NCBI RefSeq assembly: GCF_030388665.1
Contig: NZ_CP128846.1
Location: 744,001-808,000 of the forward strand
Source: Streptomyces flavofungini
GTDB lineage: Bacteria > Actinomycetota > Actinomycetes > Streptomycetales > Streptomycetaceae
Reading direction: 5' to 3'
DNA length: 64,000 bases
The translations under genes were made by a program, and so were the position numbers. The notes beneath the pieces are model-generated. The model did not search any database. It saw only the letters and a program-made list of their open reading frames with translations, and had not been told where the DNA came from. Below are positions 1-64,000 of the stretch, piece after piece. Each line of letters opens with the position of its first letter. The first letter of the stretch is position 1.

Positions 1-221
1 ACTCCTTCGACACGAAGGACAACTCGATCGCCTCCGAGCGCTACCCGGACGACCCGCGCGAGGACCTCGACCACGTGCTGCACCGCGCGGGCCACGCCCG
101 TCCCGCGAACTGGCGGAACGACGTGGTGAAGGAGACCACCACGCCCTGGACCGTGTCGAGCTGGGGCAAGGAGTACACGTACGACAACCTCTCCGACCAC
201 TACCCCGTGATCGGCCACTGA
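1..221 (+). CDS. Sphingomyelinase C-like phosphodiesterase, C-terminal fragment
   Basis: Only the last 72 codons are in the window; the gene runs off the left edge. The fragment ends with a motif reading LSDHYPVIGH just before the TGA. The SDH triplet is the hallmark C-terminal catalytic histidine region of the endonuclease/exonuclease/phosphatase fold. The preceding LDHVL and WTVSSWGKEYTYDN segments resemble secreted bacterial neutral sphingomyelinases, which hydrolyse sphingomyelin to ceramide and phosphocholine. Family assignment to the EEP fold is fairly safe. The sphingomyelinase call is an inference from these short motifs, because the N-terminus and most of the active site are missing. 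Confidence 0.6.
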   Translation, partial: SFDTKDNSIASERYPDDPREDLDHVLHRAGHARPANWRNDVVKETTTPWTVSSWGKEYTYDNLSDHYPVIGH

Positions 222-258
222 GGCGGCGCCCCGCCGGGAACGACGGCGCGGGGCAGGA

Positions 259-306
259 ACGACGACGGGGCGGGGACGGAACGCGCGGCATCCGCCCCGT
301 CGTCGT
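259..306. terminator. Bidirectional terminator hairpin
   Basis: A perfect 15-bp inverted repeat pairs 259-273 with 292-306 around an 18-nt loop. It sits between two converging genes (stops at 221 and 343), so it can terminate both. There is no U tract, as is usual in Streptomyces. Confidence 0.7.
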
Positions 307-342
307 CCCCGCCCCTGAGCCGTCGGGCCGGTGGCCTTCGGG

Positions 343-1848
343 TCAGCGCAGGTCGCTGCCGAAGAGCGCCGCGACGGACGGCGCCGCGAGGTCCTTGGGT
401 CCGAAGGCCACGGCGTTCGTGACGGTCAGGCCCGTGGAGGTGCCGCGCAGGGACCACAGGGCGCCCGCGTCGGCGTTCTCGTGGACGGAGGAGGCGGCGA
501 GGTCGCCGCGGCCGTCGCCGTTGACGTCGAGCAGGGCGGCGGCCGCGCCGAACCGGTCGTTCTTCTCGGCCACGCCGGGTACGCCCGCCGTGTTCTGGTG
601 GAAGGCCTGCGCGCCGGTGCCGGTCACGCCGGAGGCGCTGCCGCGGACGAGGACGACCAAGCCCGCGTCGGTGACGCTGCCCACGTCCTCGCCGGGGACG
701 CCGAGCGCGATGTCGGCGTAGCCGTCGCCGGTGACGTCGCCGACGGCGAGGGAGGCTCCGAAGAGGTCACCCTCCTCCTCGACGCCGGGCACGCCGGGCA
801 GGTCCTGGTCGAACTTCTGGACGGCGTCCTTCAGGCCGTTCGCGGAGCCGTAGGCGACCGTGACCTTGTTCGCCTCGTCCTCGGTGTTGCCGGACACCAC
901 GTCGTCGTACTTGTCGCCGTTGATGTCGCCGACCGCGACGGCGCCGCGCGAGCCGGGGGCGTCGCCACGGGTGAAGCCCTTGGGGCTGCCGTAGAGGACG
1001 CTGTTGCCCCACGAGCCGTCGCCGTAGTAGTCGTTCATGGCGATGTCGGCGCGGCCGTCGCCGTTGATGTCACCGACGGCCTGGGGGACGACCGGGCCCT
1101 TGACGGAGCTGGGTCCGTCCACGCAGACGTCGGGGTTCTGGATGCAGGCCGGGCTCGGGCGCTCGTCGTCGTCATAGCTCGACCACTGCGACTTCTCCAT
1201 GAAGTCGAGCGTGCCCGCGGGGGTGCCCGTGCGGGTCAGCGGGCCCTTCCAGAGCTTCGCCTTCTGGCCGACCGGGTCGTCGCCGTGGTAGGCGACTCCG
1301 GCGAACAGGGCCAGGTCGGTCTTGCCGTCGCCGTCGAAGTCGCCCGCCTGCGGGCGGAACCCGTAGGTGGCGATCTTCGTGCCGCCGGTCAGGCCGGACG
1401 CGGAGCCCCACAGGACCACCGCGCCCGCGCTGCCGGCCTGGCCGCCGGAGCCGATGACCAGGTCGGTGAAGCCGTCGCCGTCCAGGTCGCCCTTGGTGAA
1501 GGACCTGCCGAACTCCTGCTTGGTGGCGGCGGAACCGGGGACGCCGCTGGTCGAGCGGCTGATGATCTTCTTGTGGGCGGGGTCGAGGCCGTTCTTGGTG
1601 CCGTACGTCACCGCGACGTACCCGGCCTGCTTCTTGCCCGAGACGGTGGCGCCCGGAGCGCCGACCACCAGATCGGCGTACCCGTCGCCGTTGAAGTCGT
1701 CGGAGGCCTTGGCGGCGGCCTTCTTCGCGGTGGGGGCGGCGGCCTCGGCCCGATCCTGCCCGAGGGACCAGGCGGTGAACCCGCCCGTCAGCAGGAACGT
1801 GGCGATCAGAGGTGCGGTGAGTCGTACACGACGGCTTGCTCGCGACAT
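343..1848 (-). CDS. Secreted FG-GAP/VCBS repeat protein
   Basis: A 501-residue exported protein. A Sec-type signal occupies about residues 1-36 (basic SRASRR start, hydrophobic core, then SLGQDRAEA). The rest is a chain of about seven FG-GAP repeats, each with a calcium-binding loop of the form DxNGDGxxD (for example DFNGDGYADL, DLDGDGFTDL, DINGDGRADI, DVTGDGYADI, DVNGDGRGDL). Such repeats fold as a seven-bladed integrin-alpha-like propeller. One loop (DINGDKYDD) lacks the usual second glycine. No catalytic domain is visible, so a binding or scaffold role outside the cell is likely but unproven. The 186 bp upstream are left for its promoter; the next gene upstream is co-oriented. Confidence 0.85.
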   Translation of the reverse strand: MSRASRRVRLTAPLIATFLLTGGFTAWSLGQDRAEAAAPTAKKAAAKASDDFNGDGYADLVVGAPGATVSGKKQAGYVAVTYGTKNGLDPAHKKIISRSTSGVPGSAATKQEFGRSFTKGDLDGDGFTDLVIGSGGQAGSAGAVVLWGSASGLTGGTKIATYGFRPQAGDFDGDGKTDLALFAGVAYHGDDPVGQKAKLWKGPLTRTGTPAGTLDFMEKSQWSSYDDDERPSPACIQNPDVCVDGPSSVKGPVVPQAVGDINGDGRADIAMNDYYGDGSWGNSVLYGSPKGFTRGDAPGSRGAVAVGDINGDKYDDVVSGNTEDEANKVTVAYGSANGLKDAVQKFDQDLPGVPGVEEEGDLFGASLAVGDVTGDGYADIALGVPGEDVGSVTDAGLVVLVRGSASGVTGTGAQAFHQNTAGVPGVAEKNDRFGAAAALLDVNGDGRGDLAASSVHENADAGALWSLRGTSTGLTVTNAVAFGPKDLAAPSVAALFGSDLR

Positions 1849-2034
1849 ATGGCTTCCTGGGGTTCCTTCGATCGGAGGTCAGCTGGGTGAACGCCCGGAC
1901 GGTCGACTGCCCTTCGGGCGGATGCCCGGCGGAATTCACCGCTGCTTCATGTCACTTGACCCTCAACGATGGCCAATGGTTGTGCGCCGATCCTGAGGCC
2001 CCAGCTGTCCCGCACACGCTCCGGAACGCGGCCT

Positions 2035-2952
2035 TCAGCGCAGCGACCGGGCTTCCTCCTCGGTGACCGGCTCCCCTGCCGTCACCCCGTGCAGCACGTG
2101 GGCGAGCACTTCCGCGCCCCGCACGACGCGCGGCCCCGGCCGGTTGTAGTACGCCGGGCCGTCCAGGACCCAGACGCGCCCGTCCCGTACGGCGGGCAGC
2201 TCCGCCCAGCCCGGCAGCGCCTCCAGGAGCGCGCGTTCCCGCAGGGTGCGCTCCGGGCTGAACCCGCAGGGAAGGACGAGCACGACGTCCGGCTGGGCGG
2301 CGCGCACGGCCGCCCAGTCCATGGGCTCGGTGTGCTCGCCCGGGGCCGCGAGGAGGGGTTCGCCTCCGGCGCAGTCGATCTGTTCGGGCACCCAGTGCCC
2401 CGCGGGCCACAGTGGGTGCAGCCACTCGACGGCGACGGTACGCGGCCGGGGGCGCCCCCGGGTGAGGCGCCGCACCGTCGCGAGCCGTCGCCGCAGCTCC
2501 TCCCGGCGTGCGCGCGCGACCGCTCCGACACCGAGGAGGTCGCCGACACGGACGACGCAGTCCAGGACGTCGTCCAGGAGCCGCGGCTCCAGGCCGAGCA
2601 CCCGGGGCCCGTCGCCGTCGAGGACCCGTACGGCGTCGCGCACGCTCTCGTACGACACCGCGCACACGTCGCACAGGTCCTGGGTGAGCACCACGTCCGG
2701 GGCGGCCCTCGACAGCGCCGCGACGTCGAGGGTGTACAGCGAGGAGCCGTGGTGCCGGCCGCCGCCGACGGCCTCGGAGATCTCCCGGCTGCCGAGCTCG
2801 TCCGAGGAGAACCCGGCCGCGGTGACCACGGGCACGGCCGCCACCCGCGCGGGCGGCCAGTCGCACTCGTGGGTGCGGCCCACGAGGTCGTCCATGAGGC
2901 CGAGTTCGGCGACGATGTCGGTGGCCGCGGGGAGCAAGGAGACGATGCGCAT
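2035..2952 (-). CDS. BtuF-like cobalamin-binding protein without signal peptide
   Basis: A 305-residue protein of the periplasmic-binding helical-backbone family that includes BtuF. The N-terminus [17 protein letters not shown] and the SHECDWP-like segment (here THECDWPP) are typical of cobalamin-binding members. The C-terminal half has [11 protein letters not shown] and WLHPLWP-type segments seen in the same group. There is no signal peptide or lipobox, and an in-frame TGA lies 15 codon-bases upstream of the ATG, so no export signal can be added by moving the start. It is the last gene of the riboswitch-led operon, 36 bp after the ECF S component. A cytoplasmic corrinoid-binding or chaperone role is inferred. 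Confidence 0.75.
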
Positions 2953-2953
2953 G

Positions 2954-2992
2954 CCCCGACGGTACGTTCAGCTGCCCCGACCGCACGTTCAG
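2954..2992. repeat. 18-bp imperfect direct repeat
   Basis: Two copies (2954-2971 and 2975-2992) of an 18-bp unit differ at two positions and are separated by three bases. They fill the gap between the S-component stop codon and the BtuF-like start. The second copy includes the S-component stop. Function unknown. Confidence 0.6.
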
Positions 2993-3858
2993 GGGCCTCC
3001 GGGCGTCCCGTCCGCCGCGTCCGCCGCCGGGCCCGTGGCCGGTGCGAACCGGACCGGCGCCTGGAAGCGGGCCTTGCGGGCGGCCCGGCGGAAGACGGTG
3101 AGCACGGCCGGTCCCGCGAGCATGACGCAGACGAAGTTCGTCACGGCCCGGCCGGTGTCCCAGCCCAGCGACGTCGCGAGGTCGAAGGCGATGTAGCGCT
3201 GCCACTGCTCGGTGAAGGGCAGCCCGGGAAGGTAGGCGATGGAGCTGTTCGGGTCGAGGGAGAAGGGCCAGAAGGACAGGTTCAGGAGGAAGCCGAAGAG
3301 ATATCCGGACAGCGATCCGTACACCGCGAGCATCAGCACTTCGAGCCGTCCCGCGGCCCGTGGGAGCAGCCCGGCCAGCATGCCCACGAAGGCGCAGCCG
3401 AACATCTGGTACGGCATCCACGGTCCGACCCCGCCCGTGATGAGCGCCGACGCGAACAGCGACGTGCAGCCTAGGGTGAAGCCGAAGCCCGGCCCGTACA
3501 CGCGCCCGGCGAGCACGAGGATGAAGAAGACGGTCTCGATCCCGGCCGTCCCCGCCCCCAGGGGCCGGATCGCCGCGTTCACGGCGGAGAGCACCCCGAG
3601 CATCGCGAGGGCCTTGGAGTTGATGCCGCCCTCGGCGATCTCCGAGATCACCACGCACAGCACGAGGACGAGCAGCACGCCGAAGATGAGCAGGGGCGCG
3701 TACGTCGAGCCGAAGGTGCCGGGAGCGACCACGAACGGCCAGAAGAAGGCCACGACGCCGAGGAACGCGGCCATGGCGATGACGACCCCGGCGCGGGGGG
3801 TGATCCGGATCGCGGTGGTACGGATCGCGGCGGTACCGGGCCGCGCGCGCCCCCTCAC
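2989..3858 (-). CDS. ECF transporter S component (probable cobalamin)
   Basis: A 289-residue integral membrane protein with about six hydrophobic segments (for example PLLIFGVLLVLVLCVVIS, GIETVFFILVLAGRVYG and LMLAVYGSLSGYLFGFLLN). The topology and the pattern GFTLGCTSLFASALITGGVGPW fit the substrate-capturing S subunit of energy-coupling-factor importers found beside cobalamin genes in actinobacteria. The GTG start overlaps the stop of the ATPase gene by 4 nt (GTGA), giving translational coupling. Substrate is inferred from the riboswitch heading the operon and the BtuF-like neighbour, not from the protein alone; a cobalt or precursor substrate cannot be excluded. Confidence 0.75.
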   Translation of the reverse strand: MRGRARPGTAAIRTTAIRITPRAGVVIAMAAFLGVVAFFWPFVVAPGTFGSTYAPLLIFGVLLVLVLCVVISEIAEGGINSKALAMLGVLSAVNAAIRPLGAGTAGIETVFFILVLAGRVYGPGFGFTLGCTSLFASALITGGVGPWMPYQMFGCAFVGMLAGLLPRAAGRLEVLMLAVYGSLSGYLFGFLLNLSFWPFSLDPNSSIAYLPGLPFTEQWQRYIAFDLATSLGWDTGRAVTNFVCVMLAGPAVLTVFRRAARKARFQAPVRFAPATGPAADAADGTPGGP

Positions 3859-5615
3859 CGGTCGCCGCCCGCTTCGGCGTTCGTGCCCGCGGGCACCACC
3901 GACGCCGCGTCCCCCGTCGGCCCCGTCGGCCCCGCAGTCCCCCCGTCCGCCGCCAGTGCCGCCGACACCTGTTCCACCGTCAGATACGGCAGCGGCGCGA
4001 GCACCTTGGCCACCTGTGGCGCGAACACCGGTGAGGCGACGATGACTTCGGCGGCCGCACCGTCCGCGACGATCTCGCCCTCGGCCATCACGACGACCCG
4101 GTCGGCGGTCCGCGCGACGAACTCCACGTCGTGCGTGGACACCACGACCGCGCGCCCCTCGGCCGCCAGCTCGTCCAGGATCGCGGCGAGTTGGGCCTTG
4201 GCGCGGTAGTCGAGGCCGCGCGTCGGCTCGTCCAGGAGGACCACGCCGGGCGCGGCGGACAGCTGGATCGCGAGGACCAGGGCGAGCTTCTGGCCCTCGG
4301 ACAGGTCGCGGGGGTGTGTGGCGCCGTCGATGCCGGGGGCGAGGCGGTCCAGGACGGCGCGGGCCCGCGGCCCGTCGGCCACCGCCGACTCGGTGTCCGC
4401 CTGGTCGAGTTCCTGCCGCACACTCTCCAGGTAGAGCAGGTCCGTGGGGGTCTGCGGGACGAGCCCGACGAGGCGCCGGGCCTCGACGGCGGGAACGGCG
4501 CCCGGATCGCGGGAGCCGCCCTCCTTGCCGGGCGCCGCCCCGGACGGCGCCGCCCCGAACGGAACCACCCGCACCGTCCCGTCCGTCCGTGTCCCCGACC
4601 CCTGGAGCGCCCACAGCAACGACGACTTCCCGGAGCCGTTGCGGCCCATCAGGGCGGTCGTCTCGCCGCCGCGCAGCTCCACGTCGGCCGCACGGACGGC
4701 GGGCAGGGCCTGGCCCCGGTAGCGGACGCTGACGCCCCGCGCGTCGAGGAGCCGGGGCTGGCCGGCCGCGGGAGCCGGGGGCCTGGCGGCGGGGACGGGC
4801 GCCCCGGCGAGGCGGGTGCGCAGCGGTGCGGCGGCGCGGCGGGCGTCGCGGACCGACAGGGGCAGCGGCGTCCAGTCGGCGCGGCGGCCGAGTTCCACCA
4901 CCGGCGGGGCGATGGTGGTGGTGCGGAAGATGTCGGCGGGCGGCCCGGAGACCACCCGGCCGTCGCCCGGCAGGTGCAGGACGCGGTCGGCGTACTGCAC
5001 GACCCGCTCCAGGCGGTGCTCGGCGAGCAGGACGGTGACCCCGAGGTCGTGCACGAGCCGGGTGATCGCCGCGAGGACCTCCTCGGCGGCCGTCGGGTCC
5101 AGGGCGGAGGTGGGCTCGTCCAGGACCAGGACGCGCGGGTGGGCGGTCAGGACGGAGCCGATCGCGACGCGCTGCTGCTGGCCGCCGGACAGCTCGTGCA
5201 GGGCGCGGTGGCGCAGGTCGGCGAGGCCGAGCAGGTCCAGGGTCTCCTCGACGCGCTTGCGCATGGTGGCGGGCGGCACCGCCAGCTGCTCCATGGCGTA
5301 GGCGAGTTCCTCCTCCACGGTGTCCGTGACGAAGCCGTCGAGGGGGTCCTGGCCCACCACGCCGACGACGTCGGCGAGTTCCCTGGGCGGGTGCCCCGCG
5401 GTGTCGCGGCCGTCCACGGTGACCGTCCCGTACAGGGTGCCGCCGGTGAAGTGCGGGACCAGTCCGTTGACCGCGCCGAGGAGGGTGGACTTGCCGACGC
5501 CGGTGTGGCCGACGACGAGGCAGAGTTCGCCCTCCTCCACGGTGAGGTCGACGTCGCGCAGGACGGGGTCGACGGTGTCGTCGTACTGGACGCTGACGTG
5601 GTCGAAGGTGATCAC
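3855..5615 (-). CDS. ECF transporter ATPase, two fused ATP-binding domains
   Basis: A 586-residue cytoplasmic protein with two ABC domains in one chain, equivalent to EcfA1 plus EcfA2. Domain 1 has Walker A GHTGVGKST (about residues 36-44), signature LSGGQQQR (143-150) and Walker B VLVLDEPTSALD. Domain 2 has Walker A GRNGSGKSS (324-332), a variant signature LSEGQKLALV in which the second glycine is glutamate, and Walker B VVLLDEPTRGLD. It powers uptake by the T and S components encoded on either side. The GTG start overlaps the EcfT stop by 4 nt. A longer open frame exists upstream, but it only shadows the EcfT gene. Confidence 0.9.
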   Translation of the reverse strand: MITFDHVSVQYDDTVDPVLRDVDLTVEEGELCLVVGHTGVGKSTLLGAVNGLVPHFTGGTLYGTVTVDGRDTAGHPPRELADVVGVVGQDPLDGFVTDTVEEELAYAMEQLAVPPATMRKRVEETLDLLGLADLRHRALHELSGGQQQRVAIGSVLTAHPRVLVLDEPTSALDPTAAEEVLAAITRLVHDLGVTVLLAEHRLERVVQYADRVLHLPGDGRVVSGPPADIFRTTTIAPPVVELGRRADWTPLPLSVRDARRAAAPLRTRLAGAPVPAARPPAPAAGQPRLLDARGVSVRYRGQALPAVRAADVELRGGETTALMGRNGSGKSSLLWALQGSGTRTDGTVRVVPFGAAPSGAAPGKEGGSRDPGAVPAVEARRLVGLVPQTPTDLLYLESVRQELDQADTESAVADGPRARAVLDRLAPGIDGATHPRDLSEGQKLALVLAIQLSAAPGVVLLDEPTRGLDYRAKAQLAAILDELAAEGRAVVVSTHDVEFVARTADRVVVMAEGEIVADGAAAEVIVASPVFAPQVAKVLAPLPYLTVEQVSAALAADGGTAGPTGPTGDAASVVPAGTNAEAGGDR

Positions 5616-6811
5616 TTGGCGGTGGCTTTCTCGGATCGCCGGGCCGACGTGCGCGGGGCGGCCTGCGGGGCGGGGGTGGGCAGCGGCGGGGGCGCGAGGA
5701 ATCCGGCGGCGCCCGCGAGCAGGATCGCCGCCGCCGGGACCAGCGGCAGCGTGGGCCAGCTCAACGGGTAGAGGGACGGGTTGAGTTCGGCCGCGTCGAA
5801 GCCCACGTTGGTGAACAGGAGCACGGCGGAGAGCACCCCGCAGGCGGCGACGGCCCACTCTTCGAACCGCCACGGGTCGGGCCGGTAGGCGGTCCGGGTG
5901 ACGCGCCGCCCGCCGAGCCGCAGCCCCGCCACGCACAGCACCGCCCCGGCCGCGAGCGCGGGCAGCCCGAGGAACGCGGGCGTGGAGGCGTCGAGCAGTC
6001 CGTAGGCGCCGGCGCACAGGCCGCACATGCCGAGCAGCATCAGCGCCCCGGTCAGCCGCCGGGATGCCTTCGTGGCGCTGCCCGCCCTGCCGTAGCCGCG
6101 CGAGTCCATGGCGGCCGCCAGGCGCAGCGAACGCTCCAGGGCGTCCTCCAGGACGGGCACGACGATGCCGCGCAGGGCCCGCAGCCCCTTGGTGCGGCCC
6201 GCGCGCAGGCGCCGGGCGCGGTGCACGCGCTGCACGCTCTGCACGAGTTGCGGGGCGACGCTGATCGACACGGTGACGGCGACGCCGAGTTCGTACAGCG
6301 CGCCGGGCAGGACGCGCAGCGCCCGCTTGGGGTTGGCGAGGGTGTTCGCGGCGCCCACACAGCACAGCATGCAGGCGAGCCGGAGCCCGTCGATGGCGGC
6401 CGAGAGCACGGCCTCCAGGGAGACGGGCCCGCCGAGCTGGATGCCCGCGTACCAGTCGGGCGTGGGGATGTGCGGCAGGGAGAACAGGAAGTGGTCGTGG
6501 GGCGTGATGCCGGTGGCGAAGACGGCCCGGAACACGACGCGGATCGCGACGACGGTGAGCGCCAGGTACAGGTAGTACTTGAAGCCGCGCGCCCACGGCG
6601 CCTCGGTGCGGCGCATGCCGATCACGTAGCCGAGGACGGCGAGGACGAGGAACAGCAGCAGCGGGTTGTTGGTGCGGCTCACGGCGGTGGCGAGCGCGAG
6701 CGCCCACACCCACCAGGCCAGCGGGTGCAGGGTGCGCGGCAGCCGACGCTCGTCCGCGCCCGGCAGGACACCGGGCGCGGGCGGACGTGCGGTGGCGGTA
6801 CGGAGGCGCAC
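5612..6811 (-). CDS. ECF transporter T component (EcfT)
   Basis: A 399-residue membrane protein with several transmembrane segments at the N-terminus and more at the C-terminus. Between them lies a cytoplasmic coupling region that contains the alanine-arginine-glycine-type motifs of EcfT proteins (ANPKRALRVLP and, about 100 residues later, AAMDSRGYGR). These coupling helices contact the ATPase. The C-terminal extension with extra hydrophobic segments (WAVAACGVLSAVLLF, LVPAAAILLAGAAGFL) is longer than in the shortest EcfT proteins. The GTG start lies 2 nt after the stop of the preceding surface-protein gene, so the two are co-transcribed. Confidence 0.88.
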   Translation of the reverse strand: MRLRTATARPPAPGVLPGADERRLPRTLHPLAWWVWALALATAVSRTNNPLLLFLVLAVLGYVIGMRRTEAPWARGFKYYLYLALTVVAIRVVFRAVFATGITPHDHFLFSLPHIPTPDWYAGIQLGGPVSLEAVLSAAIDGLRLACMLCCVGAANTLANPKRALRVLPGALYELGVAVTVSISVAPQLVQSVQRVHRARRLRAGRTKGLRALRGIVVPVLEDALERSLRLAAAMDSRGYGRAGSATKASRRLTGALMLLGMCGLCAGAYGLLDASTPAFLGLPALAAGAVLCVAGLRLGGRRVTRTAYRPDPWRFEEWAVAACGVLSAVLLFTNVGFDAAELNPSLYPLSWPTLPLVPAAAILLAGAAGFLAPPPLPTPAPQAAPRTSARRSEKATAK

Positions 6812-6813
6812 TC

Positions 6814-7779
6814 CTACTCCGTACGACGGCGACGCTTGGCCGCGTACGCGCCCGCGCCGCCGACCAGCAGCACCAGGGCGCCGGTGAGGGCGGCCGGTAC
6901 GTACGAGCCCGCGTCGTGGTCGGCGTCGGCGGCCGGGGCGGCGTCGACGACCTCGGCGGACGGGCTCGGCGCGGCCTTCGCCTCACCGGAACCCGCCGAC
7001 GGCGAGGGCTTCTCGGTGGCGGAGGGCGAAGGCGACTTGTCACGCCCCGACTTCGCCTCTTCCTTCTCCTTCTTGCCCTTCTCGCCCTGCTCGTCCTTTT
7101 TGGGCTTCTTGGGCTTCGGAGCGGGCTTCTCCGTCACGGGCCGCTCGGGGGCGGGGCCGGTGTCGACGCCGGGCGGCAGCGGCTTCGCGGTCTTCGTCTG
7201 GTGCGGGGCGGGAGCCTTGCCGCCGACGGGTCGGGTGTTGCGGGCACGCAGCTGGTTCGGGCTGACCGTCGGGCGGCCCTTGGTCCCCTCGATGTTGGTG
7301 CCGCCGAAGATCCACAGGTCGACGCTGCCCGGCTTGGGCTTGTAGAGCATGGCGCCGAGCTGGCTGTACTCCCAGGTGTTCTCGCCCGGATCGGCGTGCC
7401 AGTACGACCAGTAGGCGGTGGCGGGCGGGGTGAGGACGCAGTCGTCCTGCGCGGGCGTGGGGAACTGCTTGCCGCCCTTGTAGCCGCTGTAGCCGATGCG
7501 GCAGATGAACGCGGGGCCGTCGTGGCCGGTGCCGGTGGTGCGCCAGCCACCCTGGTTGAGCAGTTCGTAGCCGGTGGTCGGCGTGGTGCCGCAGGACCGC
7601 AGGATCGGTCCGCCCCAGTCGCTGAAGTCGACGGCGAGCACCGCCCCGGACGTCGTGGTGCACTGCCCGATGGGCCGGGGCGCGGCGGCGGCCTGCCCGG
7701 CGGTGGCGGCGAGCGCGCCCCCGGTCAGGGCGAGGGCGGCGGCCGCGCTCAGGGCGGTGCGCAGGAGGCGGCGGATCAC
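6814..7779 (-). CDS. Membrane-anchored surface protein of the cobalamin operon
   Basis: A 321-residue exported protein. It has a signal peptide (IRRLLRT, then a hydrophobic core ending in AAAAPRP) and an extracellular domain of about 150 residues with four conserved cysteines. A long Lys/Glu/Pro/Ser-rich stalk follows, then a C-terminal transmembrane helix and RRRR stop-transfer. No LPxTG-like motif precedes the helix. The extracellular domain is a paralogue of the N-terminal domain of the upstream gene: both have TPTTGY, GPAFICR and LTPPATAYWSYW. The GTG start at 7779 overlaps the upstream stop by 4 nt; the longer frame to 7845 would place 22 basic residues before the signal peptide. A corrinoid-handling role at the membrane is inferred from the operon. 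Confidence 0.7.
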   Translation of the reverse strand: MIRRLLRTALSAAAALALTGGALAATAGQAAAAPRPIGQCTTTSGAVLAVDFSDWGGPILRSCGTTPTTGYELLNQGGWRTTGTGHDGPAFICRIGYSGYKGGKQFPTPAQDDCVLTPPATAYWSYWHADPGENTWEYSQLGAMLYKPKPGSVDLWIFGGTNIEGTKGRPTVSPNQLRARNTRPVGGKAPAPHQTKTAKPLPPGVDTGPAPERPVTEKPAPKPKKPKKDEQGEKGKKEKEEAKSGRDKSPSPSATEKPSPSAGSGEAKAAPSPSAEVVDAAPAADADHDAGSYVPAALTGALVLLVGGAGAYAAKRRRRTE

Positions 7780-10604
7780 CGGCTGCCTCCCGCGAGTCCG
7801 CCGCGACGGCGGGCGACGACGAGGGTGCGCCAGCCCGCGAGGCACAGAACGACGGCTGCCAGGGCGAGTCCCGTCACCTGGGCACCGGTCGAGGCGAGCG
7901 GGCCGGTCGGGCTGTCCCCGGCTGTGCCGTCGCCCGGGCCGCCGCCGGGGGTGACGATGTCGGTGTCGCCGCTCCCACCGTCGCCGGGTGCCTGCGACGG
8001 GTCGTCCGACGACGAGCCGGGAGGCTGCGGCCGGGTGCCGTCCAGGTCGCGTACGAGCGTGCCGAAGGAGGTGCCGATGGCGCCGCCGAGCGCCTGCGTC
8101 GAGGCCCGGACGTCCGAGCCGCGCTGCCCGCCTGCCGCCACGTTGAAGCCGCCGTCCCGGTTCTGCTGCCTGGCCAGGAACTTGCGGGCCTTCTTGATCT
8201 GCGCCTTGTACTTCGGGGCGTCCAGGGACAGGCCCTGGACCGCGAGGGCCGCGGAGTTGACGGAGTCACCGGACGCGCCCGGGAACCCGCCGCTGCGCAG
8301 CTGCTTGGACGCGATCCACTTCAGGGCTTTGGTGACGGCCTTCTCGGAACGGGTGTCACCGGCCAGGTCCAGGGCCATCGCGGCCATCGCGGTGGAGTCC
8401 ACCTCGGAGTCACCGGTCGGCGGAATGAGGCTCGGCCAGGCGCCGGAGGACTTCTGCAGGCTCCGCAGGTATGTGAGCGGGGCCGCCGCCGCGCGCTTCT
8501 CGCCCGCGCGCAGCTGCGCGATGACGGCGAGGGACTGCGAGAACACCGAAGGGGCGTACCGGTAGGCGCCCTTGGCCGCGCAGCTGCGGTCCGCGCCCTG
8601 GCTCTTCTTCTTGCACACGGCCTTGCCGAGCGCCGCGATCAGGTCGTGCCCGGAGAAGTCGCGCGGGTCGCGGCCGACGGCCTGGGCGAGCACCGCGACC
8701 TTGCCGATGGAGCCCCCGGCCGCGTGCGACGTGCCCACGCCCGTCCAGTCGTTGACGGTGCGCCGCCCTGAGCTGGCGTCCTTGCCCTCGCCGTCGAGGA
8801 AGTCGACGATCCCGCGCAGCTTGTTGTTGTTCGTGCCCGTGGCGGCCAGCGCGTAGGCGCCGTCGATGGTCAGGCCGTAGTCGGCGAAGCCGGTCCCGGC
8901 GACGTTCTCGTAGTAGTGGCCCTTCTTCAGCCGGGAGCCCGCCGTGAGGTAGGCGGTGCCCTTCTTCAGATCGGGGCCCTCGCCCGCGCGCCACGGCGGT
9001 TTCACGCCGGAGGTCGGCGGCTTCACCGGGTCGGGACGTGGAGGACCCGTGGGGTCGACGGGTGGCTTCGTCGGGTCGACGGGCGGCTTGGTCTGGTCGG
9101 GGCGCTTGGTGGTGAGCGCGGCCAGGCTGGTGCGGGCGCCCGCGAACGCGGCGGCCCAGGTCGGGAAGATCGCCGGGTCGGTGGCGCCCTCGTCGGACCC
9201 GAAGCCGCCGGACTTGGTCTGCTGCCGCGACAGCCAGGACACGGCGGCGTCCGCGCGCACGGTGTCGCCGAGGAGCCGCATCGCCTGGGCGGACCTGGCG
9301 GTGGCGGTGACGTCCCCGGTGGTCACGCCGGGGTAGGCGGCGACGGCGCCGGTGGGGAGCTGGGCGCCGCGCAGGTTCTTGCGGGCCTTCGCCACGGCGT
9401 CGGCGTGGCCGCCCGCCTGCTGGAGAGCGAGAGTCGCGTACGGGGTCGTGGCGGGGTCGCTGTAGGAGCAGGTGTCGCCGTCCCGCATCAGCGTCGGGCT
9501 GAAGCCGCCGTCCTTGCACTGGTGGGCGGCGACGCGGGCGACGGCGTCGGCGGGGATCTTCCGGCCCGCGCGGTGCAGCGCGAGCACGGCGAGTGCCTGG
9601 GTCTCCACGTCGCCGACGGCCGGGAAGTCGCCCTTGGCGACGCAGTCGGCGGTGCCGCCCGTGGTGCACACGCTTCGGCCGAGGTCACCGGCGAGGTTGT
9701 GGCCGCCGAAGGAGTGCGGGTCGCCCTCGGTGCTCTCGGCGAGGAGCGCGAGCAGGGCCGCGCCCAGCGGGCTCGGGGCCTTGTCCGTGCCCTGCGGGTA
9801 GGCGAACTCCTCGGTGCGCGCGGCGAGGTAGGACTTCATCCGGTCGAGGGTGGCGCTGCGGCCGCCGGTGGCCGCGAGGGCGAGGGCGGTGTGCGCCGTC
9901 TGGTAGAGGTTGGCGTTCTCGGCGCCCTCGTCGCGGACGTGGTCGCCGTCGGAGAGCCGGCCCCTCAGCCAGGCGTCCGCGCCCTTCAGGTCGACCTTGC
10001 CGGGCTTGACGTCCGGCGGGTTGTCCCCGGGGTCGGTCTGGCCGCCCGCGCGCACCTGGGCGGGGGTGAACGTGGGGCCGCCGCTGGTGCCGTCGGGGTC
10101 GGTGGCGCCGAACACCCAGGCCTCGACGGAGCCGTTCTTCGGCTTCTGGCTCATCGCGCCGAGGGGGCTGTAGGTCCAGTAGTCCTGCCCCGGCGGGGCG
10201 ATCCAGTACGACCAGTAGGCGGTGGCGGGCGGAGTGAGCTTGCACTTCTCCTGGGTCGGAGTCGGGTACTGCTTGCCGGAGTTGAACTTCTTGTGCCCGA
10301 GGCGGCAGATGAACGCGGGGCCGTCGTGCTCGGTGCCCTCGGTGCTGAACCCGGCCTCGTGCAGCAGGTCGTAGCCCGTCGTCGGCGTGGCGTCGCAGCC
10401 GCGCACCACGCCGCCGCCCCAGTCGGCGAAGTCCACCGCGACGACCGCGCCCTTGGTGCGGGTGCAGGAGCTCATCGGATCGGCCGCGGCGGGAGTGGCC
10501 GGGCCGAGCAGCAGGACGCCGCCGCCCAGCGCCGTCGCGGCCGCGCAGAGCAGCGCGATACCTCTCGTGCGTATGCTCCGGACCCGTCCGGTTCCCTGCC
10601 CCAC
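7776..10604 (-). CDS. Sortase-anchored double alpha/alpha-barrel protein, transcobalamin-like
   Basis: A 942-residue surface protein and first gene of the operon. Order of parts: signal peptide (1 to about 41); a four-cysteine domain (about 45-185) shared with the next gene; and a first alpha/alpha-barrel (about 200-500) with repeated helix pairs such as YQTAHTALALAATG and VETQALAVLALHRAG. A proline-rich linker with PVDPTKPPVDPT repeats leads to a second barrel (about 550-860) with the QNRDGGF prenyltransferase/squalene-cyclase-type turn. The C-terminal signal is LASTG at 903-907, then a hydrophobic helix and RRR. LAxTG is the class E sortase motif of actinobacteria. Databases may label it prenyltransferase or terpene cyclase, but it lacks cyclase DxDD motifs. 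The barrel is also the fold of the corrinoid-binding alpha domain of intrinsic factor and transcobalamin, which fits the B12 riboswitch in its leader. Confidence 0.72.
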   Translation of the reverse strand: MGQGTGRVRSIRTRGIALLCAAATALGGGVLLLGPATPAAADPMSSCTRTKGAVVAVDFADWGGGVVRGCDATPTTGYDLLHEAGFSTEGTEHDGPAFICRLGHKKFNSGKQYPTPTQEKCKLTPPATAYWSYWIAPPGQDYWTYSPLGAMSQKPKNGSVEAWVFGATDPDGTSGGPTFTPAQVRAGGQTDPGDNPPDVKPGKVDLKGADAWLRGRLSDGDHVRDEGAENANLYQTAHTALALAATGGRSATLDRMKSYLAARTEEFAYPQGTDKAPSPLGAALLALLAESTEGDPHSFGGHNLAGDLGRSVCTTGGTADCVAKGDFPAVGDVETQALAVLALHRAGRKIPADAVARVAAHQCKDGGFSPTLMRDGDTCSYSDPATTPYATLALQQAGGHADAVAKARKNLRGAQLPTGAVAAYPGVTTGDVTATARSAQAMRLLGDTVRADAAVSWLSRQQTKSGGFGSDEGATDPAIFPTWAAAFAGARTSLAALTTKRPDQTKPPVDPTKPPVDPTGPPRPDPVKPPTSGVKPPWRAGEGPDLKKGTAYLTAGSRLKKGHYYENVAGTGFADYGLTIDGAYALAATGTNNNKLRGIVDFLDGEGKDASSGRRTVNDWTGVGTSHAAGGSIGKVAVLAQAVGRDPRDFSGHDLIAALGKAVCKKKSQGADRSCAAKGAYRYAPSVFSQSLAVIAQLRAGEKRAAAAPLTYLRSLQKSSGAWPSLIPPTGDSEVDSTAMAAMALDLAGDTRSEKAVTKALKWIASKQLRSGGFPGASGDSVNSAALAVQGLSLDAPKYKAQIKKARKFLARQQNRDGGFNVAAGGQRGSDVRASTQALGGAIGTSFGTLVRDLDGTRPQPPGSSSDDPSQAPGDGGSGDTDIVTPGGGPGDGTAGDSPTGPLASTGAQVTGLALAAVVLCLAGWRTLVVARRRGGLAGGSR

Positions 10605-10724
10605 CGCTGCCCCCTGGGCGTCAGCCGCGGCGGGCGTCCGCGTGGTGGCAGGCCCGGGGCCGGGGCCCGCGTGGAGAAACCGTCCGTACCACGCCGTAGT
10701 CCGCGACGGCGTCGATCGCTTGCC

Positions 10725-10830
10725 CTCAGTCCAGGTAATCCGGCTCGCCCGCCGGGCACTTGAGGTGCTCGGCGAACCTACGGTTGCGGGTCAGCGCCGG
10801 ACTTCGACCGGCTTCCCCTGATGACTGAGC
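10725..10830 (-). ncRNA. Cobalamin riboswitch (leftward)
   Basis: Read on the minus strand, this leader contains GGGGAAGCCGGTCGAAGTCC (from 10820), then the hairpin closing CCGGC, then GCTGACCCGCAACCGT. These are the conserved core and P5-type hairpin of cobalamin riboswitches. A B12-box-like element GAGCCGGATTACCTGGAC follows at about 10746-10729. It lies about 120 nt upstream of the GTG at 10604, in the position expected to control the ECF/transcobalamin-like operon. Boundaries are approximate; the family match is strong. Confidence 0.88.
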
Positions 10831-10889
10831 TTGGAATCGGCCGAATTAGAGCACAGTTGCGAATGTGGTGGCAAGGGGGTGTGCGGGTT

Positions 10890-11010
10890 GTGTGTGCTTC
10901 GAGTACCGTCCTGTGCTGCCGATCGGGGGAATCTGGTGCGAACCCAGAGCTGACGCGCAGCGGTGTGGACCGGCAGGGAGCCGGGCCGAGCCCGAATGCC
11001 CGAACGGTCA
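10890..11010 (+). ncRNA. Cobalamin riboswitch (rightward)
   Basis: On the plus strand, 10925-10966 reads GGGAATCTGGTGCGAACCCA followed by GAGCTGACGCGCAGCGGTG, the conserved cobalamin riboswitch core, with the P5-type hairpin TCTGG/CCAGA. A weaker B12-box-like segment, GAGCCCGAATGCCCG, follows at about 10988-11002. The element precedes the secreted barrel protein at 11138 by about 130 nt. It is back to back with the leftward riboswitch. The 3' boundary and the expression platform were not resolved. Confidence 0.83.
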
Positions 11011-11137
11011 AGCGTCAATGGACGTCGACCCCACGCGCTCGGGCGACGGCCGCGTGTCGTCCGGCTCGGGTCCGCGCACAGGGGACCGGCCGCGGGGTAC
11101 GTGAGGCCGCCGCCCCCTCATCCCGGGAGCCCCCGAC

Positions 11138-12556
11138 ATGACCTCGCCCCGTGCCGCCCGCCGCACCCTGCTCGCCGTGCCCACCGCCCTAGGCGCGGTG
11201 GGCGCCCTCGTCCTGACCGCGCTTCCCGCGGCCGCCACCGCCACGCCCGGCCAGATAGCCACGTCCAGGACGAACGGCGTGAGCTATCTCAGATCCCTGC
11301 AGGGCGCCGACGGTTCGTACGCGGGCGCGGGCCTGTCCAACGAGTGGGCGTTCTCCGCGTTCGCCTCGGCGGGCACGGCGGCCGCCGACGTCAGCCCCGG
11401 CGGCGACACCTCCAAGAACGCCCGCACCGTCTACCGCGCCCACCTGGCGGCGCCGGGCTGGCCGGGCACCTCGCCGGTCGTCACCGACTACGAACGCGGC
11501 ATCATCAACGCCTACTCCGCGGGCATCGACCCGGCCCGCGTGTCGGCGAGCCGCAACCTGGTCGCGGACACCTACGCGCACTGGCAGCACTCCGCACCCG
11601 GCTACTGGGGTTCGCCGTCCAACTTCAACGGCACGGTCTTCGCGCTGATCTCGCTCGGCGGCGCCAAGACCCGGTCCGGCGCCCAGCGGGTGCCGCAGGC
11701 CCTGCTGGACCGGTCCGTGGCCACGGTCCGCGCCAACCAGCACAACGACGGCGGCTGGGACTTCAGCAGGGCCGAGGGCGACCCCGACGCGCTCGCCAAG
11801 CCCGGTGACATCGACATGACCGGCGCCGCGATGGCCTCCCTGTGCGTGTCCGGGGTGCCCGCGAGCGACCCCGCCATCACCAAGGCACGGGCCTTCCTGA
11901 AGTCGAAGCTCATCAACAACTCCGGTGCCTTCGCCGCCATGTTCGGCGCCAACACCGACTCCAACGGCTGGGCCGTCTCGGGCCTCAACGCCTGCGGCAT
12001 CAACCCGCAGACCGGCGACTTCCTCACGCCCGCGGGCAAGACCCCGGTGGACTTCCTCATCGCCCAGCAGTTCAAGCCGGGCGGCGGCTTCAAGTACCAG
12101 CCGACCGACACCACGCCGTCCGCGTACGCCTCCATCGACGGTCTGCGGGCCGTGGCCGGGGGCGGCTTCATCGCGGCACCGCCGACCCCGACGACGGCGG
12201 GCGCGTCCCGTTGGGCCGCCACCGCCGACTTCACGCCGGGCACCGCGACCAGCCTCGCGCTGACCGTCGACGACGGCACCTCGCTGAAGGTCTGCTCCGT
12301 CGCCTTCACCCCGACCGCGAAGACCACCACGCTCGGCGCCGTCCTGGACGCCGCGTCCTCCTCGGCCACCCCGGCCGGCTGCGTCACGTCCGTCACGCCG
12401 GGCAGCGGCACCGGCACGATCACGGCCCTCAACGGCAAGGCCAACAGCGGCGGTTCGACGTGGAAGGCGAGCGTCGACGGCGCCGGCGCCTCGACCGCCA
12501 CGCGGAACAAGGAGATCAAGCTCGGCGACACGATCTCGCTGCGCTACGGCAGCTGA
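11138..12556 (+). CDS. Secreted transcobalamin-like protein (alpha-barrel plus beta domain)
   Basis: A 472-residue secreted protein. The signal peptide spans about residues 1-34 (ends ALPAAATA). Residues about 38-345 form an alpha/alpha-barrel with helix-pair repeats and glycine-rich turns (SLQGADGSYAG, HNDGGWDFS, FKPGGGFKY). Residues about 356-472 form a separate beta domain with two cysteines. That domain ends in GSTWKASVDG and LGDTISLRYGS, which resembles the DUF4430/transcobalamin C-terminal domain. The barrel plus small beta domain is the architecture of intrinsic factor and transcobalamin, which bind B12 between the two domains. It is monocistronic behind its own cobalamin riboswitch and has no anchor, so it may be a released B12 scavenger. 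Cobalamin binding is inferred, not shown. Confidence 0.75.
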   Translation: MTSPRAARRTLLAVPTALGAVGALVLTALPAAATATPGQIATSRTNGVSYLRSLQGADGSYAGAGLSNEWAFSAFASAGTAAADVSPGGDTSKNARTVYRAHLAAPGWPGTSPVVTDYERGIINAYSAGIDPARVSASRNLVADTYAHWQHSAPGYWGSPSNFNGTVFALISLGGAKTRSGAQRVPQALLDRSVATVRANQHNDGGWDFSRAEGDPDALAKPGDIDMTGAAMASLCVSGVPASDPAITKARAFLKSKLINNSGAFAAMFGANTDSNGWAVSGLNACGINPQTGDFLTPAGKTPVDFLIAQQFKPGGGFKYQPTDTTPSAYASIDGLRAVAGGGFIAAPPTPTTAGASRWAATADFTPGTATSLALTVDDGTSLKVCSVAFTPTAKTTTLGAVLDAASSSATPAGCVTSVTPGSGTGTITALNGKANSGGSTWKASVDGAGASTATRNKEIKLGDTISLRYGS

Positions 12557-12579
12557 CGCACCGCGGTACGGCACTCGGC

Positions 12580-13119
12580 CTACCCCTTGCGCCGCAGCAC
12601 CGCCCGCAGGTGGTGCTGCAGCGGCAGGCCGACGGCCGCGAGGTCGTGGACGAACGTGAGCGTGTCGTCGGCCAGGGTGTAGCGGCGGCGGGTGGCGTCG
12701 ACCTCCTTGGCGGTGGGGGTGCGGGCCACCTCGTGGGTGCTGAGGTCGACGGCGCCTTCGGCCGCGTGGCCCACCGCGATCTCCGCGATGCCCGTCGGCT
12801 GGGTGATCAGCGCCTCCACCCTGCCGTCGGGCTGCAGCCGCCACCAGCCGCTCTCCCGCGCCGAGGGGCGCAGCGGGGCGTCATCGGCGTCGAGGAGCCA
12901 GGCCCGGGCCTCGTAATGCAGGAAGGGGCGGCCGTCGTGGCTGAAGGTGACTTCCTGCGCGTACGTGAAGTCGGCGGTCAGCGTCGGGTAGGTGCCCCGG
13001 CCCCGGCCGTGCCAGGTGCCGAGGAGCCCGAGCACCGGCGCGAGCTGCGCGTGCGGCGCGGGAGCGAGGTCGGGCCGCAGGCCGTCGGGGTAGGGGTTCT
13101 CCGGTACGGCGTCGAACAC
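12580..13119 (-). CDS. Nitrobindin-like heme protein / peroxynitrite isomerase
   Basis: A 179-residue cytoplasmic protein of the nitrobindin (THAP4 C-terminal, FABP-like) beta-barrel family. The diagnostic [12 protein letters not shown] motif lies near residue 35, followed by FTYAQEVTF and WWRLQPDG strands. The C-terminus [14 protein letters not shown] includes a histidine where the family places its axial heme ligand. Members bind ferric heme and scavenge peroxynitrite or NO. The length is typical. The GTG start at 13119 puts the family N-terminus ([11 protein letters not shown]) at residue 3. It is convergent with the transcobalamin-like gene and not obviously linked to it. Confidence 0.85.
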
Positions 13120-13163
13120 GGTACGCGCTCCTGGTGTCGGTGTCGGGCTTGACCGGTCGAAGC

Positions 13164-14099
13164 CTAGGGCCTGCCCGGTGGGCCCGCGTGGAGTCGCCGC
13201 CCCGCCCCTCGACCGCGCCCTGGAACACCGTCGTCGGACGAACCCCGCAAGACCGCCGCCTGCCCGCGCGTGCGCCCCGCCTCCGATTCCCCACCGTCCG
13301 CCGACAAGGCCCGCACCGACGCGATGAACGCGCCCCGCTCCTCGTCGTATCCGGTGCGCGGCCGCAGCCAGCGGTCCTCGGCGACGAGGTGGTCCCAGGA
13401 CACGGGGTTGCCCGCGACGGCGAGCAGCCGCCGCAGGTCGTCCTCCGTGAGGACGCCGCTCTCCACCGGCGCGCCGTCGTCCGCCAGGACTCCGCTCTCC
13501 CTGATCAGGTACTCCAGGAAGCCCAGGTCGTCGGGGCGGTCGCCTTCGTCCCTGTCGGCCCACTTCTCCAGCACGTCGTGGGCGACGAAGGCACAGCCGT
13601 GCGCCTCGTCCTCGCACCACTCGGCGTTGCCCGGACACCACCGTCGTTCCAGGGCGCGCAGCGCGGACCGCACCACGGCCCGCCGGGCGGCGTACCGCTC
13701 CATGCGCGCGCACCGCTCCCGCACCGCCTCCGCGTGCCGCACGACGCACTCGGGACCGAGCACCCGCAGCCCCGAACACGCCTCCGTCAGGGCCTCGCTC
13801 CTGGACCGCAGCACCTCCTCACGGGACCGCGCGTCGATCTCCCCGAGCCGCCACACCACGTCGGTGAACGCGTCCGACGCGCGCAGGAACACCGTCCACG
13901 CCTCGCACCGCTGCGCTTCGAGCCGCAACTGCCGCTCCACGGCCGCCTGCGAGCGGAGCGACTCCAGGGCGACCCTCCGTCCGAACACCGTCTGCCAGCG
14001 CGCCACCATGACAGCGGCGAGCGCCGCCGCCCCCGAGAAGGCCGCTCCCAACGCAGTGAGAGCCGTGTGCACATCCTGTACGCCCATCCCGCGCAGCAT
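13164..14099 (-). CDS. Unknown single-pass membrane protein
   Basis: About 311 residues when started at the ATG at 14099, which has a GAGGGA ribosome-binding site at good spacing; a longer frame reaches 14168. One N-terminal hydrophobic helix ([20 protein letters not shown]) is followed by an Arg/Glu/Ala-rich, probably helical cytoplasmic part with many cysteines and [12 protein letters not shown] in the middle. I do not recognise the family. Neighbours give no functional clue; it ends 45 bp before the nitrobindin-like start. Confidence 0.6.
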
Positions 14100-14262
14100 G
14101 CCGTCCCTCGATCCCTCGCCCGGGCATATGACTGCAACAGCACGCACCTTGAACCCATCCCGGTACAACCGTGTCGACCGGTGTCCGAGACCGACCGGAG
14201 GCGCAAGCCCGCCACCCCCTCCCCCGGCGCCGACCGCGACGCCGCAGGGCCGGTTGTCGTAC

Positions 14263-14278
14263 CGTCACAACTGTGACG
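14263..14278. promoter_or_regulatory. 7-bp palindrome at start of proline-rich gene
   Basis: CGTCACA and TGTGACG flank a 2-bp centre, ending 12 bp before the ATG at 14291. The position suggests an operator overlapping the transcription or translation start. The regulator is unknown. Confidence 0.45.
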
Positions 14279-14290
14279 TAGCGTGTCGGC

Positions 14291-15124
14291 ATGTCCACGC
14301 CGCCACCGCCGCCACCCCAGGGGTTCGGCCCCGCCCAGGGTCCCTACGGGCAGCAGCCCCCGCCGTCGCCGTACGCCCAGCCGCAGCACCCGGGGCAGGC
14401 GCCGCCCCACGGCCAGCACACTCCTTATCCCGCTGCTCCCGGGCCCGCTCCCTGGGGTGCGCCGTACGGCGGGCCGCCGCAGGGCGGACGCCGCACGGGC
14501 AGGATCCTCGGCATCGTCGGCGGTGTCGTGGGCGCCGTCATCGTGATCCTCGTCGCGCTCGCCGTGATCGGCAGCAGCACGGATGCCGGGTTCCCGGAGG
14601 CAAAGTACCGGCTGCGCATGCCGGGCAAGCTGCTCAACGGGACCTACAAGCTCGCGCAGGACCTCTCCGACACGGCGGGCCGGAAGGTGGTCGAGGAGAA
14701 CAAGAACCGCTCCAACGTCCGGGACCCGAAGGCGGTCGTCGGCCAGTTCAACGGCAGGGGCACGTTCTCGCGGAACGCGCTCGTGGTCTCCGGGATGTAC
14801 GGGCGCTTCAAGGACCCCGGCAAGGCGCGTTCGGACCTGATGGAGGGCTCCGCCGACGCGGAGGGCGCCTCGGTCGCCGTCCCCGCGCGGGACATCACCC
14901 CCGAGGGCGCCGACCTCACCGTGCGCTGCCAGGTGCTCAAGTCCTCGCAGAACGGCGTGACGAGCAACGTTCCGCTGTGCGCCTGGGCCGATGACAACAC
15001 CGGCGCGGCCGTGGGCCTCGTCACCCCCGAGAGCGCGACGCAGGACCCGAAGGACATCGACCTCGACGAGCTCGCGAAGACGACGCTCAGGGTGCGCGAG
15101 GACATGCGCGAGCCGATCGGCTGA
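14291..15124 (+). CDS. Proline-rich single-pass membrane protein
   Basis: A 277-residue protein. The first 65 residues are Pro/Gly/Gln/Tyr-rich (STPPPPPPQGFGPAQGPYG) and cytoplasmic. One transmembrane helix follows (ILGIVGGVVGAVIVILVALAVIG, about 72-94), then an extracellular domain of about 180 residues with two cysteines (TVRCQVL, PLCAWAD) that could form a disulfide. This layout is common among Streptomyces envelope proteins of unknown function. I recognise no enzyme motif. The RBS is weak; the palindrome just upstream may regulate it. Confidence 0.75.
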   Translation: MSTPPPPPPQGFGPAQGPYGQQPPPSPYAQPQHPGQAPPHGQHTPYPAAPGPAPWGAPYGGPPQGGRRTGRILGIVGGVVGAVIVILVALAVIGSSTDAGFPEAKYRLRMPGKLLNGTYKLAQDLSDTAGRKVVEENKNRSNVRDPKAVVGQFNGRGTFSRNALVVSGMYGRFKDPGKARSDLMEGSADAEGASVAVPARDITPEGADLTVRCQVLKSSQNGVTSNVPLCAWADDNTGAAVGLVTPESATQDPKDIDLDELAKTTLRVREDMREPIG

Positions 15125-15333
15125 CCCGCCGGCATGCGATGACCCGCCGGCACGCGATGACGCACCGGCACTGGGGCGGGCGGCCTGGGGGGCGCCCGCC
15201 TCACCTCTGCCTGGCGTGCCCCGCCCCTGCCGCACGCGGCCGCCGCAACCCCCTCGCAACGTCCTGCCGCGTTGACTGGACGGGCCGCGCCGCCACGGCG
15301 CGGCGCCCACCGTCCGGAGGAGTGCGATCGCCC

Positions 15334-15690
15334 ATGGCCGACACCCCGCGCGTGGAACTCACCGCTGCCGCCGCCGACCTGCTGCGGCGGCTGCGGGCAG
15401 CCCACGGCCCGCTGATGTTCCATCAGTCCGGCGGCTGCTGCGACGGCAGCGCGCCGATGTGCTACCCCGACGGGGAGTTCCGCACGGGTGACTCCGACGT
15501 CCTGCTCGCGTCGCTCGACGTGGTGGGGGTGGCCGAGCCAGTACGGTTCTGGATGTCCAGGAGCCAGTACGAGGTGTGGAGCCACACCCGGCTCATCGTG
15601 GACGTCGTGGAGGGCCGGGGCAGCGGCTTCTCCCTGGAGGCGCCCGAAGGCGTGCGTTTCCTGATCCGTTCCCGGCTCGTCGGGACGTAG
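15334..15690 (+). CDS. DUF779 family protein
   Basis: A 118-residue protein. The family core HGPLMFHQSGGCCDGSAPMC is near residue 30, with the paired cysteines that make the family recognisable, followed by YPDGEFRTGDSDVLL and a C-terminal FSLEAPEG block. DUF779 genes usually sit beside aldehyde dehydrogenase genes, where they are thought to act as accessory proteins. No aldehyde dehydrogenase lies nearby here. The ATG at 15334 follows a strong GGAGGAG; longer upstream frames have no RBS. Confidence 0.85.
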   Translation: MADTPRVELTAAAADLLRRLRAAHGPLMFHQSGGCCDGSAPMCYPDGEFRTGDSDVLLASLDVVGVAEPVRFWMSRSQYEVWSHTRLIVDVVEGRGSGFSLEAPEGVRFLIRSRLVGT

Positions 15691-15759
15691 CCACCGCCGT
15701 CTGGTCAACTCCTCCTGCCACTGGGACAGTTGGCAGCCCGTCCGAGACGAGGGGGACCT

Positions 15760-17043
15760 GTGACACGGTGTACGCGACCTAGTGACCGGCGCAGAACCGG
15801 CACCCGGCGACGGACGGCCCGAAGAGGCCCCCTCGCCGTTCTGACCGTCCTCACCACGCTGGCCGGTGCCGCCCTCACGGGGGCGGCACCGGCCAGCGGC
15901 GCTTCCGGCAACGACACGTCGGCGGGCACGCTCATCGCGCCCGGCGTGGAGTACCGGGACTTCGACATCGCGACCCCGCGCGGCCCGGCGCACGCGCACG
16001 TCCTGGAGGTGGACCTGCGGGAGCCGCGGGTCCGCCTCGGGCTGCTCCACCCCGGCGCGGTCGGCGCCCGCCAGACCGTGTCCGCGATGGCCGACACCGC
16101 CGGGGCCGTCGCGGGCGTGAACGGCGACTTCTTCAACATCACCGAGACCCAGCACCCCGGGGTGGAGGCGACCGGCGCTCCCGTCGGCCCCGCCGTCGCC
16201 TCCGGCCGTCACCTCAAGGCCGCGGTCCCCGACGGCCAGCGCTTCGGCCCCGCCCTGCCGCCCGGCACGTCCACCGAGGACGTCCTGGGCGTGGGCATCG
16301 ACCGCAGGGCCAGGCTCGACCGCATGACCCTGGACGGCCGGATCCGCACCCGGTCGGGCCGGCTGCCGCTGCGCGGACTCAACCAGTACGCGCTCGCGGA
16401 GGGTTCCATCGGCGCCTTCACCAGCGCCTGGGGCGTGACCTCGCGGGTGCGGGCCACCTGCGGCACCGACACCGACCGGGGCGCGCCGTGCAGCACCGAC
16501 ACCCACGAGGTGACGGTGCGTCACGGCCGGGTCGTGAACCGGGCCGACACTCCGGGCCGCGGCCCCATCGCCGAGGGCACCACCGTCCTCGTCGGCCGTG
16601 AGGCGGGCGCGCAGGAGCTGCGGAAGCTGTCGCTGGGCGAGCCGGTGCGGGTGCGCCACCGCCTGGTCGCGGCGGCGTCCCGCGTTCCGTACAGCTTCGC
16701 GCTCGGCGGCTATCCGCTGCTGCGCGACGGGGCGCCGCTGCCCGGGCTCGACAACCGGGTCGCGGCGGTGCGCACCTCGGCGGGGATCTCCGCCGACGGC
16801 AAGCGGCTGTACCTCGTCGCCCTGGACGGCGCCCCCGAGTTCCGCGCCGGTCTGACGATCGCCGAGGTCGCCGCCTCCTTGCGGGCCCTCGGCGCCGACG
16901 ACGGCTTCAGCCTGGACGGCGGCGGCTCCAGCACGCTCGCGGCGCGGGAGCCGGGCGCACCCGCCGTCTCGGTCCGCAACCATCCGAGCGGCGGCGCGGA
17001 ACGCCCGGTCCCCAACGGCATCGCGGTGTTCTCGCGCGGCTAG
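15760..17043 (+). CDS. Secreted phosphodiester glycosidase family protein
   Basis: A 427-residue exported protein of the NAGPA/DUF2233 family, which contains uncovering-enzyme-like phosphodiester glycosidases and exopolysaccharide-linked proteins. A long basic N-region and a hydrophobic core form the signal peptide (ends TGAAPASGAS). Family motifs are GVNGDFFN (about residue 125), the DDGFSLDGGGSSTLA block near the C-terminus, and the closing NGIAVFSRG. The GTG start at 15760 is preceded by GAGGGGGA. Natural substrate unknown; cell-wall or capsule phosphodiesters are plausible. Confidence 0.82.
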   Translation: MTRCTRPSDRRRTGTRRRTARRGPLAVLTVLTTLAGAALTGAAPASGASGNDTSAGTLIAPGVEYRDFDIATPRGPAHAHVLEVDLREPRVRLGLLHPGAVGARQTVSAMADTAGAVAGVNGDFFNITETQHPGVEATGAPVGPAVASGRHLKAAVPDGQRFGPALPPGTSTEDVLGVGIDRRARLDRMTLDGRIRTRSGRLPLRGLNQYALAEGSIGAFTSAWGVTSRVRATCGTDTDRGAPCSTDTHEVTVRHGRVVNRADTPGRGPIAEGTTVLVGREAGAQELRKLSLGEPVRVRHRLVAAASRVPYSFALGGYPLLRDGAPLPGLDNRVAAVRTSAGISADGKRLYLVALDGAPEFRAGLTIAEVAASLRALGADDGFSLDGGGSSTLAAREPGAPAVSVRNHPSGGAERPVPNGIAVFSRG

Positions 17044-17078
17044 GCCCTGGCCCGAGGTCGGAGTGCGGGACGCCCTCC

Positions 17079-18674
17079 TCACGGTGACGGCTCGTCCCGC
17101 ACCCCCACAAGCCCGTTGAACACCCCGACGTACGCCGTGCCGTCCGGGCCGAGCGTCACGGGCGCCCAGTTGTTGTCGTACGCGACGCCCGTGCCGGTGA
17201 GCCGCTTCCAGCGGGGTTCGCCGGTGCGGAAGTCGACCGCGGTCAGGTACCAGGCGTCGATGCCGAGGGAGTGGGGTTCCTTCGTGTAGAAGTACAGCAG
17301 TCCGTTGGTGGTGGACAGCTTGGGGACGGTGGAGGGCGAGCGCACGGGGCTCTCCCACACGGTGTCGCAGCCGCTGCCGTCCTCGCGCACGTCGATGCGG
17401 CTGACGCCGCCGACGACGCTGCGGCCGAAGGTGAGCGACGTGATGTTCTCGTAGCCGTAGTTGTTCTCGACGACGAGGCTGTCGCCGTGGCTGATCAGGG
17501 AGTTGTCGGTGGTCGACGCGCCGGAGCCGAACACGGGTACCTGGCAGACCAGTCGGCGGCTCTCGGGCACGTCCGGGTCGCGGCGGAAGACGAGGACGTG
17601 CATGCGGTCATCGGCGTTGTCGGTGATGGCCACGTAGTCCTCGTCGGTGCCGAAGAGGTCGGGCGTGGTGCCCGAACCCTGGTTCACCGAGCCGGGTTTG
17701 GCGCCGGTGCCGCGGTCGTAGGTGCGGCGCCAGAGGACCTTCGGGGTGCCGTCGGCGGCGGCCTCGAAGCTGTACAGGGCGTGGTCGGAGACGATCGAGA
17801 CGCCGTCCTCGGCGACGGAGAACGAGTTCTGGATCTCCTCGCCCTCGAGCCGCATCGAGCGGATCGCGCCGTTGTCGGGGTCGACGGTGCCGACGCGGCC
17901 CTGCCGGGTCACCCACCAGATCCGGCCGTCCCAGTCGGGCATGACGGAGGTGACCGGGTCGCAGGTGCCGCTCGGGTACAGGTTCGTCCACGACACGCAG
18001 TCGTGCGGGACGTGCGCGGTCAGGTCCCAGTCCTTCTCGACGACGAACCTCCAGGTGCCGTCGGGGGCGCGTTCGTGCGCCAGCCGCACGATGTGCTACC
18101 GGGAGTCGGCGAGGACGAGCCGGTCCTCGTCGTCGAGGTAGGAGTAGGCGCCGCCGGACGTGTCCTTGAAGATCTTCGAGAAGTCGAGCCGGGTGATGGC
18201 CTCGATGGTGGAGGGGCGCTGCGGCAGCTTGTACTCGGCGAGGGTGCGCAGACTCCCGGGGTCGAGCAGTTTCACGAGGAAGCCCGAGAACGTGCCGCAG
18301 ACGGTGACGATCCGCCCGTCCTTGTCGAAGGTGACGGTCGCGCACTCCCCGCCGAGCGCGGCCATCTTCTCGCTGGTCACCTTCGGTTGCCGGCCGAGCG
18401 GGCCGTGCCAGGGGTAAGTGCCGCTGCCCGCAGCGTCGGCGTGCATGCCGCTGCGGCCGTTGGCGGCGAGACGGGGGTGCTGGGGCGGCGGGTCGCCCGG
18501 GACGGGGCGGGCGGGGGCGGGCTGTCCGGTGTACGGGGCGACGAGCCGGTGGCCGGGGGCGTTGGGGATCTCGTCGGCGTGCGCCGGGGCGGCGAGGGCG
18601 GGCAGGACGGCCGCCGTCAGGGTGAGGCACAGCGCGAGGGCCCGGCCGCGGTTACTTCGGGTAAGGCGTGGCAT
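17079..18674 (-). pseudogene. Secreted beta-propeller-like protein interrupted by in-frame amber stop
   Basis: One reading frame of about 530 codons starts at 18674 with a signal peptide (LALCLTLTAAVLPALAAPAHA). It is broken by a single TAG at 18098-18096 after residue 192. The frame continues without shift: the protein reads LVLADSR, stop, HIVRLAHERAPDG, so a CAG-to-TAG change is the simplest explanation. The downstream part (336 codons from a GTG at 18089) lacks a signal peptide and has no clear RBS. Strand-like repeats with VWWVTRQGRVG-type segments and TAYVGVFNG suggest a PQQ-like or related propeller. The family was not identified. It could be a true null allele, a sequencing error or a readthrough case. 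Confidence 0.75.
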
Positions 18675-18789
18675 GGCCCGAAGCTAGGGCCGGTCCCGTG
18701 AAGTGTCCATGCGCATAAGGGAGTTGTTCAGGCGGCCACAACGATCATGCGGGGAGCGACCGCACCGCGAGGGCCCGGCAGCGGGAACG

Positions 18790-18984
18790 TCACGGATGGA
18801 TGCCGCTGACGATGTCCGCCGTCGCGGTCATGCCGTTGTGGATCGTGGGCGCCACGCTGGTGCTCGCGAGGTAGAAGCCGAGCAGGCCGCAGATCACGGC
18901 GTGCGACACCTTCATCCGGCCGTGGCGCAGCACGACCACGGCCAGGATCAGGAGCAGCAGCCCCACGGAAATCGAAACGGCCAT
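18790..18984 (-). CDS. Small two-helix membrane protein
   Basis: A 64-residue protein with two hydrophobic segments (SVGLLLLILAVVVLRHG and HAVICGLLGFYLASTSVAPTI). The ATG at 18984 is preceded by GGAGGAGG at good spacing, which fixes the start; the long frame upstream is a shadow of the GDPD gene. Its small size and the conserved-looking GFYLASTSVAPTI segment resemble small membrane proteins scattered in Streptomyces genomes and integrative elements. Function unknown. Confidence 0.7.
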   Translation of the reverse strand: MAVSISVGLLLLILAVVVLRHGRMKVSHAVICGLLGFYLASTSVAPTIHNGMTATADIVSGIHP

Positions 18985-19111
18985 CACGGACCTCCTCCGC
19001 CACGCCGGAATCACGGCTTTCGGCGGCAAGTGTGGCGTAGCGGAGGGTTTGTCCGAGTGAGATGTGTGTCCGCCGGACGGGTGGTTCCGTGGGAGAGCGA
19101 GGGCTTGGCCG

Positions 19112-20020
19112 TTACCTTCCGCGCGCGTCCAGGAACCGCTGGAGCCCGGCCAGGTCGTCGGTGTTGAGGTGGTCGACCCCGGCGGCGAGCAGTTCGCTCC
19201 ACACCGCGTCGCGCTGCGGTCCCGCGAGGTCGGGCGTGGCCCAGAAGCGGACGCGCTGCCCGCGCCGGTGGGCGGCGGAGACGATGTCCCGCAGCTTCTG
19301 GCGCTCGGCGGGCGGGATCGCGCCGACACCCTGCCAGGTGAAGTTGAGTGACCAGTTGTCGCTGATGAGCGGGATGAACGAGGCGGGCGCCGCGGTACCG
19401 AGATCGGCGAGACGGCCGTCGTAGAAGGCACGCCGGACCCGCTGGGCCTCCATCGGCGCACGGGCCGCGCGGTCACCGGAGATCACGGCGGTGACGGCGG
19501 CCCGGCGGACCTTGCCGTGCGCGTACGTGGTGAACAAGTGCCGGTAGCGGCGCAGGACCAGGTCCAGTTCACGGTACGTCGACGCACCCTCGGTCTTGAT
19601 GTCGACGAGCAGCTGGAACTCACCGTGCCACCGCCGGTACACCGAGCCGTGGTTCGCCCGGACGCGGGCCGCCAGCGGGTCCAGGTACAGCGATTCGAGG
19701 GTGCGCTTCGGGTCCAGGTCCTCCGGGTCGTGCGCGACCAGGAGCTTGCCACCGACGAGGAAGATGTCGGCCTCGACACTGGTGAACCGGTGGTCGAGCG
19801 CGTCCAGGAGGGGCCGCGGGTGCTCGTAGTCGTTGTGTGCGTGGGCCTGGGCGAGAGGGCGGAGGCGGGGGTGGCCGGCCGCCCCGGCGGGCCGGGCGGC
19901 GGACGGCGACTGACCGCCCGGGGACCGGTCGGCGGCGTGGGCGAGTTGGGGCACTGCGGCGACAGCCGCGAAAGCGGCACCGAGGGTGCCCAGGGCTCTG
20001 CGGCGGGTGAAGGGGGCCAT
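19112..20020 (-). CDS. Secreted GDPD/PI-PLC-like phosphodiesterase
   Basis: A 302-residue exported protein with a TIM-barrel phosphodiesterase pattern. The N-terminus FTRRRALGTLGAAFAAVAAV is Tat-like (RRR before the hydrophobic core). The mature part has AHAHNDYEHPRPLLDAL (first catalytic His), SVEADIFLV (metal-binding Glu and Asp) and LVAHDPEDLDP (second His), as in glycerophosphodiester phosphodiesterase-like proteins. QLLVDIKTEG supplies a further acidic residue and VDHLNTDDLAGL closes the barrel. It probably cleaves phosphodiesters outside the cell. The ATG at 20020 was chosen because it puts the twin-arginine motif at residues 5-7. Confidence 0.8.
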   Translation of the reverse strand: MAPFTRRRALGTLGAAFAAVAAVPQLAHAADRSPGGQSPSAARPAGAAGHPRLRPLAQAHAHNDYEHPRPLLDALDHRFTSVEADIFLVGGKLLVAHDPEDLDPKRTLESLYLDPLAARVRANHGSVYRRWHGEFQLLVDIKTEGASTYRELDLVLRRYRHLFTTYAHGKVRRAAVTAVISGDRAARAPMEAQRVRRAFYDGRLADLGTAAPASFIPLISDNWSLNFTWQGVGAIPPAERQKLRDIVSAAHRRGQRVRFWATPDLAGPQRDAVWSELLAAGVDHLNTDDLAGLQRFLDARGR

Positions 20021-20264
20021 GAGGGGTTCTCTCCCGGGGTCACGAGGGGACGGGGGGCGCATCCGGCGGTGGCCGGAGCCTCAGTGAGTATGAGGCTCCG
20101 GGCGTTCTACCCCGCCCACAGCCTCCGGGCACTGCGACCCAACGACAGGTCAGGCCAAACTTGTTGCAGCGCCGGGGCCATCAAGTGGCCTGCCCGTGCA
20201 CGCTGGGGGAACGCCCGGAGACGTCATCCGCTCGGGCCGAGGCGCCCAACGCCCCTCCCCAGCG

Positions 20265-20576
20265 ATGACGACTATGGATACTGGTAGGGGTGGGGTGGCG
20301 CCGCTGCTGGACACGCCCGCACTGGAGGCGTTGATGCAGCTGCCCGCTGATCTGCCGGTGCCGATCGAGTCGTGCGACGAGTACCCGACGAAGACCACCT
20401 ACGAGGGCGCGGCCGCATCGGAATATGACCCGCGATTCCACAAGAGGAACTTCAGCGTGCGGGCGCTGCCGAAGAAGTCCGGCGGCGCTGCAGGAATTCT
20501 GCTCGCTCAGTACTACGACAAGAATCGCGTGATCGACGGGCCGGACGACGGCTTCCTCATGAAGACAACAACATGA
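20265..20576 (+). pseudogene. NucA/NucB-type DNase domain fragment
   Basis: About 103 codons from the ATG at 20265; an open frame extends to a GTG at 20196. The segment ESCDEYPTKTTYEGAA matches the CDEYPFASTYEGA core of NucA/NucB deoxyribonucleases. The end, YYDKNRVIDGPDDGFLMK, matches the family C-terminus. The part N-terminal to the DEYP motif, which normally carries further conserved residues and a signal or toxin-delivery domain, is missing. No good RBS is seen. Base composition is less GC-rich than the neighbours. It is most likely the remnant C-terminal tip of a secreted nuclease or polymorphic toxin. Confidence 0.6.
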
Positions 20577-20647
20577 TGTCACCTGGGGGCCGACGGCTGG
20601 GCACGCTACGTGGTCACGTCCTCGGCCCTGCTGGTTCAGGTCTTGGG

Positions 20648-21034
20648 TCAGAGCTGGAGCAGGTACTGCTCGACTCCTTCGACGGCTCGGTCCCGTGATC
20701 GCGCGGCGACTTCGGTCCGACCTCCGCACACCGCACGAACGGTCCAGGTCTCGGGCCGGCCGGGCAGACGCACCGGGGCGGGCCACGCGCCGCTGGTCAG
20801 GCCGCGGGCCTGGAGTTTCCCCGAAGTGCGGCGGATCTCGGTGAGTTCGGATTCCTCCCGGGCGCCGGGCGGCACGGGAACCGGCCGGTCCCAGACTTCG
20901 ATCGTCATGCTCGCGCTGTGGGTGTGGCCCGCGCTGGTGAAAAAGAGCCGCCCGGGGTGTGCTGTCCGAAAGGGGCCCTGTGCCCAGCCTTCGGGGAACG
21001 GAACCGGGACTTGACTGTCGTCATAGTTCTCCAC
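20648..21034 (-). CDS. Unknown protein, possible orphan immunity-type protein
   Basis: 128 residues, no signal peptide, no helix-rich membrane part. Segments such as LFFTSAGHTHSASMTIEVWD and TWTVRAVCGGRTE suggest alternating beta strands. The family is not recognised. It is convergent with the nuclease fragment and shares its lower GC. That is the only reason to think of an immunity protein left from a toxin locus; this is a guess. Confidence 0.5.
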   Translation of the reverse strand: MENYDDSQVPVPFPEGWAQGPFRTAHPGRLFFTSAGHTHSASMTIEVWDRPVPVPPGAREESELTEIRRTSGKLQARGLTSGAWPAPVRLPGRPETWTVRAVCGGRTEVAARSRDRAVEGVEQYLLQL

Positions 21035-21185
21035 GGCGAGTCCCTAGTAGTCGACTGGTACGTGCACTTCCGCACGGAATGAGTTCGGCTTGGTCACCCA
21101 GGGGCAAGTCTGCGATCTTGCGCAGCGCGGTACGACGTCGTCCCGCCAGTACTGGCCCGCGAGTTGGCGTCGTGCCCCCGTGCGT

Positions 21186-22268
21186 TCACCGCGTCCGGTT
21201 CACCGTGACCTCCGGGTTGGCGCAGTGGGCCAGTGGTTCGCCGCGGAGGTAGCGGCCTACTTCCGCGGCGACGATGCGGGCCGCCTTGTGGGCGACTTCC
21301 TGGCTGGCGCCCGCGATGTGGGGGGTCATGACGATGCCGGGGGTGGACAGAAAACGGGAGTCGGCGGGGACGGGCTCCTGTGGGTAGACGTCGAAGGCCG
21401 CGCCTGCGAGCTGTCCGCTGTCCAGCGCGTCGCACACGGCGTCGTAGTCGAGGAGCGCGCCGCGGGCGCAGTTGACGAGGACCGAGCCGCGCGGCATGCG
21501 GGCGATCTGCTCGGCGCCGATCATGCCCTTGGTCTCGTCGGTCACGCGGGCGTGCAGGGAGACGATGCGGGAACGCGTCAACAGCTCGTCGAGCGTGACC
21601 TGTTCGCCGACTCCGGCGAGCGCCTCCGCGGACACGTACGGATCGTGGACGAGAACCTCGGCGCCCATCGCCACCAGGATCCGCGCGACCCGGCTGCCGA
21701 TCGCGCCGTACCCGACCAGACCGACGGTCGCGCCCTCGATCTCGATGCCGCAGTTGTCGTAGTCGTAGTAGTCGCCGCGCCACACCCCGAGGCGCAGGTC
21801 GGTGTGCGTGTCGCCGACGCCGCGGGCCGCCGCGAGGAGCAGGGTGAGGGTGTGCTCCGCGGTGGCGACGGCGTTGCGGCCGGGCGCGTAGCAGACAGCG
21901 ACACCGTGCCGGGTCGCCGCCTCCAGGTTGGCGTTGACGGGTCCGCCCCGGCTGACGCACATCAGCTTGAGGTCGGGGCAGGCCGCGAGGACGCGTTCGG
22001 TCAGCGGCGCCATCTGCGTCACGCACACCTCGACGCCTGCCAGCGCCGCGATCAGCTCGTCCTCGGTGCCGGACGCCTCGATGACCTCGCCGACGGGGCC
22101 GAAGGGGGTGTGCGGCCAGGGCAGGGTGAGTTCGCGGATCGTCGCGGCGCCGTCGGTGGCCCTGCGGACCTCCTCGCCGAGCAGGCGCGGCAGGACGAAG
22201 TGGTCGCCCGCGGCCAAGACGGTGAGGCCGCCGATACCAGTGGGGTCGGTAGGGCCGGTGGTGCTCAT
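21186..22268 (-). CDS. D-isomer-specific 2-hydroxyacid dehydrogenase
   Basis: A 360-residue NAD(P)-dependent oxidoreductase of the phosphoglycerate-dehydrogenase superfamily. The Rossmann motif GLVGYGAIGSRVARI is at about residues 180-194. Further catalytic-region motifs are VNCARGALLDYDAV (Arg) and the PHIAGAS histidine. It interconverts a 2-hydroxyacid and a 2-oxoacid. It is the last gene of a co-oriented cluster with two FGGY kinases, a histidine phosphatase and an MFS permease, 46 bp after the phosphatase. A role in catabolism of a sugar acid or polyol-derived phosphate is likely; the exact substrate cannot be read. Confidence 0.85.
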   Translation of the reverse strand: MSTTGPTDPTGIGGLTVLAAGDHFVLPRLLGEEVRRATDGAATIRELTLPWPHTPFGPVGEVIEASGTEDELIAALAGVEVCVTQMAPLTERVLAACPDLKLMCVSRGGPVNANLEAATRHGVAVCYAPGRNAVATAEHTLTLLLAAARGVGDTHTDLRLGVWRGDYYDYDNCGIEIEGATVGLVGYGAIGSRVARILVAMGAEVLVHDPYVSAEALAGVGEQVTLDELLTRSRIVSLHARVTDETKGMIGAEQIARMPRGSVLVNCARGALLDYDAVCDALDSGQLAGAAFDVYPQEPVPADSRFLSTPGIVMTPHIAGASQEVAHKAARIVAAEVGRYLRGEPLAHCANPEVTVNRTR

Positions 22269-22314
22269 GAGGGCTTCTTTCTGTGCGTACGGGCGGGTCA
22301 GGGGTGGCTCCGGC

Positions 22315-22929
22315 TCAGTGCGCCGGGTGCGCGGGTGCGTTGAAGCGCAGGAGCGACGACTGGCCGTCGCGCAGGCGCAGTTCGGTGAGGGTGCCGTTGT
22401 CCATGTGCGGGAACACCCGGCGGTACTCGCGCAGGGGAATCCCGAGCTGGTCGCAGAGGGTCAGGCGCAGCAGCGTCGAGTGGGCGACGACGAGCACCCG
22501 CCCTTCGGGGAAGGCGGCGGCGATGTCGGCGAGGCAGGCGCTCGCGCGTGCGGCGGCCTCGCGCGGGTCCTCGCCGTCGGGCAGATGGTGGGCGACGGGG
22601 TCGTCGAGGAACGCGTCCAGCTCGCCGGGGAAGCGGTCGCGCATCTCCGCCCGGGTGAGGCCCTCGCCGCGCCCGAAGTCGACCTCGCTGAGCCGTTCGT
22701 CGACGTTCGGGGTGAGACCGAGCGCCTCCCCCGCGGGCGCCGCCGTCAGACGCGCGCGCGAAAGGGGCGAGCTGAACACCGCGTCGATGCGCTGCCCTGC
22801 CGCCCAGGCGGCGAGTTCGGCGGCCTGGAGGCGGCCGCGCGGGGTGAGCGCGACGTCGGTGCGGCCCGCGTAGCGGTTGCCGTCGTGCCAGACGGTCTCG
22901 CCGTGGCGTACGAGAATGACGTGGGTCAC
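22315..22929 (-). CDS. Histidine phosphatase family protein (phosphoglycerate mutase-like)
   Basis: A 204-residue enzyme. The catalytic LVRHGETVWH motif (phospho-accepting His) is at residues 6-15, and the second histidine is in VLVVAHSTLLRL. The SSPLSRA segment is also typical. Members of this size usually act as phosphatases on small phosphorylated metabolites rather than as true mutases. It follows the FGGY kinase gene with a 4-nt overlap (GTG start at 22929), so the two are translated together. It could dephosphorylate a pathway intermediate. Confidence 0.87.
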   Translation of the reverse strand: MTHVILVRHGETVWHDGNRYAGRTDVALTPRGRLQAAELAAWAAGQRIDAVFSSPLSRARLTAAPAGEALGLTPNVDERLSEVDFGRGEGLTRAEMRDRFPGELDAFLDDPVAHHLPDGEDPREAAARASACLADIAAAFPEGRVLVVAHSTLLRLTLCDQLGIPLREYRRVFPHMDNGTLTELRLRDGQSSLLRFNAPAHPAH

Positions 22930-24521
22930 TGCGCTGTTCCTCTTGCTCGGGGGTGGGGGTTGTCCGTCGCGGCCCGTCCCGCCGCCGTCCGCGGCGGCCG
23001 ATGTGCTCGCGCGCGTGCGTGGGCCGCGACGTCCGGAGCGAGCCAGCCGCGGGCGGCGAGCGCGTCGACGAAGCCGAGGTAGACCGGGGCCCAGCGGGCC
23101 GTCCGTGCCGGGTCCGGGCGGATCTCGGCGCCGGTGCGCACCATCGCGTCGGCAGCGTCCCGCACGGGCACGCCGCTCGACGTCGCCGCGAGGACGGCCA
23201 TGCCGACGGCCCCTTCGGCCTGTTCGGGCACGCGGACCGCCCGGCCGAGCACATCGGCGCGCAGCTGGTTCCAGTAGCCGTTGCGCGCGCCGCCGCCCGT
23301 GAGGGTCAGCGGCCCCTCGACGGGCGCGCCGATGCGGTCCAGGTAGTCGAGGCACAGCCGCTCCACGCAGGCCACGCCGAGCAGGTGGGCGTGGAAGAGC
23401 CCGGCCTCGCCGCGCGGGGTGCCGAGGACGAAGGGCGTGGCGTCCGCCGCCCGGAACGGGAAGCGCTCGCCACCGCTCGACACCAGCGGGTACGCGACCG
23501 CGTCCCCGTCCAGGGCGGCCCCGGCCGCCGTGAGCCGCGCGAGGTCCGCGCCGGGGAACTCCCGCGCGAGCGCGCCCGCTCCGCTGCTGGACGCCCCGCC
23601 CGGCAGCCAGGTGCCGCCGGGGCCGCGGTGGCAGTAGACGACCCCGCCCGGGTCGCGGACGAGGTGCGGGCTCGTGCCCTTGAGGACGAGCGTGGTGCCG
23701 AGCACCGAGTTCCACGCGCCGGGCGCCAGCGCGCCCGCGCCGATCTGCGCGGCGCAGCCGTCCGTCATCCCGGCGACGATCGCGGTCCCGGCGGGGATGC
23801 CGGTGGCCTCGGCGGCCGCCGCGCACACGGTGCCGAGGACGCTGCCGGGACGCGCCACGTCGGGCAGCAGCCGGGCGGGCACGCCGAGCGCGGCGAACTC
23901 CTCGGCGGGCCAGCGTTCGTCGACGAGGTGGTAGCCGGTCTTCAGGGCGTGGCTGGCGTCGCTCGCGACCTGACGCCCGGCCAGGCGCCAGGTGACGAGG
24001 TCGGGCTGGTGCAGGAGACGGGCGTCGGGGCGCGCCGCCGCCGGGGCGTGGTCGAGGAGCCACAGGAGCTTGGGCAGCGCCCAGGACGGCTGCATGGAGC
24101 GGTAGCCGAGCTCGCCCCAGACGGCGCCGCCGACCGCGTTGGCGCGGGCGGCCTCATCGCCGGCGCGCCCGTCGTCGTACATCAGGCCCGGCGTCAGCGG
24201 GACGCCCCGCTCGTCGGCGAGCAGGAGGGTGCCGGAGGTGGCGTCGAGGGCGAGGCCCCGGACGCGGGCGGGGTCGTCGAGCGCGGCCGTGGCCTCCCGG
24301 CAGGCGGCGGTGAGCGCCGTCCACCACTCCTCGGGGTCCTGCTCGTGGCGGACGCCGTCGCGGTGGCTGGTCAGCGGCCGGGACGCGGCGGCGAGCACGG
24401 TGCCCGCGGAGTCGACGGCGACACAGCGGGCGCTCTGGGTGCCGAGGTCGAGGCCGAGCCAGACGGCTTCGGGCGGGAGCCGGGCGGGGTCACGGGGCGG
24501 GCGGGGGGCGGGGTCAGGCAC
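22926..24521 (-). CDS. FGGY carbohydrate kinase (xylulokinase-like)
   Basis: A 531-residue sugar kinase. ATP-binding and actin-like motifs include WLGLDLGTQSARCVAVD near residue 18, HEQDPEEWW, the substrate-loop ALDATSGTLLL, GMTDGCAAQIGAG and the C-terminal LTLTGGGARNGYW. It phosphorylates a sugar or polyol with ATP in the cytoplasm. The GTG at 24521 has GGAG upstream and gives the usual start; the frame open to 24659 would overlap the upstream kinase too far. It overlaps the second FGGY kinase gene by 8 nt. The substrate cannot be predicted beyond a pentulose or polyol. Confidence 0.88.
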   Translation of the reverse strand: MPDPAPRPPRDPARLPPEAVWLGLDLGTQSARCVAVDSAGTVLAAASRPLTSHRDGVRHEQDPEEWWTALTAACREATAALDDPARVRGLALDATSGTLLLADERGVPLTPGLMYDDGRAGDEAARANAVGGAVWGELGYRSMQPSWALPKLLWLLDHAPAAARPDARLLHQPDLVTWRLAGRQVASDASHALKTGYHLVDERWPAEEFAALGVPARLLPDVARPGSVLGTVCAAAAEATGIPAGTAIVAGMTDGCAAQIGAGALAPGAWNSVLGTTLVLKGTSPHLVRDPGGVVYCHRGPGGTWLPGGASSSGAGALAREFPGADLARLTAAGAALDGDAVAYPLVSSGGERFPFRAADATPFVLGTPRGEAGLFHAHLLGVACVERLCLDYLDRIGAPVEGPLTLTGGGARNGYWNQLRADVLGRAVRVPEQAEGAVGMAVLAATSSGVPVRDAADAMVRTGAEIRPDPARTARWAPVYLGFVDALAARGWLAPDVAAHARARAHRPPRTAAGRAATDNPHPRARGTAQ

Positions 24522-26076
24522 GGGGGGCTCCTTGCGGTGCGGTGCGGGATCCGGGGGCAGCGGTACGGGATCCGGGGGGTGCCGCCGTCCACCCCGCCTC
24601 ACGTGCGAGCGTCCGCCACCGCAGGAACTCCTCGTACAACTCGGCGTAGAACAGCGCACGCTCCGGGTCCGGCTCCCAACTGCTGCGCATCCGCACGTAC
24701 TTGGCTGCGGCGCTGTGCATGCTGGACTCGGCGCCGGTGAGCACGAGACCGGTGAGGAAGGCGCCCTTGGCGCCGAGTTCGGTGTCGCCCGAGCGGGCCG
24801 TGGGCACGCCGGTGGCGTCCGCGATGAGGCGGCACCAGTCGTCGCTGTTGGCGCCGCCGCCGCACAGCCTCAGCTCGGTGACGGTCGTGCGGGACGCGGC
24901 GAGCGAGTCGCGGACGACCAGGGAGAGGCCGTCGAAGACGGCGCGGGCGAGGTCGGCCGGGGTGTGCTCCAGGGACAGGCCCCAGAAGGCGCCGCGGGCG
25001 CGCGGGTCGAGGAAGGGCGCGCGCTCACCGGCCGGGGACAGATACGGCAGGAACATCAGGCCGTGCGCTCCGGGCGGCGCGGAGAACGCCAACCCGCCCA
25101 GTTCCGGCGGCCCTTCGAGCTGGAGGGTGCGCGCGGCCCAGGACAGCACCTCGACGCCGCTCAGGGTCGGGAAGGCACGCAGGACGCGCTCGCGGCCCCG
25201 GTAGGCGATGTTGATGCCGGACGGCTCCCCGGTGGCGTCGACGTCCTTGCGGACGATCTCCGTGCACAGCGTCGTGCCGAGGATGCCGCAGGCCTGGCCG
25301 GGGTTGACGACGCCGACACCGCGCGCGGTGGAGGCGATGTCGTACGGGGCCATCACCACCGGCAGGCCCGGCTGCACGCCGAGTTGGGCCGCCGCGTCGC
25401 CGGTGATCTCGGCGATGCGCTCGTGCTCGCCGAGGACCTTCGGCAGCAGCCGGGCGTGCTCGGTGAGGCCGAAAAGGTCCACGATCCCCGGGTCGTAGTC
25501 GCCGGTCGTGTGGTCCAGGAACGGCGCCGACGCGTCGGACTCGTCGATCGCTCGCACGCCGGTGAGCTTGAGGAACAGCCAGCCCGCCGCCGTCAGCGAG
25601 GCGCTGGAGCGGGCCAGGCGGTCGGGGTCGTGGGCGTCGAGCCAGCTGAACACCGCGTTCGGCATGCCGCTGCACGTCAGTGAGCCGTTGCGGCGGAACG
25701 CCTCCCGCAGGACTCCTTCGCGCTCCCAGCGCGTGAGGATGTCGCCCGCGCGCCCGTCGGACCACAGGATCGCGGGCCCGGTGGGCCGCCCCGCCGCGTC
25801 CACGAGCCAGGCCCCGTCGCCCTGCGCGGTGAACGTCACCAGCCAGACGGGGTCGGCCGCTCCGGGCCGTTCGGCGAGGGCGGACAGGGCGGTGCGGACG
25901 GTGTAGACGACGGCGTTCCACACGGTGTCCATGTCCTGCTCGGCCCAGCCGGGGTGGCGGCGCTGCACCTCGGTGGCGAGCCGGGAGACGGCGAGTTCGC
26001 CGCCCTGGTCGTCGAAGACGACCGACTTGATCATGGTGGTGCCGACGTCGATGGCGAGTACCGACATGGTGGTCAC
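24514..26076 (-). CDS. FGGY carbohydrate kinase (polyol kinase-like)
   Basis: A 520-residue kinase, paralogous to but distinct from its downstream neighbour. Key motifs are SVLAIDVGTTMIKSVVFDD at the N-terminus, RRHPGWAEQDMD, LWSDGRAGDIL, GILGTTLCTEI and the C-terminal LRLCGGGANSDDW. Similarity to erythritol-kinase-type proteins is suggestive, given the polyol-type permease next to it. The C-terminus carries a low-complexity PPGSRTAAPGSRTAPQG tail. A GTG at 26076 overlaps the permease stop by 4 nt (chosen here); the ATG three codons later is equally possible. Confidence 0.85.
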   Translation of the reverse strand: MTTMSVLAIDVGTTMIKSVVFDDQGGELAVSRLATEVQRRHPGWAEQDMDTVWNAVVYTVRTALSALAERPGAADPVWLVTFTAQGDGAWLVDAAGRPTGPAILWSDGRAGDILTRWEREGVLREAFRRNGSLTCSGMPNAVFSWLDAHDPDRLARSSASLTAAGWLFLKLTGVRAIDESDASAPFLDHTTGDYDPGIVDLFGLTEHARLLPKVLGEHERIAEITGDAAAQLGVQPGLPVVMAPYDIASTARGVGVVNPGQACGILGTTLCTEIVRKDVDATGEPSGINIAYRGRERVLRAFPTLSGVEVLSWAARTLQLEGPPELGGLAFSAPPGAHGLMFLPYLSPAGERAPFLDPRARGAFWGLSLEHTPADLARAVFDGLSLVVRDSLAASRTTVTELRLCGGGANSDDWCRLIADATGVPTARSGDTELGAKGAFLTGLVLTGAESSMHSAAAKYVRMRSSWEPDPERALFYAELYEEFLRWRTLAREAGWTAAPPGSRTAAPGSRTAPQGAPRA

Positions 26077-27377
26077 AGACCCTTCGTGGCGGGGGTGGCG
26101 ACGGCGTGCGCGACGGCGTTGGGGGCGGGGCCGCTGTCCGCGGCCGTGGTCCTCAGTACGAGAGTGAGGGCGGCGCTCACCGCGTGGAACCCCGCGAAGA
26201 TCCAGACGACGCCGCCCACGCCGAGCGGCCCCCGGAAGACGCTGACGACGAGCGGCCCGACGAACGTGGAGGCACCGGCCCCGAGGTTGAGGGCGGCCAT
26301 GGCCTGGCCCTTGTGGGCGGGCGCGATGGCGGTCATGAGGGCGGACAGCGGTACGTAGCCGGAGAGGGTGGCGCCGTACAGGACGGCGACCAGGACGCAC
26401 AGCGCGTACTGCGCGCCGGCCGCCGCCGGGACGTAGTACAGGAGCAGCGTCGAGACCGTGCAGCCGACGCCGCCGCACCACGCGACCGTCGTGCGCCAGC
26501 CGATCTTGTCCCCGACGACGCCGAACAGCAGGTTCGTGACGATGTTCGTGGCGAACATGATGGCAAGGAGTCTGAGCCACTGGGCATTGGAGAGCCCGAC
26601 CTCGTGCCGGAACCACGCCGGAAGCATCACCAGAAAGCCGAACTGCGAGGCGGTGTTCAGCATCCGCACCACGGCCCCGGCGCCCACCCTCGGCTCCCGG
26701 ACGAGGATGGTGAGGCTGCCGGCGAGCCCGGCCAGGGGGCTCTCCCCCGCCGGGGCGAGCCGCGCGGCCCCGGTCGGTTCCCGCACCAGGAGCAGCGCGA
26801 GCAGCCCGCCGGCCACGACCACGCCGAGGGCGGCCCACAGGGTGCCGCGCTCCCCCACACTCGGGATGAGCAGGCTCGCGGTGAGCGAGCCGAGCGTGGG
26901 CAGCCCGGCGGAGAACGCCGACCAGAACCAGCCCATCGCGCTGCCCATCTGCTTCGGCGGCGCGACCGCGGCGATCCACACGAGGAACGCGTACGCGAAC
27001 AGCGGATAGGCGAGGCCGCGCAGGCCGTAGCCGAGCAGGAGCAGCGGATACGCCTTGCTGGGGACGGCGACGGCGAGGAAGAAGACGTGCGTGACCACGA
27101 AGGCGCCGAGGCCGAGCCACATCACGCGGCGCGGACCCCACAGGTCGGAGAGCGCGGCGGACAGCCATCCGGCGACGGCGCCCGTCACGCCGTACACGGT
27201 GAACACCATCGCGACCTGCGACGACGGGATGCCGAGGTCTTCCAGGTACGGCGAGAGGAAACCGGCCTCGATGCCGACGCCCGTCATGAAGACGAGCAGG
27301 CCGAGGTAGCCCCAGGAGAGGGGCTGCGGGACACCGGCGCGTGTGAAGAGCGAACGCGGCACGGGGCTGTTCGTCAT
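26073..27377 (-). CDS. MFS transporter, polyol permease type
   Basis: A 434-residue major facilitator with about 12 transmembrane helices. The N-terminal half has FLSPYLEDLGIPSSQVAMVF and ALSDLWGPRRVMWLG, the helix 2-3 loop motif of the DalT/RbtT/CsbX polyol-permease group. A central cytoplasmic loop (REPTGAARLAPAGESP) separates the halves. It is the first gene of the leftward cluster and is divergent from a DeoR regulator. Uptake of a polyol (arabitol, ribitol, erythritol or similar) is inferred from the family and the kinases downstream. The ATG at 27377 is preceded by GGGGGAG. Confidence 0.83.
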   Translation of the reverse strand: MTNSPVPRSLFTRAGVPQPLSWGYLGLLVFMTGVGIEAGFLSPYLEDLGIPSSQVAMVFTVYGVTGAVAGWLSAALSDLWGPRRVMWLGLGAFVVTHVFFLAVAVPSKAYPLLLLGYGLRGLAYPLFAYAFLVWIAAVAPPKQMGSAMGWFWSAFSAGLPTLGSLTASLLIPSVGERGTLWAALGVVVAGGLLALLLVREPTGAARLAPAGESPLAGLAGSLTILVREPRVGAGAVVRMLNTASQFGFLVMLPAWFRHEVGLSNAQWLRLLAIMFATNIVTNLLFGVVGDKIGWRTTVAWCGGVGCTVSTLLLYYVPAAAGAQYALCVLVAVLYGATLSGYVPLSALMTAIAPAHKGQAMAALNLGAGASTFVGPLVVSVFRGPLGVGGVVWIFAGFHAVSAALTLVLRTTAADSGPAPNAVAHAVATPATKGL

Positions 27378-27496
27378 CGAAGCTCCCCCTGAGGGCGTGA
27401 TCTCGACGGTCCGGCCGTCCCTTGGGCGGGCCGGTCCCGACTGGGCTGGAGAGAGCAAACAACTGGCCGAAAAGGCACGTCAAACAGTTCGCGAAT

Positions 27497-27529
27497 CCTC
27501 ACGCGGGGTGGGTGGGGCACCGCGTGAGG
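27497..27529. promoter_or_regulatory. 10-bp inverted repeat between polyol permease and deoR
   Basis: CCTCACGCGG (27497-27506) and CCGCGTGAGG (27520-27529) are perfect complements around 13 bp. It lies in the 262-bp divergent region, 120 bp from the permease start and 111 bp from the regulator start. It is a good candidate operator for the DeoR protein, though a leader hairpin is possible. Confidence 0.5.
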
Positions 27530-27576
27530 TGGGGTGTGGGGGCTGCTGCCGTACTGGGGTGGGGGTGCGCGGCCCC

Positions 27577-27600
27577 TGTGATAGGCGTGAGATCATCACA
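27577..27600. promoter_or_regulatory. TGTGAT/ATCACA inverted repeat upstream of deoR
   Basis: TGTGAT (27577-27582) and ATCACA (27595-27600) form a dyad with a 12-bp spacer. A further TTTCACACA lies at 27608-27616, so TCACA motifs are repeated near the deoR start. Candidate DeoR-family operator or autoregulatory site. Confidence 0.4.
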
Positions 27601-27639
27601 CGGAGATTTCACACATGGCGTGGGATGGGAGGCGGAGTG

Positions 27640-28587
27640 ATGACCGGACCCGAGCAGCCTGAGGCCGACCGGACCGAGCCCGGCGGGCCTGGTGGGCCCG
27701 CCGCTCCCGGAGGCCCCGAAGGCTCCGGAGGCCCCGAAGGCTCCGGAGGCCCCGAAGGCTCCGAAGACCTTGCATCCCCCGAAGACCTCGCCTCCCCCGG
27801 CACCCCCGGAGACCGTGTCGAGGCGCGCGAGCGGCGGCGGCGCCGGATCCGGGACCTGGTGGTCGCGGGCGGCTTCGTGCGGGCCGCGGACCTGGCCGAC
27901 GACTTCGACGTGAGTCTGATGACCGTCCACCGCGACCTGGACTTCCTCCAGTCGCAGGGCTGGCTGCGCAAGGTGCGCGGCGGGGCGACGGCCCTGCCCT
28001 CGGCGCAGTTCCACGGCAGCGTCGCCGAGCGCATGACGACGATGGCCCGGACGAAGCAGCGGCTGGCCCGCGCCGCGGCCCGCCTCCTCGTCCCCGGCCA
28101 GACGGTCCTCCTCGACGACAGCACGACGTGCCTGCACCTGACCCGGGAACTGACCGGGCACACCCCGCTCACGGTCCTCACGAACTCGCTGCCCGCGATC
28201 ACTGCACTCGCCAAGGAGCCCGGTGTCTCCCTCATCGCGCTCGGCGGTGCCTACTTCCCCGCCTACGACGCCTTCATGGGCCTGCACACGGCCGACAGCG
28301 TGGCGGCGTTCCGCGCGGACGTCCTGTTCATGTCGACGACGGCGGTGACGCGCGGCCGCTGCTATCACACGTCACCGGAGACAGTGCAGGTCAAGCGGGC
28401 GATGATGGCGGCTGCCACGCGCCGCGTGCTGCTCGCCGACCACACCAAGTTCACGCGCGACGGCCTGTACGCGCTCGCGCCGGTCACCGACTTCGACCTG
28501 GTGGTCGTGGACGACGGGCTGGCGCGGGACGAGGTCCGGGCGATGCGGGAACGCGGGACGGAGGTGCTGGTGGTGGAGCGGGGCTGA
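27640..28587 (+). CDS. DeoR/GlpR family transcriptional regulator
   Basis: A 315-residue repressor. The helix-turn-helix is about residues 60-115 (RRIRDLVVAGGFVRAADLAD, then VSLMTVHRDLDFL, the family recognition helix with RDL). The effector-binding sugar-phosphate-isomerase-like domain follows (LLDDSTTCLHL, LTNSLPAI, LADHTKFTRDGLY). The first 50 residues are an unusual acidic Gly/Pro/Ser tail encoded by short tandem repeats. It is divergent from the MFS/kinase cluster and probably controls it in response to a phosphorylated sugar. The ATG at 27640 is preceded by GGAGGCGGAG. Confidence 0.87.
   Translation: MTGPEQPEADRTEPGGPGGPAAPGGPEGSGGPEGSGGPEGSEDLASPEDLASPGTPGDRVEARERRRRRIRDLVVAGGFVRAADLADDFDVSLMTVHRDLDFLQSQGWLRKVRGGATALPSAQFHGSVAERMTTMARTKQRLARAAARLLVPGQTVLLDDSTTCLHLTRELTGHTPLTVLTNSLPAITALAKEPGVSLIALGGAYFPAYDAFMGLHTADSVAAFRADVLFMSTTAVTRGRCYHTSPETVQVKRAMMAAATRRVLLADHTKFTRDGLYALAPVTDFDLVVVDDGLARDEVRAMRERGTEVLVVERG
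27709..27762 (+). repeat. Three 18-bp tandem repeats inside deoR
   Basis: Three perfect copies of an 18-bp unit (27709, 27727, 27745) encode GPEGSG-type hexapeptides. A 15-bp repeat coding EDLAS follows. Copy number may vary between strains by slippage without breaking the frame. Confidence 0.8.
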
Positions 28588-28652
28588 GGGCAGATCCTCC
28601 CTGTCGTAGGGGGGCGGACCGCGGACGACCGGCGGTGATCCACAATGGCTGG

Positions 28653-29201
28653 ATGGTTACTCTTGAGACTCCCCGTTTGATCCTGCGTCGCTGGCGCGAG
28701 GAGGACGTCGCGCCCATGGCCGCCGTCAACGCCGACCCCGAGGTCATGCGGTGGATCCGGGACGGCAGCGTCCGTGACGAACAGCAGACCCGCGGCGGGA
28801 TCCAGGCGTGGGAGAGCGAGTGGGAGTCACAGGGCTTCGGCCTGTTCGCCGTGGAGATACGGTCCACCGGCGAACTGGCCGGGTTCACCGGCCTTGCGGT
28901 GCCCCACTACTTGCCGGAGGTACTGCCGGCGGTCGAGGTCGGCTGGCGCCTCGGCCCTTCTCACTGGGGACAGGGCCTGGCCACCGAGGCCGCCGCGGCC
29001 GCCGTGCGGTTCGGGTTCGAGGAGCGAGGTCTCGAGCGGATCGTCAGCATCGCTCAGGTGGGCAACGACGCCTCCGAACGGATCATGACGAAACTGGGGA
29101 TGCGTCCGGTCCGCGAGACTGTCAGCCCCTCCGGCGGCAGGCGAGTTCGCGTGTACGCGTTGTCGTCGGACGAGTACGCGAACACGCCGGCCCCGCGTTG
29201 A
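28653..29201 (+). CDS. GNAT family N-acetyltransferase
   Basis: A 182-residue acetyltransferase of the RimJ/RimL type. LETPRLILRRWREED is at the N-terminus, followed by WRLGPSHWGQGLATEA, which is the acetyl-CoA pyrophosphate loop (motif A, Q/RxxGxG/A). GLERIVSIAQVGNDASERIMTKLGM is the motif B region. It transfers acetyl from acetyl-CoA to a protein N-terminus or small amine; the substrate is unknown. It follows deoR by 66 bp on the same strand but is probably unrelated to it. Confidence 0.85.
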   Translation: MVTLETPRLILRRWREEDVAPMAAVNADPEVMRWIRDGSVRDEQQTRGGIQAWESEWESQGFGLFAVEIRSTGELAGFTGLAVPHYLPEVLPAVEVGWRLGPSHWGQGLATEAAAAAVRFGFEERGLERIVSIAQVGNDASERIMTKLGMRPVRETVSPSGGRRVRVYALSSDEYANTPAPR

Positions 29202-29255
29202 CGCAGGGACGAGGACGGCGGCCCCCGAGGCGGATCCGGCCTGCTCCGCCGCCGT

Positions 29256-29915
29256 CTACGGCCGCGTCAGCTCGTCCCAGTGCACCGTCCGGTCGCACCA
29301 CCGCTCAAGGAGCACCTTGTCGTGGCCGACCGCGAGGAGTCCGGCGCCGCTGTCCGCGCGGTAGGCCTCCACCGCGCCCACCAGCGCCGCCGTCGTCGAG
29401 GCATCCAGCATCGCCGTCATCTCGTCGCAGATCAGCCAGCGCGGGCGCAGGACAAGGGCGCGGGCCAGGCAGGCGCGCTGGAGCTGGCCGTCGCTGACCT
29501 CGTGCGGGCGGCGGCCGAGCAGGTCCTCACCCAGGCCGACCGTACGCGCCAACTCCCGTACACGATCGGGCGCTTCGGCGGCGCGCCCGGTGGCCCGCAG
29601 TGGTTCGGCGACGAGCTGGGTGAGGGTGAGGCGGGGATCCGCGGAGAGCCGGGGCTGCTGGAAGACGACGCCGAACGCGGTGCGCTGGGCGCGCGGCGCG
29701 CGATGGCGCCAGCCGCGTGCGGGCTCGCCGTCGATGACGACCTGGCCCCGGTCGGGCCGGTGCAGGAGGGCCGCGACGCGTGCGAGGGTCGACTTGCCGC
29801 AGCCGCTGGGGCCGAGCAGGCCGACGGCCTCGCCCGGCTCGACGGTCAGGCTCACGTCGCGCACGACGGGGTCGCGCCGGTCGTAACCGGCGGTCAGGGA
29901 ACGCAGTTCAAGCAC
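29256..29915 (-). CDS. Oligopeptide-type ABC transporter ATPase (DppF-like)
   Basis: A 219-residue ATPase. Walker A GPSGCGKST is at about 36-44, the Q-loop is FQQPRLSADPRLTL, the signature is the variant VSDGQLQR, Walker B is LICDEMTAMLD and the H-loop is VGHDK. It lacks the C-terminal oligopeptide extension that its partner has, so it is short for DppF. It is the last gene of the five-gene importer operon and overlaps the DppD-like gene by 8 nt. Together the pair energises the permease. Confidence 0.85.
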   Translation of the reverse strand: MLELRSLTAGYDRRDPVVRDVSLTVEPGEAVGLLGPSGCGKSTLARVAALLHRPDRGQVVIDGEPARGWRHRAPRAQRTAFGVVFQQPRLSADPRLTLTQLVAEPLRATGRAAEAPDRVRELARTVGLGEDLLGRRPHEVSDGQLQRACLARALVLRPRWLICDEMTAMLDASTTAALVGAVEAYRADSGAGLLAVGHDKVLLERWCDRTVHWDELTRP

Positions 29916-31041
29916 GGGACGCCTCCAGGGCGGCGGCGACCGGGTGGTGGCAGGCGACGCCCGGCGAAGGCGCCGCCGACAACGCGGGCACGGTCCCGCA
30001 CGCCTCGTCGGCCCGCTCGCAGCGCGCGGCGAACGCGCACCCCTCGGGGAGGGCGGACAGCTCGGGCGGCATGCCGGGGACGGGCCGGAACTCCCGGTCG
30101 GGCAGCGCGTCGAGCAGCCCGCGGGCGTAGGGGTGGCGGGGTCCGGGCTCGCCGAAGAAGTCGGCCGCGTCGGCGATCTCGACGATGCGGCTCGCGTACA
30201 TCACGGCCACGCGGTCGGCGATCCGTGCGGCCGCCGCCAGGTCGTGGGTGATCATCAGCAGCGCGCGGTCGTCGCCGACGTGCCGCCGCAGTTCGTCGAC
30301 GGTGCGGTCGACCAGTTCGCGGTCGAGGCCGGTGGTGGGCTCGTCCGCGAGGAGCAGCGGGGCGTCACCGATGAGCGCGAGGGCGGTGGCGGCGCGCTGG
30401 GCGAGCCCGCCGGACAGCTCGTGCGGGTAGCGGTCGAGGTGGCCGACCGGGAACGCGGCGCGCGCGGCGGCGGCCTCCCCCGCCTTGCGCAGCGCGGGCC
30501 TGCGCACACCAGCCAGCTCCCGCAGTGTCTCCTCCAGTTGGGAGCGCACGGTGCGCACGGGCGTCAGATGCGCGGCCGGGCTCTGCGGTACGAGGCCGAC
30601 GCGCCGCCCGCGCACGGTGCGGGCGAGGGTGCGCTCGTCGGCGGTGAGCAGGTCGGTGCCGTCCCCGAGGAGCGCGGCCCCGGCCGTCTGGGCGTTCTCG
30701 GGCAGCAGTCCGAGCAGCGCGGAGGCGAGCACGGACTTGCCGCACCCGCTCTCCCCGACGAGCGCGAGGCACTCACCCGCGGCGAGGTCGAAGCGGGCAT
30801 CGGTGACGGCGGCCACGTGGGCGCCGCCGCGCATGCGGAAGCGGACAAAGAGGCCCCGGACGGAGAGGACGGGCGGGGCGGCCTCGCCCTCCGCAGGACC
30901 TGCGGCCGGGGCGTCGGCGACCGCATCCGCCCCGCCGTCGGCTGCCGCCGTCCGGTCGGTCGCGTCCGGCTCGGCTTCAGGTGTCACCGTCCGGTCGGTC
31001 GCGTCCGGCTCGGCTTCGGCTCCGGTGGACGACGCGGTCAC
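29908..31041 (-). CDS. Oligopeptide-type ABC transporter ATPase (DppD-like)
   Basis: A 377-residue ATPase with an unusual acidic N-terminal extension of about 55 residues made of two 13-residue repeats (EAEPDATDRT...). The ABC domain follows: Walker A GESGCGKSV, signature LSGGLAQR, Walker B LLLADEPTTGLD, H-loop ITHDL. The C-terminal oligopeptide-transporter extension has four cysteines (CAFAARC, ACGTV, ACHHP), which in this family may bind an iron-sulfur cluster. The GTG start overlaps the permease stop by 4 nt. Confidence 0.87.
   Translation of the reverse strand: MTASSTGAEAEPDATDRTVTPEAEPDATDRTAAADGGADAVADAPAAGPAEGEAAPPVLSVRGLFVRFRMRGGAHVAAVTDARFDLAAGECLALVGESGCGKSVLASALLGLLPENAQTAGAALLGDGTDLLTADERTLARTVRGRRVGLVPQSPAAHLTPVRTVRSQLEETLRELAGVRRPALRKAGEAAAARAAFPVGHLDRYPHELSGGLAQRAATALALIGDAPLLLADEPTTGLDRELVDRTVDELRRHVGDDRALLMITHDLAAAARIADRVAVMYASRIVEIADAADFFGEPGPRHPYARGLLDALPDREFRPVPGMPPELSALPEGCAFAARCERADEACGTVPALSAAPSPGVACHHPVAAALEASRA
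30948..31017 (-). repeat. Two 31-bp direct repeats in ATPase 5' end
   Basis: Identical 31-bp copies at 30948-30978 and 30987-31017, period 39 bp (13 codons). They encode the repeated EAEPDATDRT segment. Internal duplication, in frame. Confidence 0.8.
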
Positions 31042-31976
31042 AGCATCAGCTCCGATCGTCGGCGCGGGTTGATCCGGTCGCGCCAGACACCCGCGAGGCC
31101 CGCGATGGCGAGGGTCGGCACGATGATGAAGAGGCCGGGGAAGAGGGTGGGCCACCAGTCGCCGGCCAGCAGGGAGCTGCGGGCGCCCTGGACGAGGGTG
31201 CCGAGGCTGGCCTGGTGGGTGGGCAGGCCGAGGCCGAGGAAGGACAGGGCGGACTCGTGCCAGATGGCGTGCGGGACCATCAGGACGGCGGCGAGGCCGG
31301 CCTGGGGCAGGACGCCGGGGAGCAGGTGCCGCACGGTCACGCGCCAGCGGGAGGCGCCGCCGGAGATGGCGGCGTCGACGTAGGGGCGTGCGCGCAGCGA
31401 GAGGACTTCGGCGCGCACGATACGGGCCGTCGACAGCCAGTGCGTGAGCGCCACGGAGATCACCACGGGCCAGACGCCGGGCCGGAACATCGCCACGATG
31501 AAGATGCCGAGCAGCAGGTGCGGCACGGAGGAGAAGACGTCCACGAGGCGCATCACGACGCGGTCCACCCAGCCGCCCGAGGCCGCCGCGAGGGCGCCGA
31601 CCGCGGTGCCGATGACGGTGGCCACCACGGCGGCCACGACACCGACGAGCAGGGAGACACGCAGCCCGTACACGCAGCGCAGGAGCAGGTCGCGGCCCAC
31701 GTCGTCGGTGCCGAACGGGTGCTCCAGGGACGGCGGCAGGAGCTTGTCGGCGAGGTGCACGGCCTGTTCGTCGAGGTCGACGAGCGGGGGCACGATCAGC
31801 ACGGCGAGCACGACGGCCGCGACGATCGCGGCGGAGCTCCAGAACCGCCACGCGCGCGTGGAGCGGGACGGCCCGCGCCTGCCCGCGACGGCGCGTCCGG
31901 TCGCGGAGCGCCAGGTGAGCCGGGTCGCGGCGGCGGCCTTCGACACCTCGGCCTCGGGACTGCGGGTGTCAGCCAT
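31038..31976 (-). CDS. Oligopeptide-type ABC permease (DppC-like)
   Basis: A 312-residue inner-membrane permease. The N-terminal helix is followed by HPFGTDDVGRDLLLR, the DppC/OppC hallmark before the core. The ATPase-contact EAA-like loop is SGGASRWRVTVRHLLPGVLP, and HESALSFLGLGLP is the typical late motif. It forms the translocation pore with the DppB-like protein. It overlaps both neighbours by a few bases within the operon. Confidence 0.88.
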   Translation of the reverse strand: MADTRSPEAEVSKAAAATRLTWRSATGRAVAGRRGPSRSTRAWRFWSSAAIVAAVVLAVLIVPPLVDLDEQAVHLADKLLPPSLEHPFGTDDVGRDLLLRCVYGLRVSLLVGVVAAVVATVIGTAVGALAAASGGWVDRVVMRLVDVFSSVPHLLLGIFIVAMFRPGVWPVVISVALTHWLSTARIVRAEVLSLRARPYVDAAISGGASRWRVTVRHLLPGVLPQAGLAAVLMVPHAIWHESALSFLGLGLPTHQASLGTLVQGARSSLLAGDWWPTLFPGLFIIVPTLAIAGLAGVWRDRINPRRRSELML

Positions 31977-33057
31977 CGAATCCCACCCTCGGGTCGGCGA
32001 GCCCGTACAGCAGGTCCGCGAGGAGGTTGCCGAGCAGGACCGCGACGGTGGCGAGCGCGGTCAGGGCGGCGAGCAGGGGGAAGTCCACGGAGGTGGCGGC
32101 CTGCACGGTCGCGGCGGCGATGCCGGGCCAGCTGAAGACGGTCTCGACGAGGAGCGCGCCGGTGATGAGTTCGGGCACGCGGGAGCCGACGAGCGTGAGC
32201 ACGGGCAGCATGCCGGAGCGGAAGGCGTGCCCCAGGAGCACGGTCCGCTCGGCGAGGCCCCGTGCGCGGGCGCCCCGGACGGGGTCGTCGCCGAGCGCGT
32301 CGCCGACGCCCTGGCGTACGTACAGGACGAACCAGGGAAGCTGGGAGACGGCCAGGACGGCGGCGGGCAGGACGAGGTGATGGGTCACCTGCCCGGCCGT
32401 GACCACCGTGCTGGAGGTGTCGGTGAGTCCGCCCGCGGGCAGCACGCCCAGCTTGAGGGCGAACAGCCATACGGCGAGCAGGCCGAGCCAGAACGGCGGC
32501 GCGGCCTCCAGGGTGTAGGCGAGCGAGGTCACGCAGCGGTCGAGCCAGCCTCCGGGACGGCGCGCGGCGAGCACGCCGAGGGCCGAGCCGAGCAGGATCG
32601 CGAGGACGAAGGCGGTCGCGGCGAGCAGCACCGACCAGCCGATGCGCTCACCGATGGCGTCGGCGACGGGCTGGCGCAGGGTGTGGGAGTCCCCGAAGTC
32701 ACCGCGGAGCGCGGCGGTCAGCCAGTCCCACCAGCGCTCGACCAGCGGCTTGTCGACGCCGAGGTTGGCGCGCAGCTGGTCCAGGTTCTCCTGGGAGGCG
32801 GTGAGCCCGGCCGTGCCCGCGTACGCCTTGACGGGGTCGAAGGGCGAGGCGGCGGCGACGGCGAAGACGCCGAAGGTGACGACGAGCAGGACGGGGACGG
32901 CGAACACCGCCCGGCGTGCCACGAGCCGCGCCATCGGGCCCCAGGGCAGCGCCCGCCGACCCCGCCCGGACGCCGGGGCCGCTTCCGCGGGCCCGGCGTC
33001 CTCGGCGGAGTCGGCCGCCGCGGTGGGGTCGGCCGGCTTTCCGGGGGCCGACGTCAC
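31969..33057 (-). CDS. Oligopeptide-type ABC permease (DppB-like)
   Basis: A 362-residue permease with about six helices. It begins with an acidic cytoplasmic extension of about 40 residues, then LVARRAVFAVPVLLVVTFGVF, the typical first helix of DppB. Later come LPAAVLAVSQLPWFVLYVRQ and the ARGLAERTVLLGHAFRSGMLPVL coupling loop, and FSWPGIA near the end. The GTG start at 33057 overlaps the binding-protein stop by 4 nt; an upstream frame to 33090 has no RBS. Confidence 0.87.
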   Translation of the reverse strand: MTSAPGKPADPTAAADSAEDAGPAEAAPASGRGRRALPWGPMARLVARRAVFAVPVLLVVTFGVFAVAAASPFDPVKAYAGTAGLTASQENLDQLRANLGVDKPLVERWWDWLTAALRGDFGDSHTLRQPVADAIGERIGWSVLLAATAFVLAILLGSALGVLAARRPGGWLDRCVTSLAYTLEAAPPFWLGLLAVWLFALKLGVLPAGGLTDTSSTVVTAGQVTHHLVLPAAVLAVSQLPWFVLYVRQGVGDALGDDPVRGARARGLAERTVLLGHAFRSGMLPVLTLVGSRVPELITGALLVETVFSWPGIAAATVQAATSVDFPLLAALTALATVAVLLGNLLADLLYGLADPRVGFDG

Positions 33058-34649
33058 TTGTTCGGCTGCCAGTCCTCGACGTTCCACCACGGGCCGGACG
33101 CCAGGCCGTGGTCGTGCGGCTCGACCTGCGTGGAGAGGTCACCGAAGGACTTGTTCACCACGTACAGGTGGTCGATGTGGGTGAGGAAGGTGTAGCCGGG
33201 GTTCTTGACCAGCTCGCGCTGGATCGTGTCGTACGCGGCCTGGCGCTTCGCGTGGTCGCCGCTCTTGCGGGCGTCCTCCAGGGCCTGGTCGACCTTGGGG
33301 TTGTCGTAGTGCGCCATGTTGTTGAAGCCGTCGCCGGCGAGCGCGGAGTTCAGGAGCGTGTACTGGTCGAAGTCCGGGTCGGCCGGGGAGCCGCCGCCCG
33401 CGAGGACCGCGTCCTTGGCCATGCGCGGCTCGATGACCTCCCAGGTGCCGGACTGCACCTCGGCCTTGATGCCGAGCTTCTTGGCGTCGGAGGCGTAGGC
33501 GAGGGCGTGGTCCTGGCGGAGCTTGTCGCCGGTGAGGTACCAGAGCGGGAACTTCGCCTGGACGCCGTCCTTCTCGCGGATGCCGCCCTTGCCGGGCTTC
33601 CAGCCGGCGTCGTCGAGGATCTTCTTCGCCGCCTCGACGTCGAACTTCCGCTCGGTGCCCTTGGTGAACCAGGGGCTGTCCGTCGGCACCGGGCCGTAGG
33701 CCTCCTTGCCCGCGCCCTCCAGGATCCGGTCGACCATCGTCTTGCGGTCCACGCCGATGTCGAGGGCGCGCCGCACGGCGGTGTCGCCCGCGACCTTGTT
33801 GCCGGTCGGCAGGGTCACGACGCGGTAGTCGAAGGTCTTGGCGGCGTACGTCTGCTTGCCGCCGTCGGACTCGAAGGTCTTGGCGAGGTTGGGCGGCAGG
33901 ATGGCTCCGTCGAGGTCGCCGGTGCGCAGGCGCGTGGCGCGCAGGTCGTCGTCCTTGACGATGGCCATGGTGAAGTTCTTGACCTTCGGCGCGCCGCCCC
34001 AGTAGCCGGGGTTGGCCTTGAAGACGAGCTTCTCGCCCTTGGACCACTTCACCAGCTCGTAGGGGCCGGTGCCGACGGGCTTGGTGGTGAAGGAGCCGGT
34101 GTTCACGTCCTGCTTGCCCGCGATGTGCTGCGGGGCGATGGGCAGGACGGTGCGCTCGGCGAACGGCGCGTAGGGGTACTTGAGGTGGAAGACGACGGTG
34201 CCCTCGCCCTTGGCCTCGACGCTCTTGAGGGCGTCCAGCTCGGTCTTGGAGGCGTTGTTCGTCTTCTTGTCGAGGATGGTCTCGTACGTGAAGACGACGT
34301 CCTTGGCCGTGAACGGCTTGCCGTCGCTGAACTTGACGCCCTTGCGCAGCTCGAACGTGTAGGTCTTGCCGTCGTCGCTGACCTTCGGCAGCTTCGCGGC
34401 CAGCGCGGGCCTCAGCTTCATGTCCGCGTCGTGCGTGAGCAGCCCGTCGAAGATCTTGGAGTTGCCGTCCTTGCCGTAGCCGAGGAGCGGGCTCAGGGTC
34501 TCGGGCTCGTACGCGATGCCGACGACCGCGGATGTCCTGGCGCCGCCGCTGTCCTTGCCGTCGTCCGGCGCCGAGCAGGCCGCGGCGGCGACCGCCAGTG
34601 CGGCCGCCGCCGCGACGGCACCGGTGCCACGTATCGATCCGGCCCTCAT
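33054..34649 (-). CDS. Solute-binding lipoprotein, peptide/nickel family (SBP_bac_5)
   Basis: A 531-residue lipoprotein. The lipobox is AVAAAACSAP with the lipidated cysteine near residue 25. The mature part has family 5 features: YEPETLSPLLGYG, FELRKGVKFSDGKPFTAKDV, the GTGPYELVKWSKGEKLVF block and ALDIGVDRKTMVDRIL. It captures the substrate for the permease and ATPase genes that follow. Substrates of this family include peptides, nickel chelates, opines and sugars; none can be singled out. The ATG at 34649 was preferred over the GTG at 34658 because AGGGG then sits 8 nt upstream. Confidence 0.88.
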   Translation of the reverse strand: MRAGSIRGTGAVAAAAALAVAAAACSAPDDGKDSGGARTSAVVGIAYEPETLSPLLGYGKDGNSKIFDGLLTHDADMKLRPALAAKLPKVSDDGKTYTFELRKGVKFSDGKPFTAKDVVFTYETILDKKTNNASKTELDALKSVEAKGEGTVVFHLKYPYAPFAERTVLPIAPQHIAGKQDVNTGSFTTKPVGTGPYELVKWSKGEKLVFKANPGYWGGAPKVKNFTMAIVKDDDLRATRLRTGDLDGAILPPNLAKTFESDGGKQTYAAKTFDYRVVTLPTGNKVAGDTAVRRALDIGVDRKTMVDRILEGAGKEAYGPVPTDSPWFTKGTERKFDVEAAKKILDDAGWKPGKGGIREKDGVQAKFPLWYLTGDKLRQDHALAYASDAKKLGIKAEVQSGTWEVIEPRMAKDAVLAGGGSPADPDFDQYTLLNSALAGDGFNNMAHYDNPKVDQALEDARKSGDHAKRQAAYDTIQRELVKNPGYTFLTHIDHLYVVNKSFGDLSTQVEPHDHGLASGPWWNVEDWQPNK

Positions 34650-34760
34650 GCTCCACACCCCTACACAAGATCAAGAGTTATTGCGAACAGCTCGCAATTA
34701 TGCCTCATGTAATGGGCGGGTCATGGCGGGGTCCTATACGGACTGGGGACTACGCCCAGG

Positions 34761-35867
34761 TCAGGGCGTTGCGGGCGCGGGGAGGTCGACCAGGTCGGCC
34801 AATTCCGCTCGGTGCCGTCCCGCCGTACCCAGAGCGATCGAGTCGGCCTTGGCCCGCTTCAGGTACAGATGGACGGGGTGCTCCCACGTCATGCCGATAC
34901 CGCCGTGCAGCTGGAGCGCCTCCTCGGCGGCGCGCACCGCCACGGGGGCCGCGTAGGCCTGCGCGAGGGCCGCGGCGAGGTTCGGCTCGTCGCTGCCGGT
35001 GGCGAGAGCGTCGGCGGCGTGCCGGGCCGCGGCGCGGGTGTTGACCACGCGCAGCCAGAGCTCGGCGAGGCGGTGCTTGAGCGCCTGGAAGGAGCCGACG
35101 GGCCGGTTGAACTGATGGCGTTCCTTCAGATGGGCGACGGTTTGCGTCAAGCACCATTCGGCGAGGCCGAGTTGTTCGGAGGCGAGCAGTCCGGCCCCGG
35201 AGCGCAGACCGAGGCGCATGGCCGTCTCCGCTTCCGCGCCCTCGGCGAGCAGGCGGGCCGGGGCCCCGTCGAGGGTGACCGTGGCGACCGGGCGGGTGCG
35301 GTCGAGGGAGGTCTGCGGGGTGACGGTGACGCCGCCCCGGCCGATGTCGACGGCGAAGAGGCCGCTGTCGGCCGGGACCAGCAGGATGTCGGCGACGGCC
35401 GCGTCCGCGACGCCCGTCACCTCGCCGCGCAGGGCGCCGTCCTCGTGCCGGACCCCGGTGCGGGCGACGCCCGGCGCGGTGGCGAACGGCACGGCGAGCG
35501 CGCCCACGGTGCGGCCGGACGCGAGCGCGGCGAGGAGTTCGGCCGCCGCGTCGCCGGTGCAGGCGAGGAGCGTCTCAGTGGCGACGACGGCGCTCGTGAG
35601 GTACGGCACCGGCGCGACCGCGCGCCCCAACTCCTCCAGGACCACGGCCGCTTCGCGGTGCGTGGCGCCCTGTCCGCCGCGGTCCTCGGGCACCAGGAGG
35701 CCGGCGAGGCCCATGCTGTCGGCGAGGGTCTTCCACAGCTCACGGTCGTGCGGCTGCTCCGACTCGGTGCGGGCGAGGACATCGGCCGGGCCGCAGCGGT
35801 CGGCGAGCAGGGAGCGCACGGCGGAGCGCAGCGCCTCCTCTTCCTCGGTGTAGAGCAGATCACTCAT
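34761..35867 (-). CDS. Acyl-CoA dehydrogenase family protein
   Basis: A 368-residue FAD flavoprotein. The N-terminal helical domain begins LLYTEEEEALRSAVRSLLAD. The central part has GLLVPEDRGGQGA, and the C-terminal domain has HLKERHQFNRPVGSFQALKH and ALQLHGGIGMTWEHPVHLYL, the flavin-contact motifs of the family. It oxidises an acyl-CoA to the 2-enoyl-CoA. It is paired with a second, longer acyl-CoA dehydrogenase through a 4-nt ATGA overlap. Such pairs in actinobacteria often form heteromers acting on steroid or branched side-chain CoA esters, which is a possibility here. Confidence 0.88.
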   Translation of the reverse strand: MSDLLYTEEEEALRSAVRSLLADRCGPADVLARTESEQPHDRELWKTLADSMGLAGLLVPEDRGGQGATHREAAVVLEELGRAVAPVPYLTSAVVATETLLACTGDAAAELLAALASGRTVGALAVPFATAPGVARTGVRHEDGALRGEVTGVADAAVADILLVPADSGLFAVDIGRGGVTVTPQTSLDRTRPVATVTLDGAPARLLAEGAEAETAMRLGLRSGAGLLASEQLGLAEWCLTQTVAHLKERHQFNRPVGSFQALKHRLAELWLRVVNTRAAARHAADALATGSDEPNLAAALAQAYAAPVAVRAAEEALQLHGGIGMTWEHPVHLYLKRAKADSIALGTAGRHRAELADLVDLPAPATP

Positions 35868-37045
35868 CGGGCCAGGTCCTTCCAGGCGACGTCCTTGTCG
35901 GTGCGCGGTTCCGGCGGCAGGCCGAGGACGCGCTCGGCGACGATGTTCAGCAGGACCTCGCTGGTCCCGCCCTCGATGCTGTTGCCCTTGGAGCGCAGAT
36001 AGCGGTAGCCCGCCTCGCGCCCGGTGAAGTCGACCAGGTCGGGGCGGCGCATCGTCCAGTCGTCGTACAGCAGGCCCTCGTCGCCGAGGAGTTCCAGCTC
36101 CAGGCCGCTGATCTCCTGGTTGAGGCGGGCGAAGCCGAGCTTCATGCCGGAGCCCTCGGGCCCCGGCTGCCCCGCGACGAGCTGCTGGCGGAGCCGGTCG
36201 CCGGTGAGCCGGGCGACCTCCGCCTCCACCCAGAGGGTGAGCAGGCGCTGGTGCAGGTCGTGGGTGCGCAGTTCGGGGCGCTCGCGCCAGGCCGTGGCGG
36301 CGGGGCCGATCATGCCGCCCTCGCGGGGGATGCGCATGCCGCCGATGGAGACGCGCTCGTTCATGAGGGTGGTCTGCGCGACCTTCCATCCTTCGCCGAC
36401 CGCGCCGAGGCGGCGGCTGTCGGGGATGCGGACGCCGGTGAGGAAGACCTCGTTGAACTCGGCCTCGCCGGTGATCTGGCGCAGCGGCCGCACCTCGACG
36501 CCGGGGTCGGTCATGTCGCAGATGAAGTACGTGATGCCGCGGTGCTTGGGCACGTCCGGGTCGGTGCGGGCGATGAGGATGCCCCAGCGGGCGACGTGCG
36601 CGCTGGACGTCCACACCTTCTGCCCGTCCACGTTCCAGCTCTCGCCGTCGCGCACGGCGCGGGTGCCGAGCGCCGCGAGGTCGGATCCGGCGCCGGGCTC
36701 GCTGAACAGCTGGCACCACACCTCCTCGCCGACCCACAGGGGCCGCAGGAAGCGGCGCTTCTGCTCGTCCGTGCCGAAGCCGAGGATCGTGGGCGCGGCC
36801 ATGCCGAGGCCGATGCCGATGCGGCGCGGGTCGTTGTCGGGCGCGCCCGCGGCCTCCAGCTCGGCGTCCACCACGGCCTGCAGGGTGCGCGGGGCACCCA
36901 GGCCGCCGAGGCCTTCGGGGTAGTGCACCCAGGCGAGTCCGGCGTCGAAGCGGGCCTTGAGGAAGTCGGTGCGGTCCGTGGTCGCCGGGGGGTGCGCGGC
37001 GAGCAGGTCCCGGGTACGGCGGCGGAGTTCGGCTGTGTCGGTCAT
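35864..37045 (-). CDS. Acyl-CoA dehydrogenase family protein
   Basis: A 393-residue flavoprotein. Motifs are WVHYPEGLGGLGA, QLFSEPGAGSDLAAL (the FAD and substrate loop) and VDGQKVWTSSAH. The C-terminal end is RSKGNSIEGGTSEVLLNIVA. It is the likely partner of the shorter dehydrogenase downstream. It overlaps the MDR gene upstream by 4 nt, so the three genes form one operon. Confidence 0.9.
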   Translation of the reverse strand: MTDTAELRRRTRDLLAAHPPATTDRTDFLKARFDAGLAWVHYPEGLGGLGAPRTLQAVVDAELEAAGAPDNDPRRIGIGLGMAAPTILGFGTDEQKRRFLRPLWVGEEVWCQLFSEPGAGSDLAALGTRAVRDGESWNVDGQKVWTSSAHVARWGILIARTDPDVPKHRGITYFICDMTDPGVEVRPLRQITGEAEFNEVFLTGVRIPDSRRLGAVGEGWKVAQTTLMNERVSIGGMRIPREGGMIGPAATAWRERPELRTHDLHQRLLTLWVEAEVARLTGDRLRQQLVAGQPGPEGSGMKLGFARLNQEISGLELELLGDEGLLYDDWTMRRPDLVDFTGREAGYRYLRSKGNSIEGGTSEVLLNIVAERVLGLPPEPRTDKDVAWKDLAR

Positions 37046-38019
37046 GCGGTGGCCTCCTCGGGGAGGGCGGGGAGCACGGTCACGCGGCCGGTGGTGGTGC
37101 CGTCGGCGACGCGCTGGACGGCCGCCGCGGCCCCGCCGAGCGGCACGCGCTCGCTCACCAGCGGCTTCACGGCGCCCTTCGCGGCCAGCTCGGTGAGGTG
37201 TTCGTGGCACTCCAGGACGGCGCGCGGGTCCTTGGTGTTGTACAGGCCCCAGTGCAGGCCGACGATCGAGTAGTTCTTCACCAGGGCGTGGTTGAGAGCG
37301 GGCGTCGGGATGGCGCCGCTCGCGAAGCCGACCACGAGGATGCGGCCCTCGAAGGCCACGCACTTGGTGGACTTGGCGTAGGCGTCGCCGCCGACCGGGT
37401 CGTACACGACGTCGGCGCCGCGGCCGCCGGTTGCCTCCTTCACGGCGCCCACGATGTCGTCCGCGCGCCGGTCGATCACCAGGTCGCAGCCGAGCCCGCG
37501 CGCGACCTCGGCCTTGTCCGGGCCGCCGACGACGCCGATGACGCGGGCGCCCGCCGCCTTGCCGAGCTGCACGGCGGCACTGCCGACGCCGCCGGCGGCC
37601 GCGTGCACGAGCAGCGTCTCGCCCTCCTTGAGGCGCGCGCGCCGGTGCAGGCCGAACCAGCCGGTCTGGTAGCCGATGTGCAGCGCGGCGGCCTCCGCGT
37701 CATCGAGGGCGTCCGGCGCCGGCAGCAGGGCGGCGGCGTCCGCGACGGCGTACTCGGCGAGGCCGCCGTGCGGCAGCGCCGGGTTGGCGATGACGCGCCG
37801 CCCGTCCTCGGTCTCGCCGCAGATCTCCACGCCCGGCGTGAACGGCAGCGGCGGGGTGATCTGGTACTGCCCCCGGCACAGCAGCGCGTCCGGGAAGTTG
37901 ATGTTGGCCGCGCGGACCTTCAGGAGCACCTGCCCGTCGCCGGGCACGGGCCGCTCCGCCTCTTCGAGCCGCATCACCTCGCCCGGTTCGCCGTTGCGGT
38001 GTACGTGCCATGCGCGCAT
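37042..38019 (-). CDS. NADPH:quinone oxidoreductase family protein (zinc-free MDR)
   Basis: A 325-residue medium-chain reductase. It lacks the structural zinc cysteines. The N-terminal fold has VRAANINFPDALLCRGQYQ, and the nucleotide-binding motif is HAAAGGVGSAAVQLGKAAGA. It reduces quinones or enones with NAD(P)H and, in this setting, may act as an enoyl-CoA or enone reductase. First gene of a three-gene operon with two acyl-CoA dehydrogenases. A palindromic site lies 45 bp upstream. Confidence 0.87.
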   Translation of the reverse strand: MRAWHVHRNGEPGEVMRLEEAERPVPGDGQVLLKVRAANINFPDALLCRGQYQITPPLPFTPGVEICGETEDGRRVIANPALPHGGLAEYAVADAAALLPAPDALDDAEAAALHIGYQTGWFGLHRRARLKEGETLLVHAAAGGVGSAAVQLGKAAGARVIGVVGGPDKAEVARGLGCDLVIDRRADDIVGAVKEATGGRGADVVYDPVGGDAYAKSTKCVAFEGRILVVGFASGAIPTPALNHALVKNYSIVGLHWGLYNTKDPRAVLECHEHLTELAAKGAVKPLVSERVPLGGAAAAVQRVADGTTTGRVTVLPALPEEATA

Positions 38020-38063
38020 GCGGGGCCTCCACGCTGTAGTCGACCGTGCTCCGGATGCATACT

Positions 38064-38075
38064 AAGCGGTCGCTT
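38064..38075. promoter_or_regulatory. AAGCG-GT-CGCTT palindrome upstream of acyl-CoA operon
   Basis: A 5-bp-arm palindrome within ACTAAGCGGTCGCTTGCC, located 45 bp upstream of the MDR start codon. Motifs of this form (AAGCG...CGCTT) are typical operators of TetR regulators of fatty-acid genes in actinobacteria. No TetR gene is in the window. Confidence 0.5.
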
Positions 38076-38112
38076 GCCCTCAGGGGAACAGCGCGGCGGC
38101 CCGCACCGGCGG

Positions 38113-38820
38113 CTACTCCCCCTTGCCGCCCCTCGCGGCGGGCCGCGCCCGTACGTGCATCCGCTCCCCCTGCGGCCCGAAGAGGCTCAGGAACTCCACC
38201 GGGCCCTCCCCCGTGGACCCGAACCAGTGGGGCACCCGGGTGTCGAACTCCGCCGCCTCGCCGGGCCCGAGCACCACGTCGTGCTCGGCGAGCACGAGGC
38301 GCAGCCGCCCCGAGAGCACGTACAGCCACTCGTAGCCCTCGTGGGTCCGCGGGTCGGGCTGGACGGAGCGGGTGGCCTCGATGACCTTGTACGCCTGGAG
38401 CCCGCCGGGCTGCCGGGTCAGCGGCACCATCGTCCGCCCGTGCCGGACGATCGGCTTGGCCCGCACCCGCGGGTCGCCCACCGGCGGGGCGCCGACGAGT
38501 TCGTCGAGGGGCACCTGGTGGGCGCGGGCGATGGGCAGGAGCAGTTCGAGGCTCGGCCTGCGGCCACCCGACTCCAGGCGGGAGAGGGTACTGACGGAGA
38601 TGCCGGTGGCCTCGGAAAGACCGGCGAGGGTGGCACCGCGCTCCTTGCGGATCTTGCGCAGGCGGGGGCCGACGGCGGTGAGGACCTTGTCGGTGTCGCC
38701 ATCGGAGTCGGGGGCGGGGGCGTGCGGGGCGGAGGCAGAGGCGGAGGCGGAGTCGTGCGGGTCGGTGACAGGGCCGGAGTCGTGCGGGTCGGTGACGTCG
38801 GACTTCTTTGCTCTTCCCAT
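38113..38820 (-). CDS. XRE-cupin transcriptional regulator
   Basis: A 235-residue regulator. After a Ser/Ala/Asp-rich disordered tail of about 42 residues comes a helix-turn-helix (LRKIRKERGATLAGLSEATG, then VSTLSRLESG). A C-terminal cupin domain follows, with HEGYEWLYVLSGRLRLVL and PGEAAEFDTRVPHWFGSTG. Such proteins sense small ligands through the cupin and control metabolic genes. It is divergent from the SDR gene (123 bp between starts) and may regulate it or the acyl-CoA operon beside it. Confidence 0.87.
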   Translation of the reverse strand: MGRAKKSDVTDPHDSGPVTDPHDSASASASAPHAPAPDSDGDTDKVLTAVGPRLRKIRKERGATLAGLSEATGISVSTLSRLESGGRRPSLELLLPIARAHQVPLDELVGAPPVGDPRVRAKPIVRHGRTMVPLTRQPGGLQAYKVIEATRSVQPDPRTHEGYEWLYVLSGRLRLVLAEHDVVLGPGEAAEFDTRVPHWFGSTGEGPVEFLSLFGPQGERMHVRARPAARGGKGE

Positions 38821-38943
38821 GGCTCTATTGCAGAATCAGCAAGCGGATATGTCAATCCGGCACCATCGCCCTGCCTTGCCCTGCCGTGCGCTGCCGTGCG
38901 CTGCCTCTGGAGCTTTGCGGGCCGCCGCGCTATCGATGCGTCC

Positions 38944-39924
<981 letters not shown>

Positions 39925-40502
39925 CGCCGTCGACACCGGTGACAGCAGTGAAACCGACACCGGTGACGGCAGTGAAGACAGAATGCGGCAGACATCAAGT
40001 CGCCCAAGGCCAGCCAATCGGCGGTCAAGTTCTGGCTTCCGGTTCCAGTTTTCCCTCTTGCGAGGCAAGTTCCACAAGGTTGACGCCGCACTGCGTCACG
40101 AACGCCTACGGTCGCAGCGAGAGACCCGCCTTCGAACTCCCTACGCGCCTCACCGTCTCGTCACGGGGGCCACTGGCGGGTCGGCTCGAGCCGTGAGAAG
40201 GGCACGCTGCGCTGCCCGGGGCGCCTTGAGCGCCCGCTGCGGGAGCCGTGGAGGGCCTTCGATTGGTGCGTGCGCGCGCCAAGCGCCTCTGGACGCGCCT
40301 TTCCAAACTCGGCGCAGCGGAGAAAGGTTTTCCGGAGAGGCCCCCGCCGGCGGGGTGACTTCACCCTCGCCCGGGCCTGCCCGCTCGCGGCGCATCCACC
40401 GACCCCGCCGCTCGCCTTGCTCATGGAGTCCGCTGGATTCGTAGCGACTGGATTCGTATCGACCGTGCAGCCCTGGCGCGCCTGGCGACAAGGAAGTGCC
40501 CG
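39925..40502. other. 578-bp gene-free leader of the terpene cluster
   Basis: No convincing gene on either strand; long minus-strand frames only mirror the plus strand. It contains a 22-bp direct repeat (39931-39952 and 39955-39976, one mismatch) that includes GGCAGTGAAG, a motif repeated again before the terpene synthase gene. The stretch is visibly less GC-rich than the surroundings. The promoter of the terpene genes must lie here. Confidence 0.6.
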
Positions 40503-41276
40503 ATGATCCCTCTTCCACGCGACCACCCCAACGGCACGGGCCCGACAGATCCGTCCGGTCCCCCCGAGGCACCGGAAGCCCTTCCCCGCACCGCGGCCGA
40601 TCCCCCACGCCACGTCGCCTTCATCGTGGACGGAAACCGTCGTTGGGCGCGCGCCCATGGCCGTCCCATAGAGCAAGGTCACCGGGAGGGCGCGGACAAC
40701 GTCCGCCGGGCCGTTCACTGGTGCGAGGCCGTGGGCATCGAGACCACCACGTGGTGGCTGCTCTCGACGGACAACCTCAACCGCACGTCGGTCGAGCTCC
40801 ACAAACTCCTGGACATCATCTCCGAACTGACCCGCCATCTGGCGGCGACCGGGCACTGGAGAATACGTCACCTCGGGGAACCCCGGCTGCTCCCCCGTTC
40901 CCTGGCGACGGCCCTGAACGAGGCGGAGACCACCACCCGTCACAATCAGGGCCCTCAGATCAACTTCGCGGTCGGCTACAGCGGCAGGGAGGACATCCTC
41001 GCCGCAGCGCGCCGCATGGCCCAGCAGGCGGTCCGTTCCACTGCCTTCTCGGTTTCCGAGAGGTCGTTCGCCCAGGCCCTGTCCACCAGCGGGTTACCCG
41101 ATCCGGACCTGGTCATCCGCAGCTCCGGTGAACAACGACTGTCCGGATTCATGCTCTGGCAGGCAGCGCTCTCCGAGCTCTATTTCTGCCCCGTCCTGTG
41201 GCCCGACTTCACCCAGTCGGATCTCGACCGCGCCCTGGCCTTCTACGCCAACCGCCAGCGGCGTTTCGGAAGGTAG
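40503..41276 (+). CDS. cis-Prenyltransferase (UppS family) of terpene cluster
   Basis: A 257-residue enzyme of the undecaprenyl diphosphate synthase fold. HVAFIVDGNRRWARAHG contains the catalytic aspartate (Asp43), normally DGNGRWA. Later motifs are INFAVGYSGREDI and LVIRSSGEQRLSGFMLWQ (normally RTSGExRLSNFLLWQ), then ELYFCPVLWPDF. An N-terminal Pro/Thr tail of 34 residues precedes the domain. Family members build Z-prenyl chains; the lavandulyl-type synthases of Streptomyces belong here too and make irregular C10 skeletons. It sits beside a terpene synthase and a P450, so it probably supplies a specialised prenyl diphosphate rather than cell-wall lipid. Confidence 0.85.
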   Translation: MIPLPRDHPNGTGPTDPSGPPEAPEALPRTAADPPRHVAFIVDGNRRWARAHGRPIEQGHREGADNVRRAVHWCEAVGIETTTWWLLSTDNLNRTSVELHKLLDIISELTRHLAATGHWRIRHLGEPRLLPRSLATALNEAETTTRHNQGPQINFAVGYSGREDILAAARRMAQQAVRSTAFSVSERSFAQALSTSGLPDPDLVIRSSGEQRLSGFMLWQAALSELYFCPVLWPDFTQSDLDRALAFYANRQRRFGR

Positions 41277-41288
41277 CGAAGGCCCGAG

Positions 41289-41315
41289 AAGGCAGTGAAG
41301 GCAGTGAAGGCAGTG
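41289..41315 (+). repeat. Three 9-bp tandem repeats before terpene synthase
   Basis: Three copies of AAGGCAGTG followed by the purine-rich AAGGAAGGAAG that serves as RBS for the ATG at 41333. The same decamer also occurs in the repeat near 39967. The repeat could tune translation. Confidence 0.7.
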
Positions 41316-41332
41316 AAGGAAGGAAGTACACC

Positions 41333-42379
41333 ATGGCTCAGAGGCCTCTCGTGTTCCCCGACCTCAAGGTGACGGACGACATCGCCGGCTCCTACCACTC
41401 GCTCAAGCCCTGGCTCCTCACCCACCTGGTGAAGGGACGTGAGACATACCCCGCTCACCCACGGACCCGCCAACTCGAATCCTCCGTGCTCGCCTGGGCC
41501 AGGGACCTCGGGATGAGCGAGGACCACATGAAAATAACGGTCGAGGCGACACCCGGGCACCTGGTGGGGCTCTTCGCCCCGCAAGCCCCTTGGGGGGTTC
41601 TGCTCCCCCTGGCCAAGCTGCAAATGATCCTGTTCTGGCTGAACACCGTGGACCTCGGCAGTGATCGACCGGTCGGCCGGCTGGTGGAGCCCGTGCGAGA
41701 GACCCTGGAGAGGGGGCATTCGCCTGCTGACGGACCGCTCATTCTGAGGCCGATCGCCAGTCTCCGGGACGACGTGGTCGCGGCGGGAGGAACGGAACTG
41801 ATACCGGGCTTCACGGAGCTACTGCTGGGATTCCTGCGCGAGTACACGGCTCGACAGGCGTGGGAGAACGGGGAACCCCTGCCGAGTCTGGACCGGTACC
41901 TGAAGCACAGGACTCGCACGGCGGGGATCGTTCTCGGCATGTGGCTCCAGCGGCTCCAACCGGGCCTCGTCGGGCCGGGTGAGGAGCTTCCAGAGCCCCT
42001 GCTCCAGCTCATGAAGCAGGGAAGCCTCCTCGTCGGTCTCGACAATGACCTGCACAGTTGCCATGTGGCAGCCGAATCAGGAGAAAAGCTCAGCCTCATC
42101 GGTGTCATCTGTCAGGAGTACGGAATTCCTGTGGACATGGCCTTCTCCTGCGCGCTCACGCTCAATGCGGCACTGCGCTACGAGAACGCCAACACCGCTG
42201 CCTCCATCTGTGCGGACACTTCCCTGCCCGACGCGGTCAGGAGGCACGCCCGGGCCATCTTCCACTGGGTCGACTCCGTCTACACCTGGTCGCTTCAGAC
42301 GCCCCGCTACGGGTTGCGGGGCGGCGATGCTCGCGCGGTCGCACCTTGTTCCGCCCTGAACGGGAAGGAACAGACGTGA
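41333..42379 (+). CDS. Terpene synthase-like protein with degenerate metal motifs
   Basis: A 348-residue protein with the class I terpene synthase fold pattern: a pyrophosphate-sensor-type RTRTAGIVLGMWL, an NDLHS segment and a C-terminal WSLQTPRYG (the W...RY element). The usual first aspartate-rich motif DDxxD/E is replaced by NTVDLGSD (residues 104-111). In the NSE triad (NDxxSxxxE) the asparagine and serine are kept (N238, S242), but the glutamate position is alanine (A246). It is therefore an atypical synthase, perhaps using another metal-binding arrangement or substrate, or non-cyclising. It is flanked by a cis-prenyltransferase and a P450 (4-nt overlap), which suggests a terpenoid product. 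Confidence 0.72.
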   Translation: MAQRPLVFPDLKVTDDIAGSYHSLKPWLLTHLVKGRETYPAHPRTRQLESSVLAWARDLGMSEDHMKITVEATPGHLVGLFAPQAPWGVLLPLAKLQMILFWLNTVDLGSDRPVGRLVEPVRETLERGHSPADGPLILRPIASLRDDVVAAGGTELIPGFTELLLGFLREYTARQAWENGEPLPSLDRYLKHRTRTAGIVLGMWLQRLQPGLVGPGEELPEPLLQLMKQGSLLVGLDNDLHSCHVAAESGEKLSLIGVICQEYGIPVDMAFSCALTLNAALRYENANTAASICADTSLPDAVRRHARAIFHWVDSVYTWSLQTPRYGLRGGDARAVAPCSALNGKEQT

Positions 42380-43818
42380 CGAACTCGCGCTCGGTCCCCC
42401 CTGCCCCCCGGGCACTGCCGCTCGTCGGCCATCTGATTCCGCTGGCACGGAAACCGCTGGAGTTCCTCGACTCCCTCCCCGCCCACGGGGAACTCGTCCG
42501 CATCCAGCTGGGCCCCTTCCCCCTGGTGGTGATCTGTGATCCAGAACTGACCCGGCAGGCCCTGATCGACGACCGCCTCTTCGACAAGGGCGGCCCGATC
42601 TTCGACCGGGTGCGGGAAGTCGTGGGCGATCACGGTCTGGCCAGTTGCCCGTACGGTACGCACCGGCGGCTGCGCAGGCTCGCCCAACCCGCCTTCCACC
42701 CGGCGCGGTTGCCCGGCTACGCGAAGACCATGAGCGCCTGTGTCGAGGAGGCGACGGCTTCCTGGCGTGCCGGGCACGTCCTGGACGTGCCCACCGAGAT
42801 GATGACCATCACGTCCAAGATCACGGTCGCCACGCTGTTCTCCAGTGCGCTGCCTGAAGGCGAACTCGGCCCGGTCCTCAACGACGTGAAGACCTTCTTC
42901 GACGGCTTCTACCGGCGCATGCTCATGGTCCCCCCACTGGACCGGCTCCCCACCCCGGGCAACCGCTCCCATCTGCGCGCACGCACCCGCCTGCGCTCCA
43001 CCTTCGACCAGATCATCGCCCGGCGCCGCACCGAGCACGTCGACCACGACGACCTGCTCTCGGCCCTGCTCCTGGCCCGTGACCCCGAGGACAACCGGCA
43101 CGGCATGACCGACACGGAGATCAGCGACACGATCGTCACCTTCTTCCTCGCCGGTACGGAGACCACGGCCGCCCTCCTCGCCTGGGCGCTGGACCTGCTG
43201 GCCCGGCACCCCCGGATCGAGCAGCGGCTGCACGCCGAGGTCGATGCCGTCCTGGACGGAGCCACTGCCACCCACGCCGACCTGCCACGCCTGGAACTGA
43301 CGCATCGCGTCCTCACCGAGACCCTCCGCCTCCGCCCACCGGGCTGGATCTTCACCCGCACCGTCACCGCCGACACCCGCCTTGGCGGGTACCTGCTGCC
43401 CGCCGGGAGCTGCGTCGTCTACAGCCCCTACCTCATCCACCACCGGCCGGACCTCTACGACAGCCCCGGGACGTTCGACCCCGACCGCTGGGATCCACAG
43501 CGTCCCCAGCCACCCCGCCACGCCCTCCTGCCCTTCGCGGCCGGAGCCCGCAAGTGCATCGGCGACACCTTCGGCATGACGGAGTCCGTCCTCGCCCTCG
43601 CGACCATCGCCGCCCGGTGGCGCCTGGAGCACGTCCCCGGTCAACAGGTCCGCCCCGCCCTGGGGTTGGCGTTGCGGCCCCGCAAGCTGCGCATGCGCGC
43701 AACGCCTCGCACCGCGGCTCAATGCGGCCGGGCGCCCTTCACTTCCCGTCGAACCGCGCCGCCCGCCCCGTCCCCTTCGCCGCGAACCCCTCCCGCACGT
43801 CCTCCGACGTCAAGGTGA
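42376..43818 (+). CDS. Cytochrome P450 of terpene cluster
   Basis: A 480-residue P450. I-helix AGTETTA, ExxR in LTETLRLRPPGW, and the heme loop FAAGARKCIG with Cys394 as thiolate ligand. It is soluble (no membrane anchor) and needs ferredoxin partners encoded elsewhere. It probably oxidises the terpene made by the preceding genes. The domain should end around LRPRKLRMRAT; the last 38 or so residues (Pro/Thr/Arg-rich) run 80 bp into the convergent enoyl-CoA hydratase gene, as if the normal stop had been lost. The GTG start overlaps the terpene synthase stop by 4 nt. Confidence 0.9.
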   Translation: MTNSRSVPPAPRALPLVGHLIPLARKPLEFLDSLPAHGELVRIQLGPFPLVVICDPELTRQALIDDRLFDKGGPIFDRVREVVGDHGLASCPYGTHRRLRRLAQPAFHPARLPGYAKTMSACVEEATASWRAGHVLDVPTEMMTITSKITVATLFSSALPEGELGPVLNDVKTFFDGFYRRMLMVPPLDRLPTPGNRSHLRARTRLRSTFDQIIARRRTEHVDHDDLLSALLLARDPEDNRHGMTDTEISDTIVTFFLAGTETTAALLAWALDLLARHPRIEQRLHAEVDAVLDGATATHADLPRLELTHRVLTETLRLRPPGWIFTRTVTADTRLGGYLLPAGSCVVYSPYLIHHRPDLYDSPGTFDPDRWDPQRPQPPRHALLPFAAGARKCIGDTFGMTESVLALATIAARWRLEHVPGQQVRPALGLALRPRKLRMRATPRTAAQCGRAPFTSRRTAPPAPSPSPRTPPARPPTSR

Positions 43819-44575
43819 CCGCCGCGTTCATCGCCACGCGGTCGAGCGCCCGGCCGAGGCCCGCGTCCGCGAAGGCGTCGATGTCCCGTTTGACGCCGCG
43901 CACGGCGAGGGGCGCGTTCGCGGCGATCTCGGCAGCCGTCTCCCGTGCGGTCGGCTCCAGTTCGGCGCGGGGCACGACGAGTTGCGCGAGGTGGAGGCGG
44001 GCCGCGGTGGCGGCGTCGATGCGGCGGCCGGTGAGGGCGAGGTACTTGGCCCAGCCCGCGCCCGCCTCCCGTGCGACGCGCAGGTCCCCGCCCGCGTCGA
44101 CGGTGACGCCGAGCTGGGCCTCGGGGAGCGCGAACACCGCGTCGTCAGCGGCGATCCTGACGTCGGCCATGAGGGCCAGTTCGAAGCCGAAGCCGAGGCA
44201 GTAGCCCTGCACGGCGGCGACGACGGGCTGCGGCAGGCCCGCGAAGGCCCGGAAGCGCTCGTGCGCCCAGCGGATGCCCTCGTAGTAGTTGCCGGTGCGC
44301 TCCGCGGCCGAGCGGCCGGTGACGGCGCCGCCCGGCGCGGTGACGTCGATGCCCGCGCAGAACGCCCGGCCCTCGGCCCGCAGCAGGACGACGCGGATCG
44401 AGTCGTCGAAGCGGATGCGGTCGGCGTACAGGCCGAGTTGGCGGGTGGACTCCCAGCTCCAGGCGTTCAGCTTGGCGGGGCGGCAGAGGGTGAGGACGCC
44501 GATGCCGTCCTCGACGTCGAGACGCAGCCGCCGCTGCGCGCCCTCGGGGATGTCCGTGCTGACGGTGTCGATCAC
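43739..44575 (-). CDS. Enoyl-CoA hydratase/isomerase family protein
   Basis: A 278-residue crotonase-fold enzyme. Oxyanion-hole segments are LLRAEGRAFCAGIDVTAPGG and the VAAVQGYCLGFGFELALMADV block. In many hydratases the second region has catalytic glutamates; here ADDAVFALPEAQLGVTVD supplies the usual second one. Cytoplasmic; acts on a 2-enoyl-CoA. A long palindrome lies in its promoter region. It converges with the P450 gene. Confidence 0.87.
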   Translation of the reverse strand: MIDTVSTDIPEGAQRRLRLDVEDGIGVLTLCRPAKLNAWSWESTRQLGLYADRIRFDDSIRVVLLRAEGRAFCAGIDVTAPGGAVTGRSAAERTGNYYEGIRWAHERFRAFAGLPQPVVAAVQGYCLGFGFELALMADVRIAADDAVFALPEAQLGVTVDAGGDLRVAREAGAGWAKYLALTGRRIDAATAARLHLAQLVVPRAELEPTARETAAEIAANAPLAVRGVKRDIDAFADAGLGRALDRVAMNAAVTLTSEDVREGFAAKGTGRAARFDGK

Positions 44576-44595
44576 CGGCCCGACCCTCTTCCCGC

Positions 44596-44626
44596 GCTGA
44601 CGGTACGTACCTGACGTACCGTCAGC
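44596..44626. promoter_or_regulatory. 13-bp perfect inverted repeat upstream of enoyl-CoA hydratase
   Basis: GCTGACGGTACGT (44596-44608) pairs with ACGTACCGTCAGC (44614-44626) around ACCTG. It lies 21 bp upstream of the enoyl-CoA hydratase start and just after the PIG-L stop. The internal TGACGGTACGT symmetry looks like a TetR-type operator; as RNA it could also be a terminator for PIG-L. Confidence 0.6.
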
Positions 44627-44640
44627 TTACGGGCGGCGGC

Positions 44641-45399
44641 TCAGCGGCTGAAGACCTCGAACGCCACGGCGGGCTTCCCGCCGAAGCGCGGCGCGAGTTG
44701 CTCGGCGTAACCGCTGAGGAAGGTGCGGCAGTACTTCTCGGGGTCCTCGTCGGTGAGGGCCTCGATGTACGCGCGGTGCTCGAGCAGGGACTGGACGGCC
44801 CGGTCGAGGCCGGGCGTCGCGTCCACCGCGTGGGTCGGCGCGTCGGTGCCCGCGACGGCGACCCAGCGCACGCCGTCCCACGGTTCGAGGCCCTGCTCGG
44901 CCAGCTCGGGGAAGATCCAGCGGTTGCCCGCGTCGGACGCGGCGTCCAGGGTGGCACGGCCGACGGCGACGTGGTCGGGGGTGTTCCAGGCGACACCGCC
45001 CCAGGTGTCGCGGTGGTTGAGGGTGATGACCAGCTCGGGCTTGTGCTTGCGGATGGCGGCGGCGATGTCGCGGCGCAGCGCCGTGCCGTACTCGATCACC
45101 CCGTCCTTGTGGTCGAGGAACTCCACGGTGTCCACGCCGACGACGGCGGCGCTCGCCCGCTGCTCCCGCTCCCGCAACGGCGCGGCCTCGGCGGGCGCGA
45201 GGGTGTCGATGCCCGCCTCGCCGCGCGTCGCGAGCACGTACACCACCTCGCGCCCGGCGTCGGTCCACGCGGCGATCGCGCCGGCGCAGCCGTACTCCAG
45301 GTCGTCCGGGTGGGCGACGATGGCGAGGGCCCGCTGCCAGTCCTCGGGCATGGGGGCGAGCTGCGTGGGCCCGGCGGCACCGTTCTGCTGGTCGGTCAT
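44641..45399 (-). CDS. PIG-L family deacetylase
   Basis: A 252-residue zinc-dependent deacetylase of the LmbE/MshB type. The metal motif AHPDD is in ALAIVAHPDDLEYGCAGA, and a second metal histidine is in the NTPDHVAVG segment. It removes N-acetyl groups from small substrates such as GlcNAc-inositol, mycothiol conjugates or antibiotic precursors. There is no biosynthetic context here to choose among them. Cytoplasmic, no signal peptide. Confidence 0.88.
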   Translation of the reverse strand: MTDQQNGAAGPTQLAPMPEDWQRALAIVAHPDDLEYGCAGAIAAWTDAGREVVYVLATRGEAGIDTLAPAEAAPLREREQRASAAVVGVDTVEFLDHKDGVIEYGTALRRDIAAAIRKHKPELVITLNHRDTWGGVAWNTPDHVAVGRATLDAASDAGNRWIFPELAEQGLEPWDGVRWVAVAGTDAPTHAVDATPGLDRAVQSLLEHRAYIEALTDEDPEKYCRTFLSGYAEQLAPRFGGKPAVAFEVFSR

Positions 45400-45514
45400 G
45401 GCCGCAGCTTAACCGTGCGCACCGAGCGCCACGAGGTCACATCTCCAGGTCAGCGTGCGCCGCTCCCCGCTTTCCGAGTGCGCCGCCCCGCGCGGCCAAG
45501 GGCGTTGCCCCGGC

Positions 45515-46816
45515 TCAGAGTTCGCCGCGCACCAGGCCGATGAGCCGGTCGAGGACCTTCGGCCCGCTGACCCGCAGGCCGTCGTGCTCGTACTCGTCCG
45601 TGACCCAGGTGCGCAGCCCCCGGATCGTGCGGGCGGTGTCCAGGGAGTGCTCGGTGTCGACGAACATGTCGTCGTGGTAGACGGCCGCGGCCACCGGGAC
45701 CTCGTTCGCGGCGAGGCGCGAACGGTCGTACAGCGCGGGCCAGTCGACGCGCTCGGCGAGGAGGTCGGCGGTCTCGCGCAGCGGGCGCAGGGCGGGGTCG
45801 GAGTCGAACATCCAGCGCTGCACGGCCTCGCCGGTGAACAGCGGCGGGGCGCCGTCCGCGAGGCTCTTGCCCGCGTCGAAGCGCGGGAACTCGGCCCGCA
45901 CCCGCTCCGCGGACCAGGCGGTGGGGCGCCCGCCCTGGGCGTAACAGGCCTCGTGCAGCAGGGCGTACAGCGGCGCGGCGGCGTACGACAGGATGCCCTG
46001 GACGGCTTCCTGGAAGGCGTCCGACAGGGCGTGGCCCGCCGGGGTCCGCACGAAGGCGTCCTCCAGGAGGTAGTGCAGGCGGTGGGTGCCGTCGCCGGTG
46101 CCGAGCAGGATGCCGAGGGACTGGAAGGCCTCGGTGGTGAACCGGTATCCGCCGGGCAGGACGGGCTCGTGCTCGGCCACGTACTCGGCGACGCGGCGGG
46201 CCCGCTCGGCGTCCTCGGGGTAACGCGCGTAGTGGGCGAGGGACTTGCGCTCCATGCGCGGGTACGCGGCGCGGTACACGTCGTCGGCGTGGCCGTCGAG
46301 GGTCGGCAGGCCGCCGGTGATCAGGGCCGCCGCGAGCCCTTCGGGGGCGGTCGACAGGTAGTGCGTGGCGCAGAAGCCGCCGAAGCTCTGGCCGAGGACG
46401 GTCCAGGGCGCGCCGCCGGTGACCTCGGCCCTGATCGCCTCGCAGTCGCGCACGATCGCGTCGGCGCGGAAGCGCGCGAGGTAGTCGGCCTGTTCGCGCG
46501 GTCCGCCGCGCAGCGGCAGCGTCTGCCGGTTGGCGGGGGTGGAGCTGCCGGTTCCGCGCTGGTCGAGCAGCAGCACGCGGTAGTCGCGCAGGGCACGCCC
46601 GAGCCACGCCTGCTTGCCGCTGAACCGGTTGGCGCCGAAGCCGGGACCGCCCTGGAGATACACCAGCCACGGCAGCTCCGCGCCCTCGCGCCCCGCCGCG
46701 ACACACTCCCGGGCGAACACCTCGATCCGCTCGCCCCCGGGCACGTCATGATCCAACGGCACACTGAACCGCCGATCGGTGAGCACGACTCCGGGCTGAC
46801 GGTAGCTGACGCTCAA
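45515..46816 (-). CDS. Alpha/beta hydrolase, proline iminopeptidase-like
   Basis: A 433-residue serine hydrolase. LVYLQGGPGFGANRF is the HGGPG-like oxyanion motif, LLLDQRGTGSS is the family DQRGxGxS strand turn, and LGQSFGGFCATHYL carries the nucleophile serine. It probably removes N-terminal proline from small peptides or hydrolyses related amides. The start is a TTG at 46816: it is preceded by GGAGGA at 7 nt, and no ATG or GTG fits. It is divergent from the lut operon. Confidence 0.85.
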   Translation of the reverse strand: MSVSYRQPGVVLTDRRFSVPLDHDVPGGERIEVFARECVAAGREGAELPWLVYLQGGPGFGANRFSGKQAWLGRALRDYRVLLLDQRGTGSSTPANRQTLPLRGGPREQADYLARFRADAIVRDCEAIRAEVTGGAPWTVLGQSFGGFCATHYLSTAPEGLAAALITGGLPTLDGHADDVYRAAYPRMERKSLAHYARYPEDAERARRVAEYVAEHEPVLPGGYRFTTEAFQSLGILLGTGDGTHRLHYLLEDAFVRTPAGHALSDAFQEAVQGILSYAAAPLYALLHEACYAQGGRPTAWSAERVRAEFPRFDAGKSLADGAPPLFTGEAVQRWMFDSDPALRPLRETADLLAERVDWPALYDRSRLAANEVPVAAAVYHDDMFVDTEHSLDTARTIRGLRTWVTDEYEHDGLRVSGPKVLDRLIGLVRGEL

Positions 46817-46935
46817 CGCAACTCCTCCATATGTTCGGGGCAACCGTTCCAGCCCGTCCGGCGATTGCGGACGAGCCCTTGAGGCGATCACTCCAGCCCG
46901 TCCCACGCGGAGGGTCAAGCGGAGGACCGAAGCCG

Positions 46936-46962
46936 GGGGCGCCCCTCTCCCCAAGGCGCCCC
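46936..46962. promoter_or_regulatory. Short inverted repeat in divergent hydrolase/lutA region
   Basis: GGGGCGCC (46936-46943) and GGCGCCCC (46955-46962) around 11 bp, 32 bp upstream of lutA. Candidate operator or leader hairpin; weak on its own in such GC-rich DNA. Confidence 0.3.
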
Positions 46963-46993
46963 GGCCAGATTACGCTGCGAGGGAAAAGCCCCG

Positions 46994-47773
46994 ATGACCG
47001 GCAAGGAGGATCCACCGTTGCGCGTCGCCCTCTTCCTGACGTGTGTCAATGACACGCTGTATCCCGACACAGGCCGCGCCGTGGTGAAACTCCTGACCAG
47101 GCTGGGTGTGGACGTGGACTTCCCGGCGGCACAGACTTGTTGCGGACAGGCCCACTACAACACCGGATACCGACACCAGGCCGAGCCCCTCGCCCGGCAT
47201 TTCTCCGATGTCTTCGGCGAGTACGACGCCATCGTGACGCCCTCCGGGTCGTGCGGGTCGATGGTGCGGGAGCTGTATCCGCGCATGGGCGAGCGGGCCC
47301 GCGCCGAGGGCAGGGGCGACGGGCTCGCCCGGGCCCTGGCGCCCGTCGTGCCGAAGACGTACGAGCTGACGGAGTTCCTGGTGGACGTGCTCGGCGTGAC
47401 CGACGTGGGCGCGTACTACCCGCACACGGTGACGTACCACCCGACCTGCCACGGCCTGCGCTCCCTCGGCCTCGGCGACCGGCCGGCGCGGCTGCTCGCG
47501 GCCGTCGGGGGGCTCGACCTCGTGGAGCTGCCGGGGGCGCGGGAGTGCTGCGGCTTCGGCGGGACGTTCGCGGTGAAGAACTCCGACGTGTCGGCGGCGA
47601 TGGGCACCGACAAGGTGCGCGCCGCCGAGTCGACGGGCGCGGAGGTGCTGTGCGCTGCGGACAACTCCTGTCTGATGCACATCGGCGGCACGATGGCGCG
47701 CCTGCGCACGGCGATGCGGCCGGTGCACCTCGCGGAGATCCTGGCGAGCACGGAGAAGGAGCCCTGGTCATGA
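46994..47773 (+). CDS. lutA: L-lactate utilisation protein LutA
   Basis: A 259-residue iron-sulfur-associated subunit with two CCG domains. The first is LFLTCVNDTLYPD...TCCGQAHYN, the second is TYHPTCHGLRSLG...ECCGFGGTF, the CX(n)CCG repeats typical of LutA/YkgE. With LutB and LutC it forms the flavin-independent L-lactate dehydrogenase complex that feeds electrons to the respiratory chain. First gene of a three-gene operon with 4-nt overlaps. Confidence 0.92.
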   Translation: MTGKEDPPLRVALFLTCVNDTLYPDTGRAVVKLLTRLGVDVDFPAAQTCCGQAHYNTGYRHQAEPLARHFSDVFGEYDAIVTPSGSCGSMVRELYPRMGERARAEGRGDGLARALAPVVPKTYELTEFLVDVLGVTDVGAYYPHTVTYHPTCHGLRSLGLGDRPARLLAAVGGLDLVELPGARECCGFGGTFAVKNSDVSAAMGTDKVRAAESTGAEVLCAADNSCLMHIGGTMARLRTAMRPVHLAEILASTEKEPWS

Positions 47774-49290
47774 GCGGCACGTATCTCGGGATGCCGGCCT
47801 TCCCCGCGGCGGCGCGCGACGCCGTGCGCGATGCGACCCTGCGCGCCAATCTGCGCCACGCCACCCACACCATCCGCGACAAGCGCGCGAAGGCCGTCGC
47901 GGAACTCGACGACTGGGCGCGGCTGCGCGAAGCCGGACGGCAGATCAAGGACCACACGCTGCGTCACCTCGGCGACCATCTGCTGCGCCTGGAGGAGACG
48001 GTGACGGCGGCGGGCGGCACCGTGCACTGGGCCACCGACGCCGACGAGGCCAACCGGATCGTCACCGGCCTGGTCCGGGCCACCGGCGAGCGCGAGGTGG
48101 TCAAGGTCAAGTCGATGGCCACGCAGGAGATCGGCCTCAACGAAGCCCTGGAGGCCGCGGGCATCCGCGCGTACGAGACCGATCTCGCCGAGCTCATCGT
48201 GCAGCTCGGCCAGGACCGCCCTTCGCACATCCTCGTCCCCGCCATCCACCGCAACCGGGGCGAGATCCGCGACATCTTCGCGCGCGAGATGGAGCGGTGG
48301 GGCCGCCCCGCCCCGGACGGCCTGACGGACTCGCCCGCCGAGCTCGCCGAGGCCGCCCGGCTGCATCTGCGGGAGAAGTTTCTGCGCGCCAAGGTCGGCG
48401 TCTCGGGGGCGAACTTCATGGTCGCCGAGACCGGCACCATGGTGGTCGTGGAGTCGGAGGGCAACGGGCGGATGTGCCTGACACTGCCCGAGACGCTGAT
48501 CTCCGTGGTCGGCATCGAGAAGGTCGTGCCGACGTGGCGGGACCTGGAGGTGTTCCTGCAGACCCTGCCGCGCTCCTCGACGGCCGAGCGCATGAACCCG
48601 TACACGTCGATGTGGACCGGCACCACGGACGGCGACGGGCCCGCCGCCTTCCACCTCGTGCTCCTCGACAACGGCCGCACCGACACCCTCGCCGACGAGG
48701 TCGGCCGCCAGGCCCTGCGCTGCATCCGCTGCTCGGCCTGCCTGAACGTCTGCCCCGTCTACGAACGGGCCGGAGGGCACGCCTACGGCTCCGTCTACCC
48801 GGGCCCCATCGGCGCCATCCTCAGCCCTCAACTGCGCGGCACCGCCAGCGAGATCGACGCCTCGCTCCCCTACGCCTCCAGCCTCTGCGGCGCCTGCTAC
48901 GAGGTGTGCCCGGTCGCCATCGACATCCCCGAAGTCCTGGTGCACCTGCGCGAACGCGTCGTCCAGGGCGGCGAGTTCACCCGCCACGGCGCGAAGACGA
49001 CCCTCAGGCCCGCCCGCGGCCACGCGGCCGAGCGGGCGGCGATGCGCGCGGCGGGCCTGGTGTTCGCCAGGCCCGGACTGCTGCGCGCCGGGCAGCGGCT
49101 CGCGGCCCGTACCCGCCGGATCCATCCGCGTACGCTGCCGGGGCCCGGCCGGGCGTGGAGCGCGACGCGGGACCTGCCCACGGTGCCCGAGGAGTCGTTC
49201 CGCGACTGGTGGCGGCGCACCCGGGGGCGTGGCGCGGAAGCCACGGGGGCCGCCGGGGCACGTACCGAGGACGGGGAGGCAGGGGCATGA
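47770..49290 (+). CDS. lutB: L-lactate utilisation iron-sulfur protein LutB
   Basis: A 506-residue protein of the LutB/YkgF type. The N-terminal LUD domain includes VKVKSMATQEIGLNEALEAA and AETGTMVVVESEGNGRM. Two 4Fe-4S motifs follow: CIRCSACLNVCPVY and CGACYEVCPVAIDIP. It transfers electrons from lactate oxidation. The C-terminal tail of about 60 residues is Arg/Ala-rich and longer than in Bacillus LutB. ATG at 47770 overlaps the lutA stop by 4 nt. Confidence 0.92.
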   Translation: MSGTYLGMPAFPAAARDAVRDATLRANLRHATHTIRDKRAKAVAELDDWARLREAGRQIKDHTLRHLGDHLLRLEETVTAAGGTVHWATDADEANRIVTGLVRATGEREVVKVKSMATQEIGLNEALEAAGIRAYETDLAELIVQLGQDRPSHILVPAIHRNRGEIRDIFAREMERWGRPAPDGLTDSPAELAEAARLHLREKFLRAKVGVSGANFMVAETGTMVVVESEGNGRMCLTLPETLISVVGIEKVVPTWRDLEVFLQTLPRSSTAERMNPYTSMWTGTTDGDGPAAFHLVLLDNGRTDTLADEVGRQALRCIRCSACLNVCPVYERAGGHAYGSVYPGPIGAILSPQLRGTASEIDASLPYASSLCGACYEVCPVAIDIPEVLVHLRERVVQGGEFTRHGAKTTLRPARGHAAERAAMRAAGLVFARPGLLRAGQRLAARTRRIHPRTLPGPGRAWSATRDLPTVPEESFRDWWRRTRGRGAEATGAAGARTEDGEAGA

Positions 49291-49943
49291 GTTCCAGGGA
49301 CATCGTCCTGGGGCGGATCCGCCGGGCGCTCGGGCCGGTCCCCGACGAGCCGTACGAGACGGCCGTCGACCGGGACTACGCGCGCGAGCACGGCGCGCGC
49401 ACCACCGAGCAGACCGTCGACCTCCTCGCCGAGAACCTCGCCGACTACCGGGCACTCGTGCACCGCACGGACCGGGACGAGCTCCCGGACCTCCTCATGC
49501 AGCTCCTCGCCCTGCGCGGCGCCCAGAGCGTCCTCGTGCCGCCCGCGCTGCCGCCGGGGTGGCTGGCCGCCGCCGATCCGGTCCGTATCCACGACCGGGC
49601 CGCGTGCACCACCGCCGAGCTGGACCGGGCCGACAGCGTGGTCACCGGCTGCGCGGTCGCGATCGCCGAGACCGGCACCCTCGTCCTCGACGGCTCCCCC
49701 GACCAGGGGCGCCGCCGCATCACCCTGATCCCCGACCACCACATCTGCGTCGTCCGCGTACCCGATCAGGTCGTCTCCTCCGTGCCGCAGGCCCTTCGGC
49801 GGCTGGACCCCGGGCGGCCCCTCACCTGGATCTCCGGGCCGTCCGCGACGAGCGACATCGAACTCGACCGCGTCGAGGGCGTGCACGGGCCGCGCACCTT
49901 GGAAGTGGTCCTGCTGACCGGGAGCCCCGAGGCGTGCGCCTGA
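49287..49943 (+). CDS. lutC: L-lactate utilisation protein LutC
   Basis: A 218-residue LUD-domain protein. The C-terminal core CAVAIAETGTLVLDGSPDQG, LIPDHHICVVRVPDQVV and the GPSATSDIELDRVEGVHGPR block are diagnostic of LutC/YkgG. It completes the LutABC lactate-oxidising complex. ATG overlaps the lutB stop by 4 nt. Confidence 0.92.
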   Translation: MSSRDIVLGRIRRALGPVPDEPYETAVDRDYAREHGARTTEQTVDLLAENLADYRALVHRTDRDELPDLLMQLLALRGAQSVLVPPALPPGWLAAADPVRIHDRAACTTAELDRADSVVTGCAVAIAETGTLVLDGSPDQGRRRITLIPDHHICVVRVPDQVVSSVPQALRRLDPGRPLTWISGPSATSDIELDRVEGVHGPRTLEVVLLTGSPEACA

Positions 49944-49993
49944 GCGGTCGCCGAGCGTGTGCGGGCAGGAACACGCACGGTTAGCGTGAGGGA

Positions 49994-51157
49994 ATGATCC
50001 GGTTCGAGCAGGTGACCAAGCGTTACCCGGACGGCACGACCGCCGTGGACGACCTCTCCTTCGAGGTCGCCGAGGGGGAGCTGGTCACGCTCGTGGGCCC
50101 TTCCGGCTGCGGCAAGACCACCACGATGATGATGGTGAACCGGCTGATCGAGCCGACCTCCGGCCGCATCTACGTCAACGGCGAGGACATCGCCGCCGTC
50201 GACCCCGTCCGCCTGCGGCGCCGCATCGGGTACGTCATCCAGCAGGTCGGCCTCTTCCCGCACCGCACCGTCCTCGACAACACCGCCACCGTGCCCGCCC
50301 TCGTGGGCTGGAAGCGGGCCAGGGCGCGGGCGCGCGCCGCCGAACTCCTCGACCTGGTCGGGCTCGACCCGAAGACGTACGGGCCGCGCTACCCCGAGCA
50401 GCTCTCCGGCGGGCAGCGCCAGCGCGTCGGCGTGGCCCGCGCGCTCGCCGCCGACCCGCCGGTGCTCCTGATGGACGAGCCGTTCGGCGCCGTCGACCCG
50501 GTGGTGCGCGAGCGGCTGCAGAACGAGTTCCTGAACCTCCAGCGGACCGTGCGCAAGACCGTCCTGATGGTCACGCACGACATCGAGGAGGCCGTCCGGC
50601 TCGGGGACCGGGTCGCCGTGTACGGGCAGGGGCGCATCGAGCAGTTCGACACGCCGGGAGCCGTGCTCGGCACGCCCGCGACGCCGTACGTGGCCCGGTT
50701 CGTCGGCGCCGACCGCGGGCTCAAGCGGCTCTCGGTCACCGAGATCGAGGTCGACGACCTGGAACAGCCGCCCGTCGCCCGCCTCGACGAGTCCGCCGCG
50801 CAGGCCGCGGCCCGGCTGCGCGGGGACGACGCCCGCTGGGCGATGGTCCTCGACGAGGACGGCGACCTGCACGGCTGGGTCGGCGTCGACGAGGTCGCCC
50901 TCGCCGGGGACGAGGCCACCGTCGGCGACCTGGCCCACCGCATGAACGCCTGGGTGCCCGTCGGCGCGCCCCTGAAGCAGGCGTTCGGCGTGATGCTCCA
51001 GCACGACGCGGGCTGGGTCGCCGTCGTGGACGGCGCCCGCTTCGTCGGCGTCCTCACCCCGGCGAAGCTGCACGAGGCACTGCGGCGCTCGGTGGACGCG
51101 GATGCCCACGGTGTGGGGCGGGGGGACGTGGACTTCGACTCGGTCGCCGACGCGTAG
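49994..51157 (+). CDS. Osmoprotectant ABC transporter ATPase (OpuCA/ProV-like)
   Basis: A 387-residue ATPase for glycine betaine, choline or related compounds. Walker A GPSGCGKTTT, FPHRTVLDN after the Q-loop, signature LSGGQRQR, Walker B LLMDEPFGAVDP and H-loop THDI. The C-terminal 110 residues form a pair of CBS-like regions (WAMVLDEDGDLHGWVG, GWVAVVDGARFVGVLTP), which in this family sense ionic strength or cyclic-di-AMP. Its permease and binding-protein genes are on the opposite strand and converge on it. Confidence 0.9.
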   Translation: MIRFEQVTKRYPDGTTAVDDLSFEVAEGELVTLVGPSGCGKTTTMMMVNRLIEPTSGRIYVNGEDIAAVDPVRLRRRIGYVIQQVGLFPHRTVLDNTATVPALVGWKRARARARAAELLDLVGLDPKTYGPRYPEQLSGGQRQRVGVARALAADPPVLLMDEPFGAVDPVVRERLQNEFLNLQRTVRKTVLMVTHDIEEAVRLGDRVAVYGQGRIEQFDTPGAVLGTPATPYVARFVGADRGLKRLSVTEIEVDDLEQPPVARLDESAAQAAARLRGDDARWAMVLDEDGDLHGWVGVDEVALAGDEATVGDLAHRMNAWVPVGAPLKQAFGVMLQHDAGWVAVVDGARFVGVLTPAKLHEALRRSVDADAHGVGRGDVDFDSVADA

Positions 51158-51467
51158 CGCTTTGTCGACGCGGGGTGGGCGGGTTCCCCTGCGGGGCCCT
51201 TGGCTGCGCCATGGCTGGGGCCGCCTGTTGGCTGTGCTCGGGTCTGTTGGCTGTGTTCGGGTTCTGGCTGCGCCAGGGCCAAGGGGAGTTCGGCACCGCT
51301 GGGATGGGGGGGCGGGGGTTCGCCGTTGCGGCGGGGAAGAGCGCCCCGTCCCGGGGAGGGGGGCCGGAGGGGACGGAGGGGTCGGGCCGGAGGAGGCGAA
51401 GGGACCGGGTCGAAGGGGCAGGAGGGATCGGGGCGGAGGGGCGAAGGGGCCAGGCGGGGCGACGCGG
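51158..51467. other. G-rich convergent intergenic region
   Basis: This 310-bp space lies between converging transporter genes. From about 51300 the plus strand holds many runs of four to seven G, such as GGGATGGGGGGGCGGGGG. No gene is supported on either strand. The runs could form quadruplex or pause structures and so stop transcription from one side. Confidence 0.55.
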
Positions 51468-52445
51468 CTAGAGCAGCTTCTTGTTCTTCAAGTACTTCTT
51501 CGCCACGTCCTCCGGCAAGCGGCGCCAGCTGTCCACCTCTCGGTTGAGGTCCGCCAGGTCCGCTGTCGTCAGGACCTTGTTGAGGCGGGCCAGTGCCTGG
51601 GAGACGCCCTTGCTGCCCGCTCGGGAGCGGTTCACGACCGGGACGATGTAGTCGGCGTTCTGGAGGTGCTTGTCGTCGGCGAGGAGGACCAGGCCGAACT
51701 CGTCGAGGGTGGCGTCCGTGGTGGTGGTGAGGACCATCTGGTCCTGGCCGCTCTGGACGGCCTTCTTGGCCTGGGTGGTGCCGACGCCCTTGGGGTCGAC
51801 GCCGGTGATGTCGATGCCGTAGACCTTCTTCAGGCCCGGCTCGCAGTAGGGGCGCTGTACGCATTCGTCGCCCGCGGCGAGCCGGACCTTCAGGCCGGAC
51901 CTGCCGAGGTCACTGAGGGATGTGAGGCCGTGCCGGCGCGCGTAGGCCGCGGTGACGGCGAACGCGTTCTGGTCCACGGCCCTGCCCGGGTCGAGGACGG
52001 TCAGGCCGCGCGGTGCGGCCAGCTTCCGCAGGGCCTTCATGGTGGTGTCGAGGTCGGGCGAGCCGACGGGCTTCGCGTCGGCGCCGTTGACCTTGGCGTT
52101 GAGCCAGTCGGCGAACGTGGCCGCGTACTCGGGCACGACGTCGATCTGGCCGGACTCCAGGGCGGGTTCGTACAGTTCGCGGTTGGCGACGGACAGGATC
52201 TCCGTGTCGTATCCCGCCTTGTCCAGGAGCAGCGCGTACATCTGCGCGAGGAGGTCGCTCTCCGTGAATCCGGCGGAGCCGACGACGAGGTGCTTGCTGT
52301 CGCCGGGTGGCGCGGTGACCTTGTCCTGGGTCTCCAGGGAGGGGCCCGAGTCGCAGCCGGACGCGAGCAGCGTGGCGGCCGCGATCAGCACGCCGCACCG
52401 GGAGCGCCAGTTCCGCAGCCGCACAGGGCGCGTCACGCCGCTCAC
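51468..52445 (-). CDS. Osmoprotectant-binding lipoprotein (ProX/OpuBC-like)
   Basis: A 325-residue lipoprotein. Lipobox LLASGCDS with the cysteine at about residue 27. The mature part begins LVVGSAGFTESDLLAQMY and contains SGQIDVVPEYAATF and TTTTDATLDEFGLVLLADD, the OpuAC/ProX-type quaternary-amine-binding family blocks. It delivers substrate to the two permeases encoded upstream. GTG start at 52445 overlaps the permease stop by 4 nt. Confidence 0.87.
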   Translation of the reverse strand: MSGVTRPVRLRNWRSRCGVLIAAATLLASGCDSGPSLETQDKVTAPPGDSKHLVVGSAGFTESDLLAQMYALLLDKAGYDTEILSVANRELYEPALESGQIDVVPEYAATFADWLNAKVNGADAKPVGSPDLDTTMKALRKLAAPRGLTVLDPGRAVDQNAFAVTAAYARRHGLTSLSDLGRSGLKVRLAAGDECVQRPYCEPGLKKVYGIDITGVDPKGVGTTQAKKAVQSGQDQMVLTTTTDATLDEFGLVLLADDKHLQNADYIVPVVNRSRAGSKGVSQALARLNKVLTTADLADLNREVDSWRRLPEDVAKKYLKNKKLL

Positions 52446-53119
52446 GGCTTCCCCGCCTTCCGCGCCCAGCCGGGCGCGAGCCTCTCGACGACCTCGAAGA
52501 CGCCCTCGACCAGGAGGGCGAACACGGCGACGAGCACCGCGCCCGCCACCACCTGCGGCGTGCTCGCCAGGTTGAAGCCCGCGGTGATGATGCGGCCGAG
52601 TCCGCCGCCGCCCGCGAGCGCGGCGATGGTCGCGGTGGCGACGAGCTGGACGGCGGCGATGCGGACGCCGCTCATGATCAGGGGCAGTGCGAGCGGCGCC
52701 TCGACCCGCCAGAGCATCTGTCGCCCCGTCATGCCCATTCCACGCGCTGCCTGGACGACGCCGCGGTCGACGCCGCGCATGCCGACGTAGGCGTTGGTGA
52801 GCAGCGGCGGCACGGCGAACAGGACGAGGGCGACGACAGTGGGCCCCTCGCCCCACTTGCCGAGCGGGGTGAGCAGGAGCAGCACGAGGACCGCGAAGGT
52901 CGGTACGGCGCGCCCGACGTTGGAGATGTTCACGGCGAGCGCGCCGCCCTTGCCGAGGTGGCCGAGGACGAGGGCGACGGGGAGCGCGATGAGGCAGCTG
53001 ATCAGGAGGCAGACGACGGTGAGGACGAGGTGCTGGGTGAGCCGGTGCCAGATGCCGTCGTCGCCCGCCCAGTGCGCGGAGTCGGTGAGCCAGTCCCAGG
53101 CTTCGGTGAGGGTGTTCAC
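52442..53119 (-). CDS. Osmoprotectant ABC permease (OpuBB-like)
   Basis: A 225-residue permease with about five helices. GRAVPTFAVLVLLLLTP and GVVQAARGMGMTGRQMLW (the ATPase-coupling loop, with ARGMG) are typical of OpuC/OpuB-type permeases, as is AGGGGLGRIITAGF near the end. Pairs with the next upstream permease. GTG start at 53119 overlaps it by 4 nt. Confidence 0.88.
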   Translation of the reverse strand: MNTLTEAWDWLTDSAHWAGDDGIWHRLTQHLVLTVVCLLISCLIALPVALVLGHLGKGGALAVNISNVGRAVPTFAVLVLLLLTPLGKWGEGPTVVALVLFAVPPLLTNAYVGMRGVDRGVVQAARGMGMTGRQMLWRVEAPLALPLIMSGVRIAAVQLVATATIAALAGGGGLGRIITAGFNLASTPQVVAGAVLVAVFALLVEGVFEVVERLAPGWARKAGKP

Positions 53120-53796
53120 GCGCGGGCCGCCCTCGTCCAGGGAGTGAGGAGGCGCTGCACGCCGAGCAGCAGCAGGTCGGCGAGGACGGCGATGACCACG
53201 CAGAGCACGGATGCGGTGAGGACCTGGGCCTTGAAGTAGGTGTTCATCCCGGAGTAGATGAGGTTGCCGAGGCCCCCGAAGCCGACGATCGCGCCGACGG
53301 TGACGAGGGAGACCGCCGAGACGGTGGCGATGCGCAGGCCCGCCATGGCGGCGGGCAGCGCGAGCGGCAGTTCGACGGTCAGGAGCAGGCGGATCGGGCC
53401 GTAGCCCATGCCGCGGGCGGCCTGGCGGGTGTCCTCCGGCACGGCGCGCAGGCCCGCGAGGATGTTGCGGACGAGCAGCGTGAGGGAGTACAGGACGAGC
53501 CCGGCGACGACGAGTGTCGAGGACAGGCCGTACACCGGGAGCAGCAGCGAGAACATCGCGAGCGACGGGATCGTGTACAGGACCGTGGTGAGCGCGAGCA
53601 CCGGTCCCGCGGCGAGTCCCCAGCGCCGGGAGACGACGGCCAGTGGCAGGGCGATGACGAGGGCGATCAGGACGGAGACCGCGGTGAGCTCCAGGTGCTG
53701 CAGCACGGCGTCGAGAAGGATCTCGCGGCGGGTGCTCAGATACTCACCGCAGATCCACTCGTTGCGCGCGAGGCAGTCGTCCGGGGGCGCGGTCAC
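53116..53796 (-). CDS. Osmoprotectant ABC permease (OpuBD-like)
   Basis: A 226-residue permease homologous to the preceding one. TVLYTIPSLAMFSLLLP, the coupling loop DTRQAARGMGYGPIRLLL and VGFGGLGNLIYSGMNTYF are diagnostic. First gene of the leftward permease-permease-binding protein operon. GTG at 53796 is the only suitable start; the frame upstream has no start with an RBS. Confidence 0.87.
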   Translation of the reverse strand: MTAPPDDCLARNEWICGEYLSTRREILLDAVLQHLELTAVSVLIALVIALPLAVVSRRWGLAAGPVLALTTVLYTIPSLAMFSLLLPVYGLSSTLVVAGLVLYSLTLLVRNILAGLRAVPEDTRQAARGMGYGPIRLLLTVELPLALPAAMAGLRIATVSAVSLVTVGAIVGFGGLGNLIYSGMNTYFKAQVLTASVLCVVIAVLADLLLLGVQRLLTPWTRAARA

Positions 53797-53980
53797 CCGT
53801 CCATTCCAGCGGCCCGCGGCGGGGGCGGCATGTCCTGGTGGACCGTCCGGGGTGGCGCGACCTGGTGGACCCGTCCGGGGCGGCAACGGGGCGGGCCTCC
53901 CGTGGGGGCGGCCGGTTCTGCCCCTGTCGACGGGGCGGGCCCCGTCCTATGATCCGGGCCCGCTCGCCCTGGGAGGACCC

Positions 53981-54997
53981 GTGACCGTCGGACCCGCGAC
54001 CGCTGAGACCGTCTACGAACCCGTGCCGTACTGGGCCCGGATCCCGCACGGGATCTGGCTGAGGGAGGCCACGTCCGTCGCCGTGGACTCCGAGGACCGT
54101 GTCCACGTCTTCAACCGCGGCAACATGCCCGTCCTCGTCCTCGACCGGGACGGAAACGTCGTCGACATGTGGGGCAACGACACGCCGTTCGCGGGGACCG
54201 AGCTGTTCGAGGACCCGTACGGCAACACGGTGCCGCGCTGGAAGGGCTGCCGGTTCCTGCGTGCCCACGCCGTCACCGTCGACCACGAGGACCACCTGTG
54301 GCTCGTCGACGACGTCGGCAACCGCGTCACCAAGACCGACCGCAAGGGCAATACGCTCCTGACTCTCGGCACCGGCCGCCCGGCGCCGTTCCAGAGCGGC
54401 GAGCCCTTCAACCGCCCCACCGACGTGGCGGTGTCGCCGCGGACCGGCGACGTCTTCGTGTCCGACGGCTACGGCAACTCGCGCGTCCACCGCTTCGACG
54501 CGGCGGGCACCCACCTGCTGTCCTGGGGCGGCCCCGGCACGGACGAGGGCCGGTTCAGCCTGCCGCACGGGATCGCCCTGTTCGGCGACGACGCGGTGAT
54601 CGTGTGCGACCGCGAGAACCACCGCGTCCAGGTGTTCTCCCTCGACGGTGACTTCCGCGCGTCCTGGCACGCGCACAAGGCGGTCGCCGTCTGCGCGGGC
54701 CGCGGCGCCGACACGAACGTGTACGTCGCCGAGCAGGGGCCACCGCCGGTGCAGCGGGGCGTGCCGGGCCTCGGCCACAGGATCCAGATCTTTGACCGCG
54801 CGGGGCGGCTCGTCACCCGGTTCGGCGCCGAACTGCCCGGCGAGGCCCCGGGCCAGTTCAACTGGCTGCACAGCGTCGCGGTGGACTCCGAGGGCAGCGT
54901 GTACGCGGCGGAGGTGTCGTACGTCGAGGTCGGCAGCAAGCTGACGCCGCCTCGGGAGTTGGTGAGCCTGCGCAAGTGGCGGCGGGTGCGGGGCTGA
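53981..54997 (+). CDS. NHL-repeat beta-propeller protein (PAL-like)
   Basis: A 338-residue protein with at least five NHL repeats (ATSVAVDSEDRVHVFNRG, HAVTVDHEDHLWLVDDVG, TDVAVSPRTGDVFVSDGYGN, HGIALFGDDAVIVCDREN, HSVAVDSEGSVYAAEVS). The pattern resembles peptidyl-alpha-hydroxyglycine amidating lyase propellers. No signal peptide is present, so it may act in the cytoplasm, or the similarity may be structural only. The GTG at 53981 follows GGGAGGA. It is divergent from the osmoprotectant operon and 55 bp upstream of the LacI gene. Confidence 0.8.
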   Translation: MTVGPATAETVYEPVPYWARIPHGIWLREATSVAVDSEDRVHVFNRGNMPVLVLDRDGNVVDMWGNDTPFAGTELFEDPYGNTVPRWKGCRFLRAHAVTVDHEDHLWLVDDVGNRVTKTDRKGNTLLTLGTGRPAPFQSGEPFNRPTDVAVSPRTGDVFVSDGYGNSRVHRFDAAGTHLLSWGGPGTDEGRFSLPHGIALFGDDAVIVCDRENHRVQVFSLDGDFRASWHAHKAVAVCAGRGADTNVYVAEQGPPPVQRGVPGLGHRIQIFDRAGRLVTRFGAELPGEAPGQFNWLHSVAVDSEGSVYAAEVSYVEVGSKLTPPRELVSLRKWRRVRG

Positions 54998-55013
54998 ACG
55001 GCAGTCGCCACCG

Positions 55014-55050
55014 ACGCAAGCGGTCCGCAATTCTTGCGCTAATCTTGCGT
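55014..55050. promoter_or_regulatory. CGCAA/TTGCG repeats at lacI-type gene start, probable operator
   Basis: CGCAA-TTC-TTGCG (55026-55038) is a perfect 5-bp-arm dyad. A flanking CGCAAG (55015-55020) and a second CTTGCG (55044-55049) add further half-sites just before the ATG at 55053. CTTGC-type half-sites are reported for Streptomyces LacI regulators of alpha-glucan genes (MalR). Probably autoregulatory. Confidence 0.55.
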
Positions 55051-55052
55051 TC

Positions 55053-56063
55053 ATGACGCGACGACTTGCTCAGGTGGCGAAGAAGGTCGGGGTCAGCGAG
55101 GCCACGGTCAGCCGGGTGCTGAACAACAAGCCGGGGGTCTCGGAGGCCACCCGGCAGGCGGTCCTCTCCGCGCTCGACGTGCTCGGCTACGAACGGCCCA
55201 CCCAGCTGCGCGGGGAGCGCGCCCGTCTGGTGGGGCTCGTCCTGCCGGAGCTGCAGAACCCGATCTTCCCCGCGTTCGCCGAGGTCATCGGCGGCTCGCT
55301 CGCCCAGCAGGGGCTCACCCCGGTGCTGTGCACGCAGACCAAGGGCGGCGTCTCGGAGGCGGACTACGTGGAACTGCTGCTCCAGCAGCAGGTGTCGGGC
55401 GTCGTCTTCGCGGGCGGCCTGTACGCGCAGGCCGACGCGCCGCACGACCACTACAAGCAGCTCGCCGCGCGCAACATCCCGGTGGTCCTGGTGAACGCGG
55501 CCATCGAGCACCTGGACTTCCCCGCCGTCTCGTGCGACGACGCCGTGGCCGTCGAGCAGGCCTGGCGCCACCTGGTCTCGCTCGGCCACGAGCGCATCGG
55601 CCTGGTGCTCGGCCCCGCCGACCACATGCCCTCGCGGCGCAAGCTCGCCGCGGCCCGCGCGCTGGTCAGGGCCGCGGGCGGGCGACTGCCCGAGGAGCGG
55701 GTGGCGCGGGCGATGTTCTCACTGGAGGGCGGCCAGGCCGCGGCGGCCCGGCTGCTCGACTCCGGGGTCACCGGCATCGTCTGCGCCAGCGACCCGCTCG
55801 CGCTCGGCGCCGTCCGGGCGGCGCGCCGCCGGGGCCTGGTGGTGCCGCGTGACGTGTCGGTGGTCGGCTTCGACGACTCGGCGTTCATGAACTGCACCGA
55901 GCCGCCGCTCACCACGGTCCGCCAGCCGATCGAGGCGATGGGCCGCGCGGCGGTGGAACTGCTCACCCTCCAGATCGCGGGCAGCGCGGTCCCGTCGGGA
56001 GAACTGCTCTTCGAGCCGGAGCTGGTGGTGCGGGGCTCGACGGCACAGGCAGCGCGCGGCTAG
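55053..56063 (+). CDS. LacI family transcriptional regulator
   Basis: A 336-residue repressor. N-terminal helix-turn-helix (LAQVAKKVGVSEATVSRVLN, then NKPGVSEATRQAV with the hinge helix). The sugar-binding periplasmic-type domain starts at GLVLPELQNPIFPAFAEV and ends with VSVVGFDDSAFMNCTEPPLT. It probably senses an imported oligosaccharide and controls the ABC transporter and glucosidase genes that follow on the same strand. CGCAA-type dyads sit at its own start. Confidence 0.9.
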   Translation: MTRRLAQVAKKVGVSEATVSRVLNNKPGVSEATRQAVLSALDVLGYERPTQLRGERARLVGLVLPELQNPIFPAFAEVIGGSLAQQGLTPVLCTQTKGGVSEADYVELLLQQQVSGVVFAGGLYAQADAPHDHYKQLAARNIPVVLVNAAIEHLDFPAVSCDDAVAVEQAWRHLVSLGHERIGLVLGPADHMPSRRKLAAARALVRAAGGRLPEERVARAMFSLEGGQAAAARLLDSGVTGIVCASDPLALGAVRAARRRGLVVPRDVSVVGFDDSAFMNCTEPPLTTVRQPIEAMGRAAVELLTLQIAGSAVPSGELLFEPELVVRGSTAQAARG

Positions 56064-56129
56064 GCGCCGTACGGGCGCGCGCCCCATGGGCGGCCTCCTC
56101 GCGCGGGACAGGAGCAGCCACCCTCACGA

Positions 56130-56172
56130 CAGTCGAATATTTTCAATTTTCGCGCGGGATATTGCGACCTCG
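56130..56172. promoter_or_regulatory. AT-rich promoter-proximal tract before the sugar-binding protein gene
   Basis: A rare AT-rich patch, GAATATTTTCAATTTTCGCG then GATATTGCGA, occurs in a 221-bp gap that is otherwise very GC-rich, about 115 bp upstream of the binding-protein ATG. Candidate promoter or LacI operator; no symmetric dyad is clear. Confidence 0.35.
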
Positions 56173-56284
56173 TGTCGGCGGTGCTTGAGTGAGCGCCGCC
56201 GCACAGCGCTCCGCTGTGGGCTTCCCCAGCTCCCGCCATGCCCTGCCCGCACGGGCGGTGGCGCTGCCCCAGAGGGGTCCACCG

Positions 56285-57712
56285 ATGACAACCACCGGGA
56301 TACGCCGACCACGCGTGAGCCGCACGCGCCGCACCACCACGGCCGCACTCGCCACCGCGCTCGCCCTCACCGCGCTCGCCGCCTGCGGCACCAGCAGCAG
56401 CTCCGACGGCGGGGGCGGCGAGAACGCCGCGAGCGCGGCCGACGCGGCGTCCCCGCTGGAGCCGAGCACCAAGGTCACGCTCACCATCGACTGCATGCCG
56501 CCGGCCGCGGAGAAGGCCGAGCTCAAGCAGTGGAAGGAGGACGTGAAGGCGTTCAACGCGACGTACCCGAACGTCACGATCAAGGGCAAGCAGACCGATC
56601 CGTGCCTGGAGCCGCCCCGGTTCACGGCGATGCTGAAGGCCAAGTCCCAACCGGACGTGTTCTACACGTACTTCACCGACCTCCAGCAGGTCCTCGACAA
56701 CGACGGCGCCACCGACATCAGCGCCTACGTCAACGACAAGTCGGTGCCCGCGCTCGGCGACATGGACCCCGACGTCCTGGACGTCCTGAAGAAGGACGGC
56801 AAGCTCTACGGCCTGCCCTCCAGCAACTACACGATGGGCCTGCTGATCAACCGTCCGCTCTTCGAGAAGGCCGGACTCGACCCCGACGAGCCGCCCACCA
56901 CCTGGGCCGAGGTCCGCGCTGCGGCCAAGAGGATCGCCGCCCTCGGTGACGGCGTCGCCGGGTTCGGCGAGTACAGCGCGGGCAACAACGGCGGCTGGCA
57001 CTTCACCGCCACGGCCTACGGCCTCGGCGGCAGCATCGTCGACGCCGGCGGCACCAAGGCCGCGTTCAACGACGCGACCGGCAAGCGGATCCTCGACAAC
57101 CTCAAAGCCATGCGCTGGGACGACGACAGCATGGGCAGGACACAGCTCCTGAAGTGGGGCGACCTGCAGAAGCAGATGGCCTCCGGGAAGCTCGGCATGT
57201 TCCTCGCCGCGCCCGACGACATCACGTACATGGTGCAGAACCTCGGCGCGGAGTACGCGGACTACGGGATGGCGCCGATCCCCGGGCAGCGGGCGACGCT
57301 GTTCGGCGGCAACGACTACATGATCAAGAAGGGCCTCTCGGCGGACAAGGTCAAGGCCGCCGTCGCCTGGATCAACTTCAAGTTCCTCACCCCCGGCAAG
57401 GGCCAGTTCGACTGGGCCCGCACCAAGGCGGACGGCCTGCCCGTGGGCCTGCCCCAGCCCGACTTCTGGACCGGCGCGACCAAGGCCGCCGACGACAAGG
57501 CCCGCGCCGCCAGCTCCACCATGCCCGTGGCGAACTTCGAGGCGTTCACCGCGAACCCCGTCCAGGGCAAGCCCGAGCCGCCCAAGGCGCAGGAGATCTA
57601 CAAGGTCCTCGACACCGCCATGTCGGCCGTCCTCACCAACAAGGACGCCGACACGGGCAAGCTGCTCGACACCGCGGAGCGCCAGGTCGACCAGATCCTG
57701 GCGAACCAGTAG
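56285..57712 (+). CDS. Sugar ABC transporter binding lipoprotein (family 1)
   Basis: A 475-residue lipoprotein. Signal with twin arginines (RTRRTTTAALATALALTALA) and lipobox ALAACGTS. The mature part is an SBP family 1 fold: LTIDCMPPAAEKAELKQWK, FNATYPNVTIKG, KAKSQPDVFYTYFTDLQ, LPSSNYTMGLLINRPLFEKAG. It captures an oligosaccharide, probably an alpha-glucan fragment judging by the glucosidase and glucanase genes downstream. Lead gene of a five-gene run. Confidence 0.88.
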   Translation: MTTTGIRRPRVSRTRRTTTAALATALALTALAACGTSSSSDGGGGENAASAADAASPLEPSTKVTLTIDCMPPAAEKAELKQWKEDVKAFNATYPNVTIKGKQTDPCLEPPRFTAMLKAKSQPDVFYTYFTDLQQVLDNDGATDISAYVNDKSVPALGDMDPDVLDVLKKDGKLYGLPSSNYTMGLLINRPLFEKAGLDPDEPPTTWAEVRAAAKRIAALGDGVAGFGEYSAGNNGGWHFTATAYGLGGSIVDAGGTKAAFNDATGKRILDNLKAMRWDDDSMGRTQLLKWGDLQKQMASGKLGMFLAAPDDITYMVQNLGAEYADYGMAPIPGQRATLFGGNDYMIKKGLSADKVKAAVAWINFKFLTPGKGQFDWARTKADGLPVGLPQPDFWTGATKAADDKARAASSTMPVANFEAFTANPVQGKPEPPKAQEIYKVLDTAMSAVLTNKDADTGKLLDTAERQVDQILANQ

Positions 57713-57721
57713 GGGGACAGC

Positions 57722-58678
57722 GTGTCGGCTCCCGCCCTCTCCACGAGGCAGGCCCCGCCGCCCGCCCCGAGCCCCGGCGCCGCCCGCTCCCCGCGCCGAC
57801 GCGCCGCTTTCCGGCAGGCGTTGAAGCGCAACCTCATCGCCCACGGCTTCCTCGTCGGCGCCGTGCTCTGCTTCTCCTTCTTCTCCTGGTACCCGATGGT
57901 CAGGGAGTTCTTCCTGGCCTTCGAGAAGCGTGAGGACGGCGCGACCGTCTGGGCGGGCTGGTCGAACTTCACGTACATCTTCAACGACCCCGCCTTCTGG
58001 CAGGCCTGGCGGAACACGATCCTGTTCACCGGGCTCGCGCTGCTCCTCGGCTTCGCCGTGCCGTTCGTGGTCGCGCTCGTGCTCAATGAGTTCCGGCACG
58101 GCCAGGGCTACCTGCGGCTGCTCGTGTATCTGCCGGTGATGCTGCCGCCGGTCGCCTCGGTGCTGCTCTTCAAGTACTTCTACGACCCCGGGTACGGCCT
58201 GTTCAACCGAATCCTCGGCGCGGTCGGGCTGCCGGACCAGCAGTGGCTCCAGTCGACCGACACGGCGATGCTGTCCGTGGTGATCGCCGCGACGTGGATG
58301 AACATGGGCGGCGCGACCCTGATCTATCTGGCCGCGCTCCAGGGCATCCCGGGCGAGCTGTACGAGGCCGCCGAGCTGGACGGCGCGGGGATCCTCCGCA
58401 AGATCTGGCACGTCACGATCCCGCAGACCCGGCTCGTGCTCTCGCTGATGCTGCTCATGCAGATCATCGCCACCATGCAGGTGTTCGTGGAGCCGTTCCT
58501 GCTGACCGGCGGCGCGGGCCCCGAGGGCGCGACCCTGACCGTCGTCCAGCTCATCTACCAGTACGCGTTCACCTTCAACAACTACGGCAGCGCGGCCGCG
58601 CTCGGCCTGGTGCTGCTCGTCCTGCTCGCCGTGTTCTCGGCGGCGTACGTCCGGCTGAGCCGCGTGAGCGAGGAGTGA
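57722..58678 (+). CDS. Sugar ABC transporter permease (MsmF/MalF-like)
   Basis: A 318-residue permease with six helices. The first follows a basic stretch (RQALKRNLIAHGFLVGAVLC). The EAA coupling loop is YEAAELDGAGILRKIWHVTIP. GTG start 9 bp after the binding-protein stop. Forms the pore with the next gene product. Confidence 0.9.
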   Translation: MSAPALSTRQAPPPAPSPGAARSPRRRAAFRQALKRNLIAHGFLVGAVLCFSFFSWYPMVREFFLAFEKREDGATVWAGWSNFTYIFNDPAFWQAWRNTILFTGLALLLGFAVPFVVALVLNEFRHGQGYLRLLVYLPVMLPPVASVLLFKYFYDPGYGLFNRILGAVGLPDQQWLQSTDTAMLSVVIAATWMNMGGATLIYLAALQGIPGELYEAAELDGAGILRKIWHVTIPQTRLVLSLMLLMQIIATMQVFVEPFLLTGGAGPEGATLTVVQLIYQYAFTFNNYGSAAALGLVLLVLLAVFSAAYVRLSRVSEE

Positions 58679-58689
58679 GGGAGCCCCCG

Positions 58690-59565
58690 ATGACGACACG
58701 CACCCTGATCTCCCCCGCGCAACTCGCCCGCCCGCGCGGCACGTTCCTCTACTGGACCGCCTTCGTCCTGGTCCTCGTGGTCTTCACGCTGGTCTTCATC
58801 GGGCCGCTGTACTGGATGGTGACCAGCGGCCTGAAGTCCCCTCAGGAGTTCGCGCGGACCCCGCCCACCCTCGTGCCCGAGGAGGCCCACCCCGGCAACT
58901 ACGCGGACGCCTGGGGCGTGATGGACCTCGCGAAGCTCCTCGGCAACACCCTGTACTACGCGCTCGGGGCGCTCGCCTTCCAGCTGGTCCTCGACGTGGC
59001 GGCGGCCTACTCGCTGTCCAAGCTGCGCCCGGCGCTCGGCAACGTGATCCTCGGGGCGATGCTGGTCACCCTGATGATCCCGGCGACCGTCCTCGTCGTA
59101 CCGCAGTACCTGACCGTCCTGGACGTGCCGATCGTCGAGCGGAACCTCGTCAACTCGCCCTGGGTGATCTGGCTGCCCTCCGTCACCAACGCCTTCAACA
59201 TCTTCCTGCTCAAGCGGTTCTTCGACTCGATCCCGCGCGAGCTGCTCGACGCCGCCGCCATCGACGGGGCCTCGCCGCTGCGCACGCTGCGCTCGGTGGT
59301 GCTGCCGATCTCCCGGCCGATCCTCGGCGTCGTGTCGATCTTCGCGGTGGTGGGGGTCTGGAAGGACTTCCTGTGGCCCATGCTCACACTGCCCGACCCG
59401 GGCAAGCAGACCATCAACGTCGGGATCTACTCGCTGGCCGCCAGCGTCACCGAGAACTGGCTGCTCGCGGCCCTGGTCATCGCCTCCCTGCCGACCCTCG
59501 TGATCTTCCTGGTGTGCCAGCGCCACATCATGAGCGGCCTCACCGCGGGCAGCCTCAAGGGCTGA
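58690..59565 (+). CDS. Sugar ABC transporter permease (MsmG/MalG-like)
   Basis: A 291-residue permease. LVFIGPLYWMVTSGLKSPQE is the typical MalG N-terminal part, and the EAA loop is LLDAAAIDGASPLRTLRSVV. The C-terminus GLTAGSLKG is the usual MalG-type GAVKG-like end. No ATPase gene follows, so the importer presumably uses the shared MsiK-type ATPase encoded elsewhere, as known for Streptomyces sugar importers. Confidence 0.9.
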   Translation: MTTRTLISPAQLARPRGTFLYWTAFVLVLVVFTLVFIGPLYWMVTSGLKSPQEFARTPPTLVPEEAHPGNYADAWGVMDLAKLLGNTLYYALGALAFQLVLDVAAAYSLSKLRPALGNVILGAMLVTLMIPATVLVVPQYLTVLDVPIVERNLVNSPWVIWLPSVTNAFNIFLLKRFFDSIPRELLDAAAIDGASPLRTLRSVVLPISRPILGVVSIFAVVGVWKDFLWPMLTLPDPGKQTINVGIYSLAASVTENWLLAALVIASLPTLVIFLVCQRHIMSGLTAGSLKG

Positions 59566-59682
59566 CCCGCCCGGACGCCGCCGCGTACCACCTCCACCAC
59601 CGAGCACTCCGCCGCCGGCCCCGCCTGTCCCGGCCCCGCCCCGGCCGGCGGCGGGGTCCCCCTGTCCGAAAGGACCGCCACC

Positions 59683-61296
59683 GTGGCAGCCACGCGACCC
59701 CACTCCCCCGACACCGACTGGTGGCGCTCCGCCGTCATCTACCAGGTGTACGTACGCAGCTTCGCGGACGGCGACGGCGACGGCACCGGAGACCTGGCGG
59801 GGGTGCGCGCCAAGCTGCCCTACCTGGCCGCGCTCGGGGTGGACGCGCTGTGGTTCAACCCCTGGTACCTCTCACCGATGGTCGACGGCGGCTACGACGT
59901 GGCCGACTACCGGGTGATCGACCCGGCCTTCGGCACGGTCGCCGAGGCCGAGAAGCTGATCGCCGAGGCACGCGCGCTCGGCCTGCGCACCCTCGTCGAC
60001 ATCGTCCCGAACCACGTGTCCGACCAGCACGTCTGGTTCCAGGCGGCGCTCGCGGCGGGCCCCGGGAGCCCCGAGCGCGAGCTGTTCCACTTCCGTCCCG
60101 GCCGCGGCGCGCACGGGGAGCTGCCGCCCAACGACTGGCCCTCGCAGTTCGCCGCGACCGCCTCCGCCTGGACCCGGGTCGCGGACGGCGCGTGGTATCT
60201 GCATCTGTTCGCGCCCGAGCAGCCCGACCTCAACTGGGCGCATCCGGCGGTCCGTCAGGAGCACGAGGACGTGCTGCGGTTCTGGCTGGAGCGCGGGGTC
60301 GCGGGGGTGCGGATCGACTCGGCGGCGCTGCCCGCGAAGGATCCCGCGCTGCCCGACTTCGTCGAGGGCCGGGACCCGCATCCGTTCCTCGACCGCGACG
60401 AGCTGCACGACATCTACCGCTCCTGGCGGGCCGTCGCCGACGAGTACGGGGCGATCTTCGTGGGCGAGGTGTGGCTGCCGGACTCCGAGCGCTTCGCCCG
60501 CTACCTGCGCCCCGACGAGCTGCACACCGCGTTCAACCTGTCCTTCCTGAGCTGCCCCTGGGACGCGGCACTCCTTCGGGCGTCGATCACGGAGACCCTC
60601 GCCCAGCACGCCCCGGTCGGCGCGCCCGCGACCTGGGTCCTGTGCAACCACGACGTGACGCGCACCGTGACCCGCTACGGCCGCGCCGACACCGGCTTCG
60701 ACTTCGCCACGAAGGCCTTCGGCACCCCGACCGACCTGGCGCTCGGCACCCGCAGAGCACGGGCCGCCGCGCTGCTCTCGCTCGCGCTGCCCGGTTCGGT
60801 GTACGTCTACCAGGGCGAGGAGCTCGGCCTGCCGGAGTACGAGGTGCCGGTGGACCGGATCCAGGACCCGATGCACTTCCGGTCGGGCGGCGGCGATCCG
60901 GGCCGCGACGGGTGCCGGGTGCCGTTGCCGTGGGTGGCGGGCGCGCCGCACGCGGGCTTCGGGTCCGTGGCGGAGCCCTGGCTGCCGCAGCCCGCCGACT
61001 GGGCCGTGTACGCGGCCGACCGCCAGTCGGGCGACGCGGCGTCGATGCTCGCCCTGTACCGCGCGGCGCTGCGGATCCGGCGTGCCGAGTCCGGCTTCGG
61101 GGACGGCTCGCTGACGTGGCTGCCCGCGCCCGACGGAGTCCTTTCGTTCGCGCGCGGCGACGGTCTGGTCTGTGTGGTCAACCTCGCCGCCGCGCCCTTT
61201 CCACCGCCCGCCCACACCAGCCTCCTGCTGGCCAGCGGCCCCTTGGACGACGAGGGGCGGCTCCCGCAGGACACGGCGGCCTGGCTGCGGGTCTGA
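59683..61296 (+). CDS. Cytoplasmic GH13 alpha-glucosidase
   Basis: A 537-residue glycoside hydrolase family 13 enzyme without signal peptide. Conserved regions: WWRSAVIYQVYVRSFADGDG; DIVPNHVSDQ (region I); GVAGVRIDSAALP with nucleophile Asp212 (region II); IFVGEVWLPD with acid/base Glu262 (region III); LCNHDVTR with Asp324 (region IV). It hydrolyses imported alpha-linked oligosaccharides from the non-reducing end. Placement after the permeases and before the secreted glucanase suggests that nigero-oligosaccharides or similar are its substrates. GTG start at 59683 with GAAAGGA upstream. Confidence 0.9.
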   Translation: MAATRPHSPDTDWWRSAVIYQVYVRSFADGDGDGTGDLAGVRAKLPYLAALGVDALWFNPWYLSPMVDGGYDVADYRVIDPAFGTVAEAEKLIAEARALGLRTLVDIVPNHVSDQHVWFQAALAAGPGSPERELFHFRPGRGAHGELPPNDWPSQFAATASAWTRVADGAWYLHLFAPEQPDLNWAHPAVRQEHEDVLRFWLERGVAGVRIDSAALPAKDPALPDFVEGRDPHPFLDRDELHDIYRSWRAVADEYGAIFVGEVWLPDSERFARYLRPDELHTAFNLSFLSCPWDAALLRASITETLAQHAPVGAPATWVLCNHDVTRTVTRYGRADTGFDFATKAFGTPTDLALGTRRARAAALLSLALPGSVYVYQGEELGLPEYEVPVDRIQDPMHFRSGGGDPGRDGCRVPLPWVAGAPHAGFGSVAEPWLPQPADWAVYAADRQSGDAASMLALYRAALRIRRAESGFGDGSLTWLPAPDGVLSFARGDGLVCVVNLAAAPFPPPAHTSLLLASGPLDDEGRLPQDTAAWLRV

Positions 61297-61341
61297 CCCG
61301 CGGCGGGGCCGCCGCCCCACCCCCTCGGAGAGAGGTATGTC

Positions 61342-63564
61342 ATGCGCACCTCATGCACCGTCTCGGGGCGCTCCCCCGCCCGAAGAGCCGCACCGGCCTG
61401 CGCCGCACTCGCTCTCGCGGCCGGCCTGCTGACCGCGCTCGCTCCGGCCGCGCAGGCCGCGCACGACCCGTCGCGTGTCCGGCCGGCCGCGGCGGGCGCG
61501 AGCGTCCCCTTCACCTCCGTCGAGGCGGAGAGCGCCACGTCCAACGGCACCAGGATCGGCCCCGACCACACCCAGGGCACGGTCGCCTCCGAGTCGTCGG
61601 GACGGCAGGCCGTCCGCCTCGCGGCGGGCCAGCACGTCGAGTTCACCCTGCCCGGCGCGGCGAACGCGGTGAACGTCGCGTACAGCGTGCCCGACGGCCA
61701 GTCGGGGTCCCTCGCCGTGTACGTCAACGGCGTGAAGCTCGACAAGTCGCTCGCCGTGACCTCCAAGTACAGCTATGTCGACACGCCCTGGATCCAGGGT
61801 TCCAAGACCCACCACCTGCTGGACAACACGCGGCTGCTCCTCGGCCGGAACGCGGGCGCGGGCGACAAGGTCCGTCTGGAGGCGACCGGCACCCAGGTGA
61901 CCGTCGACGTCGCCGACTTCGAGCAGGTCGCCGCGGCGGGCGGCAAGCCGTCCGGGGCGGTGTCGGTGACCGACAAGGGCGCCGACCCGTCCGGGCAGGG
62001 CGACTCCACGCAGGCCTTCCGGGAGGCCGTCGCCGCCGCGAAGGGCGGCACGGTGTGGATCCCGCCGGGCGAGTTCAAACTCACCCAGCCCCTCAGCAAC
62101 GTCGACGACGTGCGGCTCAGGGGCGCGGGCGCCTGGCACTCCGTCGTCCGCAGCTCCCGCTTCATCGACCAGTCGAGCGCGCCGACCGGCAAGGTCGGCC
62201 TGCACGACTTCGCGGTGATCGGTGAGGTCACCGAGCGCGTCGACAGCGACCCGGACAACTTCGTGAACGGCTCGCTCGGCCCGGACTCGGCCGTGTCCGG
62301 GATGTGGTTGCAGCATCTCAAGGTCGGCATGTGGCTGATGGGCAACAACGACAACCTGGTCGTCGAGAAGAACCGATTCCTCGACATGACGGCCGACGGC
62401 CTCAACCTCAACGGCACCGCGCGCGGGGTGCGGGTGCGCGACAACTTCCTGCGCAACACCGGGGACGACGCGCTCGCCATGTGGTCGCTCAACACGACCA
62501 ACAGCGACTCGGCGTTCATCGGCAACACCGTCTCGCAGCCCAACCTCGCCAACGGCATCGCGATCTACGGCGGCCGGAACATCACCGTCAAGGACAACCT
62601 GGTCCTCGACACCAACGCCCTCGGCAGCGGCATCGCCCTCTCCAACCAGAAGTTCCTCGACCCGTTCTTCCCGCTGGCCGGGACCATCACGGTGTCCGGC
62701 AACAGCCTGGTGCGCACCGGTGCGATGAACCCCAACTGGAACCATCCCATGGGCGCGCTGCGCGTCGACGCGTACGACAGCGCCATCGAGGCGACCGTCG
62801 ACATCACCGATACGACGATCACCGACAGTCCGTGGAGCGCCTACGAGTTCGTCTCCGGCGGCGGCACCGGCAAGGCCGTGCGGAACGTGCGCGTCGACCG
62901 GTCGACGGTGACCGGCGTCGGCACGGTCGTCGTGCAGGCGGAGACGCCGGGCGCGGTCCGGATGAGCAACGTGAAGGCCACGTCGGTGGGTGCCGCGGGC
63001 GTCTACAACTGCCCCTACCCGTCCGGCTCGGGCAGCTTCACGCTCACCGACGGCGGCGGCAACTCCGGCTGGGACAGCGTCTGGGACGACTGCTCGACCT
63101 GGCCGAAGCCCGGCGGCGGCAACCCCGACCCCGACCCGAAGCGCAACCTCGCCAAGTCCCGCCCGGCCACGGCGACCGGCTCCACCGACGTCCACACCCC
63201 CGGCAAGGCGGTCGACGGCGACGCGGCGACGTACTGGGAGTCCACGAACCACGCCTTCCCGCAGTCGCTCACGGTCGACCTCGGCACGGCGGAGCCGGTC
63301 CGCAGGCTCGTCCTGAAGCTGCCGCCGCCCGCGGCCTGGGAGGCCAGGACCCAGACCCTCTCCGTCCAGGGCAGCACCGACAGCTCCGGCTACCGCACCC
63401 TGGTCGCGTCGAAGGCGTACCGCTTCGACCCGGCGACCGGCAACACCGTCACGATCGACGTCCCGGCGTCCGCACCGAACGTCCGGCACCTGCGCCTGCA
63501 CGTCACCGCCAACACGGGGTGGCCCGCTGCGCAGTTCAGTGAGGTGGAGGCGTACCTGAGCTGA
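61342..63564 (+). CDS. Secreted GH87-like alpha-1,3-glucanase (mutanase/mycodextranase type)
   Basis: A 740-residue exported multidomain protein. Signal peptide 1 to about 40 (ends PAAQAAHD). Residues about 55-205 are a CBM35-like domain (FTSVEAESATSNGTRIG...DVADFEQV). Residues about 210-595 form a right-handed parallel beta-helix with Asp352 in MTADGLN and Asp375-Asp376 in NTGDDALA. These three aspartates have the same spacing (23 and 24 residues) as the catalytic Asp1067/1090/1091 of a Bacillus GH87 alpha-1,3-glucanase, from memory of that work. A Pro-rich linker and a C-terminal F5/8-type (CBM32) domain follow (NLAKSRPATATGST...WESTNHAFP). It probably cuts alpha-1,3-glucan of fungal walls or mutan. 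Confidence 0.82.
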   Translation: MRTSCTVSGRSPARRAAPACAALALAAGLLTALAPAAQAAHDPSRVRPAAAGASVPFTSVEAESATSNGTRIGPDHTQGTVASESSGRQAVRLAAGQHVEFTLPGAANAVNVAYSVPDGQSGSLAVYVNGVKLDKSLAVTSKYSYVDTPWIQGSKTHHLLDNTRLLLGRNAGAGDKVRLEATGTQVTVDVADFEQVAAAGGKPSGAVSVTDKGADPSGQGDSTQAFREAVAAAKGGTVWIPPGEFKLTQPLSNVDDVRLRGAGAWHSVVRSSRFIDQSSAPTGKVGLHDFAVIGEVTERVDSDPDNFVNGSLGPDSAVSGMWLQHLKVGMWLMGNNDNLVVEKNRFLDMTADGLNLNGTARGVRVRDNFLRNTGDDALAMWSLNTTNSDSAFIGNTVSQPNLANGIAIYGGRNITVKDNLVLDTNALGSGIALSNQKFLDPFFPLAGTITVSGNSLVRTGAMNPNWNHPMGALRVDAYDSAIEATVDITDTTITDSPWSAYEFVSGGGTGKAVRNVRVDRSTVTGVGTVVVQAETPGAVRMSNVKATSVGAAGVYNCPYPSGSGSFTLTDGGGNSGWDSVWDDCSTWPKPGGGNPDPDPKRNLAKSRPATATGSTDVHTPGKAVDGDAATYWESTNHAFPQSLTVDLGTAEPVRRLVLKLPPPAAWEARTQTLSVQGSTDSSGYRTLVASKAYRFDPATGNTVTIDVPASAPNVRHLRLHVTANTGWPAAQFSEVEAYLS

Positions 63565-63576
63565 CCTTCGCCGAAC

Positions 63577-63607
63577 GCGGTCCCGCGGGGTACGCCCGCG
63601 GGACCGC
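63577..63607. terminator. Bidirectional terminator hairpin
   Basis: GCGGTCCCGCGGG (63577-63589) pairs perfectly with CCCGCGGGACCGC (63595-63607) around 5 nt. It lies between converging genes and its last base is the last base of the leftward gene's stop codon. Likely terminator for both. Confidence 0.75.
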
Positions 63608-64000
63608 TACAGGGTCCGCCGGGACACCAGCGCTTCGGCGATCCCGGTCCGGGTGCGCAGGGGGCCGACCACCACGTGGAAGGTGCGCTTGTCGCGTGCC
63701 CGCAGCACGGTGACCGCTCCCCTCGCCCCGGACGCCCGGCGGGGTTCCTTGGCGTCGTACTCGATGACCATGGCGCGCTTCCCGCACGACAACTGGAAAA
63801 AGGGGGCGCTGTGCTCGCCCTGCGAGACGGAGCCCAAGCCGTAGGGCCCGCCGGGAAGGTCCGGGCCGCCGTCGTTCCCGCCCTCGGCCTCATCGCCGTC
63901 CCCGGCCTCATGACCGTCCTCGTCCTTCGGCCATGCGGTCGTCAGGCCGGAGACACTCGCCTTCGCACCGATGACGAGGAGGCCGCAGGCCCCGGGTTCG
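63607..64000 (-). CDS. Unidentified protein, C-terminal part
   Basis: The frame stays open from the right window edge to a TAG at 63609-63607, giving at least 130 residues; the start is outside the window. It holds an acidic low-complexity stretch (DEDGHEAGDGDEAEGGNDGG) and then a C-terminal part with alternating strands (AMVIEYDAK, GAVTVLRARDKRTFHVVVG). There is one cysteine near the visible start (EPGACGLLVIGA) and another in QLSCGKR. Family not recognised. Internal starts such as the codon at 63837 are less likely, since the frame is open further upstream. Confidence 0.6.
   Translation of the reverse strand, partial: EPGACGLLVIGAKASVSGLTTAWPKDEDGHEAGDGDEAEGGNDGGPDLPGGPYGLGSVSQGEHSAPFFQLSCGKRAMVIEYDAKEPRRASGARGAVTVLRARDKRTFHVVVGPLRTRTGIAEALVSRRTL

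What the first reader, a model, noticed from the sequence alone, without database searches (positions are those of the whole stretch)
2035..12556. Intrinsic-factor-like B12 capture system coupled to an ECF importer
Seen: a rightward secreted protein has an alpha/alpha-barrel followed by a small beta domain. A leftward operon starts with a sortase-anchored double-barrel protein and continues with a second surface protein, EcfT, a fused EcfA, an S component and a BtuF-like protein. Both transcripts begin with a cobalamin riboswitch core. Known: intrinsic factor and transcobalamin bind B12 between an alpha6/alpha6 barrel and a beta domain, and ECF importers take up vitamins. Inference: these proteins form an extracellular bind-and-hand-off relay for corrinoids in a Gram-positive cell, with a released scavenger, a wall-anchored receptor, a membrane-anchored stalk protein and an importer. 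Such barrel proteins are usually labelled prenyltransferase or terpene cyclase, so the role may be widely missed.
Basis: partly seen in the sequence, partly recalled or inferred. Interest (0 to 1): 0.85.

Follow-up and report, generated by a model that had tools for sequence, protein, structure and literature searches.

The report
Bacterial transcobalamin-like vitamin B12 capture system
A Streptomyces gene cluster with vitamin B12 riboswitches encodes a secreted protein predicted to be shaped like our own B12 carriers, beside surface proteins and a membrane importer, so it probably scavenges B12-type molecules, though no binding has been measured.

The parts
11138..12556 (+). Secreted transcobalamin-like protein (472 aa): signal-like N-terminus (by eye), alpha/alpha toroid (about residues 35-350), C-terminal beta domain (about 367-472), no anchor seen
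10926..11001 (+). Cobalamin riboswitch core (RF00174) ahead of the secreted protein
   Evidence: 32.1 bits against 31.5; conserved, with some covarying pairs, in 21 loci
10713..10864 (-). Cobalamin riboswitch (RF00174) ahead of the leftward operon
   Evidence: 27.1 bits, below the cut-off of 31.5; conserved, with some covarying pairs, in 21 loci
7776..10604 (-). Wall-anchored surface protein (942 aa): N-terminal domain shared with the next gene, two alpha/alpha toroids, LASTG sortase-type motif and membrane helix
6814..7779 (-). Membrane-anchored stalk protein (321 aa from the coupled GTG): the shared N-terminal domain, charged proline-rich stalk, C-terminal hydrophobic helix, no LAxTG motif seen
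5612..6811 (-). EcfT transmembrane coupling protein (CbiQ family)
   Evidence: PF02361, 44.5 against 25 bits
3855..5615 (-). Fused double EcfA ATPase (586 aa)
   Evidence: PF00005 in two stretches, 151.8 bits; best NCBIfam matches are ECF ATPases, below their cut-offs; start read
2989..3858 (-). Putative ECF S component (289 aa), no assigned family
   Evidence: operon position; homologue beside EcfA in 20 of 20 loci and in 17 of 20 distant ones (in two the contig ends before it, one has no ECF genes); weak FolT-family similarity in 14 of 19 homologues; no related PDB sequence up to E 10
2035..2952 (-). BtuF-like protein without a signal peptide; last gene of the run but not part of the conserved array
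   Evidence: PF01497; PDB hit 5ysc vitamin B12-binding protein, E 7.9e-7; in 2 of 27 arrays as fetched, 14 of 56 with wider flanks

Best explanation
This is a cobalamin (corrinoid) acquisition system of actinobacteria, made when B12 is scarce. Two divergent B12 riboswitches control it (that they shut genes off when B12 is plentiful is recalled for this riboswitch family). A soluble transcobalamin-like protein is secreted and most likely clamps a corrinoid between its toroid and its beta domain, as transcobalamin does. A wall-anchored protein with two toroids and a membrane-anchored protein sharing its N-terminal domain hold or pass on the corrinoid at the cell surface. A dedicated ECF transporter (S component, EcfT, fused EcfA) imports it. 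Shown here by computation: the conserved array, the paired riboswitches, the predicted fold of the secreted protein, the anchor motifs and the EcfT/EcfA genes. Inferred: ligand binding, the order of hand-off, the identity of the S component and corrinoid as its substrate.
Confidence: 0.73

Rival explanations
1. Same machine, other cargo: the system takes up incomplete corrinoids (cobinamide), foreign cobamides or a cobalt complex rather than cobalamin itself.
For: EcfT belongs to the CbiQ cobalt-transport family; a cobalt transporter gene (CbtA) also lies behind such a riboswitch in this genome; the genome already has a riboswitch-led BtuF-like protein and a second ECF system.
Against: A transcobalamin-type toroid plus beta domain is large for a cobalt ion (inference); no CbiM or CbiN match among the seven proteins scanned.
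Confidence: 0.14
2. The secreted protein serves to withhold or store corrinoids (against competitors or for the colony) and does not feed the importer beside it.
For: No anchor is seen; it has a separate transcript with its own riboswitch; the ECF operon occurs without it (G163 and G560; distant actinobacteria); in one Actinacidiphila locus it stands behind a riboswitch and a small DUF4430 relative with no ECF genes within 9.5 kb (L190).
Against: In 295 genomes of the genus it is not found full-length without the surface-domain gene; two genomes without that gene hold only fragments of it (G635, G640).
Confidence: 0.1
3. The toroid proteins are secreted prenyltransferases or terpene cyclases, as databases name them.
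For: Pfam and NCBIfam matches; cyclase structures rank first for the double-toroid protein.
Against: The class II motif DxDD (recalled) is absent in 121 of 121 listed members of the secreted family, where an invariant DxDM stands (53 of 53 aligned); the double-toroid family has DSTA after a near-invariant V there (62 of 62 aligned), though a D.DD string occurs somewhere in 9 of its 121, once as D.DDT. Export, anchoring and riboswitches do not fit.
Confidence: 0.03

Closest known systems
Bacterial SLBB/toroid surface systems with CbiO and CbiQ genes (Burroughs et al. 2007, PMC1796856; abstract, passages and part 1 of 2 of section 7 read)
   Same: Secreted toroid plus transcobalamin-like beta-grasp domain, Gram-positive anchors, more than one surface protein per operon, CbiO/CbiQ genes, predicted B12 scavenging.
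   Different: Described for low-GC Gram-positives, planctomycetes and euryarchaea; the words Streptomyces and riboswitch do not occur in that main text. Here: actinobacteria, paired B12 riboswitches, an extra double-toroid wall protein, and a different shared surface domain.
Animal transcobalamin, intrinsic factor and haptocorrin
   Same: Domain order and predicted domain folds of the secreted protein.
   Different: No sequence match found; the predicted placement of the two domains differs; binding unproven; works beside an ECF importer, not an endocytic receptor (receptor route recalled).
ECF-CbrT cobalamin transporter of Lactobacillus delbrueckii (PMC5997447; passages read)
   Same: ECF architecture with EcfT, EcfA and an S component; proposed substrate.
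   Different: Own ECF module with fused EcfA; S component without a related PDB sequence up to E 10; surface proteins added.
SCO2321/SCO2322 families of NCBIfam
   Same: Toroid membrane protein beside ECF genes and a B12 riboswitch; the window's genome has a true SCO2321 member elsewhere (599.7 against 300 bits).
   Different: The window's proteins fall far below both cut-offs (114 of 300; 24.4 of 85 bits) and form a second, expanded system.

Membership tests
Transcobalamin/intrinsic factor type carriers | alpha/alpha toroid followed by a beta-grasp domain of the transcobalamin type | tested here: met
Transcobalamin/intrinsic factor type carriers | sequence match to Pfam Cobalamin_bind (PF01122) | tested here: inconclusive
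   no match listed for the secreted protein; 12.1 bits (cut-off 25) for the double-toroid protein
Transcobalamin/intrinsic factor type carriers | binds cobalamin between the two domains | not testable with these tools
   needs purified protein
DUF4430 (PF14478) | score at or above the curated cut-off of 23.8 bits | tested here: inconclusive
   17.1 bits in the window's protein; 25.5 in an 82% identical orthologue; 30 of 53 family members at E up to 0.1
SLBB/toroid systems of Burroughs et al. | surface toroid/beta proteins, a Gram-positive anchor, CbiO and CbiQ genes together | tested here: met
   the beta domain rests on the fold match
SLBB/toroid systems of Burroughs et al. | second surface protein of the operon has an SLBB domain | tested here: inconclusive
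   shared N-domain: no profile relation; stand-alone DUF4430 relatives do occur in related loci
SLBB/toroid systems of Burroughs et al. | host usually lacks B12 synthesis genes | not tested
   not searched in this genome; a review table lists S. coelicolor and S. griseus as aerobic producers (PMC8123684, passage)
ECF transporter | EcfT and two EcfA domains | tested here: met
ECF transporter | S component | tested here: inconclusive
   position and conservation fit; only weak family matches
CbrT-type S component | sequence relation to the solved CbrT | tested here: inconclusive
   19-sequence profile: the only chain up to E 10 is unrelated
Cobalamin riboswitch RF00174, + strand copy | score at or above the gathering score 31.5 | tested here: met
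   32.1 bits
Cobalamin riboswitch RF00174, - strand copy | score at or above the gathering score 31.5 | tested here: not met
   27.1 bits in the window; orthologous copies pass in 5 of 20 loci; core conserved with some covariation
Class II terpene cyclase | DxDD motif (recalled) | tested here: not met
   0 of 121 listed members of the secreted family
BtuF-type extracytoplasmic binding protein | signal or lipoprotein peptide | tested here: not met
   longest open frame starts at [13 protein letters not shown]; read by eye, no signal predictor was available
SCO2321 family (NF053823) | score at or above 300 | tested here: not met
   114 bits for the double-toroid protein

The most novel reading that the evidence does not exclude
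The domain shared by the two surface proteins (found in 38 of 103 sampled genera of the class, and beside EcfT in 19 of 20 loci fetched) is a second, unrecognised corrinoid clamp that replaces the transcobalamin beta domain. Two Thermoleophilia loci put a DUF4430-like protein in the matching operon position. Actinobacteria would then run a modular toroid-plus-clamp relay: released, wall-bound and membrane-bound carriers pass B12 inward to an ECF importer, and animal intrinsic factor would be one descendant of a much larger bacterial toolkit.
Probability: 0.3. Interest if true: 0.82.

Novelty: new variant of a known kind. Interest (0 to 1): 0.62.

Why it matters
How B12 crosses the thick wall of Gram-positive bacteria is poorly known (my knowledge of the field). 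This locus gives an ordered set of candidates in soil bacteria that can be engineered, with riboswitch evidence that the 2007 prediction did not have. It makes the proposed bacterial origin of intrinsic factor and transcobalamin directly testable, and it would correct many 'prenyltransferase/terpene cyclase' annotations.

Tried and rejected
Cyclase or prenyltransferase reading: rejected on the missing DxDD motif, export and riboswitches. BtuF-like protein as part of the relay: rejected (2 of 27 arrays as fetched; 14 of 56 named loci of at least 20 kb; no signal peptide). Shared surface domain as a recognisable transcobalamin beta domain: not supported by hhalign, also with a more diverse alignment; the low-confidence model shows strand-strand-helix then strands, compatible with a beta-grasp but no evidence for one. 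S component as CbrT by sequence: nothing found. Promoters and terminators in the intergenic stretch: none by consensus scan. In one search no transcobalamin chain is among the 50 rows shown for the double-toroid protein, though Foldseek lists them from rank 29. PDB sequence searches with the secreted family (E up to 1) and its beta domain (E up to 10) found no transcobalamin. A loose riboswitch pattern (four errors) was too noisy as a control, 37 matches elsewhere in 552,870 bases; stricter ones were used.

Rows dropped: four partial matches (G459, G635, G640, G658) from the count of 28 full-length genes, and a second weak match in G436; 15 distant surface-domain matches from the count of 30 close ones. 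The 27 arrays include G556, where the double-toroid gene lies in two reading frames. The 20 distant loci come from 19 of the 62 matching genomes, mostly the best-scoring. Of 746, 304 and 900 homologues the tools listed 120 each; A1 holds 52 of its 120 plus the query, A2 61 of its 120 plus the query. The 121-member count for the double-toroid family includes the window's own protein twice (P0129). Two riboswitch loci of the genome (L006, L007) gave no clear downstream gene.
Full report
WHAT IS THERE. The window lies in a genome of 9.36 Mb, taken as Streptomyces from its closest relatives (96% identity to S. alboflavus in the secreted protein); 'the genus' below means that unnamed draw. Right of a divergent intergenic stretch is a 472-residue protein with a signal-like N-terminus, a toroid and a small C-terminal domain, without a visible anchor. 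Left of it run a 942-residue protein (7776-10604), a second surface protein (6814-7779), EcfT (5612-6811), a fused EcfA (3855-5615), a putative S component (2989-3858) and a BtuF-like protein (2035-2952). From the first gene to the S component the genes overlap or lie within a few bases; the BtuF-like gene follows after 36 bases. Starts at 7779, 5615 and 3858 are mine, read from coupled GTG codons.

RIBOSWITCHES. Rfam finds the cobalamin riboswitch on the + strand at 10926-11001 (32.1 bits, cut-off 31.5) and on the - strand at 10864-10713 (27.1 bits, below it). I tested conservation first in 20 of the 28 full-length loci. At the gathering cut-off the copy ahead of the secreted gene is found in 18 of 20 and the copy ahead of the operon in 5 of 20 (positions compared). 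A core pattern allowing errors finds both copies in 20 of 20 and in the window, each with at most one error. With four errors the pattern gave 37 matches elsewhere in 552,870 bases, too many for a control; with at most one error there are 43 matches in 555,040 bases (both strands), 40 in the intergenic stretch and 3 at other Rfam riboswitches. Alignments show compensatory changes in 3 of 23 and 6 of 24 predicted pairs; the sequences are related, so this is modest support. The window's genome has 11 RF00174 matches, 10 above the cut-off; genes downstream of others are metE, an aldehyde dehydrogenase, a BtuF-like protein with a lipoprotein-like start (by eye), CbtA, a ribonucleotide reductase large chain and an SCO2321 toroid protein, fitting company for B12 riboswitches. 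The HMGL-like gene of L010 lies about 550 bases away and is uncertain; L006 and L007 gave no clear gene.

CONSERVATION. In 295 genomes of the genus 32 match the secreted protein, 28 of them full-length. In the same draw 45 match the shared domain, 30 closely; all 28 are among the 30, the other two being G163 and G560. I fetched the surroundings of all 28: all six parts A-F in 20 of 20, in the window and in G407, G461, G473, G487, G569 and G656; in G405 the array is broken up. That is 27 of 28, all with both riboswitch cores; in G556 the double-toroid gene lies in two reading frames. The BtuF-like gene is in 2 of these 27 as fetched, the window and L058. Across the class the shared domain is found in 62 of 246 genomes and 38 of 103 genera. 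In 20 loci fetched from 19 of those 62 genomes, mostly the best-scoring, it lies beside EcfT in 19, with EcfA in 18 and the S homologue in 17; two contigs end before them and one locus has no ECF genes. Of 17 of these 20 loci searched with Rfam, 9 have a cobalamin riboswitch above the cut-off near the operon (L098, L100, L101, L102, L104, L105, L107, L111, L114), L103 has one on the other strand close by, and 7 have none. A named scan found 76 loci of the secreted family, mostly Streptomyces, with Kitasatospora, Actinacidiphila, Micromonospora, Dactylosporangium and, from the class Thermoleophilia, Solirubrobacter and Patulibacter. Allowing two errors, the core is within 700 bases upstream in 73 of 76 and the opposite-strand core is present in 70; of 56 loci of at least 20 kb, 50 hold C, EcfT, EcfA and S. 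The control outside that stretch, 32 matches in 2,032,032 bases, some of them beside small DUF4430 relatives and probably real, predicts about one chance match in 76 stretches. L144, L190 and L211 lack the core: L144 and L211 are collapsed copies, and in L190 an Rfam riboswitch about 850 bases upstream leads a small DUF4430 relative and then the secreted gene, with no ECF genes within 9.5 kb.

SPLIT FORMS. In G234 and G089 the order is surface-domain protein, EcfT, EcfA, S, one anchored toroid protein, then a small DUF4430 protein with a signal-like start: transcobalamin's two parts as separate genes. Relatives of this small protein stand in five further loci examined (L123, L132, L133, L135, L137) and in L125, and in 25 of 56 named loci; in L123, L125 and L137 a riboswitch core lies ahead of it. 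In the two Thermoleophilia loci looked at gene by gene (L213, L216, of five) the divergent operon begins with a DUF4430-like protein (18.4 and 18.3 bits, below the cut-off of 23.8) followed by a toroid membrane protein, and in Patulibacter a CbiQ gene. This is the strongest hint that the shared Streptomyces domain stands in for the beta domain.

MECHANISM. Best reading: low B12 releases both riboswitches; the secreted carrier collects corrinoid outside; the wall-bound double toroid and the membrane-bound stalk protein hold it near the membrane; the ECF transporter imports it. Binding and hand-off are inference. The BtuF-like protein may act in the cytosol or be unrelated.

KNOWN AND NEW. Burroughs et al. 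2007 (abstract, passages and part 1 of section 7 read) predicted such SLBB/toroid scavenging operons with CbiO/CbiQ genes in Firmicutes and others and proposed transfer to animals. Their main text has no riboswitch and no Streptomyces. ECF-CbrT is a proven cobalamin importer in Lactobacillus (PMC5997447, passages). My searches for SCO2321/SCO2322, DUF4430 with and without cobalamin, transcobalamin-like bacterial proteins, CbrT/CbrUV, and riboswitch plus surface, squalene or uptake terms showed no description of this actinobacterial system in the titles, abstract starts and passages I saw; the lists were capped and the library lacks most subscription papers, among them the ECF comparative genomics paper of 2009 and the Streptomyces nrdABS riboswitch paper. 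PMC4991794 (passages) describes HbpS, another secreted Streptomyces protein that binds aquo-cobalamin, an unrelated case.

CHANGES AFTER CHECKING. The control for the two-error pattern, the taxonomy and the frame of the G556 gene were added; the confidence was lowered by 0.01 and one rival raised by 0.01 for the L190 counter-example and the sub-threshold DUF4430 scores.

Noticed in passing
G000:C1:6635610-6641497 (L139:7611-13498): The same genome holds a second, canonical system: riboswitch, an SCO2321 toroid membrane protein (599.7 against 300 bits), and EcfT, EcfA and S at 51, 57 and 49% identity to the window's.
   Followed up: partly
L102:15051-15533 +; L103, L123, L125, L132, L133, L135, L137: Small relatives of the transcobalamin beta domain (DUF4430) with a signal-like start stand alone, three of them behind a riboswitch core of their own.
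   Followed up: partly
L190:8538-10907 +: In Actinacidiphila a riboswitch leads a small DUF4430 relative and then the secreted protein, with no ECF genes within 9.5 kb.
   Followed up: no
L126 and L127 (G405): The array is split by a rearrangement inside the double-toroid gene; the halves lie about 650 kb apart and no close EcfT, EcfA or S match was found beside either.
   Followed up: no
L129 (G635), L130 (G640), L144, L211: Decayed or collapsed copies of the array: fragments of the secreted gene or of its neighbours, in L130 with part of a toroid gene and of the BtuF-like and small DUF4430 genes.
   Followed up: no
L067 (G556): The double-toroid gene matches in two pieces in different reading frames; a real break or a sequence error.
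   Followed up: no
L098 (G163) and L128 (G560): Here the surface domain and a single toroid seem to be separate genes on one strand, each with a riboswitch or core ahead, divergent from the second surface gene and the ECF genes.
   Followed up: no
L117:3200-4306 +: A CbiM-like protein (by its start, recalled; not scanned) lies near a distant relative of the ECF operon.
   Followed up: no
L104:7733-11377 -: A 1214-residue relative joins the surface domain, an immunoglobulin-like domain and a toroid in one chain.
   Followed up: no
window 11138-11240: Several homologues of the secreted protein begin with SRR-type twin arginines; export by the Tat route, possibly already loaded, is a thought not tested.
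   Followed up: no
window 343-1848 -: Downstream of the BtuF-like gene is a repeat protein with a signal-like start that looks FG-GAP-like (recalled label, not scanned).
   Followed up: no
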